NCBI GenBank assembly: GCA_017514125.1
Contig: JAFWKW010000015.1
Span: 1-44,094 of the forward strand
From: Candidatus Saccharimonadota bacterium
GTDB lineage: Bacteria > Patescibacteriota > Saccharimonadia > Saccharimonadales > Saccharimonadaceae
Reading direction: 5' to 3'
Length of the DNA: 44,094 nt
Within the stretch, counting starts at the first letter, position 1, and each line of letters begins with the position of its first letter. Shown here in pieces: positions 1-44,094 of the stretch. The translations under genes and the position numbers were made by a program. The notes under the pieces were generated by a model. It saw only the letters and a program-made list of their open reading frames with translations, was not told the origin of the DNA and ran no database searches.

Positions 1-13
1 CTACAGTTTAGAC

Positions 14-42
14 TTGTGATTTTTGAAAAAATGGTATATAAT
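14..42 (+). promoter_or_regulatory. Promoter of tRNA-Asp
   Basis: A TTGTGA box (14-19) and a TATAAT box (37-42) are separated by 17 bp. The -10 lies inside a perfect 12-bp inverted repeat (35-46 with 50-61, loop ACA), which ends just before the tRNA. Confidence 0.6.
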
Positions 43-64
43 ATACACAGTATATTATATATAT

Positions 65-141
65 GGACACGTAGCTCAGTTGGTTAGAGCGCTGCCCTGT
101 CACGGCAGAGGTCGCGAGTTCGAGTCTCGTCGTGTCCGCCA
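65..141 (+). tRNA. tRNA-Asp (GTC)
   Basis: The cloverleaf is clear. The acceptor stem GGACACG pairs with CGTGTCC at 131-137, and the anticodon loop CTGTCAC in a CTGCC/GGCAG stem gives anticodon GTC. The T-loop reads GTTCGAGTC. The discriminator is G138 and CCA (139-141) is encoded in the DNA. Confidence 0.97.
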
Positions 142-184
142 TGAATAATAAAAATTACCCCTACGGGGTATTTTTTATTATTCA
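142..184 (+). terminator. Intrinsic terminator after tRNA-Asp
   Basis: An almost perfect 20-bp stem (142-161 with 165-184, one mismatch) has a TAC loop. The core is CCCC/GGGG followed by a T run. Its A/T symmetry could let it work in both directions. Confidence 0.85.
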
Positions 185-453
185 TAACTGGGCAAGATGA
201 ATCGCGAACGATAGTTCGCCCATAGTAGGAGCCGAGCAAGAATCCAAAACTTGTTTTGGATTCTTTGAGGCGACGCCCTATGGTGTGCTCGCGACAGCGA
301 GCACCGATTCGTCGTGTCCATTTTTGCGAAGCAAAAGCTACGTCTCGTCAAAAATACCTGCGACAGCGAGCACCGATTCGTCGTGTCCATTTTTGCGAAG
401 CAAAAGCTACGACCCGTCATATCTTCACCCTTGTCAATATTCAACATCTGTGC
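185..453. repeat. Hairpin-rich noncoding region with a 52-bp direct repeat
   Basis: No convincing gene is seen here. There are four perfect hairpins: 204-219 (GCGAAC stem), 240-263 (10-bp stem, GAATCCAAAA), 285-304 (8-bp stem, GTGCTCGC, loop GACA) and TTTTGC-GAA-GCAAAA near 320-335. A 52-bp block at 291-342 recurs exactly at 360-411, so the last hairpin occurs twice. CCATAG (219-224) can pair with CTATGG (278-283), enclosing the first hairpins. The repeat contains TCGTCGTGTCC, which also forms the 3' end of the neighbouring tRNA-Asp. It could be a repetitive palindromic element or a small RNA locus. Confidence 0.7.
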
Positions 454-459
454 TATAAT
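431..459 (+). promoter_or_regulatory. Promoter of rpsU
   Basis: TTGTCA (431-436), 17 bp, TATAAT (454-459), with TGTGC just before the -10. The same TTGTCA ... CTGTGCTATAAT layout precedes rpsF. The expected start of transcription is only about 3-4 nt before the rpsU ATG. Confidence 0.85.
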
Positions 460-469
460 ACCTTGTAAT

Positions 470-688
470 ATGTCAGTAAAAGTTACAAGAAAAGATCAGG
501 GTGAAGCAAACGAGAATATTATTCGTCGTTTCAATCGTAAAGTCCTTCAGGGCGGTATTATGCCTTTGAAGAAATCTCAGATGCGTTTTTCTAAACCTAT
601 CTCCAAGCGTGAGAGAAGAGTCAAAGCTATTATTAGGGAGGCTCGCAAGGCTGAAAAGGCTGAACGCATCAAGCTAGGCTTAAGATAG
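470..688 (+). CDS. rpsU: 30S ribosomal protein S21
   Basis: The 72-residue protein starts MSVKVTRKDQGEANE and is rich in Arg and Lys. It has the S21 core FNRKVLQGGI and a basic C-terminal helix (KRERRVKAIIREARKAEK). S21 sits on the 30S platform near the anti-Shine-Dalgarno region and helps initiation. The start at 470 is chosen because the S21 family begins here and a consensus promoter ends 10 nt upstream; an in-frame extension further upstream would run through promoter and repeats. There is no ribosome binding site, so the mRNA is nearly leaderless. Confidence 0.95.
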   Translation: MSVKVTRKDQGEANENIIRRFNRKVLQGGIMPLKKSQMRFSKPISKRERRVKAIIREARKAEKAERIKLGLR

Positions 689-693
689 TGTGA

Positions 694-699
694 TATAAT
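694..699 (+). promoter_or_regulatory. -10 box of adk, leaderless
   Basis: TATAAT is followed by exactly 6 nt and then the adk ATG. The usual +1 position coincides with the A of ATG. Confidence 0.7.
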
Positions 700-705
700 C
701 ATATT

Positions 706-1299
706 ATGATTATATTATTTGGTTTAGCTGGCTCCGGCAAGGGCACTCAGGCCAAAGCTCTGTCTGAGATTTTTGGGTGGCGCACTTTTTCAGTCGGTCA
801 GGTTATCAGAGATACCGGCGAGTACGCCAGTATTATTGATCAAGGTGGCCTTATTCCAGACGACGACGTCATTAGACTAATGACCAAACAAATTGAGATT
901 GCTAACGCCGAAGGATACGACGTGATTCTCGACGGTTATCCGCGTACGGAGTACCAGGCCAAGTGGTTGATGGAGCATATGAAAGACGATATCAAAGGCG
1001 CAATTATCTTGGAAGTGCCGAAAGAGGAACTGTATCAGAGATTAGAATTACGGGCACGTGAAGACGATAAGAGTAAAGACGCCATCGATCGTCGCTGGGA
1101 GATTTTTGAACAAAATATTTACCCAATTTTAAGTCAGTTAGAACAAAATAATATCAAGGTCAAAAAAGTCGATGGCGTTGGCGAAGTCGGCACAGTTACT
1201 GGCCGTCTAATCGCCGCAGTAGAAGAATTAGATCCTGCTGCTACCAAGCAAGCGGATGACGTCAACGGCGAAGAAATCGAGAAAAGCTACGGAGAATAA
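706..1299 (+). CDS. adk: Adenylate kinase
   Basis: Converts ATP + AMP to 2 ADP. The P-loop is G6-LAGSGK12 and the NMP-binding motif is DGYPRT (76-81). The protein is 197 residues with a short LID region (ELRAREDDKSKDAIDRR) and no zinc cysteines, so it is a short-type or divergent family member. The C-terminal 25 residues are acidic and poorly conserved. It lies just upstream of map, as adk and map often do next to ribosomal protein genes. No ribosome binding site is visible; the TATAAT lies 6 nt before ATG. A related nucleoside monophosphate kinase cannot be excluded. Confidence 0.9.
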   Translation: MIILFGLAGSGKGTQAKALSEIFGWRTFSVGQVIRDTGEYASIIDQGGLIPDDDVIRLMTKQIEIANAEGYDVILDGYPRTEYQAKWLMEHMKDDIKGAIILEVPKEELYQRLELRAREDDKSKDAIDRRWEIFEQNIYPILSQLEQNNIKVKKVDGVGEVGTVTGRLIAAVEELDPAATKQADDVNGEEIEKSYGE

Positions 1300-1314
1300 C
1301 CAAAGGACTACAAG

Positions 1315-2091
1315 ATGTTAAATATCGACAATACTACACCAGAAGAATTACAGCAAAAAATCACTGCTATGCGAGAAGGCGGCAAAATTTTAGGTAACCT
1401 CCTAAAGGACCTCAAAAATCACGTCAAACCAGGTATGACCGGTACCGAAATCGATGCTTGGGTTAGAAAAGAAATCACAAAACGTGGGGCCGAAGTAGCC
1501 TACGATATGTTAGATGACGATTTTCCAGGCGCCATCTGTATCTCTGTAAACGACGAACTCGTTCACGGCGCTCCCAAAAACATCCCTCTAGAAGAAGGCG
1601 ACAAAGTCAGTTTTGACCTAGATATATATTACAAAGGTTTTTTCACTGATTCTGCTTTTACTATGTTTGTCGGGGAAAAGGTCAGTCCTGCCATCAAAAA
1701 TATGATTAAGATCACCGAATCATCTATGTGGGAGGGAATTGAACAAGTCAAGCCCGGCGCCCACATAGGAGATATTGGTAATGCCGTAGAAAAAGTTTTA
1801 AGAAAAGGTCACCTTGGTGTAATCGAAAATTACATTGGTCACGGTATCGACAAAAAAATGCACGAATCCCCCGAAGTCCCAAATTATGGCAAAAAGGGCC
1901 ACGGCTACAAATTGGTAGAGGGCGATACTATCTGTATCGAACCGATGTCTTGCCTTGGCAAACCCGCCAACTATGTAGATAAAGATGACAACTGGACTGC
2001 CAAGATGAAAGACGGCTCAATCGCTTGTCATTGCGAACATACTGTACTGGTCACCAAAGATGGCTACGAAGTCTTAACATTACCGGATTAA
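1315..2091 (+). CDS. map: Methionine aminopeptidase, type I
   Basis: Removes the N-terminal Met from nascent proteins. The five metal ligands of the pita-bread fold can be placed at D101, D112 (FFTDSAF), H176 (GHGI), E209 (IEPM) and E241 (HCEHTVLV). The 258-residue length is normal for type I. There is no N-terminal zinc-finger extension. An AAAGGA ribosome binding site precedes the ATG, 15 nt after adk, so it is probably co-transcribed with adk. Confidence 0.96.
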   Translation: MLNIDNTTPEELQQKITAMREGGKILGNLLKDLKNHVKPGMTGTEIDAWVRKEITKRGAEVAYDMLDDDFPGAICISVNDELVHGAPKNIPLEEGDKVSFDLDIYYKGFFTDSAFTMFVGEKVSPAIKNMIKITESSMWEGIEQVKPGAHIGDIGNAVEKVLRKGHLGVIENYIGHGIDKKMHESPEVPNYGKKGHGYKLVEGDTICIEPMSCLGKPANYVDKDDNWTAKMKDGSIACHCEHTVLVTKDGYEVLTLPD

Positions 2092-2096
2092 TATGT

Positions 2097-2102
2097 TATA
2101 CT
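2097..2102 (+). promoter_or_regulatory. -10 box of ftsA, leaderless
   Basis: TATACT lies 6 nt before the ftsA ATG and just after the map stop codon. Confidence 0.6.
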
Positions 2103-2108
2103 GAAAAT

Positions 2109-3359
2109 ATGGAAGACAAGCCTAATTTTGTAACCGGTCTTGATGTTGGTACAGAAAATGTCCGCGCTGTCATCGGTGCTTTAAAAGATGGCAAACTCTA
2201 CGTTTATGGTTACAATGAAGGCAAAAACGCCGGTATGCGAAAAGGCGTTCCAGCTAATCTCAACGGTCCTGCCCATTCAATCGACATTATGTTAGGCGAG
2301 GCCGAGCGTATGGGTGATTACGATGTCCGTTCTGCTTATGTTTCTATCAATGGTTCTCAGATTCTCTCTACCCACACTCAGGGTATGATCGCCGTTGTTA
2401 GTAATACTGCCGACCACGAAATCAACGGGGAAGATATGGATCGTGTCGAAAACGTCGCCGTTACCAGCTGTATCTCTGCCAATCGCGACGTCCTAGATGT
2501 GGTACCTCTAGAGTACGCCATTGATGGTCAAGGTGGTATCAAAGATCCTATTGGAATGAGCGGCGCTAGATTAGAAATGCGCGCCAATGTCATTTCTGCT
2601 CTTACCCCTAACTGTGAACATCTAAGAAAAGCCACCGAGCACGCTGAAGTCACCGCCGAAAGGTTGATTCCATCCGTAGTCGCCGCCGCCAAAGCAGTCC
2701 TTACTGACAAGCAAAAAGAAAACGGCGTCGCCGTAATCGATATGGGCTCTGCCACTACTTCTGTAGCGGTCTATGAAGAAGGTGATCTACAATATGTCGG
2801 CGTCGTTCCAGCTGGTTCTAATAATATCACAAATGACCTTGCTATTTTGCTTGCTATTGACCCAGATATGGCCGAAGACATCAAAACCAGATTTGTCACC
2901 GGTGATTTTGATAGCGAAAAATCTCCTGTCATCAGAATCAGCAAAGACAAAAACCACGAACGCAACTTTGATAGAAAAGAAGTAGACGCCGTAGTAAAGG
3001 CTCGCCTCGAAGAAATTTTCGGCGAAATTCGCAAAAAACTTAAGAGCGCTAAATATGACCAACGTTTACCAGAAGGAATTATCCTGACTGGTGGTGGCGC
3101 CCGTATGCGCGACATTGAATTATTTGCTAAAAAAGCTATGGAAGCTTCCGTCAAAATTGGTATACCTCTAAATCTTGCTGGCGTATCCGAGGCCATCGAA
3201 CGCCCAGAATTTGCCGCCGCCGTTGGCCTTGCTCAGATTGCCGCGGAAGATCAAGCTTACATCACCAAAACTTCCAAATCTAATAAGAAGCCCAAAAAGT
3301 CTAAAAGCTCCGGCAAAAGCTCCGGCAATATCTTCAAAAAAATCTTCTCTAAATTTTAA
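2109..3359 (+). CDS. ftsA: Cell division protein FtsA
   Basis: Actin-like ATPase that ties FtsZ to the membrane. Residues 1-25 hold the phosphate-1 motif (TGLDVGTENVRAVIG), VAVIDMGSATTSVAVYE is phosphate-2, and ILTGGGARMRDIE is the adenosine motif. The C-terminus is a Lys/Ser linker followed by GNIFKKIFSKF, a short amphipathic helix of the kind that binds membrane. It has 416 residues from this start. An in-frame upstream ATG at 2025 lies within map and would give a non-FtsA extension, so 2109 is preferred. ftsZ follows. Confidence 0.95.
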   Translation: MEDKPNFVTGLDVGTENVRAVIGALKDGKLYVYGYNEGKNAGMRKGVPANLNGPAHSIDIMLGEAERMGDYDVRSAYVSINGSQILSTHTQGMIAVVSNTADHEINGEDMDRVENVAVTSCISANRDVLDVVPLEYAIDGQGGIKDPIGMSGARLEMRANVISALTPNCEHLRKATEHAEVTAERLIPSVVAAAKAVLTDKQKENGVAVIDMGSATTSVAVYEEGDLQYVGVVPAGSNNITNDLAILLAIDPDMAEDIKTRFVTGDFDSEKSPVIRISKDKNHERNFDRKEVDAVVKARLEEIFGEIRKKLKSAKYDQRLPEGIILTGGGARMRDIELFAKKAMEASVKIGIPLNLAGVSEAIERPEFAAAVGLAQIAAEDQAYITKTSKSNKKPKKSKSSGKSSGNIFKKIFSKF

Positions 3360-3372
3360 CCTAATTTCTCCC

Positions 3373-3401
3373 TTGAAAAATCTGTGAAAAAGTAGTATTA
3401 T
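3373..3401 (+). promoter_or_regulatory. Promoter of ftsZ
   Basis: TTGAAA (3373-3378), 17 bp, TATTAT (3396-3401). The transcript would have a leader of about 28 nt containing GCGAGGA before the ftsZ ATG. Confidence 0.65.
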
Positions 3402-3435
3402 ATCTATAAGTACATAAAAAGCGAGGATATTTATT

Positions 3436-4611
3436 ATGCCAGAAGTTAAACCTTCAGAGGTGGTGGAGAGCAAAGCAAGTATAAAAGTTGTCGGGGTAGG
3501 CGGTGCTGGTGGCTCAGCTATCGAGCGTATGAAAGAGGTAGGATTAAGCGGCGTAGAATTTGTCGCTATCAACACCGATGCGCAAGCCCTCTATCATTCT
3601 ACTGCTGATACCAAGGTCCATATTGGCAAAGGTCTTGGTGCCGGTGGTGACCCAGAGAAAGGCCGTGAAGCTGCCGAAGAGGGCAGGGAAGAAATCAGCA
3701 AAGCCTTAGATGGCGCTGATATGGTATTTATTACTATTGGTGCTGGTGGTGGTACTGGTTCTGGTGCTGGCCCTATCGTAGCCGAAGAATCTCGCAAAAA
3801 AGACATTCTGACCGTAGGTGTAGCTACTAAGCCCTTTACCTTTGAGGGTGCCAAGCGTCGTGCCAATGCTGACCTCGCCATTGACAAACTCTCACGTCAA
3901 GTAGATGCTCTTATTACTATTCCAAATGATCGTCTTCTCCAGACTATCGATCCTCGCACTCCTCTTCTTGAAACTTTCAAAATCGCCGATGATGTCCTCC
4001 GTCAAGGCGTCCAAGGCATTTCAGAATTAATCACCGAGCACTCTCTAATCAACCTAGACTTTGCCGATGTCAAAGCCATTATGAAAAACGCCGGCTCCGC
4101 CCTTATGGGTATCGGTAGAGCTTCCGGTGAGAATCGTGCCGTTATCGCTGCTCAGCAAGCCGTCGAATCACCATTGATCGAGGTCAAGATTGAAGGAGCT
4201 CGTGGCGTACTCTTCTCCGTAGCTGGTGGTTATGATATGAGTATGAGCGAAATCCAAGAAGCTGCCGAAGTTATCACCGGCGCAGTTTCTCCAGATGCCA
4301 ACATCATCTTTGGTGCGTCTGTCCGGCCAGAGCTAGAAGACGAAATCATCGTCACCGTCGTTGCTACCGGGTTCGATTCCGAATATTACAGTGGCATTAA
4401 CGAGTCTGCCTCCGAACCAGAACCAGAGCCAGAACCTACCCCAGTAAAAGAAAAGCCATCTTCCGAAGCCAAAGATTTCACCGCTCCGGTCAAGTCCAAT
4501 ATGTGGGATTCTATCAAGAGCGAACCAGAGCCAGAGCCTACTGCCTCAGACGACGAAATGGACGTTCCACCATCTCTCCGCGAACGTTTCCGCAAGAAGA
4601 AAAAGGACTAA
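3436..4611 (+). CDS. ftsZ: Cell division protein FtsZ
   Basis: Tubulin-like GTPase that forms the Z ring. The tubulin signature GGGTGSG lies at about residues 105-111, preceded by GVGGAGGSAIERM and followed by the T7 region NLDFADVKAIMKNAG. A linker rich in Glu/Pro repeats (EPEPEPEPTP) leads to DVPPSLRERFRKKKKD, which resembles the conserved C-terminal peptide that binds FtsA. Length 391 residues. It follows ftsA with its own promoter, and nrdR follows. Confidence 0.98.
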   Translation: MPEVKPSEVVESKASIKVVGVGGAGGSAIERMKEVGLSGVEFVAINTDAQALYHSTADTKVHIGKGLGAGGDPEKGREAAEEGREEISKALDGADMVFITIGAGGGTGSGAGPIVAEESRKKDILTVGVATKPFTFEGAKRRANADLAIDKLSRQVDALITIPNDRLLQTIDPRTPLLETFKIADDVLRQGVQGISELITEHSLINLDFADVKAIMKNAGSALMGIGRASGENRAVIAAQQAVESPLIEVKIEGARGVLFSVAGGYDMSMSEIQEAAEVITGAVSPDANIIFGASVRPELEDEIIVTVVATGFDSEYYSGINESASEPEPEPEPTPVKEKPSSEAKDFTAPVKSNMWDSIKSEPEPEPTASDDEMDVPPSLRERFRKKKKD

Positions 4612-4627
4612 ATAAAAGGGCGTGGGC

Positions 4628-5083
4628 ATGGAACAATTCAAAATCGGAGATAGCAAAGTTCTAGAAAGCCGCGAAACCGTTGATGGCACTATGATTCGCC
4701 GCCGCCGTGAAACTCCAGACGGTCGTCGTTTTACGACTTATGAGCGAATCGAGCTCCCAAACCTTACTGTTATGAAGAGAAGTGGCAATAAAGAAATTTA
4801 CGACCGCGACAAGCTTCTTCTTGCTGTTAAACGCAGTGTTGGTAAATTTTTCAATTCCGAGTTAGAGGTAGAAGACGTTGTTAATCGCGCCACAGATATA
4901 TTATATAGCTATAATACAGACCAGATTACTAGTAGGCAAATCGGCGAAGCTGTCCTCGATGTGCTAGCCGAAGTCAACGAAGTCGCCTATGTCCGTTTCG
5001 CCAGCGTATTTCGCGAGTTTAAGACTTTGGAAGATTTTGAGAACATCCTAAAAGAGCAAAAGGCCAAGAAAAAATGCGCGTAG
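4628..5083 (+). CDS. nrdR: NrdR-like transcriptional regulator lacking zinc ligands
   Basis: NrdR represses ribonucleotide reductase genes using an N-terminal zinc ribbon and an ATP-cone. The order is kept: a DSKVLESRE stretch, RRRRE, RRFTTYERIE, then an ATP-cone from about residue 50 (VMKRSGNKEIYDRDKL ... VNEVAYVRFASVFREF). All four cysteines are missing: the CPxC at positions 3-6 reads QFKI and the second CxxC is TPDG (29-32). The ATG at 4628 is preferred to GTG at 4622 because AAAGGG lies about 8 nt upstream. The ribbon may fold without metal, or DNA binding may have changed. Overlaps the next gene by 10 nt. Confidence 0.85.
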   Translation: MEQFKIGDSKVLESRETVDGTMIRRRRETPDGRRFTTYERIELPNLTVMKRSGNKEIYDRDKLLLAVKRSVGKFFNSELEVEDVVNRATDILYSYNTDQITSRQIGEAVLDVLAEVNEVAYVRFASVFREFKTLEDFENILKEQKAKKKCA

Positions 5084-5331
5084 TCTGTGTTTTCAAGGAG
5101 GGAAGGGACTATTCTAGGACCGTTACCGACTGGCTAGAAGATCTCCGCCGCCGCACAGGCCACGAAATAGAAATTATCGACCCAGATAAATCTCCCGATT
5201 TTTGCGAGGCTTATGAAATTATGGAATACCCTACCATTATGGCACTTGGCCCCAGCGGAGAAACTGCCGCTTCTTGGAAAGGTCTACCCCTTCCGCTTTT
5301 TGATGAAGTAACGTATTATATTAATGCGTGA
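5074..5331 (+). CDS. Small thioredoxin-fold protein
   Basis: 85 residues. The layout is a beta strand (VVCVFKEG), a helix (TVTDWLEDLRRRTG), EIEIIDPD and EYPTIMALGPSGE with the cis-proline expected of a thioredoxin fold, then SWKG. There is no CxxC active site, so classical dithiol chemistry is unlikely. It overlaps nrdR by 10 nt and is probably translationally coupled to it. The exact role is unknown. Confidence 0.6.
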   Translation: MRVVCVFKEGRDYSRTVTDWLEDLRRRTGHEIEIIDPDKSPDFCEAYEIMEYPTIMALGPSGETAASWKGLPLPLFDEVTYYINA

Positions 5332-5337
5332 TATAAT
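5332..5337 (+). promoter_or_regulatory. -10 box of the mscS-like gene, leaderless
   Basis: TATAAT is followed by 6 nt and then ATG at 5344. It overlaps the stop of the thioredoxin-fold gene. Confidence 0.65.
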
Positions 5338-5343
5338 AGACTT

Positions 5344-6036
5344 ATGGAATCTACAGACAAAAAACCTATTAGCAAACGTCTTACAGATAAAAGAAAACGC
5401 ACTTATGCCCGGATGCTTAAGAGCATTATTTGTACTGTGCTAGTCATAGTTGTAGTTTTGATTGTTTTACAGCTTCTCGGCGTCAACGTTAGTTCTATGT
5501 TGGCTGGCGTCGGCATCGTTTCAATCATTGTGGGTTTTGCTCTCCAGGATGCTCTGAAGGATATGATTAGGGGCCTTGAAATTATCTCGAGTAATTATTA
5601 CGATATTGGCGATTTGATTAAATTTGGCGATAACTTAGGCATTGTCCAAACTATTACTCTTCGGACTACTAGAATTCAAGACATCAATAGTATGAATATC
5701 GTTTCCATTGCTAATCGCAATATTGATAAGGTAGAGGTGGATACCGGTTATATTTATATTCCAGTACCGCTCCCATACGAGCTAAAAATCGAAAAAGCCG
5801 ACAATATTATGGCAGAAATTGCCAAAAAACTAGCAAAAACCGACCTTATTACCTCGTCTGGCTACCAAGGTCTTACCAAGATCGATAGTTCTTCTCTCAA
5901 CTACCAAGTAGTCGTTACTTGTAATCCTACCGACCGCCTCCAAGCTCGCCGCAACTCTCTCCATACCATCGTCGAAACCTTAGAAGAAAACAAAATCTCC
6001 ATCCCCTACGACCAGCTCGACGTTCATACCAAATAA
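5344..6036 (+). CDS. MscS-family mechanosensitive channel protein
   Basis: 230 residues. One or two N-terminal membrane helices (about 25-45 and 50-70, GVGIVSIIVGFALQDALKDM) match the pore-lining TM3 of MscS, with the Gly/Ala pattern and the family's FALQDxxKD motif. The beta domain follows (YDIGDLIKFGDNLGIVQTITLRTTRI), then an alpha/beta C-terminal part. It is shorter than E. coli MscS (286), lacking the first helices. It should release solutes on hypo-osmotic shock. The FISUMP cassette array begins 24 nt after its stop. Confidence 0.88.
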   Translation: MESTDKKPISKRLTDKRKRTYARMLKSIICTVLVIVVVLIVLQLLGVNVSSMLAGVGIVSIIVGFALQDALKDMIRGLEIISSNYYDIGDLIKFGDNLGIVQTITLRTTRIQDINSMNIVSIANRNIDKVEVDTGYIYIPVPLPYELKIEKADNIMAEIAKKLAKTDLITSSGYQGLTKIDSSSLNYQVVVTCNPTDRLQARRNSLHTIVETLEENKISIPYDQLDVHTK

Positions 6037-6060
6037 AACCTACCGGAATCCGAGCACCAT

Positions 6061-6127
6061 CATCCCTTGATACATTAGTGGATATAAAAAGACTAGACTT
6101 TAGGAGGCCTGGATACAGCGGATGTAG
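6061..6127 (-). repeat. Cassette-end inverted repeat, copy R1
   Basis: A 67-bp block identical to R3 (8133-8199) in the same orientation, and matching R2 (7131-7197) in inverted orientation with three differences. In coding orientation it holds the last codons of the FISUMP-like domain (IRCIQAS, stop TAA), then TATATCCACTAATGTATCAA and GGGATG. Confidence 0.92.
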
Positions 6128-6375
6128 TAGCCAACGTTGCGGTAGCCGTTGTAGGTGAATAGGTTATTGCTATTATAGCCTAGGTAGTACCGACTCCCGC
6201 CATCATACGCTGTAGAGCCCCACTGATACCCGTGTGTAGAGTCATTGAGTAATGTATTATTGAGATAACGCCCGCCCAAGACTGGAGAAAAACTAGAAAC
6301 GTAGACACTGCTGGATCCTCCACTTAGACTATCTATCTGTGTTTTGCTTGGCAATGTCCAGCCTTTGGGGCAGAT
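6100..6375 (-). pseudogene. FISUMP-like cassette C1 (C-terminal part only)
   Basis: Encodes ICPKGWTLPSKTQ ... SFSPVLGGRYLNN ... QWGSTAYDGGSRYYLGYN ... GYYIRCIQAS and stops in repeat R1. This is the C-terminal half of the domain (Fibrobacter succinogenes major paralogous domain, with a C-type-lectin-like look). It has no start codon, promoter or signal sequence. The 5' edge is abrupt at ATCTGCCCC (6375) and abuts cassette C2, which points the other way. C5 is cut at exactly the same place. Best explained as a silent or donor fragment rather than a gene. Confidence 0.75.
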
Positions 6376-6884
6376 GGAGACCGCGGCACCAGCGGGGGCG
6401 AGTGCTATGGGACATCTAGTGCTGGAACTGGTAGCGGCCTTGGATACACCAATGCTTGTATTCATAGTGGGTCTACTGAACATAGTGGAGGTAACACTGT
6501 TTGGTATAATTATAGCGCAGCCACTGCTGGAGAGATAACTGGTACAGATAATACCATTACAGCTACAGAAAGTGTTTGTCCGAAAGGTTGGACTTTACCT
6601 ATAAAGAAACAAACTGATAACAATATAGATGTTGCTAGTTTCTCTCCGGTTCTGGGTGGAAATTACGGCAATGGTACACTAAGTAGTGAAGCTGTATACG
6701 GGCGTTGGTGGGGTTCTACCGGGTACAGCAGTGCGGTTCGGTATCTCTTACTTTATAATGGCAGTAGCCTATCTACCGACGGCAGTTATCGTCGCACCGG
6801 CGCTTACATCCGCTGTGTTAGTGAGGAAAAGGATGTATCAGACTTAACCTATATGCAGGATATGACAGCAAAGGTAGCAGATAC
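6376..6884 (+). pseudogene. FISUMP-like cassette C2 (middle and C-terminal part)
   Basis: An open frame with no start codon. It reads DRGTSGGECYGTSSAGTG, TVWYNY, VCPKGWTLPIKKQTDNN, SFSPVLGGNYGNG, WWGSTGYSSAVRYLLLYNG, YIRCVSEEKDVSDLTYMQ. The SGGECYG-to-YIRC part is one FISUMP-like domain. LTYMQDMTAKVADTP looks like the opening of a second domain, joined directly to cassette C3 at a CCCCAAAGGC boundary, so a middle part has probably been deleted. It is head-to-head with C1. Confidence 0.75.
6811..6863 (+). repeat. 53-bp perfect inverted repeat, left arm
   Basis: These 53 bp (RCVSEEKDVSDLTYMQD coding part) recur exactly, inverted, at 7607-7659. The two arms enclose 743 bp carrying cassette C3 and the N-terminal remnant. 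Confidence 0.93.
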
Positions 6885-7158
6885 CCCCAAAGGCTGGACA
6901 TTGCCAAGCGTAGATCAAGTTCGTACTATTGGGCCAGACGCCCATAGTGTTACTTATGTCAGTAGTTTTTCACCAGTTCGGGGCGGGAATTACAACAATG
7001 GCACACTGGGTAATGAGTTTACGCACGGGGTCTGGTGGGGCTCTACGGTATATAATGTTGCGCAACGGTGTGGTCTGTATTACGATAGTAGTAGCTTATA
7101 TACCAGCCACAGCCGCCGCAGCAATGGGAGCTATGTGCGCTGTATCCAGGCCTCCTAA
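6885..7158 (+). pseudogene. FISUMP-like cassette C3 (C-terminal part)
   Basis: In frame with C2. It encodes PKGWTLPSVDQVRTIGPDA, SSFSPVRGGNYNNG, WWGSTVYNVAQRCGLYYD, YVRCIQAS and stops at 7156-7158 inside repeat R2. Its start shares 25 bp (CCCCAAAGGCTGGACATTGC...) with C1 and C5, whereas C2 and C4 encode the same peptide with different codons. So C3 is a cassette pasted into the C2 reading frame. Confidence 0.75.
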
Positions 7159-7197
7159 AGTCTAGTCTTTTTATATCCACTAATGTATCAAGGGATG
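7131..7197 (+). repeat. Cassette-end inverted repeat, copy R2
   Basis: The reverse complement of R1 and R3, with three differences near the cassette side. Similarity ends sharply after GGGATG at 7197. Confidence 0.92.
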
Positions 7198-7436
7198 GAT
7201 ACAATAAGCCTAGGCGGTTTGAAATTAAGCATAAGCTAGGGGTGGGGGGTTGATTTTCTGGTGTGGGTATGATAGTGTAGGTATCGGTTGGGAGTATTTG
7301 GATTTTTTCTAGTATAAACTCGGGCGTGGGCCTACGTAGCCTCAAAAACTGCGAGGGGGTTTATACAACTATCCTATGTTACGGTTGGGTCGTAAAACCC
7401 TCTATATTAGAAAACTAAAATAGAAAGGAAATAGTT
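7198..7436. other. Noncoding stretch upstream of the N-terminal remnant
   Basis: G- and T-rich on the plus strand; no gene is supported. GTATAAAC (about 7311-7318) is the reverse complement of GTTTATAC (about 7349-7356), enclosing the palindrome CTACGTAG. A weak TATATT at 7403-7408 could serve the short ORF at 7437. This may be the old leader of a full-length surface-protein gene. Confidence 0.4.
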
Positions 7437-7578
7437 ATGGGTAGAGAACACAAACTCCTGCTTGTGATCAGGCTCTGGACAAAAAAGATTACCGTCATTG
7501 TGAAATGGCGGTAGTCTAACACTTACTCTTAATCGGCAGCATACTAGGCTCTGCTACCATTGATATAATTATACCTCA
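7437..7578 (+). pseudogene. N-terminal membrane-anchor remnant of a surface protein
   Basis: An AAAGGAA ribosome binding site precedes ATG 7437, which reads MGREHKLLLVIRLWTKKITV and stops at 7512-7514 (25 codons). One frame over, the DNA goes on to encode HLLLIGSILGSATIDIIIPQA, a hydrophobic stretch. Together they look like the signal-anchor of a FISUMP-type protein broken by a frameshift and stop. It runs straight into the reversed end of cassette C4. It is the only piece in the array with translation-start signals. Confidence 0.55.
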
Positions 7579-8131
7579 AGCGGAATTATCCGTCAAGAGA
7601 AGTGTTATATCCTGCATATAGGTTAAGTCTGATACATCCTTTTCCTCACTAACACAGCGGATGTAGCGCCCAGTGAAGCGGCTGCCGTAGTCGGTATATA
7701 GGCTACTACCATTGTAAAGCAGGAAGTACCGTAACGCACCATTAGACGCCGTACTGCCCCACCAGTACCCGCGCGTAGACTCAACGACCAGCGTACCATT
7801 ACTGTAATACCCGCCCAGGACTGGGGAAAAGCTATTGACATAAGTAGTACTACCAGCATCTGGCCCTATACTGCGAGTCTGTTCCATAGTGGGTAAGCTC
7901 CAGTTCTTAGGGCATATGCTTTCTGTAGCTATAATAGTGTTATTTGTGCCAGTTATAGTATTAGCAGAAGCTGTAACATAGTTGTACCAAACCGTATTAC
8001 CTTCAGTATAATCATTGGAGCCACTATGGATACAAGCATTAGTATATCCACCTCCACTACCAGTTCCGGTAGTAGAATCATAAGTCCCATAGCACTCACC
8101 TCCGCTGGCGCCGCGTTTCTCTAAGTCGTAT
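7576..8131 (-). pseudogene. FISUMP-like cassette C4 (middle and C-terminal part)
   Basis: Read on the minus strand: GYDLEKRGASGGECYGTYDS, TVWYNYVTASANT, SICPKNWSLPTMEQT, NSFSPVLGGYYSNG, YWWGSTASNGALRYFLLYNG, YIRCVSEEKDVSDLTYMQD, then TLLLTDNSA and TGA at 7576-7578. It has the same domain extent as C2 but different variable residues. There is no start codon at the domain edge; the frame stays open back through repeat R3. The last codons lie past the 53-bp shared arm and belong to the N-terminal remnant's other strand. Confidence 0.75.
7607..7659 (-). repeat. 53-bp perfect inverted repeat, right arm
   Basis: The reverse complement of 6811-6863 without a mismatch. Confidence 0.93.
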
Positions 8132-8132
8132 C

Positions 8133-8199
8133 CATCCCTTGATACATTAGTGGATATAAAAAGACTAGACTTTAGGAGGCCTGGATACAGCGGATGTAG
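8133..8199 (-). repeat. Cassette-end inverted repeat, copy R3
   Basis: Identical over 67 bp to R1 (6061-6127). It lies between C4 (upstream edge) and C5 (its 3' end). Confidence 0.92.
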
Positions 8200-8444
8200 A
8201 GGCCAGTACGGCGGCCACTGTTGCCTCTATATAGGATACTATCATTGTAAATTAGGATATGTCGTGCCGCACCATTATACGCCGTAGAACCCCACCAGAA
8301 CCCGCGCGTAGATTCACTCTCCAGCGTACCAGCGATGTAACTCCCGCCCAGGATCGGGAAAAAACTGGTGACATAAGCGTTAGTATTATTACCTATACTT
8401 TCACTCTGTGATTTGCTAGGCAATGTCCAGCCTTTGGGGCAGAT
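8172..8444 (-). pseudogene. FISUMP-like cassette C5 (C-terminal part)
   Basis: Read on the minus strand: ICPKGWTLPSKSQSESIG, YVTSFFPILGGSYIAG, FWWGSTAYNGAARHILIYN, LYIRCIQAS, stop inside R3. Its 5' edge is ATCTGCCCC at 8444, the same edge as C1, and it abuts the ileS promoter region. It has no promoter or credible start. Confidence 0.75.
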
Positions 8445-8458
8445 ATATTAACCCATTA

Positions 8459-8487
8459 TTGTCAACACCCCTAAATTTTGATACAAT
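8459..8487 (+). promoter_or_regulatory. Promoter of ileS
   Basis: TTGTCA (8459-8464), 17 bp, TACAAT (8482-8487), then 7 nt to the ileS ATG, giving an almost leaderless mRNA. Confidence 0.8.
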
Positions 8488-8494
8488 AATAGAT

Positions 8495-11400
8495 ATGAAA
8501 TATAGAGCGGGAGAGAGGCGAAAAGCCTTAGAATACGAAAAGGCTCTCATAGACTGGTGGAAGAAAAACAAAACTTTCGAAAAATCCATCGAAGAGAGGC
8601 CAGAAGACAAGAGTTATGTTTTTTATGACGGCCCACCGTTTATTACTGGCATGCCTCATCACGGCACACTGCTCAGTTCTATTGTCAAAGACGCTGTCCC
8701 CCGCTTTTGGACTATGCGAGGCTATAGGGTAGAAAGACGCTGGGGCTGGGATTGTCACGGTCTCCCTGCGGAAAACTTTGTGGAAAAACAGCTTGGCATT
8801 ACCGACAGAAGGGATATCGGCACCAAGTGGAGCTTAGAGGATTACATCATAAAAGCCAGAGAATCTATGGTGGCGAATTCCGAAGAATGGAGAAGTACGA
8901 TAGATCGCTGTGGCCGTTGGGTAGATTTTGATCATCCTTATCGCACCATGAACAAAGATTTTATGGAGTCTGTCTGGTGGGCCTTCAAAAAATTATACGA
9001 AGCCGGCAAAATCTATGAAGGCAGAAAAGTCCTCATGTACGACACTAAATTCGCCACCCCTGTATCTAAGGCCGAGGTGACTATGGACAACGACGCCTAC
9101 CAGACTGTCACCGACCCTTCCGCCTACGTGAAATTTAAGGGTAAAGATTTTACTTTTCTCGCCTGGACTACCACTCCTTGGACCTTGATGGCCAATAGAG
9201 CTCTCGCAGTTAATCCAGATATGGACTATATTGCTGTTGAAGTTGATGGCGAAAAATACATTATTGCCGAATCTCGCGCAGCACAGGTTTTTGGATCTGA
9301 CATAGTTGAACATGGACGGGTGACGGCCCTGGAGGGGGCCCCCCGCGAGCTTCAGCGAGTGGGGGAGGAGAAGGGCCGGCAGGACCCGTCCAAAATCAAA
9401 GGTAAAGATTTAGAAGGCTTAGAATACGAATCTCTAGACGGTACCAAGTGTAAAGTCTTCGCCGCCAATTTTGTAGGAGAAGAAGAAGGTACCGGCATCG
9501 TTCATATCGCTCCCGCCTACGGTGAAGACGACTATGAACTCTATAAGAAACACGAAAAAGAAATCGGCTTCATCGATACTTTAGACGAAAACGGCTATTA
9601 TATAGAAGAATATGCTGACAAACTCCACGAACTAGGCGTAAGAGATACCGACGAACACGGCATCCAAATTTGGGCTGCTAATAAATTCATCGCCAAATGC
9701 CTAGAAGAAAAGGGAATTGTCTATAAAATCGAATATATCCAGCACGAATATCCATTTAATCCGCGTTCCAAAGAGCGCATTATGTACCGCGCCTTCCCAT
9801 CTTGGTTCTTCGATGTAGAAAACCAAAAAGAACTGATGCTAGCCGAGAACGAAAACATCAACTGGTTCCCAGATTATCTTAAGAGAGGCCGCTTTGCCAA
9901 AAATATCGAAGCCGCCCCAGACTGGAACCTTTCGAGAGATCGTTTCTGGGCCACCGCTATGCCAGTTTGGAAGGGTGAAAAAACCGGTGCCATCAAAGTT
10001 TTTGGCTCGTATGAAGAACTGAAAGAGTTCTCTGGTGTAGAATTAGAGGACTACCATCGACCGTGGGTAGACGAAGTAGAGTTTGATGCTTATGTAGATG
10101 AACATGGACGGGTGACGCGCATGGAGGGGGCCCCCCGCGAGCTTCAGCGAGTGGGGGAGGAGAATGCGCGGCAGGACCCGTCCAGTGATCATTTTACTCG
10201 TATTGAAAAGGTCCTAGACTGCTGGTTCGAATCCGGTTCTATGCCATTTGCTCAGCTTCATTACCCATTCGAAAACAAAGAAAAGTTTGAAAAGAACTAC
10301 CCAGCCGATTTTATCGTAGAATATGTCGGCCAAGTTCGCGCTTGGTTCTACTATGTCCACACTGTAAATACCGCTCTAGCCGAGATTGGCGCCTTTGGCG
10401 AAAAGGCTAAAAAAGGTCATAAAAACGCCTACAAAAACGTTATTACCACTGGTACCTTGGCAGGGAACGACGGCCGCAAGATGAGCAAATCTCTCGGCAA
10501 TTACACCGACCCGAACGTCCTCATGGACCAATACTCTGCCGATGCCTACAGATTTCTCTTGCTATCTAGTCCAGTGATGTCTGGCGAAGATTTCGCTATG
10601 CTTGACAAAGACGTCTCCGACGTCAGTCGCAAACTCGCTATGCTCTGGAATGTCTACGACTTCTTCACCACCTACGCCGAGATTGACAATATAGATAGTG
10701 ACAATCTAAAAGACGTCAAGTCAACAAACCCCCTTGACATATGGATCGTTTCTCGTGTATATGAATTAAGAAGTCATATCACCGAGAATATGGAGAATTA
10801 CAACCTCCCAGCCGCTCTAGAGACTGTTTTGCCATTTATAGACGATTTATCCAACTGGTTCGTTCGCCGCTCCCGTCGCCGTTTTTCCAAAAACGACGAT
10901 AAAAAAGACAAAATGGCTGCTTACAGTACGCTTTACTATATATTAATATATATAGCGCATTTAATGGCTCCATTCACCCCATTCTTAGCTGAAGAGCTCT
11001 ATCAGAAACTCACTGGCGAGAATAAATCCATCCATCTAGAAACGTGGCCAGAAGCCGGCGAGATTAATCAAGAGGTTTTGGATAATATGTCTCGCACCCG
11101 CCAAATCATCACCGATGCCCTGAGTCTAAGGATGCAAAAGTCCGACACCGAAGACCAGATCAAGGTCCGTCAGCCACTCTCGAGCCTCGTTTACCCAGGC
11201 GAAAAGTTAGATGATTTCTACGAGCAAATTATAAAAGACGAAGTCAACGTCAAAAAAATCTCAAACGGCAAAGAATTGAAATTAGATAAAACTCTTACCA
11301 AAGAATTAAGGGAAGAAGGCTACGCCCGCGATCTCATCCGTGCCATCCAGTCCGCCCGCAAGCACGCCGGCTTACAGATGGATGATCACATCAAACTCTC

Positions 11401-11545
11401 CCTCTCCGCCGAAATCCCACAAGCCCACATCGAACTTGTAAAAACCGAAGTCCTCGCCGACAAACTTACTAACGATGGCAACTACGCCCACGACGAAATC
11501 GCTAAAATAAACGGCGAAAACATCACAATTAGTCTAGAAAAATAA
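8495..11545 (+). CDS. ileS: Isoleucyl-tRNA synthetase with two in-frame palindromic insertions
   Basis: Charges tRNA-Ile. The HIGH-type motif is PHHG (54-57, in GPPFITGMPHHGT), the editing domain holds TTPWTL, WFESGSMPFAQ follows, and KMSKS starts at about residue 662. The GMPHHGT form and lack of a C-terminal zinc finger suggest the type-2 (eukaryote-like) class. Residues of about 273-300 (editing-domain loop) and 537-563 (just before the CWFESGSM motif) come from two copies of an 80-bp palindromic element in the same frame (GRVTALEGAPRELQRVGEEK and GRVTRMEGAPRELQRVGEEN). Length 1016. The ATG at 8495 is chosen because a promoter ends 7 nt upstream and the in-frame ATG at 8423 lies inside a cassette. 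Confidence 0.96.
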   Translation: MKYRAGERRKALEYEKALIDWWKKNKTFEKSIEERPEDKSYVFYDGPPFITGMPHHGTLLSSIVKDAVPRFWTMRGYRVERRWGWDCHGLPAENFVEKQLGITDRRDIGTKWSLEDYIIKARESMVANSEEWRSTIDRCGRWVDFDHPYRTMNKDFMESVWWAFKKLYEAGKIYEGRKVLMYDTKFATPVSKAEVTMDNDAYQTVTDPSAYVKFKGKDFTFLAWTTTPWTLMANRALAVNPDMDYIAVEVDGEKYIIAESRAAQVFGSDIVEHGRVTALEGAPRELQRVGEEKGRQDPSKIKGKDLEGLEYESLDGTKCKVFAANFVGEEEGTGIVHIAPAYGEDDYELYKKHEKEIGFIDTLDENGYYIEEYADKLHELGVRDTDEHGIQIWAANKFIAKCLEEKGIVYKIEYIQHEYPFNPRSKERIMYRAFPSWFFDVENQKELMLAENENINWFPDYLKRGRFAKNIEAAPDWNLSRDRFWATAMPVWKGEKTGAIKVFGSYEELKEFSGVELEDYHRPWVDEVEFDAYVDEHGRVTRMEGAPRELQRVGEENARQDPSSDHFTRIEKVLDCWFESGSMPFAQLHYPFENKEKFEKNYPADFIVEYVGQVRAWFYYVHTVNTALAEIGAFGEKAKKGHKNAYKNVITTGTLAGNDGRKMSKSLGNYTDPNVLMDQYSADAYRFLLLSSPVMSGEDFAMLDKDVSDVSRKLAMLWNVYDFFTTYAEIDNIDSDNLKDVKSTNPLDIWIVSRVYELRSHITENMENYNLPAALETVLPFIDDLSNWFVRRSRRRFSKNDDKKDKMAAYSTLYYILIYIAHLMAPFTPFLAEELYQKLTGENKSIHLETWPEAGEINQEVLDNMSRTRQIITDALSLRMQKSDTEDQIKVRQPLSSLVYPGEKLDDFYEQIIKDEVNVKKISNGKELKLDKTLTKELREEGYARDLIRAIQSARKHAGLQMDDHIKLSLSAEIPQAHIELVKTEVLADKLTNDGNYAHDEIAKINGENITISLEK
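9313..9392 (+). repeat. Palindromic element E1, inside ileS
   Basis: 80 bp with outer arms TGGACGGGT and ACCCGTCCA. The next stem is GGCCCT/AGGGCC, with an inner C-run/G-run hairpin. It is translated in frame as part of ileS. Confidence 0.9.
10105..10184 (+). repeat. Palindromic element E2, inside ileS
   Basis: 80 bp with outer arms as in E1. The second stem is GCGCAT/ATGCGC, so both sides have changed together relative to E1. It is read in the same frame. Confidence 0.9.
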
Positions 11546-11621
11546 AATGAGTCATATTTTCCAAGCCATAATTCTACCCCTGTTAGATTTGACTTTTTTG
11601 CTTATTTTAGCACAATCACTA

Positions 11622-11650
11622 TTGACATTTTTGCCCAACTGTGCTATACT
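11622..11650 (+). promoter_or_regulatory. Promoter of the small-ORF unit
   Basis: TTGACA (11622-11627), 17 bp, TATACT (11645-11650) with CTGTGC before the -10. The predicted 84-nt leader is A-rich with a stem GTTAGAA/TTCTAAC (11659-11665 with 11679-11685) at its 5' end. Confidence 0.85.
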
Positions 11651-11740
11651 CAAATCAAGTTAGAAAACAAAATAAACATTCTAACAAACAAAATTACAAC
11701 ACAAAAACAAAAATAATCAAAAACAAAAAAGGAGCAAACA

Positions 11741-11995
11741 ATGGCGGCAAACAAAAACAAAATACAAACTCTAAACATTCCAAACAAGGTAGTCAACTCA
11801 GAATGGAGAGATGATATCGACGTAGATTACGCCATTTACGGAGATAACGAGAAACAAGAAGGAGAATATATCAGTCCCAAAACCGTAAGTAGAGAGTCCA
11901 TCAAAGAGATTAAAAGCTTCCAAGAAAAACTCGCCTTCAGAAGTTTAAAGAAATTTAGACAAAAAGAACAGCGCAAACTCGCTGCTATAGCCTAA
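11741..11995 (+). CDS. Hypothetical 84-residue charged protein
   Basis: Not recognised. It has AAAGGAG 8 nt before ATG. The sequence is hydrophilic and lacks a signal or membrane segment. The second half is a likely helix rich in Lys, Arg and Glu (ESIKEIKSFQEKLAFRSLKK). A consensus promoter and a long A-rich leader suggest strong expression. It is the first gene of a unit ending at the terminator at 12162. Confidence 0.7.
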   Translation: MAANKNKIQTLNIPNKVVNSEWRDDIDVDYAIYGDNEKQEGEYISPKTVSRESIKEIKSFQEKLAFRSLKKFRQKEQRKLAAIA

Positions 11996-12008
11996 AAAGG
12001 ACAAAACT

Positions 12009-12092
12009 ATGGAACTCGCACTTTATCGTATCGACCCCCTATACTACAGCATCGTATACCACATTATATTATCTGTATTATGCGTGGTCTAA
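12009..12092 (+). CDS. Possible 27-residue hydrophobic peptide
   Basis: AAAGGAC precedes ATG 12009. The peptide runs MELALYRIDPLYYSIVYHII then LSVLCVV and could span a membrane. It is too short for homology-based support; the ribosome binding site, position in the unit and hydrophobic content are the only evidence. Confidence 0.4.
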   Translation: MELALYRIDPLYYSIVYHIILSVLCVV

Positions 12093-12110
12093 AAGCATCA
12101 AACAAAAAAG

Positions 12111-12127
12111 AAAGGAGACCAATGTAA
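12111..12127 (+). other. Start-stop element (ATG-TAA) with strong ribosome binding site
   Basis: AAAGGAG (12111-12117) is followed after 4 nt by ATG TAA (12122-12127). It may be the remains of a deleted ORF or a ribosome-holding leader signal. Confidence 0.35.
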
Positions 12128-12161
12128 CGATTAAAACAAAAAACAAAAACCACTAGCCATT

Positions 12162-12192
12162 AAAAAACCGAACAACCCGTTCGGTTTTTTAA
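12162..12192 (+). terminator. Intrinsic terminator
   Basis: A perfect 12-bp stem AAAAAACCGAAC/GTTCGGTTTTTT with loop AACCC and a T tail ends the small-ORF unit. Confidence 0.95.
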
Positions 12193-12196
12193 TAAC

Positions 12197-12224
12197 TTGA
12201 CTTTCTTAGTAGGATTATGATAAT
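12197..12224 (+). promoter_or_regulatory. Probable promoter of the surface-protein unit
   Basis: TTGACT (12197-12202), 16 bp, GATAAT (12219-12224). Transcription would start about 35 nt before ATG 12266. Confidence 0.5.
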
Positions 12225-12265
12225 CTTATAAGCAGAAAGGTAATACATATAACAAAATTTAAACC

Positions 12266-12589
12266 ATGGAATCATATCTTGTCGACCAGGAAATTTTGGA
12301 GCAATTCGCTGACCATTTGATTGGCGAAAAGTATCCAGATCAACCCGTTAGCATGCATGCTAACACCAAAAAAGAAATTATGAGAGTTTTGGATCATCAG
12401 GTCCTAAAAAACATTCTCGCCAGCCTCACCAAAGAGCAGGGTGCTGAGCTTAACCGACTCTTAGATAAAAGCGAAAACCCTACCGTGTTCGAGGCTTTCT
12501 TTACTCGCCACGATATCAATCTAGAAGAAATTATCAAAAACACCATGGTTCAAGTTAGAAACAATTTTTTAGGAGGAAGCAATGCGTAG
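12266..12589 (+). CDS. Small helical protein, resembling DUF5663-type CPR proteins
   Basis: 107 residues, predicted all-helical with no membrane segment. The C-terminal part (LASLTKEQGAELNRLLDKSE, then a helix ending IKNTMVQVRNNFLGG) resembles the small DUF5663 family of Saccharibacteria and related phyla, in which a Leu-rich helix with TxEQ precedes a Glu/Asp-rich helix. It overlaps the next gene by 8 nt, so the two products are likely made together. Function unknown; the family name comes from memory of the pattern. Confidence 0.6.
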   Translation: MESYLVDQEILEQFADHLIGEKYPDQPVSMHANTKKEIMRVLDHQVLKNILASLTKEQGAELNRLLDKSENPTVFEAFFTRHDINLEEIIKNTMVQVRNNFLGGSNA

Positions 12590-14882
12590 TCCCAACTCCC
12601 TCAATGATTTCCTTGGCAATGATTCCGAAAAAACCGACGATTTTCAAGCTATAAATCAAGAACGCGGCAAGAACACATTAAGAGGCGCCGAACTCGCCAA
12701 AAGGCGCGAAGAGTTATTAAAGAAAAAAGCCGAGCTCGAAGCCAAACTTCGCGCTGCTGGCATCGACCCTAAAGAAATCGAAGAAAAAGCTCGCGCCGAT
12801 TATTATGCCAAAAACAGCCAAAAGTCAGAGTCTACTCCAAAAGCTCCAAAGTCCCCCAAATCTCCAGAACCACCATATAAAGAGCGCGTACTCCACGACG
12901 AACACTTAGGAATGACGACAACTCTTAGAGCTGCCCCCGGTTATGAAGACGTTTTTCCTGGTATGTTTAATCAAAAAGCACCCGAACCAACAGAACCCGA
13001 AGAAGACGAATACTACGAAGAAGATTACTATGACGACGAAGAAGATTTAAAAGATGCTCCAGAAGTTCCCCCATCCGTAGTCGCCAAAAAAATCAAAAGC
13101 AACAAAGGTATTAGGAAACTTATCGCCGGCGCTATAATTGCCTTAACTACTACTATCGCTGCTACCGCGCTCGGTGGTTTCTTCCTAAATAAGAACAAAA
13201 AAGACGCCGCAACAAAAAATCCAGTCGCCACCGAGGCTACCACTCCAATCGAAATCGACGACGAAGAAGAAATTGCTGATTTTGAAGATATCCCCGATCA
13301 AGAAAATACTATCTCTGAAAACATCATCTCTGAAAACACCATATCCGAGAACTCTGTCGAAAATACCGATGTATCTGGCGAAACCGCTTACGGCGTTGGA
13401 TATGATTATTCCGAATACAGCGATCGCGCCGCCAAAGTTTCCAAAAACGCCTATGGCTACAATAAAGAAGATCAGTTTGGCAATAGAGCCGCAACCACTG
13501 AGGGTATCATAGGGATGGCTACTAAAGAGCCCGAAGCTCTCGCTTCTTATGCTTACAATGTCTTTACTGATGATGAAAAGAAAGATCTCGGCATCAGTGG
13601 CCTTTCTATGACTCAGATTGATGACAAGTTTGACAAAGAAGGTGGTGGCGAGCTCCAACAGAAACTTCTCGACAAATTCCGCCAAATTCTCGAAGACGAG
13701 AAAAACACTCGCTTCAATTTCTACCACGAAAACGACACTGAGCAGACTAACTACATATTCTTTATTGATACTAATACCGACGGCATTCTCACTCCAGATG
13801 AGCTACACCTTGGTTACGATACCAAGAAACGCAACAACGCTCCTCAGGTAGACATCTATCGTACTATCACTAACGCCGACGGTACTACCAAGGAAAAGAA
13901 GATGCTCGATCTCAATATGCGATGTGGCTATCAGCCAAATTATGAAATCGCTCCAGCCGGCGTCAAACACGTCAAGGCTAATCAAACGGTAATTCAAAAC
14001 GTTGCTCCGGTAATCACTAATACCCCAGTTACCCCGATTATTACCGGCGGTGGCCCAGTCTCTACTCCTACTCCAGACAAACCTGATAAACCAGATAAAC
14101 CGGACAAACCTGATAAACCTGATAAACCAGACAAACCTGATAAACCAGATAAGCCAGACAAACCCGACAAGCCAGACAAGCCAACTCCAACCCCAACCCC
14201 AACTCCAGATCCAGACCCAACCCCAACTCCAGATCCGGATCCAACCCCAACTCCAGATCCGGATCCAACCCCAACTCCTCCTGATCCAACCCCAACCCCT
14301 CCAGATCCAACTCCAACTCCAGATCCAACTCCAACTCCAACCCCAGATCCAACTCCAACTCCTCCAGACCCAACTCCAACCCCTCCTGACGATGAGCACG
14401 AACACAAAAACGAAGATAAGGAAAAGGAATATGCTGGCGATCACGTCGACCAACGTGGTATAGATAACAACGTTACTCCACCGACCAGCAAAGAGCAAGA
14501 CCAAGAAAACTTCGACGCTATCGAAGAACAAAGGAAAGCCGATGAAGCTGCAAAAGCTGAGGCTGATCGCATAGCCGAAGAGCAAAGAAAAGCCGAAGAA
14601 GCCGCCAGAGAAGAAGCCGAGCATCGTGAGGTAGCCGACGAATCCAATGCCGAAGAAACTGAAAAGGCTGATGAAGCCAAAGAAAAAGCCGAAGAAGAAG
14701 CTAAAAGAGAGCAGGAAGAGTCCGCCAGAGAAGAGCGTGAAAATCGCGAAGAACAAGAGCGAAGGGAAGAAGCTCAGCGTGAAGCCAATGAGCACGCTGA
14801 AGAGGATAGCAAAGAATCTGAATCTCATTCGGATGATACCGCTAGCGAACGTGCTGATGCCTTTAATAATGGAGACTTCTAA
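12582..14882 (+). CDS. Large membrane-anchored surface protein with EF-hand and PDK/PTP repeats
   Basis: 766 residues after an AGGAGGA site. Residues 1-175 are charged, helical and probably cytoplasmic. One membrane helix (about 178-200) starts GAIIALTTTIAATALGGFFL. The outside part holds acidic linkers, a globular region and an EF-hand calcium loop DTNTDGILTPDE (396-407), as in dockerins and calcium-binding adhesins. Then come about 12 PDK triplets (about 499-533), a PTP/DPDP repeat stretch to about 605, and a Glu/Ala/Arg coiled coil to the end. The Pro repeats look like a wall-spanning stalk. It is co-transcribed with the next gene. Role in host contact is an inference. Confidence 0.75.
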   Translation: MRSPNSLNDFLGNDSEKTDDFQAINQERGKNTLRGAELAKRREELLKKKAELEAKLRAAGIDPKEIEEKARADYYAKNSQKSESTPKAPKSPKSPEPPYKERVLHDEHLGMTTTLRAAPGYEDVFPGMFNQKAPEPTEPEEDEYYEEDYYDDEEDLKDAPEVPPSVVAKKIKSNKGIRKLIAGAIIALTTTIAATALGGFFLNKNKKDAATKNPVATEATTPIEIDDEEEIADFEDIPDQENTISENIISENTISENSVENTDVSGETAYGVGYDYSEYSDRAAKVSKNAYGYNKEDQFGNRAATTEGIIGMATKEPEALASYAYNVFTDDEKKDLGISGLSMTQIDDKFDKEGGGELQQKLLDKFRQILEDEKNTRFNFYHENDTEQTNYIFFIDTNTDGILTPDELHLGYDTKKRNNAPQVDIYRTITNADGTTKEKKMLDLNMRCGYQPNYEIAPAGVKHVKANQTVIQNVAPVITNTPVTPIITGGGPVSTPTPDKPDKPDKPDKPDKPDKPDKPDKPDKPDKPDKPDKPTPTPTPTPDPDPTPTPDPDPTPTPDPDPTPTPPDPTPTPPDPTPTPDPTPTPTPDPTPTPPDPTPTPPDDEHEHKNEDKEKEYAGDHVDQRGIDNNVTPPTSKEQDQENFDAIEEQRKADEAAKAEADRIAEEQRKAEEAAREEAEHREVADESNAEETEKADEAKEKAEEEAKREQEESAREERENREEQERREEAQREANEHAEEDSKESESHSDDTASERADAFNNGDF
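14074..14390 (+). repeat. In-gene tandem repeats (PDK and PTP/DPDP units)
   Basis: Nine-base units coding Pro-Asp-Lys run to about 14180, followed by CCAACTCCA-type and CCAGATCCGGAT units. Copy number is likely to vary by slippage. The reverse strand stays open here only because of the repeats. Confidence 0.9.
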
Positions 14883-14899
14883 TAAAGAAAGGAAAGGAA

Positions 14900-16456
14900 A
14901 TGAAGTTTAAAAATCTCAAAAAATCACTAATCGCATCCGTGGGCATCATTGCGGCTTTTGCGACCGCCGCTGTTATAACTATCACTAACGTAAACGCTTG
15001 GGGTCCCACCGACCGCCCTACTTACACCAACGAAAAACCTGCCGACTACGCTACGTTTAACTCTATTACCAACAACGTAGCCGTCGGTGATGAACGTAAC
15101 TTTGTCCGTATCAGGGAAGCCGGCACCGAGGATATCTTTACCGATGAAGTGGAGGTTATCCCTGGCCACGAATACGAAGTATATATCTATTATCACAACA
15201 ACGCGGCTTCCGACACTAACGCCAGCGGTGTTGGTGTAGCTACCAATGTTCGCGTATCCTCCGCTTATCCGACCGTCGTAAATACGGATGAACGCGGTAT
15301 GGTTAGTGGTATCATCGATTGGAGCTATGTCACTCCGGATGACCCGGACAATGCCAAAGAAGGCAGCGTTTGGGATGAGGCGTATGTCACCACAAAGACT
15401 GATGGTACCGTCCTAAGATACAAAGTCGGTACGGCTATCATTCATAATGGCGGCGAGGCTAACGGCTCCGTTCTTCCAGATGCTCTCTTCACCAAAGAAG
15501 GCACTCCTATCGGTTATAACAAGCTCACTGGCACCCTTCCAGGCTGCGCCGAATATTCTGGCCACATCACATATACTCTAGTCGCCGAAAAAACCGACGC
15601 CACTTTAGAAAAACAAGTTTCTCTAGATGGTGAAAATTGGTTCGATTCCGTTACTGCCAAACCTGGCGAATTTGTTACTTATAAAGTCAAATTCAAAAAC
15701 ACCGGCAACACTGATTTTACCAACGTGATTTTTAAAGACGAACACGATGCCGACCTATTGCTACGTAGTGGCTCTATAAAAATTTACGATTTAGATCATA
15801 CCGATGGCTACAATATCGACGATATCCTAGACATCAGTGGCTATAATGTCGGAAACGTTTTGAAAGGTGGTCTAGTTCAGGCTACGTATCAAATGCAAGT
15901 AAGAGATGATACTGCTGTTTGCGATCGAGACCTTAGTAACACTCTCACCGCTTCTTTCAACTCTACTGATAGCCGTACCGCCACTGCTAACGTCCATGTC
16001 GACTCTTGTACTACTCCACCACCAAGTGAAGAAGATTGTAAAACCAACCCCAGTCTTCCTGGTTGTAAAAAGGACATTCCAGACAAAATCCCCGAAACCG
16101 GCCCTCTCCAAATCGCACTAGCCGTTATCGTGGCTCTCGGCATTGGCGCAGGTGGTTTCTACTTCTGGCGCACTCATCGCACCCTTAAGACCGTAGAAAG
16201 CGCAGTATCTGGCCCTGCTTCTATGGATAATAGTACTCCAACCGTAAACACCCCAACAGAAAGTACCAGCACTCCGGTTGAACCAGCCGAATTCTCCAAT
16301 CCAGCCGAATCAACTCCAGCGACTCCAGTAGCTTCAGAGCCAACCGATGCTCCAGAAGCACCAGAGAATCCTGAAACACCAATAGCTCCAGAAGGACCAA
16401 CTGCTCCAGAAGTACCAGAGAATCCCGAAACTCCAAGCACTCCAGCAGCAGAATAA
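14900..16456 (+). CDS. Secreted surface protein with DUF11-like domain and IPETG-TM C-terminus
   Basis: 518 residues. The signal peptide covers about 1-33 (LIASVGIIAAFATAAVIT, cleavage near VNA-W). Residues 35-230 are a beta-rich domain. A DUF11-like domain follows (about 235-370: LEKQVSLDGENWFDSV, PGEFVTYKVKFKNTGNTDFT). After a Cys-containing linker comes IPETG (397-401), a membrane helix (LQIALAVIVALGIGAGGFYF) and RTHRTLK, which looks like a sortase-type signal. About 90 Pro/Thr/Glu-rich residues then follow, unusual for sortase substrates, which normally end after a few basic residues. Ribosome binding site AAAGGAAAGGAA. Probably one operon with the preceding surface protein. Confidence 0.8.
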   Translation: MKFKNLKKSLIASVGIIAAFATAAVITITNVNAWGPTDRPTYTNEKPADYATFNSITNNVAVGDERNFVRIREAGTEDIFTDEVEVIPGHEYEVYIYYHNNAASDTNASGVGVATNVRVSSAYPTVVNTDERGMVSGIIDWSYVTPDDPDNAKEGSVWDEAYVTTKTDGTVLRYKVGTAIIHNGGEANGSVLPDALFTKEGTPIGYNKLTGTLPGCAEYSGHITYTLVAEKTDATLEKQVSLDGENWFDSVTAKPGEFVTYKVKFKNTGNTDFTNVIFKDEHDADLLLRSGSIKIYDLDHTDGYNIDDILDISGYNVGNVLKGGLVQATYQMQVRDDTAVCDRDLSNTLTASFNSTDSRTATANVHVDSCTTPPPSEEDCKTNPSLPGCKKDIPDKIPETGPLQIALAVIVALGIGAGGFYFWRTHRTLKTVESAVSGPASMDNSTPTVNTPTESTSTPVEPAEFSNPAESTPATPVASEPTDAPEAPENPETPIAPEGPTAPEVPENPETPSTPAAE

Positions 16457-16466
16457 GTTCTATCTC

Positions 16467-16495
16467 TTGTCAACATAAGTATTCTGTGCTATAAT
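16467..16495 (+). promoter_or_regulatory. Promoter of the rpsF operon
   Basis: TTGTCA (16467-16472), 17 bp, TATAAT (16490-16495), preceded by CTGTGC exactly as at rpsU. Confidence 0.9.
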
Positions 16496-16501
16496 AAGCA
16501 C

Positions 16502-16575
16502 ATAATATTAGCTCAGCAAACGAGCCCCTGGGAGCCAATGATGGATTTCTCACCTGCGTTTGCTTTAACCAAAGG
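16502..16575 (+). promoter_or_regulatory. Structured rpsF leader, candidate S6:S18 autoregulatory motif
   Basis: AGCAAACG (16515-16522) pairs perfectly with CGTTTGCT (16557-16564). Inside, GGGAG (16530-16534) pairs with CTC-A-CC (16549-16554) leaving a bulge. The hairpin ends just before AAAGGAG of rpsF. Many bacteria use an RNA hairpin here that binds the S6:S18 complex and represses the operon; this matches in position, though the characteristic CCG bulge is not clearly present. Confidence 0.5.
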
Positions 16576-16581
16576 AGTCAT

Positions 16582-16953
16582 ATGAAAGAATACGAACTTT
16601 CAATCCTCTTTCATCCCGATCTCGAGATGAACCTAGACCCAGCTCTAGACAAGGTCAAAAAAATGATCGAAACTAGTGGCGGCAAAATAGTAAAAGAAGA
16701 GCCAGAAGGCAAAAAGCGCCTCGCTTACCCCATTGGCAAGCACGAATTTGCTCTCTATTACTATATGAACGTTGAGCTTCCAGCTGAAGCTCCTAGCAAA
16801 ATCTCAAACACCCTAAATATCAGCGACGAAGTCATTCGCCACATGATTATAAAAGCCGATCCAAAACGTGCTAAGTACGCCGCCGCCAAGGCTGCTGCTG
16901 ACGCTGCGGAAGCAACCGAAGAGAAGATTAGTAACAAAGAAGAGGAGAACTAA
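16582..16953 (+). CDS. rpsF: 30S ribosomal protein S6
   Basis: 123 residues. It has the S6 ferredoxin-like fold: MKEYELSILFHPDLE, KIVKEEPEGKKRLAYPIGK, ALYYYMNVELPAEA, and ISDEVIRHMIIKAD. S6 dimerises with S18 on the 30S platform. The acidic and Ala-rich tail (AAAKAAADAAEATEEK) is typical of the family's variable C-terminus. AAAGGAG lies 6 nt from the start. First gene of rpsF-ssb-rpsR. Confidence 0.97.
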   Translation: MKEYELSILFHPDLEMNLDPALDKVKKMIETSGGKIVKEEPEGKKRLAYPIGKHEFALYYYMNVELPAEAPSKISNTLNISDEVIRHMIIKADPKRAKYAAAKAAADAAEATEEKISNKEEEN

Positions 16954-16954
16954 T

Positions 16955-17413
16955 ATGCGTGGATTTTCCAAGGCCATAATCACAGGTAATTTAACTCGCG
17001 ATCCAGAGCTTAGGACTACTGCCGGCGGCAGCAACGTTTGTTCTTTTGCTGTAGCAGTCAACCGTGTTTACAAAGGCACCGACGGCGAAAACAAAGAAGA
17101 AGTTTCTTACATCGACTGCGTCGCCTGGGGCAAGCTCGGCGAAATGATTTCAAATTACGCCAAAAAGGGTAGCGGCGTCCTTGTTTCCGGTCGTTTGAAC
17201 CAAAGGAGCTACGAAGGCAAAGACGGCGTCAAGCGCTCTCGCACCGAAATCGTCGTAGAAGATTTTAACTTCGTAGGCCAAAATCCTGGCTCTCGCGACG
17301 GTGGAAGTTATAGCCCTTCCACCTCTGCTAGTAGTGTCTCTTCGGACGAGCCGAGCGACATACCTGCCGATATCCCAGAAGGAGAAGTGGATTTATCGGA
17401 AATCCCATTTTAG
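16955..17413 (+). CDS. ssb: Single-stranded DNA-binding protein
   Basis: 152 residues. The OB fold covers about 1-110 (AIITGNLTRDPELRTTAGG, VSYIDCVAWGKLGEMI, GSGVLVSGRLNQRSYEGKDG). A Ser/Pro/Asp-rich linker leads to the acidic tip EVDLSEIPF, which matches the DDIPF-type peptide that recruits repair and replication proteins. ATG 16955 (MRGFSKAIITG) has AGAGGAGA upstream and lies 2 nt after rpsF; the longer in-frame reading from 16868 lies within rpsF. Confidence 0.97.
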   Translation: MRGFSKAIITGNLTRDPELRTTAGGSNVCSFAVAVNRVYKGTDGENKEEVSYIDCVAWGKLGEMISNYAKKGSGVLVSGRLNQRSYEGKDGVKRSRTEIVVEDFNFVGQNPGSRDGGSYSPSTSASSVSSDEPSDIPADIPEGEVDLSEIPF

Positions 17414-17437
17414 AAAAAAAGAAGGAAGGATAGTATA

Positions 17438-17635
17438 ATGAAAAAGTATAAAAACGACAAAGATATCTATTTCGATTATCGCGACGCCAAGACTCTTGGC
17501 CGCTACATCGATGCTTATGGTCGGATTGAACCTATCTCAAAGACTGGACTCTCTGCCAAGCAGCAACGCGAACTAGCAACTGCAGTTAAGCGTGCTCGTC
17601 ATTTAGCACTTTTGCCATTTGTTTCAAATAACTAA
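17438..17635 (+). CDS. rpsR: 30S ribosomal protein S18
   Basis: 65 residues ending [20 protein letters not shown], the conserved S18 C-terminal helix. The earlier [17 protein letters not shown] is also diagnostic. It pairs with S6, consistent with rpsF-ssb-rpsR. Site GAAGGA upstream. No zinc cysteines are present. Confidence 0.96.
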
Positions 17636-17649
17636 TTAAAAGGAGTAAA

Positions 17650-18210
17650 ATGTACGGACCTACAGATCTCAAGAAAAACACTCTTATCACCTTGGATGGC
17701 CAGCCGTACAAGGTGGTAGAATATTCCCAAAAAGTTATGGGCCGTGGTGGTTCCATCGTCAATGTTAAAGTAAAGAACTTAATCACTGGCGCACTTCTTC
17801 CTAAGACCTTCAAAGGCCAGGAAAAGATTGAGCCAGCCGAAGTCACTACGCGTAAGGTGCAGTATTTGTACAAAGATGACGAAAAGTTCTACTTTATGGA
17901 TCCTGAAACGTTTGAACAATACGAACTGATGAAAGATATGGTCGGAAGCTTAGAAGATTTTATGAAGGAAGGCGACGAAATGGAGATCCAATTCTACAAT
18001 GGCACTCCAATCAACCTCACCCTCCCGAAGAACCTATGGCTCAAAGTCACCTACACCGAAACCGCGGTCAAAGGCGATACCACGAGCTCCGTCATGAAAG
18101 ACGCGACTCTGGAAACTGGCGTAGTTATCAAGGTCCCCGCTTTTATCAAAGAAGGCGACATCGTATCCGTAGATACCGATACCTATGAGTACAGGGAACG
18201 AAAAAAATAG
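17650..18210 (+). CDS. efp: Elongation factor P
   Basis: 186 residues in the three-domain EF-P order: KOW-like domain 1 (LITLDGQPYKVVEYSQKV), OB domain 2 (RKVQYLYKDDEKFYFMDPET) and domain 3 (VVIKVPAFIKEGDIVSVDT). It relieves ribosome stalling at polyproline runs, which this genome uses heavily in surface proteins. The modified tip residue falls at R32 (MGRGG), i.e. arginine rather than the lysine of E. coli. AAAGGAG precedes ATG. Overlaps the next gene by 26 nt. Confidence 0.96.
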   Translation: MYGPTDLKKNTLITLDGQPYKVVEYSQKVMGRGGSIVNVKVKNLITGALLPKTFKGQEKIEPAEVTTRKVQYLYKDDEKFYFMDPETFEQYELMKDMVGSLEDFMKEGDEMEIQFYNGTPINLTLPKNLWLKVTYTETAVKGDTTSSVMKDATLETGVVIKVPAFIKEGDIVSVDTDTYEYRERKK

Positions 18211-18754
18211 AGGATATTACAAAATTAAAGGCGCTAGTCACGCCTTTAATTTTGATTCCAATTTCAAAGACAAAATTGTCCTTGATATCGGCTCTTCCAC
18301 TGGTGGTTTCACTCAGTATTCCTTAGAACAAGGTGCCAAAAAAGTTATCGCTATAGAAAAGGGAACCAACCAAATGAAATCCCCACTTCGTGATAATCCG
18401 AAAGTAGAATTATATGAAAAATGTGACATTTTTGATTTCATTTGTACTCCAGATATTATCGTGGCCGATGTTTCTTTTGTATCTTTGACAAAAATTCTAA
18501 AATACGCCAAAAACAATTTATCAACCAAAGACACTGATTTTCTGGTGATGTTAAAACCTCAATTTGAAGCTAAACCACACCAATTAAATAACGGCATTAT
18601 CAAAAATGAGAAAATAAGACGAGAAATAATCAAGGACTTTGAATTTTGGCTCAAATCCAACAACTTCATTATAATTAAGAAACACGACAACGCCTTACAA
18701 GGCAAACACGGTAACATTGAAAGATTCTACTGGTTAAAGCTTGCAAATTATTGA
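18185..18754 (+). CDS. TlyA-like rRNA 2'-O-methyltransferase, without S4 domain
   Basis: 189 residues with the Rossmann SAM motif VLDIGSSTGGFTQYSLEQGA, then AIEKGTNQMK, ADVSFVSLTKIL, LVMLKPQFEA and GNIERFYWLK. These match the TlyA/FtsJ class that methylates 2'-OH groups in rRNA. The usual N-terminal S4 RNA-binding domain (about 60 residues) is missing. The ATG lies inside the efp 3' end (26-nt overlap) with no clear ribosome binding site, so translation is probably coupled. Codon use is more A/T-rich than its neighbours. Confidence 0.75.
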   Translation: MSTGNEKNRGYYKIKGASHAFNFDSNFKDKIVLDIGSSTGGFTQYSLEQGAKKVIAIEKGTNQMKSPLRDNPKVELYEKCDIFDFICTPDIIVADVSFVSLTKILKYAKNNLSTKDTDFLVMLKPQFEAKPHQLNNGIIKNEKIRREIIKDFEFWLKSNNFIIIKKHDNALQGKHGNIERFYWLKLANY

Positions 18755-18769
18755 GTTTAAGCTTATAAT
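18741..18769 (+). promoter_or_regulatory. Promoter of the pilM operon, leaderless
   Basis: TTGCAA (18741-18746), 17 bp, TATAAT (18764-18769), then 6 nt to ATG. Confidence 0.8.
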
Positions 18770-18775
18770 TAAGGT

Positions 18776-19822
18776 ATGAATTTATTGCATGGCGTGGGCG
18801 ATTTCTTTTCGCTAGACATCGGTACCAACTCGATGCGCATTATTCAGCTTGCCGGCGACGAAAAAACCGGTTGGACTCTTATGCGCTACGCTTATGTTCC
18901 GATTGAACAAAAGCTTACTTCTGACACTTCAGAGTTAGGTCGTAAGCACTTAAGCGAGGCTATTATGGGTGCCGTCGAACAAGCCGGTATCAAAACCAAA
19001 TCTGTAGCTGTAGGTCTTCCAGCTTCCAAGACCTTCACCTCCATCGTCGAAACCGAAACTCTTCCCGAAAAGGAGCTCGAAAAAGTTTTCAAATATCAAA
19101 TCGACAAATACGTCCCAATGCCGATGAGCGATGCCAAGGCCGACTATGTTATTCTTGGGCCCAGTCCTAACGATCCGTCAAAAACCGAAATTCTAGTCAG
19201 CTCCGTCGCAAGAGAATACGCCGAAACTTTTCTCGATACCATCGAAAAAACCGGCCTAAATGTTATCGCTATGGAGCCAGAGCCTCTTGCTATGGCAAGG
19301 TCCTTAGCTATCCCAGGTGCTGTCGACGCCAATCTTATCGTTGACTTTGGCGAAAAATCTACCGATCTCGTAATTATGTTTCAGAGCAAACCAAGACTTG
19401 TCCGTTCTATCCCGGGCGGCTTTGGTCAGTTGGTTAACGCTGTCACTAGTGGCCTAGGTGTTACAGAAGACCAAGCCCGTCAATTTATTCTCAAATTTGG
19501 CCTCGCCGAAGACCAAGTCGAAGGTCAAGTCTTCAAGATTTTAAACCCATCACTAGATAATTACGCTTCCGAGCTAGCCAAATCCGTGCGTTTCTTCCAG
19601 AGCAAATACCTAAATGGCAAAGTCGGCGGCATCGTCCTCTCTGGCTACGCTAGTATGATTCCACTTTTCTCTGAGTATATCGAAGCCAAGACCAGCATCC
19701 CTACCATCAAAGGTAATCCTTGGCAACTTGTCCGTACTACCCCAGAACAACAACACGCCCTGATGCCTGTCGCTTCCGAATTTGCCGTGGTGATTGGTCT
19801 ATCCGAAAGGAGCAATGATTAA
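18776..19822 (+). CDS. pilM: Type IV pilus assembly protein PilM
   Basis: 348 residues. Actin/FtsA-like ATPase fold: FFSLDIGTNSMRIIQL (phosphate 1), LIVDFGEKSTDLVIM (phosphate 2), GGIVLSGYASMIPLFSEYI (adenosine). PilM sits in the cytoplasm and binds the N-terminus of PilN, linking the inner-membrane platform to the motor. It heads a close-packed run pilM-N-O-(small TM)-pilB. Confidence 0.93.
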   Translation: MNLLHGVGDFFSLDIGTNSMRIIQLAGDEKTGWTLMRYAYVPIEQKLTSDTSELGRKHLSEAIMGAVEQAGIKTKSVAVGLPASKTFTSIVETETLPEKELEKVFKYQIDKYVPMPMSDAKADYVILGPSPNDPSKTEILVSSVAREYAETFLDTIEKTGLNVIAMEPEPLAMARSLAIPGAVDANLIVDFGEKSTDLVIMFQSKPRLVRSIPGGFGQLVNAVTSGLGVTEDQARQFILKFGLAEDQVEGQVFKILNPSLDNYASELAKSVRFFQSKYLNGKVGGIVLSGYASMIPLFSEYIEAKTSIPTIKGNPWQLVRTTPEQQHALMPVASEFAVVIGLSERSND

Positions 19823-19824
19823 AG

Positions 19825-21219
19825 ATGGCTAAGGAAATCAACCTAGTCCCGGACGTCAAAAACGAGTTTATCAAAACTCTTAAATTTAGGAACCTTGTCT
19901 TTTTTATCTGTATCGTAGTAGCCGCTGGTAGCCTGATCGTTATGTTGGTTTTCTTGTCAATCTCGGGTGGTCAGGATGGTTTTATCGCCTCCAAAAAAAC
20001 CACTATCGATGCTCTTGAACAAAAAATCAATGAGTACAACGACCTCGATGATTTTCTTACTATCCGTGATCAACTTGGCAACATTGCGAGCATCACCGAA
20101 AACAAAGTTATGGTTTCGCGTACTTTTAACGTCCTTGCGGCTCTAGTTCCTAGAGGGAAAGATCACGTTGATATTTCTGAGCTTACTGTTAATTTGTCTG
20201 AAGGCTCACCGACTTTTAGTTTTGAAGCCCAAGCTGACGCTGCCAAAAAAGAAGATGGTGGTACCGATATCGACTACACCGTCCTCGATTCTTTCAAAAA
20301 ATCTATGCCATATATGCGTTATGATTACGGCGAGTATGTAGATAAATACGACAATCCTATTCCTGCCTATTGTATTATTGAGAGCGATAGTGAAGGAGCT
20401 ATTCTAAGAGACACTACTGTCACAAAAGGCCAAATCAAAGGTTATTATGCTTACTGGCTAATCGATGGTGAAGGTTGTAATCCCGCCGCTGAGGACGAAG
20501 ATGAAGAGTCTGATAGCGAAGAGGAAACGCTAAAAACCACCGAAAACACCACTGAAACTGAGGAAACCACCGAAAAAACTACTGAAGAATCCACTGAAGA
20601 AACCGTCAAAGAAACCCCCGAAGAAGCCATCAAAAGAATTCACGATAAAACCGGTTACGATGTAGAACAGTATGATGGCGAGTATGTAGTTCGTATTTGG
20701 CGCACTCCACAATTTGACGATTGGTACAAGAAAAATCCAAAAAGTGATGAACCTTATATTGGACTAGACGGTAGCATTCATAATATCCCGCATTTTAATA
20801 GCTCTTGTATTACTTATTCCGGCACCGAAAACGAAAAAAATGAAGAAATTACCTGGACTGCCGAAAACGCTTCTTGCCGGCTCGTTCCTAATAATGATGA
20901 CGATACTCCTGGCATTAGCATTAGCGACTCTTCCAACGGCCGTGACTCCGAAGAAAATTTAGTCCTTCGTTTTTCTGCTACCATCGCGTTTGCCCCAGAA
21001 GTTTTTAACTTCAACAATCACCACCTAATCGCACTTTCGCCCAATGGTCGCTACAATGTTACCGATTCTTACTCACAAATTCAAAGTATGTTCACCGAGC
21101 GAGCCTCCGATTGTGAAAAAGACGACACCATCTGTATCAACACTCCAACTAGCGATCCCGAAGCAGACCAAAACACCTCCGAAGATGATTCGAATGGTGA
21201 ATGGGAGGAAGTATGGTAA
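19825..21219 (+). CDS. pilN: PilN-like type IV pilus assembly protein
   Basis: 464 residues, larger than usual PilN (about 180-220). Residues 1-8 (MAKEINLV) match the PilM-binding INLLP-type motif. A membrane helix follows (about 22-45) and then a coiled coil (KKTTIDALEQKINEYNDL). A large insertion from about residue 225 is acidic and Thr/Glu-rich (TTENTTETEETTEKTTEEST). A beta-rich tail ends in an acidic stretch. It starts 2 nt after pilM. Confidence 0.8.
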   Translation: MAKEINLVPDVKNEFIKTLKFRNLVFFICIVVAAGSLIVMLVFLSISGGQDGFIASKKTTIDALEQKINEYNDLDDFLTIRDQLGNIASITENKVMVSRTFNVLAALVPRGKDHVDISELTVNLSEGSPTFSFEAQADAAKKEDGGTDIDYTVLDSFKKSMPYMRYDYGEYVDKYDNPIPAYCIIESDSEGAILRDTTVTKGQIKGYYAYWLIDGEGCNPAAEDEDEESDSEEETLKTTENTTETEETTEKTTEESTEETVKETPEEAIKRIHDKTGYDVEQYDGEYVVRIWRTPQFDDWYKKNPKSDEPYIGLDGSIHNIPHFNSSCITYSGTENEKNEEITWTAENASCRLVPNNDDDTPGISISDSSNGRDSEENLVLRFSATIAFAPEVFNFNNHHLIALSPNGRYNVTDSYSQIQSMFTERASDCEKDDTICINTPTSDPEADQNTSEDDSNGEWEEVW

Positions 21220-22094
21220 GCCTAGTCAAAGACATCAAAATCGGCAAACGTGCTATGATTACTCAGGCACAGCAATATATGATTTTGGCCGTTTTTGGCG
21301 CTACTCTTTTTCTCGGTGCTGCCATTGCTGTAGTTATGAAATCTGTTACCAAGATTGGTTTTAGTGCTAGCGTAATTATGGCCGAAGATCAGTCTATTGT
21401 CAGCTTTTCTAACGCTATTAGAGATATTGGTATCTGTCCTAAACCTAAAGGCGAAGTTTATACCGATGATGAGCTCAAAAAATGTAGTCCCGACACCATC
21501 AATGTTTCTAGCATTCCAGGCACTCTACGTTATGAAATTTTAAAAACCACTGCCTCAAACAAAGCCCTCGAATCTGTTGCCAACCAAAGTAAATCAAGCT
21601 GTGTCAACCCCAAAACCGGTAAAAATTATACCTACAGCGAGCTCGAAAAAAACTATGATGATGCCGGTGAAGACGAGGAAAAATTAATCGCGGCTGGCAA
21701 CCTTATCAGAACTTGTTCCGCTCTTCGCGTAATTCCAGACGCTTTGCCTACTTACAAAAACGAAGAAGCTCTTCTCGCCTCCGTCGATCAAATTTTCCGT
21801 GATTCTGGTACCACGCCCGAATCACTCAGACCTACTGAAGAAAGCGGCCTTGCTGGCTTTGGTAATAATCTCTATACGATTTCTGTCCGCCTTAGCATCG
21901 AAACAGGCACAAAAGACATCCACGTATTTTTGAGAAACGTAGAACATTCTATTCGTAATTTCAACATTGACCGCGCCACTATTTCTTGGGGAAGCAATAG
22001 TAGCATCGAATTTTCCGCCTTTGGCACCGCTTATTATATGGAGCCATCTTCTCTGCTAGTTTCTACCAAAACCATAAAACCAGGAGGTAAATAA
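21213..22094 (+). CDS. pilO: PilO-like type IV pilus assembly protein
   Basis: About 293 residues with a short cytoplasmic start, one membrane helix (about 20-42, YMILAVFGATLFLGAAIAVV) and a periplasmic-type alpha/beta domain. The region IETGTKDIHVFLRNVEHSIR looks like a PilO ferredoxin fold. Several Cys are spread through the outer part. ATG 21213 is preferred to ATG 21201 because GGAGGA lies just upstream. It overlaps the end of pilN. Confidence 0.7.
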   Translation: MVSLVKDIKIGKRAMITQAQQYMILAVFGATLFLGAAIAVVMKSVTKIGFSASVIMAEDQSIVSFSNAIRDIGICPKPKGEVYTDDELKKCSPDTINVSSIPGTLRYEILKTTASNKALESVANQSKSSCVNPKTGKNYTYSELEKNYDDAGEDEEKLIAAGNLIRTCSALRVIPDALPTYKNEEALLASVDQIFRDSGTTPESLRPTEESGLAGFGNNLYTISVRLSIETGTKDIHVFLRNVEHSIRNFNIDRATISWGSNSSIEFSAFGTAYYMEPSSLLVSTKTIKPGGK

Positions 22095-22357
22095 TGAAGA
22101 CTGATCTTGCTACTGCTATTCTTGCCGCTATCGTTGGCGTAGCCGTGTCCTATGTGGTAGTCAATAGCTTTTTGCTGAAAGACCCCGATCCAGTCACTGT
22201 TAAAACCATTGAAAATATCAATACCAAAGTCGATGAGCCAAATCCAGAAGTCTTTAATTATCGGGCCCTTAACCCTACTGTAGAAACTTACATTGACTGT
22301 ACAAACTACGACCTAAGTGGCAACTGTTTAGAAAAAGAGCAACAAGGGAATCAATAA
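22094..22357 (+). CDS. Small single-pass membrane protein of the pilus cluster
   Basis: 87 residues with one N-terminal membrane helix (LATAILAAIVGVAVSYVVVN) and a hydrophilic outside tail with two Cys (DCTNYDLSGNC). GGAGG precedes it and the ATG overlaps the previous stop (TAATG), so it is coupled to pilO. Its place between pilO and pilB resembles a PilP position, but no PilP or lipoprotein motif is present. Function unknown. Confidence 0.75.
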   Translation: MKTDLATAILAAIVGVAVSYVVVNSFLLKDPDPVTVKTIENINTKVDEPNPEVFNYRALNPTVETYIDCTNYDLSGNCLEKEQQGNQ

Positions 22358-24121
22358 ATGGCAATCTTAACTAAAGAAGCCGAATCTAGAATCTTGAATC
22401 TTCTCCTCGCCGAGGGTCTAGTTGACCCTACTTTAGCAAACAATGCGATAAGTTCTACTCCCGACGGCGAATCTATTTTGGATCGTTTGATAGAAGGTCA
22501 CGCCATCACTGGCGATATGGTTTCTCACGCCACGGCTATCATTATCGGTGTCCCGTATGTCGAACTTAAAAACGTCATGATTGATCAGGATATCTTAGTT
22601 ACGATCCCTTACGAAACTCAAGCTCGTTTTATGGTGATTCCACTCGGCGAAAAAGACGGTATGCTAAATGTTGCTATGGCCGATGTGACCAACGTCCAGG
22701 CTACCGACTATATCTCGAATCTCATTAACAAATCCGTCCGTGTCTGGATGTCGTCTGAGCGTGGCATCCGTGAAATGCTCGAAAAAAACCACGGGGACTT
22801 CACCGGCGTCAAAGAAGCGGTGAGAGATACCAACGAGGCCGAAATCCAAAAAGCCAATAACCCCAACGTCAAAACCATCGTTCAGGATTCTCCAATCTCC
22901 AAGGCTTTAACTACTATTTTAAGCTACGCCGTCAAGACCAAATCTTCTGATATTCACATCGAACCACTCGAAGATTCGCTTATCATCCGTTGCCGCATTG
23001 ATGGTGTACTTAGAAAAATTATGGATCTTCCCAAAAACGTCGCTCCGGCACTAATTTCTCGTATCAAAATCTTAGCCAACCTCAAAATCGACGAACACCG
23101 TATCCCACAGGATGGTCAATTTACCGTACTCGTCGAAGACAAGGAAGTGGACCTTCGTATCGCTACCTCACCAGTCACTTGGGGTGAGCAGGTAGTTATC
23201 CGTCTTCTCGATAAAAAAGGCGTTTCTATGGACATCCACAAAATGGGTATGACTGGCCGAGCTCTCAGAGCGGTATTAGAGGGAATTAGAAAACCAAATG
23301 GTATGATCCTGACTTCCGGTCCTACGGGTTCTGGTAAGTCCACTACACTCTATGCTTTAATCCAAGAAATTAAATCCGAAGAAATCAACATCGTGACTTT
23401 GGAAGATCCAGTCGAGTACAAAATGGGTGGTATCAACCAAATTCAGGTCAATGTGGACGCCGGCCTCACTTTTGCATCGGGGCTAAGGAGTATCCTTCGT
23501 CAAGACCCCGACGTAGTAATGGTTGGGGAGATTCGTGACTCCGAAACCGCCTCACTCGCCGTTCAGGCAGCTCTTACTGGGCACCTAGTGTTTTCCACGC
23601 TTCACACCAACTCCGCTGCTGGTATCTTGCCTCGTCTACTCGATATGGGTATTGAGCCATTCCTCCTTGCTTCTACCTTAAACGTGGTAATTGGTCAGCG
23701 CCTTGTACGTCGTGTCACCGAAAAGCGCGATCTTTACAAATCCTCCGATCTCGAAACTGCCAATATCAATTCTATTGTAGGCGACATTATTCCTCAAACA
23801 CAAGCCGACGTCGAGAAAGTCAGTGAAGATTTGGGCTATCCCGGTCTTCCAGTAAGAGACGACAAATACTATATGCTAGCCAAAGGTCGCGATACCAAAG
23901 AAACTCCAGGCGGCTATTCTGGTCGTGCTGGTCTATATGAAACTATCACTGTAGACGAAGACATTCAAAAAATGATTGTGGGACATAACACCGCCGCCGA
24001 AATTATGCGCCTCGCCAAAGAAAAAGGCACTGTTACTATGCGCCAAGACGGTATGCTAAAAGTTCTCTCTGGTATTACTAGCATCGAAGAAGTAAATCGT
24101 GTCGCATCTGACATATCATAG
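22358..24121 (+). CDS. pilB: Type IV pilus assembly ATPase PilB
   Basis: 587 residues. An N-terminal MshEN/GspE-N-like domain comes first (about 1-150, AILTKEAESRILNLLLAEGL), then the hexameric ATPase with GPTGSGKSTT (about 321-330), the Asp box, Walker B (VVMVGEIRDSETA) and His box (GHLVFSTLHTNSA). It powers pilus extension from the cytoplasm. The zinc tetracysteine often found near the C-terminus is absent (the region near 480-500 has no Cys). It starts right after the small membrane protein. Confidence 0.97.
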   Translation: MAILTKEAESRILNLLLAEGLVDPTLANNAISSTPDGESILDRLIEGHAITGDMVSHATAIIIGVPYVELKNVMIDQDILVTIPYETQARFMVIPLGEKDGMLNVAMADVTNVQATDYISNLINKSVRVWMSSERGIREMLEKNHGDFTGVKEAVRDTNEAEIQKANNPNVKTIVQDSPISKALTTILSYAVKTKSSDIHIEPLEDSLIIRCRIDGVLRKIMDLPKNVAPALISRIKILANLKIDEHRIPQDGQFTVLVEDKEVDLRIATSPVTWGEQVVIRLLDKKGVSMDIHKMGMTGRALRAVLEGIRKPNGMILTSGPTGSGKSTTLYALIQEIKSEEINIVTLEDPVEYKMGGINQIQVNVDAGLTFASGLRSILRQDPDVVMVGEIRDSETASLAVQAALTGHLVFSTLHTNSAAGILPRLLDMGIEPFLLASTLNVVIGQRLVRRVTEKRDLYKSSDLETANINSIVGDIIPQTQADVEKVSEDLGYPGLPVRDDKYYMLAKGRDTKETPGGYSGRAGLYETITVDEDIQKMIVGHNTAAEIMRLAKEKGTVTMRQDGMLKVLSGITSIEEVNRVASDIS

Positions 24122-24136
24122 TCAAAAAGGTTGTGG

Positions 24137-24142
24137 TATAAT
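24137..24142 (+). promoter_or_regulatory. -10 box of pilT, leaderless
   Basis: TATAAT then 6 nt to ATG 24149. Reading from the in-frame TTG at 24131 would translate this promoter. Confidence 0.7.
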
Positions 24143-24148
24143 AATGAT

Positions 24149-25270
24149 ATGGAACCAAATAGTGGGCAATTAAATCAAAATCCAGTAGCATCGCCAGCTG
24201 CTCCTACTAATACTCTGAGAATCGAGCTGCTTTTGGAAGAATGTGTCAAAAGGAAAGCTTCTGACCTACATCTCCAGTATGGCCTTCCACCCATTCTTCG
24301 TGTCGACGGCGCACTTATCCAAATTGCTGGATTACCTCCGTTAAACAACGATATGCTTCAGAATATTATTTTCGCGACCTTAGACGAAGAACAGAAAAAA
24401 ATCTATCTAAAAGACAAAGAGTTTGATTATTCTTTTGCTTTTGGCGATGTCGCTCGCTTCCGTGTGAACGCTTTTCATGAACGTGGCAAAATGGCGGCTT
24501 CGTTCCGTCTTATACCAAACGAAATCAAACCAATCGAAGAGCTTGGCTTGCCAAGTGTAGTCAGTACTTTTGCGGAATACCCTCGTGGTTTAGTGCTCGT
24601 TACCGGCCCTACTGGTTCCGGCAAATCTACTACCCTAGCTGGACTGATCAACAAAATCAATCAAGAAAAATCCGTCCATATTATTACTATTGAAGATCCT
24701 ATCGAGTTTACTCACACTTCCAAACGCGCCGTTATCGTCCAGAGGGAAGTACACTATGATACCTTTAGCTTTTCTGCCGCTCTTCGCTCGGCACTCCGGG
24801 AAGATCCAGACGTAGTCTTAATCGGCGAGATGCGCGACCTCGAAACCATCCAAGCCGCCATTACCATCGCCGAAACCGGACACCTAGTTTTTGCTACACT
24901 TCACACCAACTCTGCCGCCCAATCGGTTGACCGTATGGTAGACGTTTTTCCAGCTCACCAGCAACCGCAAATCCGCGCTCAGCTTGCTAGTATGCTTCAA
25001 GCTATCTGCTCTCAACGGCTTGTTCCAGCTGTCGGTGGTGGTCGTGTCGTAGCTGCCGAAATTATGGTAGCAAACTCAGCCGTCCGCGCACTCATTCGCG
25101 AGGGCAAAACTTTCCAACTAGACAACGTCATCCAGACCGGCGCCGACCAGGGCATGCAGACTATGGACCATGATCTTGCGAGATTAGTCCAATCCGGTAT
25201 TATTACTTACGAATCAGCTTGCGACTACGCTGTTGACCTCAATGAGCTTAATCGTTATGCCAAAGGATAA
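24149..25270 (+). CDS. pilT: Type IV pilus twitching motility ATPase PilT
   Basis: 373 residues. The N-terminal PAS-like domain carries LRIELLLEECVKRKASDLHL, and Walker A is G153-PTGSGKS160. VVLIGEMRDLETIQAAITIA is Walker B, GHLVFATLHTNSAA the His box and AVRALIREGKTFQLDNVIQT the AIRNLIRE-type retraction motif. It drives pilus retraction. Start chosen at 24149 because TATAAT ends 6 nt upstream. Confidence 0.97.
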   Translation: MEPNSGQLNQNPVASPAAPTNTLRIELLLEECVKRKASDLHLQYGLPPILRVDGALIQIAGLPPLNNDMLQNIIFATLDEEQKKIYLKDKEFDYSFAFGDVARFRVNAFHERGKMAASFRLIPNEIKPIEELGLPSVVSTFAEYPRGLVLVTGPTGSGKSTTLAGLINKINQEKSVHIITIEDPIEFTHTSKRAVIVQREVHYDTFSFSAALRSALREDPDVVLIGEMRDLETIQAAITIAETGHLVFATLHTNSAAQSVDRMVDVFPAHQQPQIRAQLASMLQAICSQRLVPAVGGGRVVAAEIMVANSAVRALIREGKTFQLDNVIQTGADQGMQTMDHDLARLVQSGIITYESACDYAVDLNELNRYAKG

Positions 25271-25279
25271 GAGGCATAA

Positions 25280-26491
25280 ATGAAACGTTATAATTACCGC
25301 GCCAAAGACAAAAAAACCGGCAAGATGGTCAAAGGCAGCATCCAGGCCGACAATGAGCGTCTGGCAGGCCGTTTGATAGTAGAACAAGATTTAATTCCTG
25401 ATTCTGTCGTGGAAGAGGGTGCTAATAACCCTCTCGCCAAATTCGCCAGTCGTATCACTACCAAAGACCGGATTATGTTTACTCGTCAACTTGCTACTTT
25501 GATTGGCGCCGGTTTACCACTTTCAGCTTCACTCCGCACCGTAGTAGAACAAACCGAAAATCGCGGTATGAAAGCCATCGGAGAAGAAATCCTTGCCGCC
25601 GCCGAATCCGGTAAAAGTCTTTACGAGGCTTTTTCCGCCCACCCCAACGTCTTCAACGGTGTCTATCTCGCACTTATCCAAGCTGGTGAAAAATCCGGTA
25701 CTCTCGATATCGCCCTCAAACGTTTGTCCGACCAGGAAGAAAAAGACGCCGCTATGATCAGCAAAATCCGCGGTGCGCTCGTCTATCCAGGAATTATTCT
25801 CGTCGTCATCATCGCCGTACTTCTATTTATGATGTTTGTGGTGGTGCCGCAGGTTAGAAGCCTCTATGAAGATATGGGGGAAGAACTCCCTACCATTACC
25901 CAGGTCTTGTCTAATATGACCGATTTTGTCGCTCAGTTTTGGTGGTTGCTCCTAGCTGGCATAGTAGGCGGCTTTGCCGGTCTTTTCGTTTTTGTCAAAA
26001 AAACCAAAACCGGGCGTCGCATCGCCGATGCTTTCAAGATTCACGTTCCTATCTTTGGCGGACTTTTTAGGAAGTTATACGTTTCGCGTTTCGCTCGTAC
26101 TGCCGAGATGCTCCTTTCTACCGGCGTTCCAATGGTAGATTCTATCACTATCGCGATTAATGCTGTGTCAAATACTGTAGTCGAAGCCGAGTATACCAAA
26201 TCAATTGAGCTTTTGAAAGGTGGCAAAACCCTCTCCGAAGCTTTAGCGGATAGGGAATATATGCTCCCACTTGTCCCCCAAATGGCCGGTATCGGTGAAG
26301 AATCTGGTAAAATCGACGAAATGCTTGGCAAAGCTGCCAAAGTTTATGAAGATGAACTTTACAACCAAATCAACAGTATTTCTACGATGATTGAGCCAAT
26401 TCTTATGGTGATTATGGCCGGCCTCATCGGTGTAGTAGTAGGCGGTACTCTGCTCCCAATCTACTCTCTCGTCAACTCCGTCTCTGCTTAA
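25280..26491 (+). CDS. pilC: Type IV pilus inner-membrane platform protein PilC
   Basis: 403 residues with two T2SSF domains: the first starts near FTRQLATLIGAGLPLSASLR, the second near FARTAEMLLSTGVPMVDSIT. Three membrane segments occur (about 170-190, 220-240, 375-397). It connects the PilB/PilT motors to the growing pilus. Ribosome binding site GAGG just before ATG; 9 nt after pilT. Confidence 0.96.
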   Translation: MKRYNYRAKDKKTGKMVKGSIQADNERLAGRLIVEQDLIPDSVVEEGANNPLAKFASRITTKDRIMFTRQLATLIGAGLPLSASLRTVVEQTENRGMKAIGEEILAAAESGKSLYEAFSAHPNVFNGVYLALIQAGEKSGTLDIALKRLSDQEEKDAAMISKIRGALVYPGIILVVIIAVLLFMMFVVVPQVRSLYEDMGEELPTITQVLSNMTDFVAQFWWLLLAGIVGGFAGLFVFVKKTKTGRRIADAFKIHVPIFGGLFRKLYVSRFARTAEMLLSTGVPMVDSITIAINAVSNTVVEAEYTKSIELLKGGKTLSEALADREYMLPLVPQMAGIGEESGKIDEMLGKAAKVYEDELYNQINSISTMIEPILMVIMAGLIGVVVGGTLLPIYSLVNSVSA

Positions 26492-26520
26492 TTGTTAATT
26501 AAAACCATAAGTGGTATAAT
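26492..26520 (+). promoter_or_regulatory. Promoter of pilin 1, leaderless
   Basis: TTGTTA (26492-26497), 17 bp, TATAAT (26515-26520), then 6 nt to ATG. Confidence 0.75.
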
Positions 26521-26526
26521 AAAAAC

Positions 26527-27126
26527 ATGAAGAAAACTCGTGGGTTTACAATTATTGAAATAGCCTTGGTTCTTGGTATCGCTGGTCTTATTATGGTAAT
26601 GGCTTTTGTGGCCTTGCCTAGCCTTTGGACCTCTCAGCGTGATGCCGATCGCCGTGCCAACGTCATGAATTTTATTTCCGCGCTTAAAACTTTTCAAACC
26701 AACAACAGTCGCGGAGCTTTGCCATCTGGATCCGGCACCTACACGGTCTCAAGTAGTGCTTTAAGCTCTAGTGATCCTTCGAGCTGGGGTGGACTTATCC
26801 GAGATTATTATCTCAAAAACCAAAGTAGTCTTGAAGACCCCAGCGGCAATGTCTATCAAATTCGCGTCATTAATGACTGCGGTGCTTCTAGTGTTGGCGC
26901 TTCTTGTAAGATTGATGTTCCGGTTACCGATCCTCCGACGCCAGATGATAGTTTCAATACGGTAAACGGTACAGGATATAGCTTTAATATTGACACCCCA
27001 ACTATTTACGTGGTCAAAGGTGCCACTTGTGACGAAGAAAAGAATGCTATCGTCAAAGCCGCCAACAACCGCTCCGTCGCCGCCGTCCAAGTCCTCGAAA
27101 AGGGCAAATACTGCCAAAACACTTAA
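26527..27126 (+). CDS. Type IV pilin-like protein 1
   Basis: 199 residues. Prepilin signal KKTRG-FTIIEIALVLGIAG with cleavage after G6 and Glu at mature position 5, then a hydrophobic helix to about 33. The mature head is Ser/Asp-rich with four Cys. It could be the major or a minor pilin. It is separated from pilC by its own promoter and followed by a terminator. Confidence 0.9.
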   Translation: MKKTRGFTIIEIALVLGIAGLIMVMAFVALPSLWTSQRDADRRANVMNFISALKTFQTNNSRGALPSGSGTYTVSSSALSSSDPSSWGGLIRDYYLKNQSSLEDPSGNVYQIRVINDCGASSVGASCKIDVPVTDPPTPDDSFNTVNGTGYSFNIDTPTIYVVKGATCDEEKNAIVKAANNRSVAAVQVLEKGKYCQNT

Positions 27127-27137
27127 ATAGTGTTATA

Positions 27138-27171
27138 CAAAAATACCCAGCCTTTCGCTGGATATTTTTGT
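27138..27171 (+). terminator. Intrinsic terminator after pilin 1
   Basis: Stem AAAATA-CCCAGC with GCTGG-ATATTTTT around loop CTTTC, with a T tail. The stem is close to symmetrical and may also end the facing pilin 2 gene. Confidence 0.85.
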
Positions 27172-27186
27172 TATATATAATATATA

Positions 27187-27768
27187 TTAGTTATGCCCGC
27201 AGTAGATACCGGCACCTTCGAGTTTGTAGGTGAAGGCGATGTATTTGTTACCTTTCTTATAAACTGGGTTTTCACCATTGCAGGTAGCATTTGTATAGAC
27301 ACGAATCAGAGCCTCTGCCGTATCGTCATTACTTATTTTTACGTCTGCGCCTTTGTCATCCTTACCCACCGTCCTTTCTCCGCTACCGCTCAGATTTTTA
27401 CAGTTACCTTTGCCATCCGCACATACTGTAACTGATGCCACAGTGTAATTTTCGCCAGATGGATCGGCAAACACATCCGTACTAGTCCTTAAATATTTCG
27501 CAATAAAATTATCATTCCATTCTTTTACGGCATCACTACCCGATTTACCTTCCCCTGGTACTTTACTGTAGTTATTAGACTGGTACTGAGCGAGTTGCGA
27601 GGCGAATCGAGCCATGTCGTCCCGGCGCTGGGTGTCTCTCTGCCCACGCTGTAAGGCTGGGAAAGCAATGAACACCATCAGGAAGATTAGCCCAGCAATT
27701 GCCAGCACCAAGACCACCTCAATAATGGTAAACCCTTTCTTCGTCTTAATATTTTTATGTCTAGACAT
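27187..27768 (-). CDS. Type IV pilin-like protein 2
   Basis: 193 residues. Signal KTKKG-FTIIEVVLVLAIAG (cleavage after G12), helix to about 37, then RGQRDTQRRDDMARFASQLA. The tail RIYTNATCNGENPVYKKGNK to CGHN is nearly identical in pilin 3. The middle region is unique. It points away from pilin 3; the two share the first 60 or so residues almost exactly although their codons differ. Ribosome binding site AAAGGA. The two conserved C-terminal Cys probably form the D-region disulphide. Confidence 0.9.
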   Translation of the reverse strand: MSRHKNIKTKKGFTIIEVVLVLAIAGLIFLMVFIAFPALQRGQRDTQRRDDMARFASQLAQYQSNNYSKVPGEGKSGSDAVKEWNDNFIAKYLRTSTDVFADPSGENYTVASVTVCADGKGNCKNLSGSGERTVGKDDKGADVKISNDDTAEALIRVYTNATCNGENPVYKKGNKYIAFTYKLEGAGIYCGHN

Positions 27769-27798
27769 ACGAATATCCTTTCCTTAATCTTTTAACTT

Positions 27799-27820
27799 CG
27801 CACAAGAATTATTGTGCGAC
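27799..27820 (-). repeat. Palindromic leader repeat, left arm
   Basis: The 22-bp block GCACAA-GAATTA-TTGTGC plus flanks is a hairpin in the pilin 2 leader and is the exact inverse of 27918-27939. Confidence 0.85.
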
Positions 27821-27833
27821 GTATCTTTCCTTT

Positions 27834-27862
27834 ATGATAGCAAAAATCTCCCAAAAAAACAA
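27834..27862 (-). promoter_or_regulatory. Probable promoter of pilin 2
   Basis: On the minus strand: TTGTTT, 17 bp, TATCAT with TGC before the -10. The leader would include the palindrome at 27799-27820. Confidence 0.6.
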
Positions 27863-27917
27863 TAAGTATTTTGAAGTTTTTATACTTTATTTTTCTCTAT
27901 AAAAACCGGTTTTTAAT

Positions 27918-27939
27918 GTCGCACAATAATTCTTGTGCG
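27918..27939 (+). repeat. Palindromic leader repeat, right arm
   Basis: The exact inverse of 27799-27820, lying 24 nt before the pilin 3 ATG, so the two leaders have the same hairpin in the same orientation relative to their genes. Confidence 0.85.
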
Positions 27940-27962
27940 TCATAAATCTAAGAAAGGATTAT

Positions 27963-28526
27963 ATGATTAGAAATAATATCAAATCTAAAAAAGGCTTCAC
28001 CATCATCGAGGTCGTACTCGTCTTGGCTATCGCCGGTCTTATCTTCCTCATGGTCTTCATCGCCTTTCCAGCCTTGCAACGTGGGCAGAGAGACACCCAG
28101 CGCCGTGATGATATGGCCCGCTTCGCCTCCCAGCTCGCCCAGTACCAGGCCAACAACTACAGTAAAGTCCCTACCGACGTGAACACATGGAATGATTTTA
28201 TCTATAGATACCTCAGAAATGATGGCGACGTATTTGCTGATCCATCTGGAATAAATTATCATGTGCTAACCAATGGTTCAGCCGCAGCCGCTGGCGAGAC
28301 CAGCCCTTACACTGGTGACGGAAGCGCAGGTGGTGTAGCTATCACGACCTGTACCTCAAGTGCTTGTGCGCAGGCCAGTTTACCTACGGATACGGCTTTG
28401 GGTGTTATTCGTATTTATACCAACGCCACCTGTAGCGGTGAGAACCCGACTTACAAGAAAGGCGACAAATACATCGCCTTCACTTACAAACTTGAAGGTG
28501 CCGGTATCTACTGCGGCCACAACTAA
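27963..28526 (+). CDS. Type IV pilin-like protein 3
   Basis: 187 residues. Signal KSKKG-FTIIEVVLVLAIAG (cleavage after G11), then the RGQRDTQRRDDMARFASQLA region and the tail ending CGHN, as in pilin 2. The middle is Ala/Gly/Thr-rich with a CTSSACAQ pair of Cys. ATG 27963 is preferred because AGAAAGGA is upstream; the in-frame GTG at 27933 lies within the leader palindrome. Pilins 2 and 3 are probably the major pilin and a variant of it. Confidence 0.9.
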   Translation: MIRNNIKSKKGFTIIEVVLVLAIAGLIFLMVFIAFPALQRGQRDTQRRDDMARFASQLAQYQANNYSKVPTDVNTWNDFIYRYLRNDGDVFADPSGINYHVLTNGSAAAAGETSPYTGDGSAGGVAITTCTSSACAQASLPTDTALGVIRIYTNATCSGENPTYKKGDKYIAFTYKLEGAGIYCGHN

Positions 28527-28539
28527 TCATCATAAGTCC

Positions 28540-28570
28540 AAAACACCTAGCCGGGGGCTAGGTGTTTTTT
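28540..28570 (+). terminator. Intrinsic terminator after pilin 3
   Basis: A perfect 13-bp stem AAAACACCTAGCC/GGCTAGGTGTTTT with loop GGG and a T run. Confidence 0.95.
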
Positions 28571-28584
28571 TATCCCACTCGTGG

Positions 28585-28590
28585 TAAAAT
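28585..28590 (+). promoter_or_regulatory. -10 box of pilD
   Basis: TAAAAT, 8 nt before ATG 28599. The reading from GTG 28581 would translate through it. Confidence 0.5.
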
Positions 28591-28598
28591 ATAACTAT

Positions 28599-29483
28599 AT
28601 GCAAATCCTATTCCTCATCCTCATGTTTGTCCTCGGAGCTATTTTCGGCTCATTCCTTTGCTGCCAAGTGAGGCGGTTGCGCTTGAGAGAGAAACACCGA
28701 CGGGTGACGGCCCTGGAGGGGGCCCCCCGCGAGCTTCAGCGAGTGGGGGAGGAGAAGGGCCGGCAGGACCCGTCGGGCAAATCACCCAAGCGGTCCATCT
28801 GTCTTCATTGCCACAAACAATTGAAATGGTACGATAATATCCCCATCATTTCCTGGCTAGCCTTAAGAGGGAAGTGCAGAAGTTGCCACAAAAAAATCGG
28901 CCATGCCGAAATAATTTCCGAGCTCAGTCTAGCCTTTACTTTCCTCGCCCTCGGTACCTACTTTCTTTGTAGCAATAGCTCTATCTATTCAGACTTGCTA
29001 TCCGACTTCCCCATCATCAGTCCCATAAACTGGGCTATTTTCATTATTCTCTTAATGTTTACCCTAAGCCTAGCCTTTTTAGCTATTTATGACGGCCTCT
29101 ATGGTGAACTTCCTACCATTAGCCTCATCATCTCCGCCGTTTTTGCTATCACTCTAGTTATCTTGAGTGCTTGGCCAGATTTCACTCCTATGCCGATTTT
29201 CTCCGCCTTGCTTTTCGGCGGTATCTATCTGATTCTATATCTAGTTTCCAAAGGTAAATGGGTCGGCGATGGTGATTGGATTCTCGCCGCTATCATCGGC
29301 CTCGCTCTTGGTCATCCTTGGTTAGCAGCCGTCGCTCTCGTCGTCGCTAATCTCACCGCCTGCCTTATTATGTATCCCATTGCCAAAAAGAGCAAAAACC
29401 ACCAAATCTACTTCGGCCCCTTCCTCGTCCTTTCTTTTGTCATCACATATATCTTTTCCGATTTTATCATAAGCGTGATATAA
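28599..29483 (+). CDS. pilD: Prepilin peptidase PilD with an in-frame palindromic insertion
   Basis: 294 residues. The start MQILFLILMFVLGAIFGSFL matches the first helix. The zinc-type cysteines C68, C71, C93 and C96 flank WYDNIPIISWLALRGKC, as in PilD. The aspartyl protease residues are probably in IYDGLYGELP and GDGDWIL. It cuts and methylates prepilins at the inner membrane. Residues of about 33-60 (RRVTALEGAPRELQRVGEEK onwards) are palindromic element E3, in the loop before the cysteines and in the same frame as in ileS. The start at 28599 is preferred over GTG 28581, which lies in the promoter. Confidence 0.95.
   Translation: MQILFLILMFVLGAIFGSFLCCQVRRLRLREKHRRVTALEGAPRELQRVGEEKGRQDPSGKSPKRSICLHCHKQLKWYDNIPIISWLALRGKCRSCHKKIGHAEIISELSLAFTFLALGTYFLCSNSSIYSDLLSDFPIISPINWAIFIILLMFTLSLAFLAIYDGLYGELPTISLIISAVFAITLVILSAWPDFTPMPIFSALLFGGIYLILYLVSKGKWVGDGDWILAAIIGLALGHPWLAAVALVVANLTACLIMYPIAKKSKNHQIYFGPFLVLSFVITYIFSDFIISVI
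28697..28776 (+). repeat. Palindromic element E3, inside pilD
   Basis: 80 bp, outer arms CCGACGGGT/ACCCGTCGG. The first two bases and their partners differ from E1 and E2 in a compensatory way. The second stem GGCCCT/AGGGCC is as in E1. Confidence 0.9.
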
Positions 29484-29484
29484 T
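29479..29484 (+). promoter_or_regulatory. -10 box of pilin 4, leaderless
   Basis: TATAAT, 6 nt, ATG 29491; overlaps the end of pilD. Confidence 0.7.
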
Positions 29485-29490
29485 TATATT

Positions 29491-30321
29491 ATGAAACAGA
29501 GAAAGGGTGACACTTTAGTAGAAGTAGCTTTTGCTATCGGGATTTTTTCTTTGGTGGCTATCACCGTGGTTGCTGTCACTTCTGCCAGCACTTCTGCCGC
29601 TCAGGCCTCTCTCGAAACTACTTTGACTAGAGAAGATATCGACGGCCAAGCCGAAGCCCTCCGCTTTATCCACGATTCCTATGTTAACGGCGCTCAATCT
29701 GCTACCATGGGTACCACCAACCCATACGATCAACTTTGGAGCACTATTAAAGGTTTTGCCTATCAAGCTACTGAGACAATAAAAACTTACCGACCATCAA
29801 CTTGCTCCGAGCTCTATAGCAATGGCTGGGTCAAAACCGAAACGACTAGCGGTGTACCGTATTCTGGTGCTAGACCGTTCATTATTAATATCCGCCAGCT
29901 ACACGATCCAGATATAGCCAATCTTGATAATATTATTAAATACAATCCCAATCCAGGGGGTAACAAAACAGGAGGCGATGCAGGGCCTTTCGTTGCGGCT
30001 GAGACCTATCCCCGTATCCTATACGGTAGTACAGTAAAAGTAGACGCCGATGGTGATGAAACTATAAACGAAGACCTTTATTCGCAAACACGAATTGGTA
30101 TTGATACCATCCATCGCGTCGAAGGTCTCTTTATCATTGCCGTAGAAGGCCAAGAAGTCAATGTGATTACCAGTAGTGGCGGTATTGATACTAAACCAGC
30201 CTACTACGACTTCTACATCCGCTCCTGCTGGATGCCAGTTAATTCCGACCGCCCCTCTACTATTTCTACGCTAGTTCGGCTCTACGATCCCCAAATCATC
30301 CATCCGCCTACGACCCCGTAA
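29491..30321 (+). CDS. Pilin-like protein 4 (minor pseudopilin type)
   Basis: 276 residues. KQRKG-DTLVEVAFAIGIFS has the prepilin shape: cleavage after G6, Glu at mature +5, then a hydrophobic helix. Mature residue 1 is Asp rather than Phe or Met, as in some minor pilins. The head is large, with VDADGDETINEDL, an Asp/Asn-rich loop that may bind calcium. It lies directly after pilD. Minor pilin or tip protein is the likeliest role. Confidence 0.8.
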   Translation: MKQRKGDTLVEVAFAIGIFSLVAITVVAVTSASTSAAQASLETTLTREDIDGQAEALRFIHDSYVNGAQSATMGTTNPYDQLWSTIKGFAYQATETIKTYRPSTCSELYSNGWVKTETTSGVPYSGARPFIINIRQLHDPDIANLDNIIKYNPNPGGNKTGGDAGPFVAAETYPRILYGSTVKVDADGDETINEDLYSQTRIGIDTIHRVEGLFIIAVEGQEVNVITSSGGIDTKPAYYDFYIRSCWMPVNSDRPSTISTLVRLYDPQIIHPPTTP

Positions 30322-30325
30322 TAAT

Positions 30326-31264
30326 CTATTTCGTCTCACTATGGAATTTATCATGCACTTCCTTTAAGTGTGCATCCGTCACGTGGGTATAGATTTGTGT
30401 GGTAGAAATATCCGCATGCCCCAGCATCGACTGTACCGCTCGGATGTCCGCCCCATTCATCAAAAGGTCCGTCGCAAAAGAATGACGCAAAGTATGTGGC
30501 GTTACTTTCTTAGTAATGCCAGCTAACCTAGCGTATTTTTCTACAATTCTTTCTACGCTCCGCGCCGTAATCCGCCGGTAATTCCCAGAAGTGTCCACTG
30601 CCTGTAAATTTTTCGAATTGTTAAGAAACAGTGCCGGAAGGGAATCAGTTCGAGCATCCAGATATTCCGCCACTCTATCCGCGCAAGTTTCCGAAATAAA
30701 AATCGGCCGATCCTTAGAACCTTTACCCCTTACCACAAACTCTCGCTTCACTAAATTAATCGAATCCCGATTTAGGTTTACCAGCTCTGATACACGCAAC
30801 CCACCCGAATAGAGAAGCTCAATAATCGCCCGGTCCCTCAGGCCCGACTCGGTAGATAAGTCGATTTGCTCCAGCATATCCTCCACCTCGTCATAATGTA
30901 AAAAAGTTACCTGCTTGCGCACCACGTGAGGCAAAACGATCAGGGAAGGATCCAGCGACTTAATATCCCGTCTTACCAAATATTTAAGAAACCCGCGCAA
31001 AGCTATCAAATGATACGCCTGTGTAATCACTTTGAGGTCATCTCCGCCATTTTCTGAACCCAGCCGGTTCAGTCTCAATCGGTATTGCCGGAGCACTTCT
31101 TTATCAATATCCGAAGCTTTTATGTCGTCTTTACCCAGCACCTCCGAAACAATTTCCAAAAATCGCTCCAAATACAGCCGATAATTTTCCGCCGTCCGCT
31201 TACTCCGCCCCCCCTCAATCTCCAAGTGTTCCAAAAAATCTTCAATCAGGTCTGATATATACAT
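30326..31264 (-). CDS. xerC: Tyrosine site-specific recombinase of the Xer family
   Basis: 312 residues. The N-terminal SAM-like domain (1-100) precedes the catalytic residues R157 (GGLRVSEL), K181/K184 (RGKGSKDR), H257 and R260 (HTLRHSFA), H283 (LGHADIS) and Y292 (TQIYTH). It resolves chromosome dimers and could act on other inverted repeats. Only one Xer-like gene lies in this window, so XerC versus XerD is uncertain. It converges with pilin 4, with 4 nt between them. Confidence 0.9.
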   Translation of the reverse strand: MYISDLIEDFLEHLEIEGGRSKRTAENYRLYLERFLEIVSEVLGKDDIKASDIDKEVLRQYRLRLNRLGSENGGDDLKVITQAYHLIALRGFLKYLVRRDIKSLDPSLIVLPHVVRKQVTFLHYDEVEDMLEQIDLSTESGLRDRAIIELLYSGGLRVSELVNLNRDSINLVKREFVVRGKGSKDRPIFISETCADRVAEYLDARTDSLPALFLNNSKNLQAVDTSGNYRRITARSVERIVEKYARLAGITKKVTPHTLRHSFATDLLMNGADIRAVQSMLGHADISTTQIYTHVTDAHLKEVHDKFHSETK

Positions 31265-31270
31265 AACTAC

Positions 31271-31276
31271 ATTATA
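31271..31276 (-). promoter_or_regulatory. -10 box of xerC, leaderless
   Basis: On the minus strand TATAAT, 6 nt, ATG. Confidence 0.7.
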
Positions 31277-31281
31277 TCACA

Positions 31282-31363
31282 CCGACGGGTGACGCGCCTG
31301 GAGGGGGACCCCCACGGAGTCGAAGCGACGTGGGGGAGGAGAAGGCGCGGCAGGACCCGTCGG
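31282..31363. repeat. Palindromic element E4, between ackA and xerC
   Basis: 82 bp, outer arms CCGACGGGT/ACCCGTCGG, second stem GCGCCT/AGGCGC, inner stem CCCCCACG/CGTGGGGG. Arms and stems match E1-E3 in position but not in sequence. It lies just outside the xerC start, next to its -10. Confidence 0.9.
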
Positions 31364-31368
31364 GAGGA

Positions 31369-32562
31369 TTATTTAGCTAGCTTATAGGCATCGCGTATAA
31401 TCATCACCTCTTCATTGGTCGGCTCTACATACACCGGCACCGTCGAATCTTCCGTTGTAATGATACCACTAGTGATTTCTTTGAAACTAGCAATCGCGTC
31501 ATTTACTTCTTTGTTAAGCTTAATTCCAAGTGGGGCCAAACCTTCAATAATTGATTCACGTGTTTCTGCTCCGTTCTCGAGTACTCCCGCAGTGAATACA
31601 ATTGCGTCTACGTTTCCACCAAGCTCCAAGTAATACTCTGCGATGTAACGATCAATTCTGTCCACGTACATATCAAGTGCGAGTCTAGCATTTTCATCAC
31701 CCTCAGAAATCGCTTTTTCTACATCACGGTTGTCATTAAAGCCGCAGACGCCCATCAGGCCTGACTTTTTGTTTAGTGCATCATCTACCTCGTCATAAGT
31801 CATTCCAGCCTCATCAATCATGTATTTGATGATTGATGGATCGATTGAGCCAGACCGTGTGCCCATCATGAGGCCATCAAGCGGCGTAAGGCCCATGGTA
31901 GTATCATAACTTTTACCATCTTTTACTGCGGTGATACTAGCGCCCGAACCCACATGGCAAATAATCAAATTAATTTTTTCTTTGCCAAGTTTTTTCTGCA
32001 TTACCTCAGTGATATATTTGTGAGAAGTGCCATGAAAACCATATTTTCTTACGCCGTATTTTTTATACCATTCCATTGGCACAGGGTACATGTATTGAAC
32101 CTTTGGAATCGTCTGATGAAACGCCGTATCAAAGACTGCCACTTGCACTGCATCGGGAAGAGCCTTTTGCATAGCTTTTACCCCAGCGATATTACCTGGC
32201 AAATGCAAAGGTGCAAACTTGCCAAACTCTTTCATATCTTTCAGAACTTCATCGTCAATTACTACGGATTTGGTGTATTTCTCACCACCATGCACCGCTC
32301 TATGCCCCACGGCACGAATTTCCGATAGATCTTTCACTGCGCCATAATTCACTAGCTCTTCAAGCATAATTTTCACGGCTTCAGCATGGTCTTTTATCGG
32401 TTTCTTGGTTTCAGTCTTTTTGCCTTCAAACTTTATAGTATAAAAGCTATCTTTCGCCCCAATCTTTTCTACATACCCACCGATGATAGAAATCTCCGCC
32501 GGCATATCATAAAGTTGAAACTTGAGAGACGACGACCCCGCATTTACACAAAGTACTTTCAT
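31369..32562 (-). CDS. ackA: Acetate kinase
   Basis: 397 residues. The start VLCVNAGSSSLKFQLYDM is the phosphate-binding loop of ASKHA kinases. HRAVHGGEKYTKS, FDTAFHQTIPKVQYMYPVP, GFHGTSHKYIT and MMGTRSGSIDPSII are all family motifs. It makes ATP from acetyl phosphate, a main energy step in fermentative CPR bacteria. AAAGGAG precedes ATG. Confidence 0.98.
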   Translation of the reverse strand: MKVLCVNAGSSSLKFQLYDMPAEISIIGGYVEKIGAKDSFYTIKFEGKKTETKKPIKDHAEAVKIMLEELVNYGAVKDLSEIRAVGHRAVHGGEKYTKSVVIDDEVLKDMKEFGKFAPLHLPGNIAGVKAMQKALPDAVQVAVFDTAFHQTIPKVQYMYPVPMEWYKKYGVRKYGFHGTSHKYITEVMQKKLGKEKINLIICHVGSGASITAVKDGKSYDTTMGLTPLDGLMMGTRSGSIDPSIIKYMIDEAGMTYDEVDDALNKKSGLMGVCGFNDNRDVEKAISEGDENARLALDMYVDRIDRYIAEYYLELGGNVDAIVFTAGVLENGAETRESIIEGLAPLGIKLNKEVNDAIASFKEITSGIITTEDSTVPVYVEPTNEEVMIIRDAYKLAK

Positions 32563-32590
32563 TTTTTCTTAACTCCTTTTATATCTATAT

Positions 32591-32596
32591 ATTATA
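32591..32596 (-). promoter_or_regulatory. -10 box of ackA
   Basis: On the minus strand TATAAT about 28 nt before the ATG, followed by an AAAGGAG leader. Confidence 0.5.
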
Positions 32597-33346
32597 TCAT
32601 AAAACTTTATCAAGGAATTCTTTTACCCTAGGTGTTTTCGGGTGGGAGAAAAACTGAGTAGGCGTCCCCTCCTCAACAATTTTGCCATTATCAATAAAAA
32701 CTATGCGAGAAGCAATCTCGCGCGCAAAATTCATCTCGTGTGTCACAATCATCGTAGTCATCCCTTTGTCTACCACTTCGTGAATTAAAGAAAGCACATC
32801 TCCGATTGATTCCGGGTCCAAAGCCGAAGTCGGCTCATCAAAAAGAAGAACTTCGGGCTCCATCATTAAAGCCCGAATAATCGCCACCCGCTGTTTTTGC
32901 CCACCCGAAAGGGAAGCAGGATACGCGTCTGCTTTACTAGTCAGCCCAATATGACGAAGCAGTTTCCGCGCTTTTTCCTCTGCCGCATCCTGAGAAAACT
33001 TGCGCAATTTCACCGGCGCGAGCGTCAAATTTTCCATCACCGTGAGATTATTTATCAAGTTAAAATGTTGAAACACCATCCCGATTTTTTGCCGCATTTC
33101 CTGAATATTTTTATCATCAATCACGGTATCTTCAAAAGAAATCGTCCCAGAAGTCGGCTCTTCCAAACGGTTGATACATCGAAGAAACGTAGATTTACCA
33201 GAACCAGACGGCCCAAGCACCACCACCTTTTCGCCTTCAAACAAATCAAAATCAATCCCGTTTAAAACTTTGTTGTCACCAAAAGATTTTTTAAGCCCTC
33301 GTACCGAAATCACATCTCTCGTATCTGCAACTTTACGCTCTGGCAT
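32597..33346 (-). CDS. Polar amino acid ABC transporter, ATP-binding protein
   Basis: 249 residues with Walker A GPSGSGKST, signature LSGGQKQR, Walker B VLLFDEPTSALD and the H-loop region VTHEMNFAREIASR. These are typical of GlnQ/HisP-type ATPases. It is the third gene of an SBP-permease-ATPase set on the minus strand and overlaps the permease by 14 nt. Confidence 0.95.
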   Translation of the reverse strand: MPERKVADTRDVISVRGLKKSFGDNKVLNGIDFDLFEGEKVVVLGPSGSGKSTFLRCINRLEEPTSGTISFEDTVIDDKNIQEMRQKIGMVFQHFNLINNLTVMENLTLAPVKLRKFSQDAAEEKARKLLRHIGLTSKADAYPASLSGGQKQRVAIIRALMMEPEVLLFDEPTSALDPESIGDVLSLIHEVVDKGMTTMIVTHEMNFAREIASRIVFIDNGKIVEEGTPTQFFSHPKTPRVKEFLDKVL

Positions 33347-34028
33347 CGCTCCTCCTCATCCGTTTTTCTACGCGTTTTATCACAAAAGTAATCAAATACA
33401 CTACCGCAAGATAAAACAGCGCCGCGGTAAACATCGGCACCACATAACTCGCCATATTTTGTCCCGAACCGATGTCCTTTGCCGCCATATTAAGATCATA
33501 CATTCCCACCATCGAAACAATCGCCGTCTCCTTAAACACCGTAATCACTTCATTTCCAAGCGCGGGAATGATGTTTTTGATCGCCTGCGGAAACACAATT
33601 TTATGAAAAACCGTGAGCGGCGAAAGCCCCAGTGCTAGCCCAGCTTCTGTCTGCCCCGCATCCACAGACAAAATCCCACCTCGAATAATCTCCGAAGAAT
33701 ACGCCGCCGAATTAAACGCAAACGCCAGAATCGCCGTCACCACCTGTGGAAAATCCCGTATCGCAAAAATCACAAAAAACATAATAAAAAGTTGGAGTGC
33801 CATCGGCGTCCCCCGAATAATCGTCACATATATATGACAAACAAACCGAAGCGGAGCCAGCCACTTAGATTTACCTGTTTCAATCAGGGCAATGATAAGC
33901 CCGAGCAAAAACCCAATCACCACCGCAAAAAACGAAATCTCAAGTGTAAGCAAAAACCCATGCAAAAGAGCATCAATATATTCCGGCGTCGTGAATAATT
34001 CCGCAAGTTTAGGGAAAAAGTCGCCCAC
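33333..34028 (-). CDS. Polar amino acid ABC transporter, permease
   Basis: 231 residues, about five membrane helices. The EAA loop GLALGLSPLTVFHKIVFPQA contacts the ATPase. It belongs to the HisM/GlnP family. The operon probably imports an amino acid, which these auxotrophic cells need. AGGAGG-type site upstream; 10 nt gap to the SBP gene. Confidence 0.93.
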   Translation of the reverse strand: MGDFFPKLAELFTTPEYIDALLHGFLLTLEISFFAVVIGFLLGLIIALIETGKSKWLAPLRFVCHIYVTIIRGTPMALQLFIMFFVIFAIRDFPQVVTAILAFAFNSAAYSSEIIRGGILSVDAGQTEAGLALGLSPLTVFHKIVFPQAIKNIIPALGNEVITVFKETAIVSMVGMYDLNMAAKDIGSGQNMASYVVPMFTAALFYLAVVYLITFVIKRVEKRMRRSDARA

Positions 34029-34038
34029 CAGAAACCTC

Positions 34039-34950
34039 CTAGAACCCCATATATTTAAGTACCAGTCTGTCTATCTCAGTCTTACCTTCGGCATCTTGTG
34101 TTAGCATCTCCGCGAGTACTTCGTTAAAAGCTTCAAGCAGTTCTGTCTTTTCTTTATTCACGGCAATCGCATAAGATTCTTCTACTGGATAGTCCTCTTC
34201 AATAGAGGCCCCCATATTATATAGTGGCAAAGCCTCAAGATTAGAATTTTTAGCAATTATCATCTTGGCCGGTAGCTCGTCCGCAATCGCATAGTCTATA
34301 ATGTGTGCCGATATAGCATCCGCCGCAAGTTGGTGCGAGTCAAAGCCCTTCAGCTCCGTCCCAGTATCTTTCAAAACCCCATCATCAATTTCGTCCGAAG
34401 CAAAGAGATACCCCGTACTTCCAGTTTGGGTGCCGAGTTTTTTGCCAGCCAAAGTATTCCATACCACGTGGTTGTTCCTCGCCTCTGGTGCCGCGCTCTT
34501 ATCAAAAATCACATATTGTACAGATTTGTAATAGGGAATTGAAAAATTCACCTTTGCTTCTCGCGCCGGCGTAACAGTTAAGCCCGCCGCTCCCGCATCC
34601 GCAATTTTGCCCGCCTCCACGTTGTCAATAATCACGTCGAACTCCACGTCTTTGATATCGATTTTCTTATTCATCCACTTCGCGACTTTGTTGATAATTT
34701 CTACATCTACCCCCTTAATCTCTCGCCCTTCATAAAACTCAAATGGGGAGAAAAACGCATTCGTTTCTACAATATAGTCCGCCGGCTTATTGTTGTTAAA
34801 AATAAACAGCGCCACCACCCCCGCTATCATCGCAATTACCACCAAAGTTTCCGCAAGTAACCCTACCGGGAACTTTTTCTTCGCTGACTTTTTAGTTCTT
34901 CTATTATTACTAACTTTAGCTTTAGTTGTTTTGCCCATCTTCTTTGTCAT
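34039..34950 (-). CDS. Amino acid ABC transporter, substrate-binding protein
   Basis: 303 residues. A very basic start (RRTKKSAKKK) precedes one membrane helix (about 32-50), so the protein is held by a signal-anchor and not a lipobox Cys. The SBP fold includes ETNAFFSPFEFYEGREIKGV, GLTVTPAREAKVNFSIPYYK and GTQTGSTGYLF. TATAAT lies 6 nt before ATG on this strand. The ligand cannot be read from the sequence. Confidence 0.9.
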   Translation of the reverse strand: MTKKMGKTTKAKVSNNRRTKKSAKKKFPVGLLAETLVVIAMIAGVVALFIFNNNKPADYIVETNAFFSPFEFYEGREIKGVDVEIINKVAKWMNKKIDIKDVEFDVIIDNVEAGKIADAGAAGLTVTPAREAKVNFSIPYYKSVQYVIFDKSAAPEARNNHVVWNTLAGKKLGTQTGSTGYLFASDEIDDGVLKDTGTELKGFDSHQLAADAISAHIIDYAIADELPAKMIIAKNSNLEALPLYNMGASIEEDYPVEESYAIAVNKEKTELLEAFNEVLAEMLTQDAEGKTEIDRLVLKYMGF

Positions 34951-34956
34951 AACCTT

Positions 34957-34962
34957 ATTATA
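34957..34962 (-). promoter_or_regulatory. -10 box of the ABC transporter operon, leaderless
   Basis: On the minus strand TATAAT, 6 nt (AAGGTT), ATG. Confidence 0.7.
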
Positions 34963-34965
34963 CCA

Positions 34966-35367
34966 CTATTTTTTGGCCGCAGCCTTGGCATCTTTTTTGC
35001 GGTTAATTCGATTCATCGCTTTGATAATCAAGAAAATCACCCACGCGATAATCAAAAACTCAATCACGTTTTGGATGAAATTACCATAAGCAATCACCGC
35101 TTCGGTGTCCCCACCAAAGAAATTTGGAATCACAATTTTAAGATCGCGAAAATCTACACCCCCACCAATCAGCCCCACAATCGGCATTACAATGTCATTG
35201 ACCAGGGAATTAACAATTGCTGTAAATGCTCCACCTACCGCTACACCTACGGCGAGGTCTACCACCGAACCCCGGTTGATAAACTCAATAAATTCTTTGC
35301 GAAACCCCGAATTTTTTTCTCGCACATTAGAAACTTTTTCCTTGATTTTGTCGGATTTTTCTCCCAT
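34966..35367 (-). CDS. mscL: Large-conductance mechanosensitive channel MscL
   Basis: 133 residues with [20 protein letters not shown] (N-terminal helix and TM1), [20 protein letters not shown], and a second helix ([20 protein letters not shown]). A basic tail follows. It opens under strong membrane tension. AAGGAG upstream. Second gene after the 210-residue protein. Confidence 0.95.
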
Positions 35368-35385
35368 AAATAACTCCTTATTTAA

Positions 35386-36018
35386 TTATTTTGTTTCTGA
35401 AAAATTACTAAATTCGCTATAAAGATTTTCCAGACTATCTTGATTGCTGCTGAGTATGGATTTCAAATTCGCATCATCCGCGGTGTTAATAATCCCAGTT
35501 TCTTCACTCATAATACTATAAATTTCCAGCGCCATTTTATGCGCATAAGTCCGATCTAAGAGTCCATTGATTTTTGCCGCAAATAAATCATTATTCAGCT
35601 CCGCCTTGTAAAGGGCTGCATCATTCATCGAATTCTGTAATTCTTTACTTTTCTCTATTACTTTATCATCAATCGCAAAAACCTGCGCGATATAAGCATC
35701 TAACTGCGAATAGGTGTTTGACAAAATTCCCCTTAAAGACGCAGATAAAGAGCGTAATTTAGATGATTTCACAGATGGTTGATAGGTGTCAATCATCTCA
35801 ATATCGCCCGCAAGGTGTAGATTGAAAGAAAAACACTTGTTCTTCATACTAGGTTTATTACCAAGTATCGACCCAAAAATTATAATTACAATCAAAACAG
35901 CTAGCGCAATCATCCCCCATTTAAAGTATTTTGAAGAAATAATCTTCATAAGGCCAGTTTTAGGCCCCGCTGGTCTTACGCCCGCCGAAATTTGATCCAG
36001 ATAGTCCTGACTGTCCAT
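35386..36018 (-). CDS. Hypothetical single-pass membrane protein
   Basis: 210 residues, not recognised. A cytoplasmic start (about 33 residues) precedes one membrane helix (YFKWGMIALAVLIVIIIFGS). A long helical outside domain follows, with a Cys and many Leu/Ser (LRGILSNTYSQLDAYIAQVF). It is transcribed away from dnaG from a shared promoter region and is followed by mscL. Confidence 0.75.
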   Translation of the reverse strand: MDSQDYLDQISAGVRPAGPKTGLMKIISSKYFKWGMIALAVLIVIIIFGSILGNKPSMKNKCFSFNLHLAGDIEMIDTYQPSVKSSKLRSLSASLRGILSNTYSQLDAYIAQVFAIDDKVIEKSKELQNSMNDAALYKAELNNDLFAAKINGLLDRTYAHKMALEIYSIMSEETGIINTADDANLKSILSSNQDSLENLYSEFSNFSETK

Positions 36019-36020
36019 GA

Positions 36021-36036
36021 TATAATATCATTATAG
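36021..36036. promoter_or_regulatory. Divergent promoter region between dnaG and the 210-residue gene
   Basis: TGATATAATATCA is nearly symmetrical. TATAAT (36021-36026) can serve dnaG on the plus strand, and TATAAT (ATTATA, 36030-36035 on plus) the minus-strand gene, with starts 11-13 nt away on each side. Confidence 0.5.
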
Positions 36037-36039
36037 CAT

Positions 36040-37686
36040 ATGTATGACCTAAAAGAGGAAATAAAATCTCGGCTTCCTATAGAAGATGTCGTGGGTCGCT
36101 ATGTGGAGCTTAAGCGCACCGGCCGCAATCTCAAGGGCCGCTCTCCATGGGGTGTCGACAAAACCCCAAGCTTTATGGTATCTCCTGAAAAGGGTATTTG
36201 GCACGATTTTTCTGCTAATAAAGGTGGCGATATTTTTACCTTCGTTATGGAGGTAGAGGGAATCACTTTCAAAGAAGCTCTTGAAAAGTTGGCTCACGAA
36301 GCCGGCCTAGACCCCCAAAAATACGGCAATTTAGGCGGCAAAGTTGACCAAAAATTCCTCAAAAAGAAAAATCGTGCCAAAGAAGCCCTCACCCTGTCCA
36401 CCAAATATTACCAAGCCTGTCTAGCCAGAAGCCGAGAAGTTTGCGAATACGTTTTTTATAAAAGAAATTTAAGTCGCACCACTGTAGCAGAGTTCAAAAT
36501 CGGTTACGCCCCCTCAAGCGGCCACGCCCTCATCGACGCATTAAAAAAGCGCGGATTTACTCTAGAAGAACTCGCTTCCGCCGGGCTTCTCAACCGATTT
36601 GAGAAGGACCTGTTCAAAAACCGTATGATGATCCCATTTTTTGACACTAGCGGCCAGGTTATCGGTTACACCGCTCGGGTGCTTGATGGCGGTGAACCAA
36701 AATACTTAAACACTCCCGAAACCATCCTATTTAATAAATCCAATTTTATTTTTGGACTTTTTCAAGCCAAAGAAGCCATCAGAAGAAATAACTACGTAGT
36801 CATTGTAGAAGGGAATATGGACGTGATTTCTTCTCACCAAGCCGGCATCAAGACTGCTGTCGCCACCAGCGGTACCGCTATGACTACTCAGCACCTCAAA
36901 ACTCTTTCGCGTTTGACCAGCGACATCCGCCTAGCCTACGATGGTGATGCGGCCGGTGTCAAAGCCACCGAACGCGCCGTAGAACTCGCCGGCGAACTTG
37001 GCATCGACCTCACAATTATTTCTAATTATCACGGCGCCAAAGACCCAGACGAGCTCATTCAAAAAGACCCAAACCTCTGGCAACAAGCCGTGGAAGAGCG
37101 CATCCCCGCCGTCGATTGGCTCCTCCAAAAATACGCCGAATCTCTAAACTTAAATCTTGCTCCCGACAAGAAAAAATACTCCGACATTGCTCTCCACCTC
37201 CTAACCTTTGTCAAAGACGAGGTCGAACGCGCTACCTACGAATCCAAAATTGCGAAGAGGTTAGGCGTTTCCGAGTCAGTCCTAAGAGAAAAAAGTGGCA
37301 GACTAGAAGAAGAATTAGAGAAAAAGTCCTCTCATAAGCTTCTTAAAAAACCCAAAACCAAAATCACCCCAGACAACCTCAAAAAAATCGAAGACAACCT
37401 CCTCGCTCTCAAAATCTTCGGCCATCTCTCTGACGACGATATTCCACTCGAAACCCCCACCGATGAATCCAGGCTTTCGGAACTAGAATTGGTTTTTAAC
37501 AACAATTATGGTTCTATCAAAGATTTGAATTATCAAAAAGAGTCCAGACTTCTTATGGAACTCTATCTTAAAGAACTCAAAAAATCCCGAATCACCAGTC
37601 TAAACGAAAAGTTAAACTCCCTCGACGACTCCGACCCCGCCTACGAAGAAACTCTCTTAGAGCTAAACCAGTTGTTAAAAATTTAA
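36040..37686 (+). CDS. dnaG: DNA primase with degenerate zinc-binding domain
   Basis: 548 residues. It makes RNA primers for replication. The zinc-binding domain outline is kept (GRYVELKRTGRNLKG, DKTPSFMVSP, GGDIFTFVMEVEG) but the ligands are gone: canonical CPFH reads SPWG (35-38) and the FGCG site reads DFSAN (56-60). The core and TOPRIM are intact (VVIVEGNMDVISSHQAG, LAYDGDAAG). The C-terminal helicase-binding part is short and divergent. No ribosome binding site. Confidence 0.93.
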   Translation: MYDLKEEIKSRLPIEDVVGRYVELKRTGRNLKGRSPWGVDKTPSFMVSPEKGIWHDFSANKGGDIFTFVMEVEGITFKEALEKLAHEAGLDPQKYGNLGGKVDQKFLKKKNRAKEALTLSTKYYQACLARSREVCEYVFYKRNLSRTTVAEFKIGYAPSSGHALIDALKKRGFTLEELASAGLLNRFEKDLFKNRMMIPFFDTSGQVIGYTARVLDGGEPKYLNTPETILFNKSNFIFGLFQAKEAIRRNNYVVIVEGNMDVISSHQAGIKTAVATSGTAMTTQHLKTLSRLTSDIRLAYDGDAAGVKATERAVELAGELGIDLTIISNYHGAKDPDELIQKDPNLWQQAVEERIPAVDWLLQKYAESLNLNLAPDKKKYSDIALHLLTFVKDEVERATYESKIAKRLGVSESVLREKSGRLEEELEKKSSHKLLKKPKTKITPDNLKKIEDNLLALKIFGHLSDDDIPLETPTDESRLSELELVFNNNYGSIKDLNYQKESRLLMELYLKELKKSRITSLNEKLNSLDDSDPAYEETLLELNQLLKI

Positions 37687-37694
37687 ATCTGTGG

Positions 37695-37700
37695 TATAAT
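37695..37700 (+). promoter_or_regulatory. -10 box of rplU
   Basis: TATAAT with a leader of about 20 nt holding AAAGGA before ATG 37725. Confidence 0.55.
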
Positions 37701-37724
37701 TAACAGAATAAACAAAGGATTTAT

Positions 37725-38033
37725 ATGAAGAAAGCAGTTATCCTCGTTGGCGGGAAGCAATATCTCGTCGAGGAAAAAGAGACCCTACGGGTGGACCTCC
37801 TCCCGGCAGGCACCAAAGAGCTCGAAACTGATGCTTTACTCGTAATCGATGGCGACAAAACCACTGTCGGCACTCCTACCGTAAAAGGCGTAAAAGTTTC
37901 GGCAAAAGTAATCACCCCAGAGGTGAAAGGCGACAAAGTTCGCGTGATTCGCTACCACTCCAAGAAACGCGTTCACACCGAAACCGGCCATCGCCAAAAA
38001 TACTCCGAAATCGAAATCACCAAGATTGGATAA
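37725..38033 (+). CDS. rplU: 50S ribosomal protein L21
   Basis: 102 residues: KKAVILVGGKQYLVEEKETL at the start and IRYHSKKRVHTETGHRQKYS at the end are L21 signatures. The usual partner rpmA does not follow; a terminator does. Confidence 0.96.
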   Translation: MKKAVILVGGKQYLVEEKETLRVDLLPAGTKELETDALLVIDGDKTTVGTPTVKGVKVSAKVITPEVKGDKVRVIRYHSKKRVHTETGHRQKYSEIEITKIG

Positions 38034-38041
38034 AATCGGAT

Positions 38042-38072
38042 AAAAATAAGCTCTTCAAAGAGCTTATTTTTT
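38042..38072 (+). terminator. Intrinsic terminator after rplU
   Basis: Stem AAAATAAGCTCTT/AGAGCTTATTTT around CAA with a T run, next to the parA promoter. Confidence 0.92.
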
Positions 38073-38076
38073 GTGT

Positions 38077-38082
38077 TATAAT
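38077..38082 (+). promoter_or_regulatory. -10 box of parA
   Basis: TATAAT, 7 nt, ATG 38090; practically leaderless. Confidence 0.65.
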
Positions 38083-38089
38083 AAATTCA

Positions 38090-38863
38090 ATGAGTGCGAA
38101 GGTAATCTGTATAACTAACCAAAAAGGCGGTGTCGGCAAAACCACCACTGCTGTCAACCTTTGCTATTATCTCGCCAAAGACAAGAAAAAGACCCTACTC
38201 ATAGATTTTGACCCTCAGGGCAACGCCACTTCCGGACTCGGTTTTGACAAAAACGACAAGAATTTCGGTGTCACTATGACCGAAGTCCTCCTCGGTACTG
38301 CCGACATCAAAGACGTCATCAAGCACACCAAATATAAATACTACGACCTCGCCCCCACCACTCCCGAGCTCGCCAACGCCGAAGTTGAAATCGCCACATT
38401 AAACAAAAGATTTGTTCGTTTGCGTGACGCCGTTAGCAGAGTTAGGGAAGATTATCAATACATTGTGATAGATTTACCTCCATCCCTTAGTCTTCTAACC
38501 GTCAACGGCATGATTGCATCTGATTATTTACTGCTCCCCGTCCAGACCGAATTTTACGCTTTGGAAGGCGTAGCGCAACTCCTCGAAACTATCAAATTAG
38601 TCAAAAAACAGGCCAACCCCAACCTCAAACTCTTAGGGGTCCTTGCTACTATGTATGACAAACGCACCAGTCTTTCCAGCCAAGTTCTCGCCGAAATCAA
38701 AAAATACTTCAAGGATCTTACTTTTAAAACCACCATTCCACGCAACGTCCGCGTAGCCGAAGCCCCCAGTCACGGTGCTCCAGTTGGTGATTATGACAAA
38801 TTCTCTCGCGGTGCCAAGGCCTACAAAGAATTCGCGAAAGAAGTAGAAAAGAGGACCAAATGA
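38090..38863 (+). CDS. parA: Chromosome partitioning ATPase ParA (Soj)
   Basis: 257 residues. Deviant Walker A KGGVGKTTT (12-20), LLIDFDPQGNATSGLG and VIDLPPSLSLLTVNGM are family motifs. It forms an ATP-dependent gradient on the nucleoid that moves ParB-bound origins. It overlaps parB by 4 nt (ATGA). Confidence 0.97.
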   Translation: MSAKVICITNQKGGVGKTTTAVNLCYYLAKDKKKTLLIDFDPQGNATSGLGFDKNDKNFGVTMTEVLLGTADIKDVIKHTKYKYYDLAPTTPELANAEVEIATLNKRFVRLRDAVSRVREDYQYIVIDLPPSLSLLTVNGMIASDYLLLPVQTEFYALEGVAQLLETIKLVKKQANPNLKLLGVLATMYDKRTSLSSQVLAEIKKYFKDLTFKTTIPRNVRVAEAPSHGAPVGDYDKFSRGAKAYKEFAKEVEKRTK

Positions 38864-39699
38864 GCGGGCTCGGTCGTGGTTTTGACGCTTTGATTCCTAC
38901 GGACCTCGTAGATGAGGAGTTTGACCTCACGGCTCTAGAAGACAAAAAATCTTCCGAGCTGAAACAACTCAAAATAAAAGAAGTCTTCCCAGATGAAGAA
39001 CAGCCTCGCCGTGATTTTTCACCTGAAGCCTTGGATGCTCTCGCCGCCTCTATCAAAGAACACGGAGTACTCCAGCCCATCGTCGTAACAAGAGAAGACG
39101 GCAAATACAAAATCGTCGCCGGTGAACGTCGTTGGCGCGCCGCCAAAATCGCCGGGCTAGACAAAATTCCCGCCATTATCCGCTCGCTAGACTCCCAAAA
39201 CCGCCTAGAAATCTCCATCATCGAAAACGCCCAAAGGGAAGATTTGAACCCTATCGAGCTTGCCACCGCTTATGCCAAGCTCAAGAACCAGTTGAATCTC
39301 TCCGACGAAGATATCGCCGCCAAAGTCGGGAAGTCCGAAGTCACCGTCCATAACGCTATCAGGCTTCTTAATCTCCCCGACGACATTAAGCATATTATGG
39401 TCAAAGAAAAACTCACCGAAGGTGTTATGCGTCCCCTTGTCAACCGAGACGAAAAGACCATCAGAAAGCTAGTCCCAAAAATCGTCGAAGAAGGCTGGAC
39501 CGCGCGCAAAGTCGAACGCTATTTCCAAGACCACAAGAAAAAATCTTCCGCCGCCCTCATCAAACGCGACCAATATCACAAAGACGAAGACGCTCTCTCC
39601 GCCAAATACGGCCTCGTCGTCAAAATCTCCGCTAGGAACCTTACTTTCAAATGTAAAAACCTCACGGATTTACAAAACCTCATCGATAAACTAAAATAG
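38860..39699 (+). CDS. parB: Chromosome partitioning protein ParB
   Basis: 279 residues. The N-terminal RGFDALIP, CTP-binding motif GERRWRA (88-94) and ENAQREDLNPIELA box are typical. A helix-turn-helix follows (LSDEDIAAKVGKSEVTVHNA), then a C-terminal dimer domain. It binds parS and slides as a CTP clamp. No parS site was recognised in this window. Confidence 0.96.
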   Translation: MSGLGRGFDALIPTDLVDEEFDLTALEDKKSSELKQLKIKEVFPDEEQPRRDFSPEALDALAASIKEHGVLQPIVVTREDGKYKIVAGERRWRAAKIAGLDKIPAIIRSLDSQNRLEISIIENAQREDLNPIELATAYAKLKNQLNLSDEDIAAKVGKSEVTVHNAIRLLNLPDDIKHIMVKEKLTEGVMRPLVNRDEKTIRKLVPKIVEEGWTARKVERYFQDHKKKSSAALIKRDQYHKDEDALSAKYGLVVKISARNLTFKCKNLTDLQNLIDKLK

Positions 39700-39703
39700 T
39701 TTT

Positions 39704-41134
39704 ATGAGTAAAGACTCAGAAAGAGTAAAGAAAGCCGTCGAAATGGCGACCAAGGCTCACGAGGGCCAGTTCAGAAAGACCGGTGAGCCCTACATTATTC
39801 ACCCTTTGGCCGTCAAAAAAATCCTCGAAGACTGGGGTATGGACGAAGACACGGTTATCGCTGGCGTCCTTCACGACACTGTCGAAGATACTGATATTGC
39901 TTTGAACGATATTAAAGACGAATTTGGCGAATCCGTCGCTTTTCTCGTAGACGGCGTCACCAAGCTCTCCACCGCCCGAAACGGTATGAGAGATATAGAC
40001 ACTTATCTCCCAGAAACCAAAGATAATTTCTTAAGGCTAATGATTGCCCTTGGCGACGATATTAGGGTCCTCATCATCAAACTCGCCGACCGCCTCCATA
40101 ATCTCCGGACTCTCAGTGCTCTCCCTCCCGACAAGCAGAAAAAAATCGCCAAAGAATCGCTCGAAGTTTTCGCTCCATTGGCGGACCGGCTCAATATGGG
40201 GCTTCTCCGGGTCGAAATGGCCGACCTATCTTTCAAATATGTCGATCCCAAACGCTACGAATACCTCAAAGATTTAATCGAAAAATACAACAAACAAGCC
40301 GCTCGCTCTCTCAAAAAAATCGAAGGAGAAGTCGGTGAAGCTCTAAAAAAAGAAAAAATCAAATTTACCATCTCTGGTCGCGTGAAGTCAGTTTACTCAC
40401 TTCACAAAAAACTCGCCAAACACAACCAAAACATCAACGAAATTTACGACCTCACCGCTCTCCGTATCATCGTAGATGATATTACTACTTGCTACCTCGT
40501 GCTTGGCATTATTCATTCGCTTTATACTCCTATGAATGGCCGGATTAAAGATTACATTGCTATGCCAAAGCAAAACGGGTACCAATCCCTCCACACCACC
40601 GTGATTACCAAGGATAAGCACATTGTAGAATTCCAAATCAGAACCAAAGAAATGCACGAGTTTGCCGAGCGGGGGCTTGCCGCCAGCTTTTATTACAACG
40701 AACAGAAACTTACCGAAAATTACAAAAAAGGCAAAATCGAGCATCTCCCTACTAATTAACTTTGGATTACCGAGCTCCAAATGACCGCCGCGAAACTCCG
40801 AGAAGGGAAGAAAGTCGATCTTAAAAAACTAAAATTAAATCTCTTTGCCGACCGTATCTTTGTCTATACTCCGAAGGGCGATATTCTGGATCTTCCTCAG
40901 GGCGCTCTGCCACTCGATTTCGCCTACCGTCTTCACTCCGAAATTGGCGACCACGTCGTCGGTGTCAAGATCAACGGCAAAATGAGCAATCTAAACACCA
41001 AGTTAAAGCACGGCGACGTCGTCGAAATTTTGACCTCCAAAAACCAAATCCCAAAGACCTCTTGGCTCGACAAAATCATCACCCCCCACGCCCGTTCCAA
41101 AATCCTCCATTCTATCAACTCTCGCAACAAATAA
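39704..41134 (+). pseudogene. RelA/SpoT-type (p)ppGpp enzyme split by an in-frame TAA
   Basis: One frame of 476 codons is broken by TAA at 40757-40759. Part 1 (39704-40759, 351 residues) has the HD hydrolase (HDTVEDTDI, KLADRLHNLRTL) and synthetase (GRIKDYIAMPKQNGYQSLHT, IVEFQIRTKEMHEFAE). After the stop, the same frame gives LWITELQMTAAKLREGKK, like the WLxxLxxWQ link, then the TGS domain (FVYTPKGDILDLPQGALPLD) to 41134. ATG 40781 could restart the TGS part (117 residues), but no ribosome binding site is seen. The ACT domain is absent. Part 1 alone may still be active; the stop may also be a sequencing error. Confidence 0.85.
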
Positions 41135-41144
41135 AAAAATATGC

Positions 41145-41150
41145 TATAAT
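41145..41150 (+). promoter_or_regulatory. -10 box of tRNA-Thr
   Basis: TATAAT preceded by TATGC, 15 nt before the tRNA. No good -35 is seen. Confidence 0.5.
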
Positions 41151-41165
41151 ACTACTTACTACCAC

Positions 41166-41241
41166 GCCGCTGTAGCTCAGTCGGTAGAGCAGCTCATTCG
41201 TAACGAGCAGGTCACAGGTTCGATCCCTGCCAGCGGCTCCA
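41166..41241 (+). tRNA. tRNA-Thr (CGT)
   Basis: Acceptor stem GCCGCTG/CAGCGGC, D-stem GCTC/GAGC, anticodon loop TTCGTAA (anticodon CGT), T-loop TTCGATC. CCA is encoded (41239-41241). The bottom pair of the anticodon stem is an A·C mismatch. Confidence 0.95.
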
Positions 41242-41268
41242 TTTTTTATTTGTGTATTGTATTTATGC

Positions 41269-41274
41269 TATAAT
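41269..41274 (+). promoter_or_regulatory. -10 box of the DUF308-like gene
   Basis: TATAAT with a leader of about 20 nt holding AAAGGAG before ATG 41299. Confidence 0.5.
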
Positions 41275-41298
41275 ATATATAAGTAAAGGAGTTTTATT

Positions 41299-41922
41299 AT
41301 GGCAAAGCCAAAGTCAGAAATTATCAAGCGCCCTATCGAGCAAGTTGGCGGCGATCTCAAGGCTACCGCTTGGGGTTCGATATTCGGGTCATTAGCCCTA
41401 GTGATTTTAGGGGTCCTATGTATTGTTTGGCCAGATACCATTGTTAAGATTTTGGCATATCTTCTCGGCGCTTTCTTCATTATTAAAGGCGCCTACGACA
41501 TAATTAATTACTATATGAACGGTGGTCAGAGAGATTTCTTCAATAACGGCCTGCTTTCAGGCGTAGTTGCTGTCCTCATCGGTATCGCCGCTCTTCTAAT
41601 CGGCGAAAACATCGCCAGTATTTTCCGCGTGGTTCTAGGTATCCTCATCATCTATGAATCTCTCGTCCGCATCAATACCGCTACCAAGCTAGCTAGCGTC
41701 GGCGTTAACAGCTGGCGATATATTCTCGTCGTCGCCCTCATTATGATGGTACTTGGTATTTTCGTTACCTTTAATACTGGCGCCGTCGTCACTATGATCG
41801 GCTGGGTGATGATCGCTACCGGCATCATCGGCATTGTCGGTGACGCGGTATTTATCAGTCACGTCAACACCGTAGTCGACACTCTCACCGGCAAAGATTC
41901 TAAAAATAATCCATCAAAATAA
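41299..41922 (+). CDS. DUF308/HdeD-like membrane protein
   Basis: 207 residues with about six membrane helices in two similar halves (IFGSLALVILGVLCIVWPDT and GVVAVLIGIAALLIGEN). The WPDT and the repeated glycine pattern are typical of the DUF308 family, whose function is poorly known. AAAGGAG precedes ATG. It heads a three-gene unit with the two genes that follow. Confidence 0.75.
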   Translation: MAKPKSEIIKRPIEQVGGDLKATAWGSIFGSLALVILGVLCIVWPDTIVKILAYLLGAFFIIKGAYDIINYYMNGGQRDFFNNGLLSGVVAVLIGIAALLIGENIASIFRVVLGILIIYESLVRINTATKLASVGVNSWRYILVVALIMMVLGIFVTFNTGAVVTMIGWVMIATGIIGIVGDAVFISHVNTVVDTLTGKDSKNNPSK

Positions 41923-41931
41923 CCTATCAAA

Positions 41932-42294
41932 ATGAAAGATTTCAAGAGCGATTTTAAGATTATTCACCAAAAAGAGCGCATTATGCTAGTGCTTATGATT
42001 ATCAATTTGCTCCTAGCTATCGCTCTTGCTATCTTTAGCCTTATCAAGCTAAATCCCGACACTTCCGTCATCAAAGTTGGCTATGGCGACATTGGAGGAT
42101 ACAGGGATGGCTCTTGGACCGACCTTATCGTCTTTCCATTGCTCGCGATTCTTTTTGGCGTCCTTCATAACTTCATCGCCATTCGAATTTTTCACAAACG
42201 TGGCGCTGGTATGACCAAATTCTTCCTCATCGTCACCACACTCCTAATCGTCGGTACGTTTATTGTCTTTGTGAGGCTGACTCAAGGTGCGTAA
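41932..42294 (+). CDS. Hypothetical membrane protein
   Basis: 120 residues with about three membrane helices (IMLVLMIINLLLAIALAIFS, LIVFPLLAILFGVLHNFIAI, FFLIVTTLLIVGTFIVFVRL). An IKVGYGDIGGYRDGSW loop lies outside. It resembles small membrane proteins common in CPR genomes. It overlaps the next gene by 8 nt. Confidence 0.7.
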   Translation: MKDFKSDFKIIHQKERIMLVLMIINLLLAIALAIFSLIKLNPDTSVIKVGYGDIGGYRDGSWTDLIVFPLLAILFGVLHNFIAIRIFHKRGAGMTKFFLIVTTLLIVGTFIVFVRLTQGA

Positions 42295-43912
42295 AAACCT
42301 AGAAATCCCCAAAGGCAAACGCACCCCCAAATACCGTTTTTTTGAAATTCTACCCGGTTTCATTTCTTACGCCGCCATCATTTTGCTATTCGTTTTTTCG
42401 TTAATCGATCCAGTTCTCGGCGCGATTTATCTATTTATTATTATTGCAAGCACCCTGGTCAAAGCCATCAGCGTAGCCTATCGCACCGTTCAGGGCTACG
42501 AAGTCATCAAACGCGCCGAGCGCGTAGACTGGCGTAGGCGTCTCGAAGATTTAAAAGATCCCCACGCTGCCTACGAGCGATTAAGGGACGACAATTCCAA
42601 AAGCTACCATCACGAAGAACACATCGAAAATCTCAAACTTATGGCCGCTATGCCAAGCGAGTATTTAGATCCCGAAAAGACTCTCCACGTCATCATTATG
42701 ACTGCGTATAATGAGCCCATCGAAGTTCTCCGCCCCTCCATCAAAGCTATCAAAAGCTCCACTTTTCCCAAAGACCGCATCATTCTCGCGCTCGCTTACG
42801 AAGAACGCGGCGGGGAAGCTATGGCAAAAACCGTCCAAACTCTGTATCAAGAATTCAAAAACGTCTTCAAAGATTTCATTTTAATCAAACACCCCGATGG
42901 TTTGCCCGGTGAAGTCATCGGCAAAGGTCCTAACCTCACTTACGCCGGCCACAAAATCTCTGAGTATTTCAAAAAGAAGCACTTACCAGTTGACAACACC
43001 ATTGTGACTTCTCTGGATAGCGACAACCGCGTCCACCCCAAGTACCTAGACAACGTCGCCTACGAATTTGTCACTCATCCAGATCGTCAGCGGCTTAGTT
43101 ACCAGCCGGTTTCACTTTTTATGAACAACATCTGGGACGCCCCCGCCCCTACCCGCGTTATCGCGGTGTCAAACTCCTTTTTCAACGTGATTACCACTAT
43201 GCGCCCCCACGCTCTGAGGAACTTCGCCAGTCACTCTCAGCCACTTCAAGCCCTAGAGGCTATGGACTTTTGGAGCAAACGCACCATCGTAGAAGACGGT
43301 CATCAGTATTGGCGCAGCCTTTTCTTCTTCGGCGGTGATTACACGGTTTTGCCTATCCGTATCCCGATTTACCAAGACGCCGTCCTAGATGAAACTTTCT
43401 TAAAAACTATCAAAGCTCAATTCATCCAAGTTCGCCGCTGGTACTACGGCGCCTCCGACGTCGCCTATGTAGCCGTTCGCCTCTTTACCAAAAAATCCGA
43501 ACGCCCTATGCCTTTCTGGCAACTCTTTCCTAAATTCTGGCGACTTTTAGACGGCCACGTCACTCTCGCCATTATGGCACCACTCATTACCTTTGGCGCT
43601 TGGGTGCCGATGATTATGAACACTTCCTCCCACGCTATGGTTGGCTACAACCTCCCAAACATCGTCAGTATCATCGAAACTTTTGCTATGATTGGTCTCA
43701 TCGCTACCGTCTTAGTGTCTTTTCGTATGCTCCCGCCTCGCCCCGCCAAGTATCGGAAGGGAAGGAATATCTCGATGCTCATCCAATGGATTCTACTCCC
43801 CGTCACCTCCATCCTCTACCAGTCCATCGCCGCCTACTACGCCCAGACTCGCCTTATGCTAGGGCACTATATGGAAAAATTCGACGTCACAAAAAAAGTC
43901 GTCAAAAAATAA
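42287..43912 (+). CDS. Membrane-bound family 2 glycosyltransferase
   Basis: 541 residues. Two N-terminal helices (about 20-60), a GT-A catalytic domain with MTAYNEPIEVLRPSIKAIK, the DxD-like SLDSDNRVHP, TIVEDGHQYW, and the QVRRWYYGA motif (QxxRW) of processive synthases. About four C-terminal helices follow. It probably makes or exports a surface polysaccharide. Start GTG 42287, overlapping the previous stop. The donor sugar cannot be read. Confidence 0.85.
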   Translation: MRKNLEIPKGKRTPKYRFFEILPGFISYAAIILLFVFSLIDPVLGAIYLFIIIASTLVKAISVAYRTVQGYEVIKRAERVDWRRRLEDLKDPHAAYERLRDDNSKSYHHEEHIENLKLMAAMPSEYLDPEKTLHVIIMTAYNEPIEVLRPSIKAIKSSTFPKDRIILALAYEERGGEAMAKTVQTLYQEFKNVFKDFILIKHPDGLPGEVIGKGPNLTYAGHKISEYFKKKHLPVDNTIVTSLDSDNRVHPKYLDNVAYEFVTHPDRQRLSYQPVSLFMNNIWDAPAPTRVIAVSNSFFNVITTMRPHALRNFASHSQPLQALEAMDFWSKRTIVEDGHQYWRSLFFFGGDYTVLPIRIPIYQDAVLDETFLKTIKAQFIQVRRWYYGASDVAYVAVRLFTKKSERPMPFWQLFPKFWRLLDGHVTLAIMAPLITFGAWVPMIMNTSSHAMVGYNLPNIVSIIETFAMIGLIATVLVSFRMLPPRPAKYRKGRNISMLIQWILLPVTSILYQSIAAYYAQTRLMLGHYMEKFDVTKKVVKK

Positions 43913-43917
43913 AATTG

Positions 43918-43948
43918 TTGACACAAATTTGAAAAAGCATGTTATAAT
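43918..43948 (+). promoter_or_regulatory. Promoter of the structured RNA
   Basis: TTGACA (43918-43923), 19 bp, TATAAT (43943-43948). Predicted start near G43955, which is exactly the first base of the closing helix. Confidence 0.75.
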
Positions 43949-43954
43949 GAAAAT

Positions 43955-44094
43955 GCGATAATTAAGTTTGTGTTTTAAAAGGCAGCCTATTTTTATTATA
44001 AATGGGCTAAATAGATACAACAAAAAATGGCACCAGGAGGAGTCATGTTGTTGTATCTAGGCAGCGCCTAATATACAAACTTGATTATCGCACC
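43955..44094 (+). ncRNA. Candidate structured RNA of about 140 nt (may be cut by the window edge)
   Basis: 5' (43955-43971) and 3' (44075-44091) ends pair over 17 bp with one G·U. Inside are hairpin P2 AGCCTATTT/AAATGGGCT (43984-43992 with 44000-44008) and hairpin P3 TAGATACAACA/TGTTGTATCTA (44012-44022 with 44049-44059). P3 has an apical ATGGC/GTCAT stem. AGGAGGAG (44035-44042) and ATG (44045) of an 8-codon ORF (MLLYLGSA) lie within P3. It fits no known RNA class I can name. It may be an independent RNA or the folded leader of the next gene. Confidence 0.6.

Follow-up and report, generated by a model that had tools for sequence, protein, structure and literature searches.

Silent cassettes of a predicted surface lectin in a Saccharibacteria genome, and the DGR imprint in their variation

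The window analysed here is a 44,094-nt stretch of DNA, contig C35 of a MAG of 636,638 bp (36 contigs, 78.5% complete) whose nearest named relatives by IleS were Candidatus Saccharibacteria, mostly from the ruminant gut. Five partial copies of C-type-lectin-like coding units were located at positions 6061-8444, in the orientations given by an earlier sequence-only reading (C1 minus, C2 and C3 plus, C4 and C5 minus). That reading had treated them as copies of a single unit; instead, two types were distinguished, A (C2 and C4) and B (C1, C3 and C5). The features were as follows:

6061-6375, minus strand: C1, type-B cassette (PKGWTLP...RCIQAS stop); coding 6100-6369, conserved head 6370-6375, conserved noncoding tail ~6062-6099.
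6376-6884, plus strand: C2, type-A cassette (GTSGGECYG...SEEKDVSDLTYMQDM); head 6376-6384, coding 6385-6864, tail ACAGCAAAGGTAGCAGA.
6885-7202, plus strand: C3, type-B cassette fused in frame to C2; coding 6886-7158, conserved tail 7159-7202.
7203-7601, no strand: spacer between C3 and C4; it contains a 25-aa ORF with an RBS-like sequence (plus strand, 7437-7514 with the stop codon) and, on the minus strand, a promoter-like site at 7596-7568.
7602-8133, minus strand: C4, type-A cassette; coding 7606-8112, head GGATACGACTTAGAGAAACGC 8113-8133.
8128-8444, minus strand: C5, type-B cassette; coding 8172-8438, head 8439-8444, tail ~8128-8171.

C1 and C2 were arranged head to head, and the tail of C5 abutted the head of C4 (tail to head). 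C2 and C3 formed a single open frame (6385-7155). The 5' cut point and the 3' repeat previously described as common to C1, C3 and C5 were both found: the 5' edge lay between ATCTGC and CCCAAAGGCTGGACATTGCCA (the B unit start is also given as ATCTGC followed by CCCAAAGGCTGG), and the 3' edge consisted of CGCTGTATCCAGGCCTCC and TAA, followed by ~40 nt of conserved noncoding tail. Type-A units started at the junction of GAGAAACGC and GGCACCAGC and ended directly past SEEKDVSDLTYMQDM. The lack of a start in the cassettes was borne out, with all the features present, and the copies were promoterless as had been claimed, since promoter-like sites were found at the shuffle level (5 found, 4.5 expected). 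No terminator-like site was detected in 6036-8480.

When C2+C3 was used as query against its own genome, 62 matches were obtained on 24 contigs, the best at another locus with E=1e-98. These matches, together with repeats 190-260 nt long at the locus, both direct and inverted (68-78% identity), excluded a chance origin of the five copies. Complete cassettes were extracted: 25 of type A (~165 aa) and 33 of type B (~90 aa), i.e. 58 when the copies in the putative expression gene are counted. They lay among housekeeping genes, either alone or a few together and in every orientation, and many were contig-internal, with ordinary genes of the chromosome on both sides (ileS, a mechanosensitive channel gene, rpsL, murD, secY). 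About 25 of the 72 contig ends fell inside cassettes; the MAG is incomplete and drops short contigs, which are rich in cassettes. Three sets of contig ends (C26_L, C28_L and C30_R; C2_L and C5_R; C18_R and C31_R) carried an identical 141-mer inside cassettes, so that the same cassette was joined to different neighbours; either one site was recently copied to another, or the population carries rearrangements. As a sign of population heterogeneity, the k=141 overlaps, those at the 919-aa gene described below included, were rejected, because ordinary repeats would also account for them. The location of contig ends in cassettes and several k=141 branch overlaps could suggest an assembly or binning artefact, with mixed strains collapsed into one MAG, but the many contig-internal cassettes and the occurrence of the same design in more complete genomes of other species (below) leave this explanation scarcely credible.

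The copies had been assigned to the FISUMP domain. Matches to the FISUMP/Lcl_C families (TIGR02145, PF09603 and PF07603) do exist, but for these partial cassettes the best scores were 29.1, 22.6 and 21.2 bits, below the respective curated cut-offs of 41.65, 33.9 and 34.9, and the assignment is weaker than was implied. The AlphaFold model of A1 had a pLDDT of 36, and neither the PDB sequence search nor the Rfam search returned a match.

A full-length gene with an intact N-terminus, for which a search had been suggested, was present: the ends of contigs C29 and C20 overlapped by exactly 141 nt and, once joined, carried an open frame of 919 aa that starts with a hydrophobic stretch in its N-terminal region and continues through the A domain and a middle part to the B domain. 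The 514-aa N-terminal part was single-copy in the assembly; the remaining matches to its query covered only the FISUMP-like end, and a contig scan with the N-terminal part returned no relative. Because A and B both lie within this protein and its N-terminus is single-copy, the silent A and B units are parts of one 919-aa protein, predicted to be a secreted, C-lectin-like protein of surface type with A and B as successive domains. The C2+C3 frame matched both variable segments of the gene and skipped its middle.

Homology arms flanking the cassettes were common to the silent copies and the 919-aa gene. The ends were near-identical, also at synonymous and noncoding sites (pS 0.05 in the A head and 0.00-0.08 in the A tail), and the interiors were diverged (pS mostly 0.5-0.75 in A and 0.4-0.7 in B). 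The 36-nt noncoding B tail was 97-100% identical at nearly all positions in 33 copies, through the last base. None of the 58 cassettes contained a stop; under random substitution at the observed divergence ~53 stop-bearing cassettes would be expected (~24.5 of 25 A and 29 of 33 B), the A count being the cleaner test because the pattern used to find B units did not admit internal stops. A genome search that read through stops listed them mainly where the match overran the cassette end. The open frames could also reflect translation of the cassettes by some other route. Functionless decaying fragments of a gene family, or a dispersed repeat such as a mobile element, would agree with the dispersal, the mixed orientation and the lack of promoter excess; this is nevertheless very improbable given the zero stops, the conserved arms beside diverged interiors, the consistent edges and the same design in three further species, and no transposase was noticed in the stretches examined.

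Identity runs beyond the global 5% column-permutation threshold were found in 19 A pairs, a generous count because some runs lie partly in alignment gaps, and in 2 B pairs; mosaicism among B cassettes appears weak. The interior of the putatively expressed A copy had no match of 30 nt or more, and that of the B copy no match of 40 nt or more, to any recovered cassette; some cassettes may be missing from the MAG. At k=20, exact tracts covered 9% of the putatively expressed A (mean 31%), which was among the least covered cassettes, and 52% of the putatively expressed B (mean 30%), which was above average. Of the silent-donor role that had been proposed for the locus, the layout stands and is far larger than noted, and donors would be expected to show such arms, uninterrupted frames and mosaic interiors; the putatively expressed A, which lacks a long identical tract, does not fit this role.

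The variation within the cassettes carried a further imprint which, with the existence of two cassette types, had been overlooked. At hypervariable codons, positions 1 and 2 took all four bases and position 3 stayed C or T (NNC/NNT), also within the youngest B cluster. Read from the sequences, this is the adenine-mutagenesis signature of template codons AAC/AAT rewritten by a DGR (AAY to NNY). A first test, which measured the A-share of mismatches with each cassette taken in turn as template, revealed no strong bias; with mixed lineages and no template of the species' own, this result misled, and codon-position and sister-template tests took its place. For the latter, columns were chosen without use of own sequences. 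Asn-rich copies adjoin the reverse transcriptase (RT) in three genomes of the same genus (G083, G069 and G012). The most variable B columns coincided with the Asn columns of the G083 template at 17/20 (p 1e-9), of the G012 template at 16/20 (p 5e-8) and of a third sister-species template at 8/13 (p 4e-4); for the most variable A columns, the figure was 15/19 with the G083 template. The sister templates are genuine because changes in G083 concentrate on template A: three variable regions differed from the template at 19-23 of 56 A and at 0-1 of 140 other bases, and a fourth copy at 27/55 A and 6/132 other bases.

No PF00078 match to an RT was found in the own MAG (78.5% complete), no Asn-rich template copy was present among own-genome matches, and no hairpin or cruciform followed the variable region of the own 919-aa gene. 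The RT, the template or more full-length genes may be missing because of this incompleteness; the DGR of the window species seems to be lost or to lie outside the assembly, in which case recombination among stored cassettes would be the source of variation that is left. An RVT_1 match was present in 98 of the 174 same-genus genomes. Many genomes of the genus had one to five RTs, with DGR-type template copies close by in the ones examined. The stretches concerned were L117, L145, L146 and L147 (G054), L175 and L181 (G049), L119 (G083), L127 (G069) and L130 (G012).

Similar archives were found in other species. G054 carried a complete DGR, consisting of variable gene, RT and template, whose expressed region differed from the template by 14/59 A and 0/145 non-A changes. 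The family-1 regions of this genome (~43, with 0 stops) were nearly all headless and occurred both in tandem arrays and dispersed; they showed between 2 and ~54 non-A changes, but their 5' arm of 48 nt and a short arm at the 3' end were constant. Because the arm starts ~24 nt upstream of the template homology, these copies derive from the gene and not from template cDNA. An 8-bp GC-rich stem with a 4-nt loop, a hairpin of the type required for DGR homing (excerpts of PMC3240598), stood 3' of the expressed gene, and none was found 3' of the silent copies. The candidate role of these cassettes as DGR homing targets was rejected on the missing hairpin and on the start upstream of the template homology.

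A second G054 cassette family (S/T-TGSTK.QS.PLSFYYAG; L152, L153, L150 and L116) resembled another DGR template (L147:3752-3925) and was joined to family-1 cassettes either tail to tail or as tandem units, an echo of the A/B arrangement of the window genome. G049 likewise combined a DGR that looks functional (RT and template) with dozens of headless cassettes; 29 regions were examined, gene end included, with 3 to 58 non-A changes and 0 stops. The non-A changes in G054 and G049 order the cassettes by age, which opens their deposition and use to study by sequence. In G101 (97% complete), 139 matches were obtained, ~136 of them in frames <200 aa and none with a stop, and no RT was detected; the variable columns of 51 regions coincided with the Asn columns of the G054 template at 13/18 (p 3e-6). 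G118 and G166, which also gave many matches, were rejected as archives since the matches lay mostly in full-length genes of ~600 aa; match number alone does not define an archive. By these comparisons, at least four species carry frame-keeping, arm-flanked, silent-looking copies of the variable regions of one surface protein with a DGR imprint.

Part of this evidence would also suit a working multi-target DGR whose RT and template are absent only from the 78% complete MAG: RTs are frequent in the genus, the variable codons are of template type, and Treponema denticola offers a precedent with 2-7 mostly full-length targets, some isolates retaining targets after RT loss (excerpts of PMC4891356). 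Several variable regions are scattered in one genome in both cases, but here there are ~60-139 mostly headless copies with conserved arms. Targets need N-termini and a homing hairpin, the cassettes have no start and the own gene no downstream hairpin; G101 combines ~136 cassettes with no RT, and synonymous and framework divergence far exceeds A-only change. We judge such a DGR distinctly improbable.

The G054 expressed region fits recent DGR output and not a donor copy, which counts against the donor reading. It is among the points that favour a passive by-product, in which recombination or DGR mis-homing made duplicates of the variable regions of a DGR target gene and dispersed them, with no return to the gene; the DGR imprint itself and the putatively expressed copies without long identity to recovered cassettes are the others. 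This alternative is rather unlikely. No stop was present in 58, 43, 29 and 51 cassettes of the four genomes despite large synonymous or non-A divergence, the arms were conserved with their noncoding sequence, and the G054 cassettes, by their start and their lack of the gene's hairpin, are neither template cDNA insertions nor homing targets.

The explanation that we favour, and regard as fairly probable as a whole, is that DGR-made variants of a surface lectin are kept as silent cassettes which recombine via conserved arms. The storage of variants as silent cassettes is well supported; their use as donors is what we infer. The locus at 6061-8444 would be one of many silent stores for the A and B C-terminal variable regions of one surface lectin. 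A DGR would make variants within the expressed gene, these would be copied from it into silent sites, and homologous recombination via the head and tail arms would move whole cassettes or segments between the silent sites and the single expressed gene, in either direction; an altered binding face would then be presented to host cells or phages. The further proposal of a two-stage system, in which mutagenic retrohoming leads to headless silent deposits and the archive supplies variants by recombination even after DGR loss, is plausible and in our estimate falls slightly short of an even chance.

In Borrelia vlsE, Neisseria pilS and Mycoplasma MgPar, promoterless partial copies with short conserved ends and a variable interior are clustered or dispersed. 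The cassettes here likewise are promoterless partial copies with conserved ends and variable interior, but their hypervariable codons are template-type NNY; to our knowledge, vlsE, pilS and MgPar cassettes have no retroelement origin, and the origin of diversity here is unlike that of any silent-cassette system known to us. Nearest in layout are the functional pseudogenes of Anaplasma msp2/p44, with silent truncated copies around a variable middle, as here; there, one expression gene is accompanied by dozens to ~100 silent truncated copies (excerpts of PMC11946796 and PMC2789410). The present protein, in contrast, is unrelated (C-lectin/FISUMP-type), belongs to an ultrasmall episymbiont lineage and has two successive cassette types and a DGR imprint, with gene conversion presumed.

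C-lectin-type DGR targets are known, and Patescibacteria have their own DGR clade 2 (excerpts of PMC8144416). The C-lectin-type C-terminal variable region and the adenine-derived NNC/NNT codons are shared with DGRs (excerpts of PMC3240598 and PMC8144416). The parts of a DGR (RT, template and variable gene) are present in G054, G049 and G083, whereas the own MAG is without RT, template and hairpin. We know of no DGR with dozens of headless copies. In a limited literature search, the partial texts covered gave no account of silent cassettes tied to DGRs, which does not imply absence elsewhere, and none of antigenic-type variation in Saccharibacteria.

A stored repertoire of one binding surface would be a concrete candidate for the means by which Patescibacteria recognize and switch host cells and avoid phages or host defences. 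If the favoured explanation is true, DGR mutagenesis is linked with silent-cassette recombination, and DGR products gain a memory; under the two-stage proposal, several Saccharibacteria would in effect possess a heritable repertoire written by a retroelement.

The spacer (7203-7601) is probably outside the cassette system. Within 7437-7596, the 25-aa ORF with its RBS-like sequence (MGREHKLLLVIRLWTKKITVIVKWR) lies on the plus strand; the minus strand opposite it has a strong promoter-like site (TTGACG-17-TATAAT) as well as a hairpin with a U run behind it. The folding z-score was only -1, and the region could encode a small RNA or a toxin-antitoxin-like pair of type I. Tandem-like repeats (CGACAGAGAGCACCGATTCGTCGTGTCCATTTTTGCGAAGCAAAAGC) were noticed near the contig start (~256-420). 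An ~82-bp GC-rich repeat occurred at 9311-9392, 10103-10184, 28699-28774 and 31284-31361 of the window and once more on contig C8; two copies were in-frame insertions in ileS and another was inserted likewise in a prepilin-peptidase-like gene (encoding HGRVTALEGAPRELQRVGEEKGRQDPS), and one window copy was apparently intergenic. The repeat resembles Rickettsia palindromic elements, which sit inside genes.
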